Source of the DNA: a virus
Direction: 5' to 3' (one strand)
Virus record (IMG/VR): IMGVR_UViG_3300044695_002820
Span: 1 to 26,962 of that record
DNA: 26,962 nucleotides
The first letter of the stretch is position 1. Each line of letters opens with the position of its first letter. Of the stretch, positions 1-26,962 are shown one piece after another. A program made the translations under genes and the position numbers. Below the pieces are notes generated by a model. It saw only the letters and a program-made list of their open reading frames with translations. It had not been told where the DNA came from and did not search any database.

Positions 1-46
1 CTCTTTTTCACACCCGTGCAAAAACAGAACAAAACAGGAATTATGA
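1..46 (+). CDS. 3' end of HNH endonuclease (continuation across the circle)
   Basis: If the last base of the window is joined to the first, the HNH frame starting at 26613 continues through bases 1-43 without a stop and ends at TGA 44-46. That stop overlaps the ATG of the terminase small subunit (43-45) as ATGA, the same junction seen between many other genes here. The joined protein would be 131 residues, a normal size for phage HNH endonucleases. Continuity is seen in the sequence; circularity is inferred. Confidence 0.75.
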   Translation, partial: SFSHPCKNRTKQEL

Positions 47-480
47 AAGGAAGGCCAAAAAAACCCGATTCAGTAAAGAAATTACAAGGCACGTTTCAAA
101 AATGCCGCGAAGCGCATGAAGTAAAATTTGAAATTGCAAAAATCCCGTTGGAGTTTGGCAAGGATTGGGAAAGCATAAAGGACCTGACGTTTAACCAGCT
201 GCGCGATATTGGCATAGTTGCAAACGTTGACATGGGCTTAATTGAAGGTTACGCGAAAGCGTTGGAGCGATATTTCCAAGCCGATGCGCAATTGCGTGCC
301 ACGTCGATGGTAACTGAGGAAGGGAAAATTTCCCCCTGGTACGATATCGCCGAGCGTAGTTTGAAGCAAGCGACACAAATCGGCCAACTGTTTGGAATCA
401 CGCCAAGCGCACGTGCTAGGATTCCGCAGCAACAGCAGCCAGCTAGTAAACTAGAAATTTTAAAAAAGAAAATATCATGA
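43..480 (+). CDS. terS: Terminase small subunit (P27-like)
   Basis: Likely DNA-recognition subunit of the packaging motor, which brings phage DNA to the large terminase at the procapsid portal. The N-terminus (KGRPKKPDSVKKLQGT) is the basic opening typical of P27-family small terminases, followed by an all-helical body and a polar C-terminal tail rich in Gln and Lys (145 residues). ATG 43 is chosen over the upstream GTG at 16 because it overlaps the stop of the incoming HNH frame as ATGA and because family members begin right at the GRPKKP segment. The 3' end overlaps the next gene as ATGA. Position directly before the large terminase and after HNH is the standard order in HK97-like phages. 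Family assignment is from pattern recognition, not a search. Confidence 0.88.
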   Translation: MKGRPKKPDSVKKLQGTFQKCREAHEVKFEIAKIPLEFGKDWESIKDLTFNQLRDIGIVANVDMGLIEGYAKALERYFQADAQLRATSMVTEEGKISPWYDIAERSLKQATQIGQLFGITPSARARIPQQQQPASKLEILKKKIS

Positions 481-710
481 AACAATTTGAAATCAAACCG
501 CAGGCAGGCGGTTGGGTAATAACCATCGACGGCGCGGACGTTGACAAGTGGGGCAAGCCAAGCGACACGCCGCACGTGTACCGCAATAAATACCTTGCGC
601 AGTTAGCTGAGCGGTATTTGAAAAATATCACGGTAACGGTTAGCACGGATCACGACAGCACGGACGTAGTGGTGAAATGGACAAAGCCCAAGCATACGCG
701 CAAAAAGTAA
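477..710 (+). CDS. Hypothetical protein between terminase subunits
   Basis: A 77-residue protein I do not recognise. It starts at an ATG overlapping the TerS stop and overlaps the TerL start by 34 bases, so it is embedded in the packaging operon and probably translationally coupled. The sequence is beta-rich in its first half (GGWVITIDGADVDKW), then carries a YLAQLAERYL helix and ends in a basic tail (KPKHTRKK). No signal peptide, membrane segment or metal motif is visible. It could assist packaging or be a small structural protein; the sequence does not decide. Confidence 0.7.
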   Translation: MKQFEIKPQAGGWVITIDGADVDKWGKPSDTPHVYRNKYLAQLAERYLKNITVTVSTDHDSTDVVVKWTKPKHTRKK

Positions 711-2296
711 TCAGCGGACAGATAACGGCCTGCAAGCATGTGGTGAACGCATGCCACAGGTTTGCCGCTGACTTGGACGCTTGGAATTATAACGCCGAGC
801 TGGTTGAGCATGCGGTGAATTTCATCCAAGAGCTAGAGCATACAACGGGCGAATATGCAGGGCGTAAGTTTATCCTTGAAGAGTGGCAGTATTTCATTGT
901 GGCTAATCTGTTCGGGTTTGTAAACGCTGACGGGACGCGCAGATTTACACGGGCTTACGTGGAGGTTCCGCGTAAAAACGGGAAGTCGACTTTTAGCAGC
1001 GCGCTGATGTTGTACGGATTATTGGCCGACGGCGAATCGGCCGCGCAGGTTTATAGTGCAGCTACGAAATTGGATCAGGCTATGATGGTATTCGGCGAAT
1101 CTGTTCGGGTTTGTCAAAATACGGATTGGCTGAAAGGCGAGGTAACGGTTAACAACAGCGTTAACAACAGGCGGATATTGTACGGGCAGAATTTATACAA
1201 GCCGCTGGAATGGAATCCGAATAAGCAGGACGGTTTAAATACGCACTTTGCATGCATAGACGAATATCACGCGCACCCTACGGACGAATTGTACAACGTA
1301 ATATTTAACAGCATGGGAGCGCGTAAGCAGCCGCTATTGTTTACGATTACGACGGCAGGATTTAATCGAGAGGCACCATGCTATCGCCACCGCGTGTATT
1401 GCGCAAATGTGTTGGAGGGTAAATTAAAAGATGACGGTCTGTTCACGATAATATACACGTTGGACGAAAGTGACGACTGGGGCGACGAGCGCAACTGGAT
1501 TAAGGCGAATCCTAATTGGGGGGTGAGTGTTTACCCTAGGCAGTTGCACCAAGCGCTGACCGAGGCGCGCGAGTTTGTGCATAAAGAGGTTGAGTTTAAA
1601 ACCAAGTTGCTAAATGTGTGGACCGATACGGCAATGACTTGGATAAGCGATGCGGACTGGATGGCTTGCGAGCAGGACATGGATTTGGATGGTTTGGAGT
1701 GTTATGCAGGGCTAGACCTTGCAAGCACGTCGGATTTCTGTGCATTTAGTTTGTGGTTTCCCGAATATCACGCCGTGCGCACCTGGTACTATTTACCTGA
1801 GGAAGCAATCCGCAGGCGAACGGATTCAGTAGGGCAGCAGTATAAGCAGTGGCAGCGCGACGGGTGGATAATTGAAACACCGGGGAACGTAACCGATTAC
1901 GATTATATTCGGCAGCATATTGGCGAGTTGTGTGAGAGGTATAACGTGCAGGAGATAAGCTACGACCGTTATAACAGCAGCCAGTTAGTTATCCAGTTAA
2001 CAAATGACGGGTTGAGCATGTACCCTTTTGGCCAAGGATTTGTAAGCATGAGCGCGCCTACTAAGGAGTTGGAGCGGAAAGTAAAAAATAAAGAGTTAAC
2101 ACATGACGGCAATCCTGTGACTAGGTGGATGATGGGGAACATATATTTGAAAACGGATCCAGCAGGGAATGTTAAAATTGACAAGGCCAAATCGGGGGAC
2201 AAGGTGGACGGCGCGGTTAGTATGGTTATGGCGTTGGGCGGATACATGGCAGGCGCTGCGGAATCGAAACAGGATTTTTGGTTTGTTCAATTGTGA
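677..2296 (+). CDS. terL: Terminase large subunit (ATPase-nuclease)
   Basis: Packaging motor that pumps DNA into the prohead and cuts the concatemer; 539 residues, full length for the Terminase_1/HK97 type. The N-terminal ATPase shows Walker A VPRKNGKST at 97-105 and Walker B FACIDEYH at 191-198 (Asp195, catalytic Glu196). The C-terminal RNase H-like nuclease shows its three acidic positions: Asp347 in GLDLASTSD, Asp430 in EISYDRYN and Asp511 in the VDGA motif. The start overlaps the preceding small gene by 34 bases; the segment QKVISGQITACKHV near residue 10 matches the usual family N-terminus, so no later start is needed. It ends in GTGA, shared with the GTG start of the next gene. Confidence 0.97.
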   Translation: MDKAQAYAQKVISGQITACKHVVNACHRFAADLDAWNYNAELVEHAVNFIQELEHTTGEYAGRKFILEEWQYFIVANLFGFVNADGTRRFTRAYVEVPRKNGKSTFSSALMLYGLLADGESAAQVYSAATKLDQAMMVFGESVRVCQNTDWLKGEVTVNNSVNNRRILYGQNLYKPLEWNPNKQDGLNTHFACIDEYHAHPTDELYNVIFNSMGARKQPLLFTITTAGFNREAPCYRHRVYCANVLEGKLKDDGLFTIIYTLDESDDWGDERNWIKANPNWGVSVYPRQLHQALTEAREFVHKEVEFKTKLLNVWTDTAMTWISDADWMACEQDMDLDGLECYAGLDLASTSDFCAFSLWFPEYHAVRTWYYLPEEAIRRRTDSVGQQYKQWQRDGWIIETPGNVTDYDYIRQHIGELCERYNVQEISYDRYNSSQLVIQLTNDGLSMYPFGQGFVSMSAPTKELERKVKNKELTHDGNPVTRWMMGNIYLKTDPAGNVKIDKAKSGDKVDGAVSMVMALGGYMAGAAESKQDFWFVQL

Positions 2297-2490
2297 GGCC
2301 CGAATTGATTTATATCGATGAATATGTAAAAGCTTACTATGCAGAGCTACCAAACTGGCCGACTTATGAGAAAGCCTTTGAAGAAATCGAGCGGCAGTAT
2401 ATGAAAACGTTTGGCCGCAACCGATACGCAAACTATGCCACGTTCAGGGTGGTGCTGTGCCGGTGGATGAAAATAAACAAACGTTGTTAA
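2293..2490 (+). CDS. Hypothetical protein after TerL
   Basis: A 65-residue acidic-aromatic protein of unknown function. The start is taken at GTG 2293, which overlaps the TerL stop as GTGA; a TTG at 2278 in the same frame would add five residues but lies further inside TerL. The protein looks helical (EYVKAYYAELPNWPTYEKAFEE) with a basic C-terminus ending in a cysteine. A 35-base AT-rich gap separates it from the portal gene. Its conserved-looking position between terminase and portal suggests a head or packaging accessory, but this is inference. Confidence 0.65.
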   Translation: MRPELIYIDEYVKAYYAELPNWPTYEKAFEEIERQYMKTFGRNRYANYATFRVVLCRWMKINKRC

Positions 2491-2525
2491 CCGATAAGTA
2501 AATAATTTAAATTTAATTTGTAACT

Positions 2526-3803
2526 ATGCAATTCAGGCTATGGCCAAAATTTAGGACAGAAAAGCGGAGCAGTTTATCGGCGCCGCCTGACTGGTTAGTT
2601 AATACGCTAAGCAATATTTTCGGTATTCAAACTAAATCAGGGCAGGCCGTGAACGAACAAACTGCGCTAAGTATTAGCAGCGTTCACGCTTGCGTTCGCG
2701 TTATATCGGACGGGATAGCCGGGCTAAGCTTGAAAATTTATAACGACAGCAACGGCGAGAAAATACAGATTACCAATAACTATGCGGCGGCTTTATTGAA
2801 CGATCCTAACAGCTACCAAACCAAGTTTGATTTTATCAAATACATGGTGGGGCAGTTAGTATTGAAGGGCAACGCATACGCTTTTATAAACCGTGACGCT
2901 AGATTTATCGCAATCGAATTGCACCCAATACGTAGCGAGTTTGTCGAGCCGATTATGGAAGACGGGCAGCTGTTTTATAAAGTGAACGCGAAGGGCTTCC
3001 CCGGCATGATTCCGGCAACGGATATGCTGCACTTTAAAGGCCTTTGTACTGATAACCCATTGAAGGGTAAAAATCCGATTCAGGTGCATGCCGAGAGTTT
3101 GGGTATTGATTTGGCCGCTATTGGCTCCAGCGCTAGCGTTTACAAAAACGGGATATTGAAATTTTTGCTTACTAGCGATGCAATGATAAAGCCCGAACAG
3201 GCCAGCGCATTGAAGAATAGTTTGGATGACGTAATTAACGGACAGGCGCGCAGCACTGTATTGCCGAACGGCGTAAAGATGGAGCGTTTGAGTTTGTCGC
3301 CTGAGGAAGCGCAATATATTGAACAGCGTAAATTCTCAGCGCAAGAAATTGCTCGAATGTTTGGCGTGCCTTCCTCTATGATTGGCGCCAACGATGGAGG
3401 CGTTAAGTCGTCCGTTGAGCAAGAGTTTCAAGATTTTTATGCACGCACGCTGTTAGCTTACGCGATTAATATCGAGCAAGAGATGGGCCGCAAGCTATTG
3501 ACTGAACAGGATAAACCAACGATGTATTTTAAGTTTAATTTTAATTCGCTGTTGCGAGCCACGGCCAACGATCGCGCGGACTTTTATAATAAAGGTATTC
3601 GCGGCGGATGGTTATCGCCAAACGAGGCGCGCATGTGGGAAGATATGAACGGGTACACCGACGGCGCTGGCTATATGGTTGAATCAAATTTAATACCAGC
3701 GGACAGAATGGACGAATATATGGAGGCTAAAATAATTAACCTAACAAACAAGGCATTAAACAACAATAACCCAACGGGTGACAATAATAATACACAGGCA
3801 TGA
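2526..3803 (+). CDS. Portal protein (HK97 family)
   Basis: Dodecameric ring at one capsid vertex through which DNA enters and leaves and on which the terminase and tail dock. At 425 residues it has the normal HK97-portal length. Recognisable features are the N-terminal SISSVHACVRVISDGIAGL segment, the GNAYAFI strand, the SAQEIARMFGVPSSMIG segment near residues 272-288, and the C-terminal helix-rich region ending in an Asn-rich tail. There is no Shine-Dalgarno; the start follows an AT-rich leader, as usual in Bacteroidota. The stop overlaps the protease ATG by four bases. Confidence 0.95.
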   Translation: MQFRLWPKFRTEKRSSLSAPPDWLVNTLSNIFGIQTKSGQAVNEQTALSISSVHACVRVISDGIAGLSLKIYNDSNGEKIQITNNYAAALLNDPNSYQTKFDFIKYMVGQLVLKGNAYAFINRDARFIAIELHPIRSEFVEPIMEDGQLFYKVNAKGFPGMIPATDMLHFKGLCTDNPLKGKNPIQVHAESLGIDLAAIGSSASVYKNGILKFLLTSDAMIKPEQASALKNSLDDVINGQARSTVLPNGVKMERLSLSPEEAQYIEQRKFSAQEIARMFGVPSSMIGANDGGVKSSVEQEFQDFYARTLLAYAINIEQEMGRKLLTEQDKPTMYFKFNFNSLLRATANDRADFYNKGIRGGWLSPNEARMWEDMNGYTDGAGYMVESNLIPADRMDEYMEAKIINLTNKALNNNNPTGDNNNTQA

Positions 3804-4408
3804 TTGAAAAAAGAACGATAACCGGAACGATTGAATATAGAGCCGAAGGCGATGCAATGCCCAAGGAATTGGGCGGCATTGCTGCGGTTGTTAATAGCGT
3901 GACGGATTTAGGATATTTTGAGGAAGTAATCGCACCAGGGGCATTTGATTACGCGCTGCAAAAAGATTACGATATTCGCTGCTTATTCAATCATGAGAGC
4001 GAATTAATATTAGGCCGCACCAAGGCAAACACCTGCAAGGTATTTGTAAACGCTCAGGGTAATTTAGAGTACACTTGGGTACCTGATTACGAAAACCCCA
4101 CGCACGTAAGCGTGGTGCGCTCAATTATGCGTGGAGATATTACACAATCGAGTTTTGCGTTCACAATCCGCGAGCAAGTTTGGACAGAATCCGAAAAGTA
4201 CGGGAATATGGGTAAGCGCGTGGTAAACGTTATCGAGGATTTATACGACGTCAGCCCTGTGACATATCCAGCGTATGAGGACACCGAAGCCGATGCGCGC
4301 AGTATTATTAAAATGCGCGACGAAGAGAGAGAGATTAGCGACGCCGAGCAATCAAAGGCGAGCGCTGATATTATTAAATTGATTGCAATCCGTTATAAAA
4401 ATTACTAA
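3800..4408 (+). CDS. Prohead maturation protease (HK97 family)
   Basis: Serine protease packaged in the prohead that removes the scaffolding (delta) domain of the capsid protein and itself. In its 202 residues the expected active-site segments are visible: His65 in CLFNHE, Ser118 in QSSFAF, and the conserved VIEDLYDVSPVTYPAY block at 144-159, with Glu146 a plausible third residue. The N-terminal MIEKRTITGTIEYRAE and EVIAPGAF motifs are typical of the family. It overlaps the portal stop by four bases and is followed three bases later by the capsid gene, the standard portal-protease-capsid order. The C-terminal acidic, helical tail is probably a capsid-targeting segment that is self-cleaved (inference). 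Confidence 0.94.
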   Translation: MIEKRTITGTIEYRAEGDAMPKELGGIAAVVNSVTDLGYFEEVIAPGAFDYALQKDYDIRCLFNHESELILGRTKANTCKVFVNAQGNLEYTWVPDYENPTHVSVVRSIMRGDITQSSFAFTIREQVWTESEKYGNMGKRVVNVIEDLYDVSPVTYPAYEDTEADARSIIKMRDEEREISDAEQSKASADIIKLIAIRYKNY

Positions 4409-4411
4409 AAC

Positions 4412-5725
4412 ATGAAAAATATCAAAGCTTTAAAAGAAGAGCGCGGCAGCTTGTTAGACGAGTTGGCTGGCTTGCAGAATGTTATCGAGCGTGAAGCTAG
4501 AAGCATGAGCGAAAAAGAAACTTCAAGATTATCAGAAATCGAAGCGCGTTTATCCGCTATCGCTTCTGAAGTTGAGAAGCTTGAGAAATTGCAAAACTTA
4601 GCTGCACAGGCTGCTGGTAACAGCGCGAGCCGTAGCGAAGAGAAAGAAAAGCAAAAAATGAAAGAGCAGTATTCTTTTAAGCGTGCTATGGAGATGGCTA
4701 TTAGTGGCCGTCGCGATGGTATCGAGGGAGAGTTTAACGCTATTGCAGCTGAAGAGTATCAGCGTTCTGGCGTTTCTGTTTCTGCTCATTCTATTAAAAT
4801 CCCTTCTGAAGTTTTCAAACGCGACATGACCGCTACCGGTGGAAGTTCAGGCTCTGAGGGTGGTGTAAACATTCAAACCTCTGTCGGTTCAATTATCGAC
4901 GTGTTATTGCCTAAGACCGTTTTACGTGGCCTAGGCGTTCAGCAGTTGAGCGGATTGGTAGGCAACTTGGATTTACCAACTGCAAGCACATTGCCGTCAG
5001 CTGGATGGAATACCGAAAACGGAAGTGCTACCGAGAAAAGCCCTGCATTCTCAAAAATCACTTTTAGCCCTAAGCGTTTGGCTGCTTACATTCAGGTTTC
5101 TAACCAGTTATTGTTGCAATCTTCAAACAGCATAGACGCTTATGTTCGTAACTGGTTATTGCAGGCTATGGCTCAGAGCTTGGAAGCTGCTGCTATTAAG
5201 GGCGGCGGTTCTAACGAGCCAACAGGTATTATTGCTAACAGCAGCGTTAACGTTGTGTTTGCAGGTGGGGCCACTTCAAATTCAACCAACGCCAACGGTG
5301 CTGCACCTGTTTGGGCTGACGTTGTTAACTTGATGAAGGCTGTAGAAAACGCCAACGGCGATGGAGTTGCTTATTTGACTAACCCATTGGTTAAGGCTAA
5401 ATTGCAAACTACTCCACGCCAATCAAGCGGCGTAGAAGGGAACTTTATTTGGGCCGCTGGCGGTTCCGAGTTGAACGGTTACCCTGTAGCTGTTTCTACC
5501 TTGGTTCCTAGCAATTTGAGCAAAGGTACTTCTAGCACTTTGAGCGCTGCTATTTTTGGAGATTTTTCTAAGATGGCTTTAGCTTCTTGGGGTGGTATGG
5601 AGTTGACTGTTGATCCTTATAGCGGTGCAACTGCTGGATTGACTAACGTGGTATTAAATGCTTACATGGATTGCAACTTGTTGCAGCCTGCTGCTTTCGC
5701 AGTTTGTAAGGACATTGTAGCCTAA
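4412..5725 (+). CDS. Major capsid protein (HK97 fold)
   Basis: Main shell protein, 437 residues. Residues 1-65 form a Lys/Glu-rich coiled coil, the delta scaffolding domain expected to be removed by the upstream protease, followed by a charged linker (SRSEEKEKQKMK). The mature part carries typical HK97-fold segments such as SIIDVLLPKTVLRGLGV, FSPKRLAAYIQVSNQLLLQS, GGGSNEPTGII and the C-terminal DPYSGATAGLTNVVLNAYMDCN. Codon use differs from its neighbours: Ala is strongly biased to GCT and Leu to TTG/TTA, while TerL and the connector genes use many GCG/GCC codons, which fits a very highly expressed gene. No Shine-Dalgarno precedes the ATG. A strong hairpin follows the gene at 5760-5790. Confidence 0.95.
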   Translation: MKNIKALKEERGSLLDELAGLQNVIEREARSMSEKETSRLSEIEARLSAIASEVEKLEKLQNLAAQAAGNSASRSEEKEKQKMKEQYSFKRAMEMAISGRRDGIEGEFNAIAAEEYQRSGVSVSAHSIKIPSEVFKRDMTATGGSSGSEGGVNIQTSVGSIIDVLLPKTVLRGLGVQQLSGLVGNLDLPTASTLPSAGWNTENGSATEKSPAFSKITFSPKRLAAYIQVSNQLLLQSSNSIDAYVRNWLLQAMAQSLEAAAIKGGGSNEPTGIIANSSVNVVFAGGATSNSTNANGAAPVWADVVNLMKAVENANGDGVAYLTNPLVKAKLQTTPRQSSGVEGNFIWAAGGSELNGYPVAVSTLVPSNLSKGTSSTLSAAIFGDFSKMALASWGGMELTVDPYSGATAGLTNVVLNAYMDCNLLQPAAFAVCKDIVA

Positions 5726-5759
5726 TTATAACAGGGCGCAAACTGTATAATCTTGCGTG

Positions 5760-5790
5760 GGCTAGTGTTGGTTAATTCTCAACACTAGCC
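5760..5790 (+). terminator. Perfect 11-bp hairpin after the capsid gene
   Basis: GGCTAGTGTTG at 5760-5770 pairs perfectly with CAACACTAGCC at 5780-5790 around a 9-base loop. It lies 34 bases after the capsid stop and its 3' arm ends only 7 bases before the next ATG. There is no U tract, so it may be a partial terminator, an mRNA 3'-end stabiliser, or a structure that limits translation of the following gene. Any of these would raise capsid protein relative to the connectors. Confidence 0.6.
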
Positions 5791-5797
5791 GCTAATT

Positions 5798-5980
5798 ATG
5801 AAAGTTAAATTTTTGATTAACCCGACAGGCAAATGGAATTTATCCTACAATGCCGGGGAGGTTGTGGAATTAGAACAGAAACAGGCCGAACTATTAATCG
5901 AGGTAGGCGATGCCGAGGCGGTAGTGGAAGAGGCCAAGCCAAAAAAAGTAAAACCAATTAACCCCGAAGAGGGCGACTAA
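5798..5980 (+). CDS. Small head protein, hypothetical
   Basis: A 60-residue acidic protein. The first 45 residues read as a small beta fold of the kind found after capsid genes in many phages (MKVKFLINPTGKWNLSYNAG, then EVVELEQKQAELLIEVGDAE), and the end is a Lys/Pro/Glu tail. It starts directly behind the 5760-5790 hairpin and its stop overlaps the next start as TAATG. A head-associated or connector-accessory role is suggested by position only. I do not assign a named family. Confidence 0.75.
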   Translation: MKVKFLINPTGKWNLSYNAGEVVELEQKQAELLIEVGDAEAVVEEAKPKKVKPINPEEGD

Positions 5981-6633
5981 TGATCACCGGAAAACGCATA
6001 ATAAGTTACAGCCACGCGGCCACCGATTACGTTTCGCTAGCGGAAGCCAAACAGCATTTGCGCGTAACGTCAACAGCGGACGACACTTATATTAGTAATC
6101 TGCTATCTATGTCAATAGATGCCTGTGGGCAGTATCTAGGATATAGCGTGCGTAAGGCTAGTGTGCAGTATGGGTTTGATTCATTGGTGGGGCAGCCTGC
6201 TATTATGAATCCAGTTAATGGCACCGAGCAGCCTGTGGGTAATTTATTGCGTATTCCTTCCCGTGTAATTAGTTTAGATTCTGTTCAATATGTGGATGAC
6301 AACAACACAGCGCAGACGTTTACGGATTATATTGTATCGCCTCAGCCGTTGGGTACTTACGGCCGCACCATATTTATAACAAGCGCACCAAGCAGCACAA
6401 CCGATGACGTAACGAAATACCTGGTAACGGTTACCGAGGGCTTTGAACTTGCCACGGCCACGCAGGTAGATGCGGGTTTATTGTTTCCGCAAGCGATTAA
6501 GTTTGCCGCGTTGCTATTAGTGGGGCAGATGTACGATAACAGGCAAGCAACCGCTAACACTAGCCAAAATTCGGCTATGGAGTACGGTATTGAATTTTTA
6601 CTACAACCCTATAGAGCAATTCAGTTCATATGA
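5980..6633 (+). CDS. Head-tail connector (gp6 / phiE125 gp8-like)
   Basis: Adaptor ring protein that sits below the portal. The N-terminal YVSLAEAKQHLRVTSTADDTYISNLLSMSID is the typical opening of gp6-like connectors (a helix-turn-helix with many Ala/Leu), and the C-terminal FPQAIKFAALLLVGQMYDNRQ is the characteristic terminal helix of the phiE125 gp8 family. Length 217 residues fits the longer members. The start shares bases with the preceding stop (TAATG) and the end overlaps the head-closure gene by four bases, so it is translationally coupled in the connector operon. Confidence 0.9.
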   Translation: MITGKRIISYSHAATDYVSLAEAKQHLRVTSTADDTYISNLLSMSIDACGQYLGYSVRKASVQYGFDSLVGQPAIMNPVNGTEQPVGNLLRIPSRVISLDSVQYVDDNNTAQTFTDYIVSPQPLGTYGRTIFITSAPSSTTDDVTKYLVTVTEGFELATATQVDAGLLFPQAIKFAALLLVGQMYDNRQATANTSQNSAMEYGIEFLLQPYRAIQFI

Positions 6634-6950
6634 ATGCAGGCGCTTTTGATGAACTTATTACGTTGCAGAGTTACACAACTACAACGGACAGCAACACAGG
6701 AGAAAAACTACAGACGTGGACAACCTACGGAACTGCATGGGCTAAAGTAACCGAGGCCCCTGTGGGGATTGAACAGGTAAACGGCGATAAGCGCGAACAC
6801 AAACAAATTGTTGATTTTACTGTTCGTTATGATGCGGACATTGATGTAAAGCACCGCGTGAGCTGGAATAACCGTTATTTCAATATCTTAAATTTGCAGG
6901 AATTACAGCGCCGCATGTATTTAAAAATACAAACCGAATTAAGTGAATGA
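6630..6950 (+). CDS. Head closure protein (phage head-tail joining family)
   Basis: A 106-residue protein of the head-closure type (like SPP1 gp16), which plugs the connector after packaging. The family pattern is visible: N-terminal GAFDELITLQSYTTTTDSNTGEKLQTWTTYGTAWA, then HKQIVDFTVRYDADIDVKHRVSWNNRYFNILNL, a compact beta barrel. It overlaps the connector gene upstream by four bases and the gp10-like gene downstream by eight bases. Its place between the connector and the tail genes is exactly that expected. Confidence 0.9.
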   Translation: MNAGAFDELITLQSYTTTTDSNTGEKLQTWTTYGTAWAKVTEAPVGIEQVNGDKREHKQIVDFTVRYDADIDVKHRVSWNNRYFNILNLQELQRRMYLKIQTELSE

Positions 6951-7371
6951 GGTTAAGGGCTTGGCAAAATTGATTGACGACCTGCGCAAGGCAGGCGCTG
7001 AGTTTCAATTTCAGGACACGTTGAAAAAAGAAGGCCAGCGCGTTATTGATGACGCCAAGGCATTGGCTCCTGTGGAAAGTGGCGACATGCGCGATTCGAT
7101 TGGGTTTATTACGGCCAAGGATAGCAAGTTTAAAAACACGGTATTGATTGGCCTGCGTAAAAATTACTATAACCATTACCTTGGTGTGATGTTTGAGTTT
7201 GGCACCGAGCCACGAATCCAAAAATCTACGGGCCGATATACAGGTGAATTGATACCTAAGCCATTTATGCGACCTGCGCTGGATAAGAACAGGCAAGCAA
7301 TTGTTAACGGGATCAAAAAAGGATTAACGGAAAAAGTAACTAAATTAGCGGAAAAATATAATTTAAAATAA
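6943..7371 (+). CDS. HK97 gp10-like tail completion/connector protein
   Basis: A 142-residue protein resembling the HK97 gp10 family: an N-terminal helix (LAKLIDDLRKAGAEF), then ALAPVESGDMRDSIGF and YLGVMFEFGTEPR, and the C-terminal KPFMRPALDKNRQAIVNGIKKGL typical of the family. Such proteins act in head-tail joining or tail completion. The start is GTG 6943, overlapping the previous gene by eight bases; no in-frame ATG is available near it. The next gene follows two bases after the stop. Confidence 0.88.
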   Translation: MNEVKGLAKLIDDLRKAGAEFQFQDTLKKEGQRVIDDAKALAPVESGDMRDSIGFITAKDSKFKNTVLIGLRKNYYNHYLGVMFEFGTEPRIQKSTGRYTGELIPKPFMRPALDKNRQAIVNGIKKGLTEKVTKLAEKYNLK

Positions 7372-7373
7372 TC

Positions 7374-7808
7374 ATGGCAACTACAGGACCAGTAAACGGC
7401 ACGTTGATCGCAATATATAAAGATATTAGCGGCACACTTACCAAAATCGCAAACGCCACTTCTAACAGCTTCGATATTACTTCGGATATGATAGACGTTA
7501 CCAACAAAGACAGCGCAGGCTGGAAGGAGTTTATCGTTGGAGAAAAAGGCTACACTATGAGCGTGGAAGGTATTTTTGAAGAGGACGGCTCAGTTGGTGC
7601 CGGTGCATTGTCTTGGAAAGACGTGATCACCGACCTAACTGCTGGAACTTCCGTTACTATCGTAATGACTTCCAACGTAAGCGGCGACATTAAATTAAGC
7701 GGTTCGGCTTTTTTCAGCAACTTGAATTTAACCGCACCGAACAACGACAAAGCAACGTTTACAGCTACCATCCAAGGTACTGGAGCGTTGACAGTAGGCA
7801 TAATCTAA
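7374..7808 (+). CDS. Major tail tube protein
   Basis: Forms the tail tube. The 144 residues match TP901-1-type tail tube proteins: GTLIAIYKDISGTLTKIANATSNSFDITSDMIDVTNKDS is the diagnostic N-terminus, followed by GWKEFIVGEKGYTMSVEG and a C-terminal FTATIQGTGALTVG strand region. The gene is preceded by AT-rich sequence without a Shine-Dalgarno and followed after 27 bases by a terminator at 7836, so the abundant tail tube message seems to end there. Codon use leans toward the capsid gene pattern (GCT, GGA), as expected for abundant protein. Confidence 0.93.
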   Translation: MATTGPVNGTLIAIYKDISGTLTKIANATSNSFDITSDMIDVTNKDSAGWKEFIVGEKGYTMSVEGIFEEDGSVGAGALSWKDVITDLTAGTSVTIVMTSNVSGDIKLSGSAFFSNLNLTAPNNDKATFTATIQGTGALTVGII

Positions 7809-7835
7809 TTTTGGTTGGTTTTCATAATGACATTT

Positions 7836-7858
7836 GCCCGCCTAAAAAGCGGGCTTTT
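7836..7858 (+). terminator. Intrinsic terminator after tail tube gene
   Basis: GCCCGC at 7836-7841 pairs with GCGGGC at 7849-7854 around CTAAAAA and is followed by TTTT (7855-7858). It lies between the tail tube stop and a new promoter at 7863, so it closes the head/tube transcription unit. Confidence 0.8.
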
Positions 7859-7862
7859 GTGT

Positions 7863-7870
7863 TATATTTG
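7863..7870 (+). promoter_or_regulatory. Bacteroidota -7 promoter element for tail chaperone operon
   Basis: TATATTTG matches the Bacteroidota -7 consensus TAnnTTTG. It ends four bases before the ATG at 7875, so the transcript would start at or next to the start codon. No TTG stands at the ideal distance; the nearest TTTG (7833-7836) is 26 bases upstream. It directly follows a terminator, which supports a real start site and rules out the longer reading frame that would begin at 7815. Confidence 0.65.
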
Positions 7871-7874
7871 CAAC

Positions 7875-8225
7875 ATGGAAATTAAACTAAAAGATAAAAT
7901 TTACCCCATGATGTTTAACATGAACAGCCTAAAGGCGATCATGGTGGACGCGGGAATAGAAACATTTGCGGAGCTGCAAACCAGTGGCGACTTATTAAAG
8001 CAGCTAGATTTTGGATTGCTGTGCGCGTTTCACGGGATTAACGAGGCGGCTGAGTGCAACGGACAGCCTAAGCCTTTTTTATTGTTGGCTGATATCGGCA
8101 GGCAGGTGCAGCGATTTACCGATTTGCTTCCAGCGATTACAGGATTTAGCGAAGGCGCCAGCGAGTTTTTTAAATCGGACGAAGCAGGGGGAAAGAAAAA
8201 TCCAAGGGCGAAGGCGCGCCGCTAA
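7875..8225 (+). CDS. Tail assembly chaperone (G-like)
   Basis: A 116-residue protein in the position of lambda gpG, between tail tube and tape measure, expected to coat the tape measure during tail assembly. It is mostly helical (NMNSLKAIMVDAGIETFAELQ, LLKQLDFGLLCAFHGINEAAE) with a charged C-terminus. An upstream in-frame ATG at 7815 would place the terminator and promoter inside the gene, so ATG 7875 is preferred. Near its 3' end it carries the slippery heptamer GGGAAAG (8189-8195) in the correct register for a -1 shift into the frame that stays open to 8536. If unshifted, translation ends at TAA 8223-8225. Confidence 0.85.
   Translation: MEIKLKDKIYPMMFNMNSLKAIMVDAGIETFAELQTSGDLLKQLDFGLLCAFHGINEAAECNGQPKPFLLLADIGRQVQRFTDLLPAITGFSEGASEFFKSDEAGGKKNPRAKARR
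8189..8195 (+). promoter_or_regulatory. -1 programmed ribosomal frameshift site GGGAAAG
   Basis: The codons read GGG GGA AAG, giving the canonical X XXY YYZ heptamer G-GGA-AAG, the same heptamer used by phage lambda for the G/GT tail chaperone. A shift of -1 here enters a frame that is open from 8174 to the stop at 8534-8536. The overlap of the two frames (8174-8225) contains the site. Confidence 0.85.
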
Positions 8226-8536
8226 CTTGGTTAATAATTGAGCGCATAGCGTTTGGCGAGATGTGCATGAATGAAATCGATTTTAAACGATGCACGCCGA
8301 GATATTTCCGAATCCGATTGCATGGCATGCGAGAGGCACAAATGCAGCAATACCGCAACGATTGGGAGCGCTGTAGATGGCAAACTTCGGTATTATTATC
8401 GCCACATAGTAAGCGGCCAATTGATCCGAAAAAACTGATTACATTCGATTGGGAGCGTAAGGAGTTAACAATAATCGAAGAGGTTGAAAAATATCGGAGT
8501 ATCTTTGAGAAGTTAACACCAATACCAACAGCATGA
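8195..8536 (+). CDS. T-like extension of tail assembly chaperone (GT, via -1 frameshift)
   Basis: Reading frame -1 to the G-like gene, open from 8174 to the stop at 8534-8536. After the slip the protein would continue GAPLTWLIIERIAFGEMCMNEIDFKR and then a basic, helical, Trp/Arg-rich domain (GMREAQMQQYRNDWERCRW). The best internal start is ATG 8261, giving 91 residues, but the coding character clearly extends upstream of that ATG to the slip site, which argues for the fusion. The T domain of such fusions recruits the tail tube protein to the tape measure (known for lambda). It overlaps the next gene by four bases. Function is inferred from context and frameshift; the domain itself I do not recognise by sequence. 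Confidence 0.75.
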   Translation, partial: EKSKGEGAPLTWLIIERIAFGEMCMNEIDFKRCTPRYFRIRLHGMREAQMQQYRNDWERCRWQTSVLLSPHSKRPIDPKKLITFDWERKELTIIEEVEKYRSIFEKLTPIPTA

Positions 8537-8937
8537 GCGCCGTAAAAGTAGCCTATAATATTTTAGCAAATAACGCGGCCTTGGGTTCCTATGTAAGCGA
8601 CAGAATTAATCCGCTTCGAATACCACAAGGCAGCGCGTTTCCTGCGATAGCTTACAACCTAGTAAGCATAATTCCAACGCCAACTAAGTCAGGCCACAGC
8701 CGCACAGATTTTGCGCGCGTTCAGGTAAGCATATTTGCGCCTACATATCAAAGTTGCAGCGAGGTGGCGGATGCGGTTCGCACAGCATTTGAGGCAGTGA
8801 CACTACCAGGGACATTTAACACGGTTAAAACGCAAACTATTGAGTTCGACGGGCAGCAGGAATTGACGGACGACGAAGCGGACTTCGCAGGCGTTTATCA
8901 AATATCTCAGGACTATTTAATTAATTACACACGATGA
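8533..8937 (+). CDS. Tail terminator/completion-like protein (DUF3168-like)
   Basis: A 134-residue protein resembling DUF3168 / gp17-type tail completion proteins: N-terminal AYNILANNAALGSYVSDRINPLRIPQGSAFPAIAYNLVS, a central ARVQVSIFAPTYQSCSEVADAVRTAFE, and C-terminal ADFAGVYQISQDYLINY. These cap the tail tube at the head end. In most phages the gene lies before the tail tube gene; here it sits after the chaperones and before the tape measure, overlapping both neighbours by four bases. An alternative is a divergent chaperone, but the strand pattern fits DUF3168 better. Confidence 0.7.
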   Translation: MSAVKVAYNILANNAALGSYVSDRINPLRIPQGSAFPAIAYNLVSIIPTPTKSGHSRTDFARVQVSIFAPTYQSCSEVADAVRTAFEAVTLPGTFNTVKTQTIEFDGQQELTDDEADFAGVYQISQDYLINYTR

Positions 8938-10769
8938 GCAGGTTGAACGTAGCTATCGGAGCGGATATTACCGAACTAGAAAAAGGCTGGGGCAAAGCTA
9001 TTAAGCTTATCGCCGACGGCGGAAAAGAGATGTCAATAGACGTAGCAAAGGCCGCTAAAGATATTCAAGACCGATTAAACACGCTAGCGAATAGCAAGCC
9101 GACGGCTAGAGTTGTAAAGCAATTGCAAACTATGGCAATCGAAGCCCGTGCAATGGGGCCTGAGTTTGCTGCAATGGCTGACCAATTTGTAAAGGCCGCG
9201 GGTAAAATGCAGGACGAAATTGGCGACACGCGGGCGGAGATTGGATATTTTGCCAGCGACACGCGCAGGCTTGATGCGTTAATTGGTGGAGCGCAAGCAA
9301 TGGCCGCAGGGTTTGGAGTTGTCGAGGGTTCAATGGCTGCACTTGGGATTGAAAACGAGGATTTGCAGAAAACCATGGCTAAGCTTCAGGGGGTTATGGT
9401 GTTGTTAAATTCCTTGCAAACAATACAGAACGCATTGCAGGCCGAGAGCGCGCTAGTAGTGGGGGTAAAAACAGCCGCTCAAAAAGTTGAAACGTTTGTA
9501 ATGGGGCAGGCCACACTTGCCGCCCGTGCTTATAATGCTGCATTGGTAGCTACCGCCGCTGGTGCAGTCATTGCAGGTATTGCGGCTATTGCATATATAT
9601 TTAATAAGATAAGCAAGGAAACCCAGTACGCTTCAAAATACACAGACGAATTTTACGAATTACAGAAAAAGAAAGCCAAGGAAACTGGCGACGCAATACG
9701 GGCATTTGATGACGAAATAATTAACAGGCAAATAACCAACGCTAAGCGTAAAGGGTTAACGGATAAGGCGCTTCGTGACGCTGAGATAAAAGCCATAGAG
9801 GACACGATCGCATCACGGACTAAGCAACTTGGAGAGGAGAAAAAATACTCTGATAGATGGATAGAACTTAATAGCAATATTATTAATTTATCTAAGCGTA
9901 AAGAGGATTTAATCACTGAGAATATAGTAGACGCGCATAAGAAAAGAGCGGCGGCACTAGCGGAAGCTGCGGAAAAAGAAAAGGCAAAAATTCAAGAAAC
10001 TGTAGAGTTTGCGCATAAGGTTTACCAACAATTTGGAAGTAAAGCCTACAGCGCTATAATAAACGGATTCGGCCAAGCCGCCAGCACCACGCCGATAAAG
10101 CCGGAGGTAGTGAAAAGCATGGGGCTACAAATTACCAACAGCCTGCAGAAAGTCGAAAAGGAAATATCTAAGAAGCCCATACAGCTAAAAATACAAACGC
10201 AGACGGAATACACTAGTTTTATTAAAGACTTGGAGAATATGCGCAACGCAATAGACAGCGCGTTTGAGAGTTTGATTGAGGATAGTTTGACGGCGTTAGG
10301 TACTGCAATCGGAGAAATGATTGCAGGCGAACAGGGCGCGTTTGAAAAATTTGGTAAGGCTGCACTAGCTTCTATTGCTCAATTTATGAAAGCCTTCGGT
10401 TCGGCATTAATTACCACGGCAATTGCTTCGGATGCATTCCAAAAATTAATTCTGGCAAACCCTATGGCAGCCGCTGCGGCAGGTGTTGCGTTGGTTGCAG
10501 GTTCCGCGATAATTACAGCACAATTGAAGAAAGGACCTGAGTTTGAGAAATTTGCCGATGGTGGTATCGTTTACGGACCAACGCTCGGACTTATGGGAGA
10601 ATATCCAGGGGCTAGAAGTAACCCGGAAGTTATTGCGCCGTTGGATAAATTACGCGATTTAATTACACCAAGCGGAGGCGATGGCGGATTTATAGCAAGC
10701 ACGCATATTAGCGGCCGCGATTTGGCGATAGTTTTACACAGACATAACAACGATTACTCACGGGGATAA
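8934..10769 (+). CDS. Tape measure protein
   Basis: Sets tail length and is ejected ahead of the DNA; 611 residues. The first 190 residues are Ala-rich amphipathic helices without Pro-rich breaks; a hydrophobic glycine/alanine segment lies at about 202-223 and another at about 504-529; the region 235-360 is a Lys/Glu coiled coil. The C-terminus FADGGIVYGPTLGLMGEYPG followed by NPEVIAPLDKL (about 540-574) is the signature end of many tape measure proteins. At about 1.5 angstrom per residue it would specify a short tail of roughly 90 nm (rule of thumb). The gene starts in ATGA overlap with the previous gene and ends in TAATG with the next. Confidence 0.92.
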   Translation: MSRLNVAIGADITELEKGWGKAIKLIADGGKEMSIDVAKAAKDIQDRLNTLANSKPTARVVKQLQTMAIEARAMGPEFAAMADQFVKAAGKMQDEIGDTRAEIGYFASDTRRLDALIGGAQAMAAGFGVVEGSMAALGIENEDLQKTMAKLQGVMVLLNSLQTIQNALQAESALVVGVKTAAQKVETFVMGQATLAARAYNAALVATAAGAVIAGIAAIAYIFNKISKETQYASKYTDEFYELQKKKAKETGDAIRAFDDEIINRQITNAKRKGLTDKALRDAEIKAIEDTIASRTKQLGEEKKYSDRWIELNSNIINLSKRKEDLITENIVDAHKKRAAALAEAAEKEKAKIQETVEFAHKVYQQFGSKAYSAIINGFGQAASTTPIKPEVVKSMGLQITNSLQKVEKEISKKPIQLKIQTQTEYTSFIKDLENMRNAIDSAFESLIEDSLTALGTAIGEMIAGEQGAFEKFGKAALASIAQFMKAFGSALITTAIASDAFQKLILANPMAAAAAGVALVAGSAIITAQLKKGPEFEKFADGGIVYGPTLGLMGEYPGARSNPEVIAPLDKLRDLITPSGGDGGFIASTHISGRDLAIVLHRHNNDYSRG

Positions 10770-13219
10770 TGGCACGGAAATACTACGGAAGCTTTAAAAG
10801 CATTAATAACATTACCTACAAGGTAGAGATACACGACGCGCCAACGGGCAGCACTACGGCAGGGACTGAGCTAAAACTAGCGACTGATGGATTTAGCCTA
10901 GAGCGCGACGGAGAGGGCAATAAGTGGTGGGATTCTCAAGTATTGGCTAGCCGTATAACCGCTGAATTTGTTATGCCAAATAGTACGGTACTATCGGATT
11001 TCCTTGCGTTGCAGACGGAGGCGGAAACCTACTGGACTATGGTAGTATGGCGTGGTAGTGATTTGTTTTTTGTAGGCCGTATTATTGCCGACCAAATGAC
11101 GCGACTACGCGAATCGTTGGACAGCAAGCCGATAATAAAACTAACCGCCGTAGACGGGTTGGAATTGTTAGACGGTTATAACGTGAAAAATAGCTGGTTT
11201 ACCTCCGACTATATTCAGGTAAACGTATTAGTCAGGAATTGCCTGCATGAATTGGACCTGCAGGACTATTGGCCGTACTTAGGTAAATCAGATTATTACC
11301 TATTTGATGCAATGAGCATGTATGCAGCCGATGCAACACGTAAGGGTTTTGATATGCTGCGAGTTAATATTAACACTTTCCTTGAGGATTACGATCCGTT
11401 TCAAGACGTGAAGGCAATTGACCTTGCAGCAAATTGGTATTACGATTTGAACATGATAACCTGCAAAGAAGCATTAGAGCAGGTGATGCAGATTTTTGGT
11501 TGTCGTTTTATTCACGCGGAGGGTGGCTATTGGTTCTACGATGCTTCGAGCTATAAGGATGTAACGCTTCCGTATCGCCGCTATAATTACACAGCCAACT
11601 ACCAAGGCACGGGAACGCTTACGCACAGGCAGCAACTTGGAACGCTACCAGCGCGGCCGCAATGGGCAGCTAAGCCGTCATTGTACTATCAGCCTGCTGT
11701 TAAATTATTGACAGTTGACACTGAGCGCATAAACGCCGCAACAGTATTTCGGACACGGCCAAACAAAAGCACGTCAGCACTAGAGGCAGAGTTTACAGAA
11801 ATTCCAACAGGCAGCACCCCCGACGCGGCACCCTTGAAAATCAAGGTAGTTGTTAAATCCAACTTCCCAGCGGTGCAGAATGATGCTCGCGTAGATTATG
11901 AATATAAATTAAAGATATGGCTTGAAGATGGATTGGGCGGTATTAAGATATTAAACGGCGACGGCTATTGGATAACAGCGACTAGCGTACCAAATGGAGT
12001 GGAGAAAGTTAGAGTTACGCAGATGCAAGGTAGTTGGGTGACGTATAAGTTTGAAATGCAATGCACCACACCGCCAGCAGGATTTAATATTTTGAAGGTA
12101 AAAATTGACAGCGTGCAAACGTTAATTAGCTTGCTGTATCAAAACAACTTACCCAAGTTATTGCGACCTGCAAAACAAACAAGCACATGGAGTACACCTG
12201 CGGCGTTTAACGTAAGCTATTGGGGCAGTATTCAGGTGGCATTTGCCGAAACTAGCGACTACCAAAATCCCGATTTTGTTTGGAATATTTCGGAAGATTT
12301 CACACCCAACACTAGTAATTCAGTAAACAGCACACAAGTGCAGATTAATCCTAAGTACTATTACAGCGGCAACAAATATGGAATAGGTAATATATGGGCT
12401 AACGATGGGACTAAGTACGTTATTGCGGATGAGTTCTATGGCGGTTGGGATTCGGTAACGAAAGGCACCGTCACTAAAATGTTAGGCGTGGGATTGTCGT
12501 CCTTATATGCGGACTTCATGCCCGTGGTTCGAGGTACCTGGATAGATTCAGGTAGCTACCATCTAATGAAATCCTTGTATTTTGATAACTATGTTTGGGT
12601 TTTAAACGGCGTATCGTTTAACCCAAGGTTTGACACGTGGGAGGGCGAATGGTTAGGAGTGGCTCCGGTGTACACCAATACCACAACGACAGGCGAGGGC
12701 TTGAGAATCAGTAACGAGCAGGGCGATATTTTGCGCGATCGTGTAAATTTGATTGAAACCCAAGTAAACAACTACCAATCTGCAATAAGCCACCAACCTG
12801 CAACGTTTTTGGAATACCTGGTTAACGAAGCCGACGGCGCACCAACAGCGCAGCCAACGCAGAATATAATATGGGAAACGCAGTTAAGATATGACGACAG
12901 CACCGAGCAAGTTGTTTGGCACCTGCAGGAACATGGCGCACCAATCAGTTACACAGTTGGGACGCATACGCTTACGAATGGTTACGAGCTTGTTATTTGC
13001 GATTCTCAGGACGGCAACGTGGTAGTAAATTTACCCGATGCTGACGAATCGCGTGGAAAGAAATATATATTTATTAAGACAAACAGCAACCATACTGTAA
13101 CTATTGACGCCGGAACGTTCCTAATAAACGACAGCGCCACCACTACGATTAGCAGTAAGTACGAGAGCAAAACAGTTATGAGCGACGGAAGCAAATGGTT
13201 TATAGTTGGCAAGGTATAG
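10769..13219 (+). CDS. Large tail tip / baseplate protein
   Basis: An 816-residue structural protein directly after the tape measure, where distal tail and tail-tip proteins are encoded. The first 260 residues (YYGSFKSINNITYKVEIHD, SRITAEFVMPN, LFFVGRIIADQM, VDGLELLDGYN, ALEQVMQIFGCRFIHAEGGYWFYD) resemble tail proteins common in Bacteroidota phages that combine distal-tail and hub-like parts. The middle is a series of beta-sandwich-like segments. The last 80 residues (VICDSQDGNVVVNLPDADESRGKKYIFIKTNSNHTVTID) look like the small beta domain found at the tips of tail spikes and fibres. Probably baseplate hub fused to a host-contact domain. No Cys-rich or protease motif is seen. Confidence 0.75.
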   Translation: MARKYYGSFKSINNITYKVEIHDAPTGSTTAGTELKLATDGFSLERDGEGNKWWDSQVLASRITAEFVMPNSTVLSDFLALQTEAETYWTMVVWRGSDLFFVGRIIADQMTRLRESLDSKPIIKLTAVDGLELLDGYNVKNSWFTSDYIQVNVLVRNCLHELDLQDYWPYLGKSDYYLFDAMSMYAADATRKGFDMLRVNINTFLEDYDPFQDVKAIDLAANWYYDLNMITCKEALEQVMQIFGCRFIHAEGGYWFYDASSYKDVTLPYRRYNYTANYQGTGTLTHRQQLGTLPARPQWAAKPSLYYQPAVKLLTVDTERINAATVFRTRPNKSTSALEAEFTEIPTGSTPDAAPLKIKVVVKSNFPAVQNDARVDYEYKLKIWLEDGLGGIKILNGDGYWITATSVPNGVEKVRVTQMQGSWVTYKFEMQCTTPPAGFNILKVKIDSVQTLISLLYQNNLPKLLRPAKQTSTWSTPAAFNVSYWGSIQVAFAETSDYQNPDFVWNISEDFTPNTSNSVNSTQVQINPKYYYSGNKYGIGNIWANDGTKYVIADEFYGGWDSVTKGTVTKMLGVGLSSLYADFMPVVRGTWIDSGSYHLMKSLYFDNYVWVLNGVSFNPRFDTWEGEWLGVAPVYTNTTTTGEGLRISNEQGDILRDRVNLIETQVNNYQSAISHQPATFLEYLVNEADGAPTAQPTQNIIWETQLRYDDSTEQVVWHLQEHGAPISYTVGTHTLTNGYELVICDSQDGNVVVNLPDADESRGKKYIFIKTNSNHTVTIDAGTFLINDSATTTISSKYESKTVMSDGSKWFIVGKV

Positions 13220-13248
13220 TTGTTAACTTATGTATTTTTTATTTGTAT

Positions 13249-13256
13249 TATATTTG
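13249..13256 (+). promoter_or_regulatory. Bacteroidota -7 promoter element for fibre genes
   Basis: TATATTTG matches TAnnTTTG and ends five bases before ATG 13262. Upstream, TTA at 13228-13230 or TTG at 13220-13222 could act as a weak -33. Its presence inside the longer reading frame starting at 13220 argues that the true gene start is 13262. Confidence 0.55.
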
Positions 13257-13261
13257 AAATT

Positions 13262-13543
13262 ATGAGCAATCCTAGTGCAGATATCGCCGTTGGCGGTCAA
13301 GGTTTTAAATATCACGGCGCAGAAACCGTAACCAATGTTACATACGATTCATTAGTTGTACATGTTGACTGCGTTTTTACTTCTTTTACTGTAAAAGGGA
13401 ATAACGAAGCAAGTGGCACTAACGTATTAACTGCGCGCGGCCTTTCTGGAATAACAATAAAAGCAGGTACATTCTTACCAGCAGGTAAGGGGTTTGAAAT
13501 TACCGGATTTGTAATATCTTCAGGATCTGTAATAGCTTATTAA
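13262..13543 (+). CDS. Small beta-rich structural protein, hypothetical
   Basis: A 93-residue Gly/Thr/Val-rich protein (GGQGFKYHGAETVTNVTYDSLVVHVDCVFTS as part of a beta sandwich) with alternating hydrophobic residues and the AGTFLPAGKGFEITGF element near the end. Similar small proteins near fibre genes of Bacteroidota phages are probably virion decoration or tail accessory proteins, but I cannot name a family. ATG 13262 is chosen over the TTG-type start at 13220 because the longer N-terminus is an unlikely hydrophobic translation of the promoter region and TATATTTG lies just upstream. One base separates it from the fibre gene. Confidence 0.72.
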   Translation: MSNPSADIAVGGQGFKYHGAETVTNVTYDSLVVHVDCVFTSFTVKGNNEASGTNVLTARGLSGITIKAGTFLPAGKGFEITGFVISSGSVIAY

Positions 13544-13544
13544 T

Positions 13545-14642
13545 ATGCCACTAATAGGCGTTGGCGTAGGTTTAAATCGCCAAAGATATGGGCAATTTCA
13601 AAACGGTTATTCATCCCGTGTGATTGCCGATGGTGGAACTATTGAGTCGTTGGAATGCGTAGCGGCTGCATCATCATTGTTGCAATCTGCATCCTTGTTA
13701 TTAATACCCAGTGGGTACAAAGCGGGGGTTGCCTATGCCGAACTACCCGCCACTGGCAATGGAGATTTAACTTGGTCAAGGAATAGTGTAGCCAATAGAA
13801 CGCAGAGCGATGGAACTATTGCCCAAGTTGCGGCTAACGTACCACGTTTATCCTATATGTACGGCAGTTGCCCCGCATTGTTGTTAGAACCGCAGAGAAC
13901 GAATTTAGTTTTCCCAAGTGCAACGGCTACTACCCAAACAAGGACAGTAACGGCAGTTGCATATACTTTAAGTTTTTGGGGTACGGGTAGTGTTACTTTA
14001 TCTGGCGTAGCAACTGCTACATTAAATGGAACGGGTGCAAATAATAGGGTAACTTTAACCTTTACCCCAACGGCAGGAAGTTTAACGCTAACAGTTAGCG
14101 GGAGTGTTACGAATTGGCAGTTAGAAGCGGGTAGTTATGCAACTACTTTAATAGATACAACATCCGCAACAGCAACAAGATTGGCAGATTCATTCACCCG
14201 AAATAACATCTACACCAATGGGTTAATTTCTGCAAGTGGTGGTACTTGGTATGTTGAGTTGAGGAATAATGTGGCGTATGTGAGGGATAGTTCTGGTAAT
14301 ACTATTTTGATTGGTGACACTAGCGCTGGTGGTTCAAATGCTATTTTGATTCGTAACGATACATTATCTGCAATACGTTTGAGAATAAGTAAAAATGTCG
14401 CTGGGAGTCAAACAACTTTATTTACAACAACAACAGACACAGTGAAAATTGCAATTAAGTGGAATGGTACAAGTGCGGATGTATTTGTGAACGGGACAAA
14501 GCAAGTTAGTGCAACTGCATTCACAACAACACTAATGGAATTTTTAGCAGCAAGTGGTACTCAAGTACCTACATTCATCCAAGCAATGGCACTATTCCCT
14601 ACTCCGTTAAGTGATTCCGATTGTACCCTAATCACCACATAA
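13545..14642 (+). CDS. Lectin-like tail fibre / receptor-binding protein
   Basis: A 365-residue Ser/Thr/Gly-rich beta protein. The part around 75-120 (GDLTWSRNSVANRTQSDGTI ending in LLLEPQRTNLV) is a motif common in phage tail proteins; around 190-212 the QLEAGSYATTLIDTTSATATRLADS segment is the typical end of a carbohydrate-binding-like domain; the remainder (TWYVELRNN, RLRISKNVAGSQTTLF, KIAIKWNGTSADVFVNGTKQ) fits a concanavalin-like LamG jelly roll. This combination suggests binding of surface glycans of the host. It follows the small structural protein by one base and precedes the lysis region, typical for a receptor-binding gene. Confidence 0.78.
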   Translation: MPLIGVGVGLNRQRYGQFQNGYSSRVIADGGTIESLECVAAASSLLQSASLLLIPSGYKAGVAYAELPATGNGDLTWSRNSVANRTQSDGTIAQVAANVPRLSYMYGSCPALLLEPQRTNLVFPSATATTQTRTVTAVAYTLSFWGTGSVTLSGVATATLNGTGANNRVTLTFTPTAGSLTLTVSGSVTNWQLEAGSYATTLIDTTSATATRLADSFTRNNIYTNGLISASGGTWYVELRNNVAYVRDSSGNTILIGDTSAGGSNAILIRNDTLSAIRLRISKNVAGSQTTLFTTTTDTVKIAIKWNGTSADVFVNGTKQVSATAFTTTLMEFLAASGTQVPTFIQAMALFPTPLSDSDCTLITT

Positions 14643-14646
14643 TACT

Positions 14647-14910
14647 ATGATATTCGCAAAATTTGAACTACCGATTGATAAGTGGGAGGAAATTAAACCT
14701 ACTTTGGAAGACTGTCACATCGTTGAATTGGGTATGATTAACGAACTATTTGCCGTTGATATTTTATTTGATGGTGAACTAAACGATGATTTATTGATTT
14801 ACGAGGTATTCCCCGAACCTTGCGGCATACACACATTTTTAGGAATGGAAGATTTATACCAAGAACGATTTAACGATTTTAACCCGATTATTACCGATGA
14901 AACACCTTGA
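14647..14910 (+). CDS. Hypothetical protein after the fibre gene
   Basis: An 87-residue strongly acidic protein (MIFAKFELPIDKWEEIKPTLEDCHIVELG), rich in Asp, Glu, Leu and Phe, without signal peptide or membrane segment. It starts four bases after the fibre stop and overlaps the first candidate holin by 14 bases. Proteins of this sort next to fibres are often fibre-assembly helpers, but nothing in the sequence proves it. Confidence 0.7.
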   Translation: MIFAKFELPIDKWEEIKPTLEDCHIVELGMINELFAVDILFDGELNDDLLIYEVFPEPCGIHTFLGMEDLYQERFNDFNPIITDETP

Positions 14911-15091
14911 TAACGACACCACCGCAGCCATTGCCACAGGAATAAGTGGAAGTGCTACGATAATACATTTTTCCCAAACTTGGCAGCCAGTTGCAGCCTT
15001 TGTACTTGCAATTGTCGGCATAGTATCGGGAATGTTTGCGATAATTTACTACATCCGAAAAATTCGTCAAATCGATGGCAAAGGCAAATAA
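14897..15091 (+). CDS. Small membrane protein, candidate holin
   Basis: A 64-residue protein with a moderately hydrophobic segment at about 9-25 and a strong membrane helix at about 31-52 (VAAFVLAIVGIVSGMFAIIYY), followed by a basic C-terminus (IRKIRQIDGKGK) that should face the cytoplasm. Size, one to two membrane helices, and location ahead of the lysin gene fit a holin. It overlaps the previous gene by 14 bases and the following 42-residue gene by 17 bases. A second small membrane protein lies nearby at 15163, so one of the two may be holin and the other an antiholin or accessory. Confidence 0.65.
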   Translation: MKHLDNDTTAAIATGISGSATIIHFSQTWQPVAAFVLAIVGIVSGMFAIIYYIRKIRQIDGKGK

Positions 15092-15203
15092 ATCTGTAGC
15101 TAGTACGTTCAGGGCTAAGCCGCGCAAGAAATTAGGCAGACATAAAAAACACGCGAATAAACATGAATCAAGCAAACCATACCAAGGCCAAGGCAAGCGT
15201 TAA
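15075..15203 (+). CDS. Very short basic protein (42 aa)
   Basis: ATG 15075 to TAA 15201-15203 encodes 42 residues, extremely basic and rich in Lys, Arg and His (FRAKPRKKLGRHKKHANKHE, ending KPYQGQGKR). It overlaps the holin candidate by 17 bases and the next gene by 41 bases, each in another frame. Short proteins with the same GRHKK...NKH...KPY.GQG layout occur near lysis genes in many Bacteroidota phages as far as I recall, which supports a real gene. It might bind nucleic acid or the acidic cell surface; the function is unknown. Confidence 0.68.
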   Translation: MAKANKSVASTFRAKPRKKLGRHKKHANKHESSKPYQGQGKR

Positions 15204-15384
15204 AGGTTACGCCAAGCCAACGCCTGCAAAGTGGCGCAAAATAGGCGACGGCCTGCTATTATTATCTACCACGCTAGCAGCGTTAAATATTACGCACCCA
15301 ACGCTGGCTATATGTATTCAAGTGACGGGGGTAATCGGTAAGTTTTTAACAAACTTCTTTTATGAGGACACCGCGGCGCAGTGA
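15163..15384 (+). CDS. Candidate holin (two membrane helices)
   Basis: A 73-residue protein with a basic N-terminus (KAKASVKGYAKPTPAKWRKIG) and two hydrophobic stretches at about 29-45 (DGLLLLSTTLAALNI) and 49-66 (LAICIQVTGVIGKFLTNFF) separated by a short turn, a holin-like hairpin. The PTPAKWRKIGD...GVIGKFLTNFF layout is familiar from small membrane proteins next to lysins of Bacteroidota phages. It overlaps the basic protein by 41 bases and the lysin gene by 23 bases, so the block from 14897 to 15970 is a single coupled lysis cassette. Confidence 0.7.
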   Translation: MNQANHTKAKASVKGYAKPTPAKWRKIGDGLLLLSTTLAALNITHPTLAICIQVTGVIGKFLTNFFYEDTAAQ

Positions 15385-15970
15385 GGTAGAGGCAGCCGTT
15401 AAACGGTTGGGTTATAAATGGTTCGAGAATGGCGACTACAACGTTAATATTGTAGGCATACGCAACAGCGACACGGGCAGCAAGGTGACCAACTTATTTG
15501 ACGACTGGATAACTATAAGCTGGAAAGAGCAGGGCAAGTGGTGCTATCAAATATTTTCGGCTACCACTGAACCAGGGAAAAAAGGAATGCTTGAAGGTAA
15601 GGCCAAAGGAGGCGTTTTTATTTTAAAAGAAGGGCAGTATCGCGGATCACACGAAATCGGTTTGCACCAGGGGAAATATAAAGCGCTCAGGCAATGCGGC
15701 GCGCTTCGTGGTTACCGCGACGGCGATAGGGACATGGAGTTTGATTTGGTGCAAGAGCAGGAAGTTTGGAACGCTGGAGTAAATATACACAAGGCAGGCA
15801 AAAACAGCACCTACGTGGAGAACTGGAGCGAAGGTTGCCAAGTGTTTAAGATTGAGCAGGATTTTGACGAGTTTATGGAAATCATAGAAAAAGCGGCCAC
15901 GATTTACGGCAGCCGCTTCACCTACACATTAATAGGAAGTAAGGATATTACTTTTTTACCGCTTCCGTAA
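15362..15970 (+). CDS. Putative endolysin, L,D-transpeptidase (YkuD)-like
   Basis: A 202-residue protein directly after the holin candidates. The C-terminal half has the Cys/His arrangement of the YkuD fold: His143 in VNIHKAG and Cys159 in WSEGCQVF, sixteen residues apart, corresponding to the family pattern of a His followed by [S/T]xGC. The N-terminal RRSEVEAAVKRLGYKWFENGDYNVNIVGIRN and the ATTEPGKKGMLEGKAKGG segment are typical of a cell-wall-active protein family found in Bacteroidota phages. It has no signal peptide, so a holin is needed. It could act on peptidoglycan cross-links as a peptidase. Its last 23 bases overlap the end of recT on the other strand. Confidence 0.75.
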   Translation: MRTPRRSEVEAAVKRLGYKWFENGDYNVNIVGIRNSDTGSKVTNLFDDWITISWKEQGKWCYQIFSATTEPGKKGMLEGKAKGGVFILKEGQYRGSHEIGLHQGKYKALRQCGALRGYRDGDRDMEFDLVQEQEVWNAGVNIHKAGKNSTYVENWSEGCQVFKIEQDFDEFMEIIEKAATIYGSRFTYTLIGSKDITFLPLP

Positions 15971-16526
15971 GCTTAGCTATGCCTTCGGGTTTCTCGGTAA
16001 CGTCTTGTATTTCCTCAACGGCGTGCATCCCCATCATTATCTCGGGCGCATATAATCGGCCAAAGAAAGCCGCCGCACGATAACGCAACATAAGCTCGGG
16101 CATTGTTTTCCATTTGCTACCCTGTTTATTTGTCCATCCTTCAGCGTTTGCCATTTCAATCGTAATCGTAGGGCCTTCCAATAGTTCGCCTGTGGCTTTT
16201 TCGGTTGCGTAGGCTTGGCACGCTGTGGCAGTGGCCTTAAATTTTAAGGCAGTGAATCTTCCTGAGCTGTTTAGAGCTGCAATAATAAACGAGCTACTCC
16301 ATGACGGCCTGCCGTGAATTATGTGTAAGTTCTGCATAACCATAAGCGGACTAGCGCCTATCCTGTGCGCCATTTCCAATGCTACCAGCGTGTTGGGTAT
16401 GTTGTTTTGGTAGTCCTTGGGAATCATGGTGGAGCTACTGAGGGCTTTGGCAACGCGTTGCGCGTGTTCAAATGATTGTAGGCTGAAAGTTTCAGCGGTT
16501 TCTGTGGTTGTTATTTCGGTTGTCAT
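15948..16526 (-). CDS. recT: RecT-like single-strand annealing protein
   Basis: Anneals complementary single strands during phage recombination, partner of the exonuclease encoded upstream in the same operon. The 192 residues show the RecT core: SPLMVMQNLHIIHGRPSWSS at about 60-78, IIAALNSSGRF at 81-91, EGPTITIEMANAEGWTNK at 117-134 and MPELMLRYRAAAFFGRLYAP at 142-161. ATG 16526 (MTTEITTTE) is chosen over the ATG at 16547 because the longer form would overlap the upstream gene. Shorter than E. coli RecT at the C-terminus. The 3' end overlaps the lysin gene tail-to-tail by 23 bases. Confidence 0.92.
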   Translation of the reverse strand: MTTEITTTETAETFSLQSFEHAQRVAKALSSSTMIPKDYQNNIPNTLVALEMAHRIGASPLMVMQNLHIIHGRPSWSSSFIIAALNSSGRFTALKFKATATACQAYATEKATGELLEGPTITIEMANAEGWTNKQGSKWKTMPELMLRYRAAAFFGRLYAPEIMMGMHAVEEIQDVTEKPEGIAKLTEAVKK

Positions 16527-16530
16527 AATG

Positions 16531-16716
16531 TTAAAATTTATTTTCAAGAGGCGTTTTTTTCTTTAATTCTTTTAAATAGTTTATTATCCTATCAATTTGC
16601 CAATGCCCAAGTTTAGAATTTTTATCGTAACTGCTTAAAGTAAATTCTGTATAACCATTGTCAATTTTATATTTGACTGATATTAATTCGTTAATTTCAT
16701 TTCTTTCGGTTGTCAT
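16531..16716 (-). CDS. Hypothetical protein between exonuclease and RecT
   Basis: A 61-residue polar protein (KYKIDNGYTEFTLSSYDKNS, then a helix IDRIINYLKELKKKT) between the nuclease and annealase genes, one base after the nuclease stop and four bases before the RecT start. More AT-rich than both neighbours, which hints at a later insertion. The MTTE start repeats that of RecT, so the start region may derive from a duplication. No function can be assigned. Confidence 0.65.
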   Translation of the reverse strand: MTTERNEINELISVKYKIDNGYTEFTLSSYDKNSKLGHWQIDRIINYLKELKKKTPLENKF

Positions 16717-16717
16717 A

Positions 16718-17461
16718 TTATTTAAGTTTCAATTCCATTATTTCGCCGCTGAATTGCGGCCAGTTATTAGCTTCATTGCAGGCTTTCCACAGCTCCACGT
16801 CTTGCAGATATTCCTCGCGGCCGCGTTGGATATCCATTTCATTTATGTAATACACGCCCACCATGTACGGCGGTGTTTTCTCTATTGCTATAAATATAAA
16901 TGCCTGACATTCGGGAAACGCGTCGCAGTACATAGCGGCCTGTACATGATAACGGTATTTTTTAACCGAGTATGCGAACGCACTGGGGCTTGCGTCGTCT
17001 GTAGTTTTCAAGTCCACAATAAAACCGCTGTTTGTTATCAGGTCCGCAATGCCTTTATAATTTACCCCGTCTGATTCCCAAAGTAGTTCTTTTTCGCGCT
17101 CGCCTTCCGATAGCAGTAAGTGACCGGCGTAGCTGTGCGCCATTAAAGCGCGGTGCATATTCTCGATCTGCGCGTCCTGCTCTTTGGTTAGGATTTCGTG
17201 CCCGCGTAGGCTGTTAATAAAGTAATTATACAACTCTTTGCCTTCTTTAATTCGGCGGTCGATATTAGGCGGTAGTATTGCGTAGCGCTGGCCGTAGTGT
17301 TCAGGTTCTAACACGCGGCAGTGTAGAGCCTTGCCCATAGTAAGCGCCGCTGTCGGTTCAGGTTGTACGTATTGGCCGCTGAGGTATTTCCACCAATACA
17401 GATATGGGCTTTTGTGGATTAAGTCAAGCCTAGATTTCGAAAGGTAGTTTGCCTGTGTCAT
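16718..17461 (-). CDS. PD-(D/E)XK exonuclease (RecE/DUF3799-like)
   Basis: Exonuclease that produces single strands for RecT. In the 247-residue form the nuclease core is visible: GIADLI with Asp140, VDLKTT with Asp150 and Lys152 (the DxK motif), and the QxxxY motif Gln174/Tyr178 in HVQAAMYCDAF. The N-terminal NYLSKSRLDLIHKSPYLYWW and ALTMGKALHCRVLEPE are typical of RecE/YqaJ-like viral nucleases. ATG 17461 is preferred to the further upstream ATG 17524, whose extra 21 residues are hydrophobic and overlap the previous gene by 95 bases; even so it overlaps that gene by 32 bases. Confidence 0.9.
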   Translation of the reverse strand: MTQANYLSKSRLDLIHKSPYLYWWKYLSGQYVQPEPTAALTMGKALHCRVLEPEHYGQRYAILPPNIDRRIKEGKELYNYFINSLRGHEILTKEQDAQIENMHRALMAHSYAGHLLLSEGEREKELLWESDGVNYKGIADLITNSGFIVDLKTTDDASPSAFAYSVKKYRYHVQAAMYCDAFPECQAFIFIAIEKTPPYMVGVYYINEMDIQRGREEYLQDVELWKACNEANNWPQFSGEIMELKLK

Positions 17462-17786
17462 ATAGTTTAGTATAACAATGGTTCGCGTCAAGAAAATAAT
17501 CGCCTTCGTCGCGGCCGTAGTCAAACATCAATAAAAAATGATCGCGTTCCTGCATGATAGCTTCGCGTGCTAATTCCGTCACTGGATGCGATTCACCCAA
17601 TTGACGCAACGCTAAATCGTAAACGTCCATCATGGGGGTATTTAGCCGCGTATCGTCAAGCTCGCGAGCGTATGCCTCGGCTAGTGGTTTACTATCATAG
17701 CAGCCGCGGCGGATTCCGTTTTTCCAAACACAATACCGCCATCCCTGTGGTAATTTTGTGCGTGTAATAGTTGATTTTTCGTCCAT
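17430..17786 (-). CDS. Hypothetical protein, first gene of recombination operon
   Basis: A 118-residue soluble protein. The N-terminal part (LPQGWRYCVWKNGIRRGCYDSKPLAEAYARELDD) looks like a small alpha/beta module, followed by a helical middle (VYDLALRQLGESHPVTELAREAIMQE) and an acidic-aromatic end. It starts only ten bases after the 3' end of the tRNA-like RNA and precedes the exonuclease, overlapping it. By position it may be a single-strand-binding or nuclease-control protein, but no motif confirms that. Confidence 0.75.
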   Translation of the reverse strand: MDEKSTITRTKLPQGWRYCVWKNGIRRGCYDSKPLAEAYARELDDTRLNTPMMDVYDLALRQLGESHPVTELAREAIMQERDHFLLMFDYGRDEGDYFLDANHCYTKLYDTGKLPFEI

Positions 17787-17795
17787 AATGTTTTG

Positions 17796-17937
17796 TAGTC
17801 AGGACAGGATTCGAACCTGTATGATATGATTATTACTTGAATGAAAACCATAATCGGGAACTGAAGGTTATTACATCAAACTAACAAAGTACATATCTAC
17901 ACTTGTGGGTTAGCGTCTACCATTCCGCCACCTGACT
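17796..17937 (-). ncRNA. tRNA-like RNA with expanded middle, no normal anticodon arm
   Basis: On the minus strand the 5' end AGTCAGG (complement of 17931-17937) pairs 7/7 with the 3' CCTGACT (complement of 17797-17803), followed by discriminator A. After it come T8-G9 and a Leu-type D arm GCGGAATGGTAGACGC. The T arm is perfect: ACAGG-TTCGAAT-CCTGT. Between D and T arms, however, there are about 92 bases instead of the 30-40 of a type II tRNA. They can form CTAAC/GTTAG enclosing a hairpin AAGTGTA-GATA-TGTACTT, and a second irregular stem (TTGATG with CATTCAA, then AACC with GGTT). No 7-base anticodon loop on a 5-bp stem is seen. CCA is not encoded. It is driven by a perfect promoter and leads the recombination operon. 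It may be a tRNA mimic, a processing signal or a decayed tRNA-Leu. Confidence 0.7.
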
Positions 17938-17946
17938 ATTTTATTG

Positions 17947-17976
17947 TTGCAAATATAGAACAAAATATTATCTTTG
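17947..17976 (+). promoter_or_regulatory. Rightward promoter for HTH-helicase operon
   Basis: TTG at 17947-17949, 19 bases, TATCTTTG at 17969-17976: a perfect Bacteroidota promoter. The ATG of the HTH gene begins five bases after the last G, so the message is probably leaderless. It shares all its DNA with the leftward promoter. Confidence 0.85.
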
Positions 17977-17979
17977 CAA
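17950..17979 (-). promoter_or_regulatory. Leftward promoter for tRNA-like RNA and recombination operon
   Basis: On the minus strand TTG (complement of 17977-17979), 19 bases, then TATATTTG (complement of 17950-17957), a perfect Bacteroidota -33/-7 pair. The start should fall near 17945, about eight bases before the tRNA-like 5' end. It is interleaved with the rightward promoter so that both cannot be occupied at once. Confidence 0.85.
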
Positions 17980-17980
17980 T

Positions 17981-18148
17981 ATGTTTTTACAAGAATTAAA
18001 AAATAAAGCAGCGAAAAAAGGGCGAACGTTAAGTAGCATTTGCGACGAATTGGGCATACACCGCAGCGTGATAGCGCGCTGGGAAAAGGAAGCGCCGAAG
18101 TCAATTAAAATTTATCAAAGGTTGCAGCAAGCAATTGAGAGGTTATGA
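17981..18148 (+). CDS. Short helix-turn-helix DNA-binding protein (Cro-like)
   Basis: ATG 17981 to TGA 18146-18148 encodes 55 residues. It contains a helix-turn-helix of the XRE/Cro kind: LKNKAAKKGRTLSSICDELG, then the recognition-helix region IHRSVIARWEKE, and a C-terminal helix IYQRLQQAIERL. It is the first gene after the overlapping promoter pair, the classic place for a regulator that decides between the two directions. TTGCAAA/TTTGCAA half-sites in the promoter and a TTGCAA palindrome at 20231 are possible binding sites (inference). The stop overlaps the next start as ATGA. Confidence 0.82.
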   Translation: MFLQELKNKAAKKGRTLSSICDELGIHRSVIARWEKEAPKSIKIYQRLQQAIERL

Positions 18149-18486
18149 AAGCGAGCGAGTTAAGAATTGGGAATTTGGTTGAATATAAAATTAACGATGA
18201 GTTGGAAGAGCCAAAAAATTTTTGGGTGGAAAATGTAATTGATGCAGAAGATTTAAGCTATATTGATAAATCGCAAAATTACCGAGCTATTCAACTTACA
18301 GAAGAATGGTTATTGAAATTTGGCTTTAAATGTCGTGTTGTTTATGAAAACAAAATATGGAGGAATGAAACTATTACACTTTTTGAAAAAGAAAATAGTG
18401 AATATGAATTAAATTGGGGAAGGCATATTAAATACGTACACGAATTACAAAACATACATTACGCTTTTACTGGCATTGAATTATGA
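18145..18486 (+). CDS. Hypothetical protein, Bacteroidota phage type
   Basis: A 113-residue protein beginning KASELRIGNLVEYKI and containing AIQLTEEWLLKFGFKC. Small proteins with this RIGNLV...LTEEWLLKFGF layout are widespread in Bacteroidota phages and mobile elements as far as I recall, but have no known function. The gene is clearly more AT-rich than the helicase gene that follows, suggesting separate acquisition. It overlaps both neighbours by four bases. Confidence 0.78.
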   Translation: MKASELRIGNLVEYKINDELEEPKNFWVENVIDAEDLSYIDKSQNYRAIQLTEEWLLKFGFKCRVVYENKIWRNETITLFEKENSEYELNWGRHIKYVHELQNIHYAFTGIEL

Positions 18487-19829
18487 ACCTGCGCCCCTAC
18501 CAAGCCCAAGCCGTTGACGACATACGCGCGGCGTTTAAATTTCACAGAAGGGTATTATATCAGTTGCCTACAGGTGGAGGCAAGACGGTTATATTTTGCC
18601 ACATAACTAGGGAAGCAATGCGGAAGGGTAAATCGGTTTTAATTCTTGTGCATAGACAGGAACTGCTGAGGCAAACGACGTCTAAGCTATCGCAATGGGG
18701 CGTACCTTGGGAAACCATCGAGGCAGGCAAGCCGACCTTAAACGAGTGGCCCGTATCTGTGGCGATGGTGCAGACGGCAGCACGTCGCGAGCTTGCGTTA
18801 TACGATTTAATTATCTGTGACGAAGCCCATCACGCGGTCGCTGGCAGTTGGGCAGGAATAATCGAGAAACAGCCACAGGCTTATTTGCTTGGCGTTACAG
18901 CGACTCCGTGTCGCATGGATGGCAAAGGATTAGGCGACGCGTTCGATGTGCTGTTAGAAGGCGTTAAAATGCGTCAACTTATTACGGACGGATTTCTATG
19001 CGAGCCGAAAATATATGCTGCAAGCGTGGCCGACCTTACAGGCGTGCGCTCAGTCGGTGGGGATTACAACCGTGGGGATTTGGAAACCGCGTTACTGAAA
19101 TCTAGAATAACGGGCGATGCGGTGCGCGAATACCAACAGCACGCCGACGGATTGCCTGCGATAGTTTTCTGCGTATCTGTGCAGCACGCACAGGCAACGG
19201 CTCAGGCGTTCACCGATGCCGGTTATCGCAGCGCGGCCGTGGACGGAAGCATGGACGACAGCGAGCGGAAGCGGTTAATAAACGGGTTAACCGATGGAAG
19301 CATTCAGGTACTAACAAGCTGCGACATAGTAAGCGAGGGAACGGATATACCTGCAGTAGCGGCGGCGATATTATTGCGCCCGACAAAATCGGAGGCGCTG
19401 TATCTGCAGCAAGTGGGCAGAGCATTGCGGCCGATGGATGGGAAACAGCACGCTATTATTTTAGATCACGCAGGGAATGTATTTCGTCATGGGATGCCGA
19501 CAGCAGCGCGCGAGTGGACGTTGGAAGGCCGCGATAAACAAGCTAGGCAGAAAACAGCGGAGGCGGTTAGACAGTGTAAAATGTGCTACGCTGTACACCA
19601 AGCAGCTGTTTGCCCTGAGTGCGGAGCTATTGCACCACTGAAGCCGCGGCAGCTGAAGAAAATCGCAGGGCAATTGGTGCCAGTGGAGGACGTGGAGCGC
19701 GTAAAACGTGAAGCGAAAGTTGAAGTTTGGGGCGCTAAGTCGCTGGAGGAATTGAAAGCGATAGCGTTTCGCCGTGGGTATAAACCCGGGTGGGCATACC
19801 ACCGTTGGCAGTTGTATAATCGTAAATAA
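18483..19829 (+). CDS. DEAH-box superfamily 2 helicase
   Basis: ATP-dependent nucleic acid translocase/helicase, 448 residues. Motif I is LPTGGGKTV (28-36), motif II ICDEAHH with DEAH at 113-116, motif III TAT at 139-141, motif V SEGTDIPAV near 284-292 and motif VI QQVGRALRP at 309-317. After the helicase core a four-cysteine zinc site is seen (Cys365, Cys368, Cys377, Cys380), then a short basic tail. Such helicases in phages act in replication, recombination or initiation. The adjacent VRR-NUC gene suggests a helicase-nuclease pair. It overlaps the previous gene by four bases. Confidence 0.93.
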   Translation: MNLRPYQAQAVDDIRAAFKFHRRVLYQLPTGGGKTVIFCHITREAMRKGKSVLILVHRQELLRQTTSKLSQWGVPWETIEAGKPTLNEWPVSVAMVQTAARRELALYDLIICDEAHHAVAGSWAGIIEKQPQAYLLGVTATPCRMDGKGLGDAFDVLLEGVKMRQLITDGFLCEPKIYAASVADLTGVRSVGGDYNRGDLETALLKSRITGDAVREYQQHADGLPAIVFCVSVQHAQATAQAFTDAGYRSAAVDGSMDDSERKRLINGLTDGSIQVLTSCDIVSEGTDIPAVAAAILLRPTKSEALYLQQVGRALRPMDGKQHAIILDHAGNVFRHGMPTAAREWTLEGRDKQARQKTAEAVRQCKMCYAVHQAAVCPECGAIAPLKPRQLKKIAGQLVPVEDVERVKREAKVEVWGAKSLEELKAIAFRRGYKPGWAYHRWQLYNRK

Positions 19830-19842
19830 TTATATTAGCGCA

Positions 19843-20217
19843 ATGGAGCGCGGGAAATTTAGGGCTGAGCCGTTGGACACGCCAACAAACGAAACGAGCC
19901 TTATGCGGCAGATTATGCTTGCGGTTAGCAAAATTACAGGCGTTCGGATATTCCGAAATAATACAGGGTTTGACGCGACGAATAAAGTCCGTTATGGGTT
20001 AATCCAAGGCAGCAGCGATTTAATAGGATGGAAATCGGTAACCGTTACCCCGGATATGGTAGGGCAACAGGTGGCTGTGTTTGTTGCGCTGGAGGTTAAG
20101 ACGCCGAAAGGCCGCGCCACTGATGAGCAGAAAAATTTTGTTAATGTGGTAAATGCCGCAGGAGGCAAGGCTGCCATAGTGCGCTCCGTGAGCGAAGGGA
20201 TTCGTGTATTGTCATAG
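19843..20217 (+). CDS. VRR-NUC domain nuclease
   Basis: A 124-residue nuclease of the VRR-NUC type (PD-(D/E)XK superfamily). Key residues are visible: Asp59 in QGSSDLIGW, Glu84 and Lys86 in ALEVKTPKG, and Gln96 in the following helix (TDEQKNFV), then GGKAAIVRS. These small nucleases occur next to SF2 helicases in phages and may resolve branched DNA. ATG 19843 is chosen over the ATG at 19774, because the longer form would lie 56 bases inside the helicase gene. TATATTAG, one base off the -7 consensus, ends four bases before this ATG. Confidence 0.88.
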   Translation: MERGKFRAEPLDTPTNETSLMRQIMLAVSKITGVRIFRNNTGFDATNKVRYGLIQGSSDLIGWKSVTVTPDMVGQQVAVFVALEVKTPKGRATDEQKNFVNVVNAAGGKAAIVRSVSEGIRVLS

Positions 20218-20230
20218 AATTGTCATATTT

Positions 20231-20246
20231 GTTGCAATTTTGCAAC
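20231..20246. promoter_or_regulatory. 16-bp palindrome, candidate operator
   Basis: GTTGCAA-TT-TTGCAAC is a perfect inverted repeat of 7 bp just upstream of the -33 element at 20252. The same TTTGCAA half-site occurs in the divergent promoter region (17948-17954 and 17973-17979). It may bind the short HTH protein or a host regulator. Confidence 0.5.
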
Positions 20247-20251
20247 GATTA

Positions 20252-20283
20252 TTTGTATTGTTAAATTAATGTGCATAGGTTTG
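20252..20283 (+). promoter_or_regulatory. Promoter of the accessory gene cluster
   Basis: TTTG at 20252-20255, 20 bases, then TAGGTTTG at 20276-20283, matching the TAnnTTTG consensus. The first gene starts 23 bases later at 20307, so unlike several other promoters here it yields a short leader. Confidence 0.65.
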
Positions 20284-20306
20284 TTGGACATTAAAAACAA
20301 AATATT

Positions 20307-20519
20307 ATGCTACCAATCGAATTTTTGATTTTGTACCCCATCAGCATCCCAGTGGCATTTTTGATGCACAAGCTGTGGAAGAAATTAACGCGCCGCGTTG
20401 AAATTGTAGAGGCGCAACCCTATCAGTTTGAGCGCGACGCCTATGTGGAAGGTTTTAACGATGCTACCGAGCATTGGAAACAGGAAGTTAAACGCATGTA
20501 TAGAGGGGGGCAGTTATGA
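20307..20519 (+). CDS. Small membrane-anchored protein
   Basis: A 70-residue protein with one N-terminal membrane helix (about 2-19, LPIEFLILYPISIPVAFLM), followed by basic residues (HKLWKKLTRRVE) that would keep the C-terminal 45 residues in the cytoplasm. The soluble part ends in a charged helix. It is the first gene of the accessory cluster and lacks a Shine-Dalgarno. The gene end carries GAGGGGGG, which serves as ribosome site for the next gene, overlapping by four bases. Function unknown. Confidence 0.72.
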   Translation: MLPIEFLILYPISIPVAFLMHKLWKKLTRRVEIVEAQPYQFERDAYVEGFNDATEHWKQEVKRMYRGGQL

Positions 20520-20779
20520 CAAACAATAAACAACAAACGGCAGTGGAGTGGATTGAACAAGAAATACTCAATCGGGATTTAAGTATGAATTTAAGTATGA
20601 AACAAATACTTAAACAAGCCAAAGAAATGGAGAAGGAGCAGACAGAAATGTATAAGGAATGTTTAGAACAGTTTGTTCCAATAGAGAAATGGGATAACGC
20701 AACAAAGTTTCTTTCAACTTATGGAAGTGGGTTGGCAAAAGATTTTAGCAAAAACGAAACATACGGAGGTAACAAATGA
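20516..20779 (+). CDS. Hypothetical helical protein, paralogue of 21290 gene
   Basis: An 87-residue charged helical protein (TNNKQQTAVEWIEQEILNR, then LKQAKEMEKEQTEMYKE), ending NETYGGNK. The N-terminal region is recognisably related to the part of the 21290-21664 protein after its Met35 (same NKxQ, Ser/Ala-x-Asp/Glu-Trp-Leu/Ile pattern, QAK-M-KE block and the same eight-residue tail), so the two are paralogues. The start has GAGGGGGG five bases upstream. Its 3' end contains the ribosome-binding cassette of the next gene. Confidence 0.72.
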   Translation: MTNNKQQTAVEWIEQEILNRDLSMNLSMKQILKQAKEMEKEQTEMYKECLEQFVPIEKWDNATKFLSTYGSGLAKDFSKNETYGGNK

Positions 20780-21060
20780 AACTATACACAGAAGAACAAG
20801 TAATTGACATATTTCAAAAATATGGTAATATGTCTGAGATAAATGCAAGAAATATTATTGATTTAAGTGAATCTATTGAACTACCAAGTGATGAGGAGAT
20901 AGATAGAATATCATTTGAAACTTATCGTGATTGCCCTAATAATCCAAATGAACATCCTGAGTGGGAATATAATAAAGATTTTAACGCACCGCGTAAAAGA
21001 AGAGCATTTAACAAAGGAGCAAAATGGATGCGAGATAAAATAAAAGGAGGTAACAAATGA
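20776..21060 (+). CDS. Hypothetical acidic protein
   Basis: A 94-residue protein (LYTEEQVIDIFQKYGNMSE, then LPSDEEIDRISFETY, ending in KGAKWMRDKIKGGNK). It starts behind a full GGAGGT ribosome site and ends with the GGNK tail encoded by the next cassette. The layout LYTEEQV...PSDEEIE..S...FNxGAKWMRDKI is familiar from small proteins in Bacteroidota phages and islands, without known function. Low GC compared with the structural genes. Confidence 0.75.
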   Translation: MKLYTEEQVIDIFQKYGNMSEINARNIIDLSESIELPSDEEIDRISFETYRDCPNNPNEHPEWEYNKDFNAPRKRRAFNKGAKWMRDKIKGGNK

Positions 21061-21293
21061 CAATAGTATCTAAAGAATTCTATGCAGTAAAATGCGATGG
21101 ATGTGGTAAATTATTTCCAGAAGATAGTGAATATGATGAATATGCATATTGGGATGATAAAAATTATGCGGTTCAATGCGCAATAGAAGGGGATTGGCTA
21201 ATTGACGAACAAGGAGATGAATATTGCCCCAACTGCTATGATTTTGATGATGATGATAATGTGGTTATTAAAATACAAGGAGGTAACAAATGA
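21057..21293 (+). CDS. Hypothetical small zinc-ribbon-like protein
   Basis: A 78-residue very acidic protein with two Cys pairs: VKCDGCGKLF near residues 13-16 and YCPNCYDF near 57-60, a likely zinc-binding pair. A single Cys lies between. The C-terminus (DDDDNVVIKIQGGNK) ends in the cassette-encoded tail. A strong Shine-Dalgarno precedes the ATG. Possible roles include inhibiting a host protein through the acidic surface, but nothing specific is seen. Confidence 0.75.
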   Translation: MTIVSKEFYAVKCDGCGKLFPEDSEYDEYAYWDDKNYAVQCAIEGDWLIDEQGDEYCPNCYDFDDDDNVVIKIQGGNK

Positions 21294-21664
21294 GAACTAA
21301 TCAGTGTCAATTTGAACCATATAGTACAACATCAAGTTTACAAATATGTAAATGGTGCCATAGGCTAAAAGGGGAACACGATAAAGATACTATGAGCAAT
21401 AAGAAGAAGCAAAATAGCATAGATTGGCTGGTTGAAGAACTAAGGAAATACATAGAAGAACCTTGGAAGTATGTGCCTAAAGGCGGAAAAGAAGCAATTG
21501 TAGAACAAGCCAAAGCAATGCACAAGGAGGAGCAAAGGGAAGATATGATAGGCTTACTAGAATGGATGAACGAGATAGCGAAGACCGACCCAATGCAATT
21601 AGAAACAGACAAAGACGATATTGTAGATATGTATTACAACGAAACATACGGAGGTAACAAATGA
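21290..21664 (+). CDS. Hypothetical protein, Cys-rich module fused to 20516-like domain
   Basis: A 124-residue protein of two parts. Residues 1-31 carry Cys6, Cys20, Cys23 and His30 (CKWCHRLKGEH), possibly a small zinc site. Residues 35-124 (SNKKKQNSIDWLVEELRKYI, then VEQAKAMHKEEQRE) are a paralogue of the protein at 20516 and share its NETYGGNK tail. An internal ATG at 21392 could express the second part alone. The layout suggests a fusion created by duplication through the repeated ribosome-site cassette. Strong Shine-Dalgarno at the start. Confidence 0.72.
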   Translation: MRTNQCQFEPYSTTSSLQICKWCHRLKGEHDKDTMSNKKKQNSIDWLVEELRKYIEEPWKYVPKGGKEAIVEQAKAMHKEEQREDMIGLLEWMNEIAKTDPMQLETDKDDIVDMYYNETYGGNK

Positions 21665-21894
21665 CACCGAAAGAAAAAGCAGAAGTATTGATAAGTAAGT
21701 ACAAAAAAGCACCTTTTAATTGCACTGATTGCGATATGCCTTATTGCGATGTACCATGTACACGATTAAGTTTACAAGAATCAAAGGAATGTGCATTAAT
21801 AGCAGTAGATGAAATATTAAAAGCAGGTCAAGATGTTGATGAATTTGCAGATTCATATTGGCAAGAAGTAAAACAAGAAATAGAAAAACTATAA
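21661..21894 (+). CDS. Hypothetical Cys-containing protein
   Basis: A 77-residue protein with CTDCDMPYCDVPCTRL near residues 21-34, which contains four cysteines in CxxC...C...C spacing and may bind a metal, followed by an acidic helix (ALIAVDEILKAGQDVDEFADSYWQEVKQEIEKL). A full GGAGGT site stands five bases before ATG. Unlike its neighbours it does not end in GGNK; the next cassette begins just after its stop. Function unknown. Confidence 0.72.
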   Translation: MTPKEKAEVLISKYKKAPFNCTDCDMPYCDVPCTRLSLQESKECALIAVDEILKAGQDVDEFADSYWQEVKQEIEKL

Positions 21895-21910
21895 CATACG
21901 GAGGTAACAA

Positions 21911-22090
21911 ATGAATATTACAACAAGAGTAAAAAATAGTTGGGTAGAATTAACTATTGAAGATGGTAATTTAATAATCAATTATAACATTTGGAGAAAT
22001 GACTTAGTTGAAATTAAAGAAATGCTAGAAAATGCTATTGATGATATTAATTATATGATTGAAAAAATATATGAAAAAGATGAGCAATAA
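21911..22090 (+). CDS. Hypothetical small protein (59 aa)
   Basis: ATG 21911 to TAA 22088-22090 encodes 59 residues: NITTRVKNSWVELTIEDGN and then a helix (LVEIKEMLENAIDDINYMIEKIYEKDEQ). It is very AT-rich. The strong GGAGGTAACAA cassette immediately upstream is the main evidence that it is a gene. The start of the next gene lies within its last eleven bases. No function can be proposed. Confidence 0.72.
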   Translation: MNITTRVKNSWVELTIEDGNLIINYNIWRNDLVEIKEMLENAIDDINYMIEKIYEKDEQ

Positions 22091-22325
22091 TAAGCAAGTA
22101 CAAATGAATTACGCTATGTGTGCAGATTCAATTTATATGCAATTAAAAAAACAAGGACTTCAATTCAATAAAAAAGATTTTAATCAACTTGAAAAAGAAA
22201 GAAATTCCTTGTATAGATTAAGATTTGCAGATTATTTTTCAGATTCACTTTATGACAAAATGCTTTCAAAATTACACAATAGAGTGATGAAAACTTTAAA
22301 TAAATTAATTAAAAACAACAAATGA
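22080..22325 (+). CDS. Hypothetical basic helical protein
   Basis: An 81-residue Lys/Asn/Gln-rich helical protein (MSNNKQVQMNYAMCADSIYMQ and a C-terminal LHNRVMKTLNKLIKNNK). ATG 22080 is chosen because the N-terminus MSNNKQ resembles the starts of other genes in the cluster (MTNNKQ at 20516, MSNKKKQ inside 21290) and it overlaps the previous gene only briefly; ATG 22071 or a TTG at 22059 would extend it. Very low GC, clearly different from the genes that follow 22322. It overlaps the next gene by four bases. Confidence 0.65.
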   Translation: MSNNKQVQMNYAMCADSIYMQLKKQGLQFNKKDFNQLEKERNSLYRLRFADYFSDSLYDKMLSKLHNRVMKTLNKLIKNNK

Positions 22326-22576
22326 CAATCACCCAAGACAACGAAACAATAATTAAGCCCGACGTTTTACCGCTGGAGCTTGAATTACCATGCAGCGCTC
22401 GCGATTATGCTATCTTAATACTGCGCGAGGATTTTAGGCTAACGCATAGAGCCATTGGGGAGCGTCTAGGACTTGCAGAAACCACAATCACTAACTTAAT
22501 AAATCATGAATACCCAACTATTAATTGGAGCCATTATTGGCACAGCATTAACGACTTCCGTAGCGTTGTACGTTAA
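22322..22576 (+). CDS. Helix-turn-helix protein
   Basis: An 84-residue protein with a helix-turn-helix at about 38-62: RLTHRAIGERLGLAETTITN is a clear two-helix motif of the kind in sigma-like or transposase-like DNA-binding domains. The N-terminal 25 residues are Pro/Leu/Glu-rich; the C-terminus has Trp/His (NWSHYWHSIND). It may be a transcription regulator of the middle region. The last 71 bases are shared with the next gene in another frame, an unusually long overlap here. Confidence 0.72.
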   Translation: MTITQDNETIIKPDVLPLELELPCSARDYAILILREDFRLTHRAIGERLGLAETTITNLINHEYPTINWSHYWHSINDFRSVVR

Positions 22577-22889
22577 CGACAAACTAACTAAGCGCTTAAA
22601 AGAAAAAACAAACGAACTGCGCAAGCTTACCAGGCAGGTATTTGAAACCGAATTGAAAGCGCAGGAATTGAAGCAGTCGGCGAATAATATCGCGGACAAA
22701 TATCGAACCGCTATTAATGCCCTGGATGACGCCACAGCGCAATTAAAAAAATGCAAGGCGTACACCATAGACGCCGAGGATACAATCGGCGCGCTAGTGC
22801 GTGAGAATAAGCAGCTGAAGGATGCGGAGGTAAAACGGAAAGCATATAAGGCAGAGTGGGCGAGGAATAACAGAAAGGAGAAAAAATGA
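22506..22889 (+). CDS. Membrane-anchored coiled-coil protein
   Basis: A 127-residue protein with an N-terminal membrane helix (about 4-22, QLLIGAIIGTALTTSVALYV) followed by a long charged coiled coil (DKLTKRLKEKTNELRKLTRQ and onward) and a basic end (NNRKEKK). This layout resembles inner-membrane spanins, but the gene is far from the lysis cassette and no outer-membrane partner is seen, so a membrane-tethered accessory role is equally possible. Its end carries AAAGGAG, a good ribosome site for the next gene, with which it overlaps by four bases. Confidence 0.7.
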   Translation: MNTQLLIGAIIGTALTTSVALYVNDKLTKRLKEKTNELRKLTRQVFETELKAQELKQSANNIADKYRTAINALDDATAQLKKCKAYTIDAEDTIGALVRENKQLKDAEVKRKAYKAEWARNNRKEKK

Positions 22890-23170
22890 CCGCTGAATAT
22901 ACACAAACATATTGGCGTGATGCTTACGGAGAAAAGTTGCAGCAACTTCGTGAAAAATGCGATAAAATAGAATTGTTGGATAAGGCTCTTAAGCAATCGT
23001 GGGGGCGTAATATTGAGTGGCTAGAATACCAGGGGGCTAAATTAAAAAAAAGCTGTTATTACCTGTTTTATAATAGCCACACAGACGGCTTTGCCTTTGG
23101 CATGTGGAGCGATGATTTTGATTTTCCTGCAACCCATTATATTTTAGTTCAAAACCTACCACGGCCATGA
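22886..23170 (+). CDS. Hypothetical protein
   Basis: A 94-residue protein with a helical first half (YGEKLQQLREKCDKIELLDKALKQ) and an aromatic beta-like second half (KSCYYLFYNSHTDGFAFGMWSDDFDF). AAAGGAG stands five bases upstream of ATG, so it belongs with the Shine-Dalgarno-bearing genes. It overlaps the flanking genes by four bases each. I do not recognise the family. Confidence 0.68.
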   Translation: MTAEYTQTYWRDAYGEKLQQLREKCDKIELLDKALKQSWGRNIEWLEYQGAKLKKSCYYLFYNSHTDGFAFGMWSDDFDFPATHYILVQNLPRP

Positions 23171-23391
23171 TAGTAAAATACAGAATAGTTAGAAAATATG
23201 GTATATGCTATCCACAAAAGAGGCATACAGGTTTAAAATGGATTCTTGGTTGGTTGCCAGTATTTGTTGAAAATGATGCTAATTATAATCATGTTTTTAA
23301 AGTAAGAGATTTTGAAAAAGCAAAAGAGGCAATTAGACGCGATAAAAAAGGATTGAACGAAATATCAATATTTAATAAATTTCATTTATGA
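23167..23391 (+). CDS. Hypothetical basic protein
   Basis: A 74-residue basic protein (IVKYRIVRKYGICYPQKRHT, then LKWILGWLPVFVEN, then KVRDFEKAKEAIRRDKKG). The central hydrophobic part is too short and interrupted for a clear membrane helix. AT-rich compared with the DnaA-like gene after it. It overlaps both neighbours by four bases. A similar layout (K-Y...W..V....F....A...I) is common in small proteins of Bacteroidota phages; no function known. Confidence 0.68.
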   Translation: MIVKYRIVRKYGICYPQKRHTGLKWILGWLPVFVENDANYNHVFKVRDFEKAKEAIRRDKKGLNEISIFNKFHL

Positions 23392-23807
23392 TAGTACTTG
23401 CAGAAAACAACGGCCGCATCGATATCACCATTAAAGGCGAGTGGATGGCGAGTTTTAAGACGTGGGAACAGGCGATATTCTATCAGGAATTTCTAAAAAA
23501 CAACAATATTGGCGGCGATTTAGATCGTTTGTACAACCATGTTTCTACTATGTACGGCCTAAAACAGAACGAAATTAGGGGTAAATATAAGCGCAGCAAC
23601 ATAGTCGAGGCGCGCGTGGTATTCTCGAACATAGCCCGGAATGACCTAGAATATACCTATTTAAAAATTGGGCAATACCTAAGGCGCGACCATAGCACGG
23701 TAATCCACCATAAGCATGTATTTGAGATGTGGCAGAATATGCCGAAGTATTACGGCAAGCAGCTGGCAAAGTATGACGCCGTTTTGAGAGGTTGGAGGGG
23801 GGAATAA
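23388..23807 (+). CDS. DnaA domain IV-like DNA-binding protein
   Basis: A 139-residue protein whose C-terminal half (about 48-120) matches the DNA-binding domain IV of DnaA: EIRGKYKRSNIVEARVVFSN, IGQYLRRDHSTVIHHKH, with the DnaA signature RDHSTVIHH at 100-108. The ATPase domain is absent, and the N-terminal 45 residues are a short beta-helix part of another origin. Such orphan domain-IV proteins may bind replication origins or interfere with host DnaA. It ends the accessory operon just before the structured RNA and the primase-helicase, close to the iteron region at 26323-26584, supporting a replication role (inference). Confidence 0.87.
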   Translation: MIVLAENNGRIDITIKGEWMASFKTWEQAIFYQEFLKNNNIGGDLDRLYNHVSTMYGLKQNEIRGKYKRSNIVEARVVFSNIARNDLEYTYLKIGQYLRRDHSTVIHHKHVFEMWQNMPKYYGKQLAKYDAVLRGWRGE

Positions 23808-23822
23808 TTTTTCCTATATTTG
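23792..23822 (+). promoter_or_regulatory. Promoter of structured RNA
   Basis: TTG at 23792-23794, 20 bases, TATATTTG at 23815-23822, a good Bacteroidota promoter overlapping the end of the DnaA-like gene. The start is expected near 23827, which is the first base of the 5' hairpin. Confidence 0.8.
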
Positions 23823-23826
23823 TGCC

Positions 23827-23918
23827 GTTAACTAGGATGTGCAAGATCCTTATAGTTAAAAGATTTTTGCCCTATTAAATGGACGTACTTGCACTGCGGC
23901 CATTTGATGGGGTTTTTT
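23827..23918 (+). ncRNA. Structured small RNA / leader with complementary hairpin loops
   Basis: From the expected start near 23827 the RNA forms hairpin 1: TTAACT (23828-23833) with AGTTAA (23854-23859) and AGGAT (23834-23838) with ATCCT (23846-23850), a three-base bulge, and the 7-base loop GTGCAAG (23839-23845). A ten-base linker leads to hairpin 2: CCCTATTAAATGG (23870-23882) pairs over 13 bp with CCATTTGATGGGG (23900-23912), three pairs being G-U, with a 17-base loop. That loop contains CTTGCAC (23888-23894), the exact complement of the whole loop of hairpin 1. The end is a T tract. No reading frame fits. It may be a free small RNA or an attenuator of the downstream genes. Confidence 0.8.
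23870..23918 (+). terminator. Strong intrinsic terminator
   Basis: Thirteen-bp stem (23870-23882 with 23900-23912) followed by TTTTTT (23913-23918) then ATTT. The next ATG is at 23923, so expression of the following genes needs read-through or another signal. Confidence 0.85.
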
Positions 23919-23922
23919 ATTT

Positions 23923-24225
23923 ATGATAAAATACATCGACAAAGAGGCTGATTTTACGGAATGTAGAACCGCCTGCTACTATGTAGCATTTGAATTAAGC
24001 GATTACGAGCTTATTAGAAAATTAAAATGGATTAAATATAATTGCCGTTTACAAAGTGTGGCATTTATAAGAAATTTTGAATGTCAATTGCTAACAATTT
24101 ATTTATTGCAAAATTCTGATGACAGTCAATTAATTAAAATTTGGGCGAAAAAAGCTTTTAATGAAGATCCTGAATTTTTAACAAGGACACGACAAAAAAG
24201 TTTGGATAAGGAGCTAAATTCATGA
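23923..24225 (+). CDS. Hypothetical protein before primase
   Basis: A 100-residue protein, helical, with several cysteines (ECRTACYYVAFELSDYELIRKLKWIKYNC) and a charged end (DPEFLTRTRQKSLDKELNS). It begins four bases after the terminator T tract and overlaps the primase-helicase by four bases, so both are probably translated together from read-through transcripts. AT-rich like the first part of the primase gene. Function unknown; a replication accessory role is suggested only by position. Confidence 0.72.
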   Translation: MIKYIDKEADFTECRTACYYVAFELSDYELIRKLKWIKYNCRLQSVAFIRNFECQLLTIYLLQNSDDSQLIKIWAKKAFNEDPEFLTRTRQKSLDKELNS

Positions 24226-26336
24226 AAGTTTCCTTTTATCCAACAATTAAAAATACCGATAGCAAAGAAGTTGCAGATATCGTAAGTATTTTAGAAAACA
24301 TAAAAAACGGGATTTACGAGGATTATGTTTATCCAGTTCGAAATGCGAAAACTGATAAAGACAGAAAAGAGGCAAAAGCAAAGGCCCCCTATATAACAGT
24401 TAGCGGAACATTTACACAACGTAAAAATGACGCAATAATTAAACACAGCGGATTGATTGCCATTGATTTTGACCATGTGGAGGACATAGGCGACGCGTTT
24501 AATTTGCTTATTAACGACGTTTACAGCTTTGCCGTTTTTAGGTCAATTTCAGGAACTGGTATTTGTGTGATTGTAAAAATTGATGGTAAAAAACATGCAG
24601 AGGCTTTTGAGGGATTAGAGCAATACTATTGGTTAAATTATAAATTACAATTAGACAGAGCTTGCAAGGACGTAAGCCGTCCGCGCTATTTGTCATACGA
24701 TCCTGATTTGTTTTTAAATGAAAAATCAGAAATATTTAAGAAATATTTACCAAAACCAACTAAAGAAGAAGTAAAATTTATTACGACATTCAAAAAATCT
24801 GATCATTATCAAAATAAATTTGAAAGGATTTTATATAGTATAAATTTTGATATTACAAAAGAATACAATGTTTGGATTAAATTAGGGTATGCTATTTATT
24901 CAGAATATGGTGAGGCAGGGTTAGATTATTATCAGTATTTAAGTCAATTTCATCCTAAATATAATTCGGTTGAAACGGAAGAAAAATATAAAAGTTTTTA
25001 CGGCAAAGATTCAAACAATAAGGCTTGTATTGCCAGTTTTTATTTTGAATGCTTAAGAAATGGTATCAGTGTAACTGACGAAAAAGAAATTAAAACAAGA
25101 CAAACAGCACGCAAACTTCGCAGCGCTGGAATGACCGAAAAACAAGTAATTTCAGAAAACCCCGACTTAATCCCCGAAATAGTAGCCGAGGAATTTGCTA
25201 AGCCTGAACAGCAGCAACGTGGGCAGTTTGATATTGAGGCCTTTGAAATTTGGCTGCGTGAGCGTTTTCCCATCAAAAAAAACGAGGTTACGCGGTTTTA
25301 TGAAATGCAAGGCAAGCAGCTGGAGCAATCCGACATAAATACGATTTACATAGACGCAAAAAAGCAATTTCCAAAAGTTTCTAGGGATATAGTGGAGAGT
25401 GTTATTTTCTCAAATTATACGCCAAGTTACAACCCAATTAAATCGTATTTTCAGGGCCTAAAATGGGATGGAGTAGACCATATTGCCAAACTTGCGGAAT
25501 CAATAAATAGCAACACAGGGACAGAGGAATATCGCGAATTTGGCCTGCGAGCGTGGCTTATTGGCATAGTTGAAAGCATCCTAAAAGGCAAACCAAATAT
25601 TTTGTGTCTGGTATTGGCAGGAAAACAAAATACGGGTAAATCGACGTTTTTCACGCGGTTATTGCCTGAGCAATTAAACAGATATTTTGCCATGTCGCAG
25701 CTAGACCGTGGCAAGGATGACGAAATTTTAATGTGTCAATCGCTGCTGATATTTGATGACGAATTTTCGGGTAAATCCAAGCAGGACGCAAAGCACATGA
25801 AACGCATACTTTCCGCCCCATCGTTTACGCTGCGTGAGCCTTACGGACGTAATAACGTGACGCTTAAACGTATTGCTACTCTGTGCGGTACGTGCAACGA
25901 ATTAGACGTGTTAAATGATCCAACAGGGAACCGCCGTTTTATCGTGTTTGAGGTTGTCGGGCAGTTTGATTATAAGCTGTATAATAGTATCGATAAGGAG
26001 CAACTATTTGCCCAGTGCGTGGCATTGGTTAACAGCAATCAAACATCAGATTTAGAGGGGGATTTTATACAGTTAATGGAGCAAGTTAGCGAGCATTTTG
26101 TTGAGATAAGTTTAGAGGAAGAATTGATAATGCAGCATATTGGTAAAACCGATACCATACACAAACAGCGTCAATTTATGACTACAACGATGGTTAAAGT
26201 ATATTTGGAGGAATTAAGTAAGCAACATTTGAGCTTAAAAAGATTAGGCCAAATGATGAAGAAACACCAATTTGAAGAAACAAAAAGGAATGATAGAAAA
26301 GGTTATTTGGTTTTAGTAAATTATCCTACCCTTTAA
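24222..26336 (+). CDS. Primase-helicase (BT4734/VirE type)
   Basis: Replicative bifunctional enzyme, 704 residues. The N-terminal 1-165 resembles the BT4734-like domain related to archaeo-eukaryotic primases: GLIAIDFDHV with Asp82 and Asp84, RSISGTGICVIV at 107-118 and VSRPRYLSYDPDL at 151-163. A PriCT-2-like helical linker follows at about 200-280. The C-terminal 400-580 is a VirE superfamily 3 helicase: Walker A GKQNTGKST at 467-475, Walker B LLIFDDEF at 508-515, sensor GTCNE at 556-560 and arginine-finger candidates at NRRF 570-573. The last 70 residues are a winged-helix-like tail. Base composition is AT-rich up to about 25090 and less so afterwards, suggesting the two halves had different origins. 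The end overlaps the first iteron. Confidence 0.92.
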   Translation: MKVSFYPTIKNTDSKEVADIVSILENIKNGIYEDYVYPVRNAKTDKDRKEAKAKAPYITVSGTFTQRKNDAIIKHSGLIAIDFDHVEDIGDAFNLLINDVYSFAVFRSISGTGICVIVKIDGKKHAEAFEGLEQYYWLNYKLQLDRACKDVSRPRYLSYDPDLFLNEKSEIFKKYLPKPTKEEVKFITTFKKSDHYQNKFERILYSINFDITKEYNVWIKLGYAIYSEYGEAGLDYYQYLSQFHPKYNSVETEEKYKSFYGKDSNNKACIASFYFECLRNGISVTDEKEIKTRQTARKLRSAGMTEKQVISENPDLIPEIVAEEFAKPEQQQRGQFDIEAFEIWLRERFPIKKNEVTRFYEMQGKQLEQSDINTIYIDAKKQFPKVSRDIVESVIFSNYTPSYNPIKSYFQGLKWDGVDHIAKLAESINSNTGTEEYREFGLRAWLIGIVESILKGKPNILCLVLAGKQNTGKSTFFTRLLPEQLNRYFAMSQLDRGKDDEILMCQSLLIFDDEFSGKSKQDAKHMKRILSAPSFTLREPYGRNNVTLKRIATLCGTCNELDVLNDPTGNRRFIVFEVVGQFDYKLYNSIDKEQLFAQCVALVNSNQTSDLEGDFIQLMEQVSEHFVEISLEEELIMQHIGKTDTIHKQRQFMTTTMVKVYLEELSKQHLSLKRLGQMMKKHQFEETKRNDRKGYLVLVNYPTL

Positions 26337-26584
26337 AATAAATTGATAATCAATGATTTATGATATTGTCGGGTAGGATAGGTAGGATAGGTATCATGTT
26401 TTCTATAATGTATAAAATATAAATAACATTATATGTATATATATAATGATAATATATTATCCTGCATATTTATAGAATTATCCTACCTATCCTACCCTAA
26501 GAGTTGCAATGCCTTATATTTATTGGGGCTGAGGTCGGGTAGGATAGTGTTAAAACATCCTACCTTCATCCTACCCATCCTACC
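26323..26584. other. Iteron array with AT-rich core, likely replication origin
   Basis: The octamer GGTAGGAT occurs at 26372 and 26381 and 26538, and its complement ATCCTACC at 26323, 26480, 26489, 26557, 26568 and 26577: nine perfect copies in 262 bases, plus a degenerate TATCCTGC at 26458. Copies at 26371-26389 and 26479-26497 form a perfect 19-bp inverted repeat (GGGTAGGATAGGTAGGATA) around an almost pure A/T segment (about 26398-26460), which would melt easily. A 13-bp palindrome ATTGATAATCAAT lies at 26342-26354. The first copy is inside the end of the primase gene. The rest of the region (26337-26600) holds no gene. Iterons flanking an unwinding element next to the primase-helicase point to an origin. 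Confidence 0.8.
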
Positions 26585-26600
26585 CTTTGTAAATTATTCC

Positions 26601-26608
26601 TATATTTG
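26601..26608 (+). promoter_or_regulatory. Promoter of the packaging/head operon
   Basis: TATATTTG matches the -7 consensus and ends four bases before ATG 26613 of the HNH gene. The sequence TATATTTGCAACATG is identical to that before the tail chaperone gene (7863-7877). No TTG sits at ideal -33 distance; TTTG at 26586-26589 is too close. The iterons end 16 bases upstream, so origin and promoter may influence each other. Confidence 0.65.
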
Positions 26609-26612
26609 CAAC

Positions 26613-26962
26613 ATGCCGACCATTAACCGCAACGCCAAGCAATCACGTGCAGCGCATACGCATAGGCATGGAAACCACCAAGGCCGCAGCTATTACCATG
26701 CTGGATATCAAACGAAGCAATGGAGAGCAATGCGCCGCGACATATTGCAAGCGCAGCCCTTGTGTGTTGAATGCGGAAAGCAAGGTAGGTTAACAGTGGC
26801 GAACGTTATAGATCATATAAAGCCGGTTAGATTAGGTGGAGAATTTTGGGACACGAAGAACATGCAGCCGCTTTGTACGCCTTGCCACAATAGCAAGTCG
26901 GCAAAGGAAAGGCACGGCAACCCGGTAGGGGGTGAGAAATATTCACACGAAGGCGACAAAAC
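26613..26962 (+). CDS. HNH endonuclease (runs off the window end)
   Basis: 116 full codons before the edge. A zinc-stabilised HNH fold is visible: Cys51-x-x-Cys54 (CVECG), VIDHIKP with Asp67 and His68, the Asn83 position in TKNMQPLC, and Cys88-x-x-Cys91-His92 (CTPCHNSK). The N-terminus is basic and His-rich (NRNAKQSRAAHTHRHGNHQG). HNH proteins next to terminase genes support cohesive-end or headful packaging in HK97-like phages. The start at 26613 follows a promoter by four bases. The frame is open at the edge and continues at bases 1-46 of the window if the genome is circular, giving 131 residues. Confidence 0.9.
   Translation, partial: MPTINRNAKQSRAAHTHRHGNHQGRSYYHAGYQTKQWRAMRRDILQAQPLCVECGKQGRLTVANVIDHIKPVRLGGEFWDTKNMQPLCTPCHNSKSAKERHGNPVGGEKYSHEGDK

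Follow-up and report, generated by a model that had tools for sequence, protein, structure and literature searches.

We describe an RNA of about 92 nt with two hairpins whose loops are exactly complementary, located at 23827-23918 of virus record IMGVR_UViG_3300044695_002820 (26,962 bases; the whole record is the stretch of DNA analysed and is called the window below). Because changes in one loop are matched in the other in all relatives found, the kissing-loop fold is well supported as a real RNA family. The RNA probably determines the amount of replication protein produced by the phage, and we put at even chances the reading that it does so as a cis-acting transcription attenuator of the replication operon, with a terminator set by an intramolecular kissing loop.

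Structure and location of the RNA

Its promoters and the relatives of its primase suggest that the window comes from a Bacteroidota phage. The RNA occupies the slot between a gene encoding a DnaA domain and a 100-aa ORF that gave no Pfam match and is followed by a VapE-type primase-helicase gene. A preliminary description made from the sequence had located the RNA between a DnaA-like protein and the primase-helicase, which is correct for the window but does not extend to a general rule, since relatives also occur in other contexts. The features are as follows (R1 is the covariance model of the family).

23388..23807, + strand: upstream gene, DnaA C-terminal helix-turn-helix domain (Pfam PF08299, E 2e-13)
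23792..23822, + strand: Bacteroidota-type promoter, TTG (-33), 20-nt spacer, TATATTTG (-7), read directly
23815-23822, + strand: TATATTTG element of the promoter, read directly
23827..23918, + strand: whole predicted leader or small RNA, ~92 nt (fold z = -4.9; R1 relatives)
23828..23859, + strand: hairpin 1, lower stem of 6 bp, 3-nt bulge, upper stem of 5 bp (fold, covariation)
23839..23845, + strand: kissing loop 1, GUGCAAG, the complete 7-nt loop (covariation)
23860..23869, + strand: linker AAGAUUUUUG, nearly invariant over its first part within the subfamily (alignments A1 and A5)
23870..23912, + strand: hairpin 2, 13-bp terminator-like stem, A/G mismatch, 4-bp apical stem (fold, covariation)
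23888..23894, + strand: kissing loop 2, CUUGCAC, exact complement of loop 1 (covariation)
23913..23918, + strand: T-tract TTTTTT (T6) of the predicted intrinsic terminator, read directly
23923..24225, + strand: 100-aa ORF, first gene 3′ of the RNA, start 4 nt past the T-tract
24222..26336, + strand: VapE-type primase-helicase (BT4734-like_N, PriCT_2, VapE-like and DUF5906 domains)

The promoter was called with the established Bacteroidota promoter consensus, and the motif TAnnTTTG stands upstream of nearly every relative's RNA, as it does in the window. Promoter (TTG-N20-TATATTTG), 5′ hairpin, 13-bp terminator-like hairpin and T-tract all lie where the preliminary description had placed them. 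Hairpin 1 is built from the stems UUAACU/AGUUAA (lower) and AGGAU/AUCCU (upper). The 13-bp stem of hairpin 2 pairs 23870-23882 with 23900-23912, and its apical stem of 4 bp (23884-23887 with 23895-23898) closes loop 2. Because of this extra apical stem, the complementary segments are two complete 7-nt loops; the exact seven-base match noted earlier stands, but the partner of loop 1 is the whole of loop 2 and not part of a 17-base loop. The fold of 23827-23925 has an energy of -31.7 kcal/mol (z = -4.9), and none of 200 shuffled sequences folded as well. Hairpin 2 was absent from a simple terminator scan, which admits only loops of 3-8 nt and an unbroken stem adjacent to the T-tract. The terminator role is predicted from the sequence; a T-rich tract lies 3′ of hairpin 2 in all relatives and is degenerate in L007 (CTTTAAATTTTT) and the L325 group (CTTTAATTTT).

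The two loops change together

The first relatives came from searches with the primase and the DnaA-like protein, the same slot being read in each locus. Their loops are exact complements in L015 (GUAGGAG/CUCCUAC), in L007 (GUAGGAU/AUCCUAC) and in L008 (UCCGAAC/GUUCGGA), the last with stems unrelated to those of the window. In L015, many ATCGTCACA / TGTGACGAT repeats resembling origin iterons lie between the DnaA-like gene and the RNA (3420-3660). Further loci were sought with DNA patterns that cover the linker and the lower hairpin 1 stem and therefore contain no loop bases; these led to L060, L075 and L076, then to L313/L340, L324, L330 and the L325 group. Every pattern-found locus with a TATATTTG-type promoter has complementary loops, with the alleles GUCGCAU, GUGAGAG, GUAGCAG and GUCGCAG among them; a 6-nt version, GGGGAG/CUCCCC, was read by eye, the detector described below requiring 7 nt. 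The pattern matches L332 and L334 lack both the rest of the architecture and the loop complementarity, which fits chance pattern matches. Model R1 retrieves relatives with E-values down to 4e-29. The RNA is missing from L002, L003 and L005, where another gene fills the slot although the primases are 79-93% identical, so the primase is not strictly dependent on the RNA. Judged by eye, the gene in the slot is DNA methylase-like in L002 and L003 and acetyltransferase-like in L005.

For a single sequence, two such loops would match by chance with a probability of about 11 x 4^-7 = 7e-4, which is near the earlier estimate (well below one in a thousand); the pairing is real beyond this single-sequence chance because the relatives are decisive. 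We aligned 15 sequences (14 distinct rows; alignment A5) to R1, which itself contains no loop-loop pairs. The loop-loop helix was paired in 100% of the cells, where cells are sequences and not independent events, and all pairs were Watson-Crick with zero G-U; two-sided changes occurred at 4 of its 7 pairs. An earlier alignment of seven sequences likewise had the loop-loop helix paired in all cells, with 4/7 pairs changed on both sides. Two-sided changes were also found in A5 at all five pairs of the hairpin 1 upper stem and at 12/17 pairs of hairpin 2, whose terminator stem, unlike the loop-loop helix, tolerates many G-U pairs. Sliding the partners by 1-3 columns lowered the pairing of the whole structure from 94.8% to 36-52% (about 50% for one column), and the covariation measures for the whole structure exceeded those of all 500 shuffles. 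Uncoordinated loop changes in homologous phages had been named at the outset as the observation that would speak against a kissing structure; the changes found are coordinated, and all of the ~18 loop alleles are complementary. Chance complementarity in an ordinary terminated leader, to which a single 7-nt match would still lend itself, one case alone being no proof, is thus refuted by the covariation together with the detector and column-slide controls, and we assign it a negligible probability.

Detector controls and conserved spacing

We applied a strict detector that looks for TAnnTTTG, a hairpin, and a complement of 7 or more nt to its loop within a terminator-like hairpin. It gave 12 matches among 2,330 promoter-like sites in the loci, some of which had been chosen for sequence similarity to the window RNA, versus 3 among 11,650 shuffled sites. 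Four of 642 sites matched in ten phage sequences (405 kb) and none of 923 in 893 kb of Bacteroidota chromosome; because the phage set includes known carriers of the RNA, this contrast is illustrative and not a clean test. A looser detector was dropped, as it gave many matches in AT-rich shuffles.

Six lineages with no visible sequence similarity all have 42-47 nt between the paired 7-8-mers. If spacings were uniform, the probability that they fall within any 6-nt window would be about 1e-5; for this calculation the independence of the lineages was judged by eye, and L231, L237 and L244, which have larger gaps, were set aside. Roughly 12-21 nt separate the end of loop 2 from the T-tract. In the window group, where hairpin 1 is bulged, the linker measures 9-10 nt; the unbulged hairpin 1 of L240, mumin and snusmum RNA 2 is followed by a longer one, of about 15-22 nt.

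A wider group that includes cultured phages

R1 and the neighbours of other primases led to L229, L231, L237 and L240. In L231 (2587-2714) and L237 (2872-2996), loop 1 finds its complement in an internal loop of hairpin 2, next to an additional small apical hairpin, and the pairing is kept although these details of hairpin 2 differ; L237 also lacks a clear TAnnTTTG promoter motif. Matches to the tRNA family in the same two loci (L231 1050-1156, 107 bases; L237 838-927, 90 bases) are longer than usual.

Cultured, virulent Flavobacterium phages of hosts LMO6/LMO9 carry three alleles, GUGGAACG, GUGAGACG and GUGAGAAG, each with its exact complement. In mumin, mymlan and snusmum the pair GUGGAACG/CGUUCCAC lies upstream of a small gene, a helicase and VapE. 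The RNA of lillamy and its relatives is ~91% identical to the mumin type, has the loops GUGAGACG/CGUCUCAC in lillamy, and precedes a different replication module, one that encodes a TOPRIM primase. The loops of morran are GUGAGAAG/CUUCUCAC. Flavobacterium phage 11b carries CGGGCAGG/CCUGCCCG upstream of a DUF6291 gene. RNAs without visible sequence similarity keep the same layout, and in nearly all cases the genes downstream serve replication (VapE-type primase, DUF6291/HTH protein plus DnaB, or TOPRIM primase). One extra copy precedes an HNH endonuclease: snusmum has a second, different kissing leader directly 5′ of a NUMOD4/HNH endonuclease gene, and this leader is found in 34 Flavobacterium phage records, for example at the following position.

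L259 (MN812234.1) 13649-13745: second leader, GUCGUCG/CGACGAC, before the NUMOD4/HNH gene

The loops of the two leaders of one phage are different and not cross-complementary. As a separate observation, the leader is ~91% conserved between L260 and L259 while the replication genes after it belong to different modules, which places it at a boundary of module exchange.

Proposed function and alternatives

Promoter, leader, terminator-like hairpin and start codon follow one another in the same orientation in the window and 17 relatives, with the promoter unclear in L237. Because the start codon lies 4-44 nt past the T-tract in 18/18 examined cases, attenuation is the most likely role. The preliminary description had tied a kissing RNA with its own promoter and terminator to the replication genes; this association stands, with a promoter-like site and a terminator-like end that are predicted from the sequence. 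The sequences show the covariation, spacing and position of the structure directly, and from these we infer transcription, termination and pairing within one molecule. Transcription would start at the base of hairpin 1, which would fold first and present its loop; loop 2, emerging from RNA polymerase, would then pair with loop 1 of the same molecule through 7-8 Watson-Crick pairs, so that the closed kissing structure would form just as the terminator hairpin is completed and the polymerase reaches the T-tract. Most transcripts would stop there, giving a compact RNA of ~90 nt, and the fraction reading through would supply the replication proteins. The kissing contact would set the strength or timing of the terminator, and an altered contact would alter the supply of replication proteins.

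The constant spacing of 42-47 nt suggests pairing within one molecule and, together with the finding that the window record (perhaps incomplete) holds no second target site above chance, the sole complement being loop 2 of the same RNA, favours an intramolecular contact over the analogy with plasmid copy-number RNAs. Of the two roles considered in the preliminary description, attenuation is therefore retained as the most likely by the position of the start codon, and plasmid-like pairing between molecules is less favoured. Two leaders in one phage that are not cross-complementary suit independent cis elements, and the longer linker where hairpin 1 is unbulged is what a closed structure would seem to require; with the 9-10 nt linker of the window subfamily, the RNA would have to bend sharply for intramolecular kissing, possibly where the conserved 3-nt bulge lies. 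Minimum free energy folds of 18 members contained no shared alternative (antiterminator) helix, the folding being pseudoknot-free and so unable to exclude one.

The main rival to the attenuator is action between copies, which we consider unlikely while still giving it appreciable weight. A terminated RNA would pair with new copies, leading to termination or a dimer, so that rising copy number would repress the replication genes; each loop allele would then define a group of its own specificity, comparable to plasmid incompatibility or to the immunity given by P4 CI. The two exposed loops are perfectly self-complementary, as this requires, and P4 provides a precedent, a sense RNA that causes termination within the replication operon from which it is made (PMC4825925). 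The LMO6/LMO9 phages differ in alleles, one pair within an RNA of ~91% identity, as specificity switching would give, although compensated drift explains the alleles equally well. The conserved loop spacing and the presence of two independent leaders in a single phage speak for action in cis instead, nothing besides the RNA itself is an above-chance target in the window genome, and the mumin-group phages are virulent (PMC7077304), so that lysogenic immunity would be unneeded. We find it improbable that the product is a stable small RNA, protected by the kissing fold or using it to present a region such as AAAAGAU to a host or phage target, with incidental read-through. Its compact fold, own promoter and terminator-like end would suit such an RNA, as would a linker that is nearly invariant in the subfamily (A5) while loops and upper stems vary; however, the linker is not conserved in the wider group (L008, L240, mumin, 11b), where the place before a start codon is, and no extended target was found in the same genome.

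Slightly more doubtful still is recognition of the kissing structure by RNA polymerase or by a phage or host protein, with a resulting change in elongation (antitermination or processing) like that caused by the put RNAs of HK022. A fold that is kept while its sequence is free, right where a replication operon begins, is compatible with recognition, but the wider group shares no invariant nucleotides that could be recognised, the terminator-like element belongs to the structure itself, and no candidate protein was identified. A signal acting as DNA (an origin, a recombination junction or inverted repeats bound by a protein) appears very improbable: the boundary position in the replication module, the RNA that stays in place while modules differ between mumin and lillamy, as at a junction, and the iteron-like repeats near the RNA of L015 would agree with it, against which stand the fixed orientation with a promoter before and a T-tract and start codon after, the placement of the complements exactly in hairpin loops, the covariation of the terminator stem with G-U allowed, and the second copy before an endonuclease gene.

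Several narrower candidates were rejected. Leader-peptide attenuation does not fit hairpin 1, in which, by eye, an ATG opens 13 codons in the window, reads ATG-TAG in L015 and L007 and is absent from L075/L076. The U33/A37-like positions of an anticodon-loop mimic are conserved in the subfamily only, and the YUNR U-turn motif is not conserved. A replication origin or primer RNA was rejected in view of the second copy before the endonuclease gene, and lysogenic immunity in view of the virulent phages among the carriers.

Comparison with known systems

The preliminary description knew no named RNA class with this layout, and our scan with Rfam 15 agrees: neither the window nor 13 member loci gave a match at the gathering score. 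A weak match of the window to FuFi-1 (20.6 bits, cut-off 59.6) did not recur in L075 and was discarded. The c4 antisense RNA/P4 CI family (RF01695) was absent at the gathering threshold from the window and the 13 loci, and at E <= 5 from the window slice.

P4 CI is a short RNA made where a phage replication operon begins; the same transcript also carries its complements, and the replication genes are controlled through premature termination (PMC4825925). The RNA described here shares the position and the same-transcript complement; whereas P4 CI is excised and pairs with the separate seqA and seqC, the partners here are two hairpin loops of one ~90-nt RNA, which, unlike P4 CI, ends in an intrinsic-terminator-like hairpin and occurs in virulent Bacteroidota phages. 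Attenuators of the pT181 type are replication-gene leaders that have a terminator hairpin and depend on loop-loop kissing for the decisive contact (PMC4878617), all of which recurs here; in pT181, however, the kissing partner is a separate antisense RNA and the switch is an antiterminator helix, whereas here the complement belongs to the strand that carries loop 1 and the folds revealed no antiterminator helix. Relative to these nearest working analogues, the distinguishing design is that both kissing partners lie in one strand, with one loop inside the terminator hairpin. A promoter scan, which omits Bacteroidota promoters, returned one weak minus-strand site (24064-24035), its totals being no higher than in shuffles.

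RNAI and RNAII of ColE1 also kiss through complete, fully complementary 7-nt loops; they are two RNAs from opposite strands that control primer formation, while the present RNA is an mRNA leader. The put RNAs of HK022 are two-hairpin RNAs at the start of phage operons that act in cis on transcription, but they are strongly conserved and do not end in a terminator of their own, whereas in the window type the sequence is free, the pairing alone is conserved and the end is terminator-like. Attenuator leaders are thus already known, and the kissing-terminator design seems not to be; in the open-access papers searched, we found no description of such a leader. HMP2_4078, a Bacteroidetes candidate near a D5 primase domain (Genome Biology 2021, PMC8040213), may or may not be related.

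That these RNAs form a new regulatory class, widespread in Bacteroidota phages, as an intrinsic terminator under the control of intramolecular kissing or as a self-complementary copy-counting RNA, with freely exchangeable loop codes that keep each leader insulated from the other leaders of a cell, we rate a little short of an even chance. The family is a structured RNA absent from Rfam and present in cultured phages (the LMO6/LMO9 Flavobacterium phages and 11b), and because these carriers are already in culture, control of replication genes in Bacteroidota phages is directly testable, with the natural coordinated loop alleles serving as ready-made compensatory mutants. If terminator strength depends on a programmable kissing loop, the RNA would be a useful compact control element.

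Further searches and candidate leaders

A search of 296 Bacteroidota genomes with R1 gave one weak match, and a separate search of three genomes gave one more; locus L248, in an ordinary chromosomal region, was rejected, and locus L249 had a low R1 score. The blastn comparison of the window region and the L075 RNA with phages gave no match. None of the matches from the genome pattern scan was accepted by the kissing detector, and a loose pattern was set aside because the matches listed were mostly chance loci. Two loci hold further candidates. L244 (2009-2135) has AGUGUACG/CGUACACU at a spacing of 69 nt, with a weaker fold, before a gene of 232 aa and a primase-like gene. In L243 (2365-2490), after TATATTTG and upstream of a distant primase, an 11-nt complement (GCTTACCTCAC / GTGGGGTAAGC) is interleaved with a terminator-like stem CCAACCA / TGGTTGG and is possibly a different, pseudoknotted leader.
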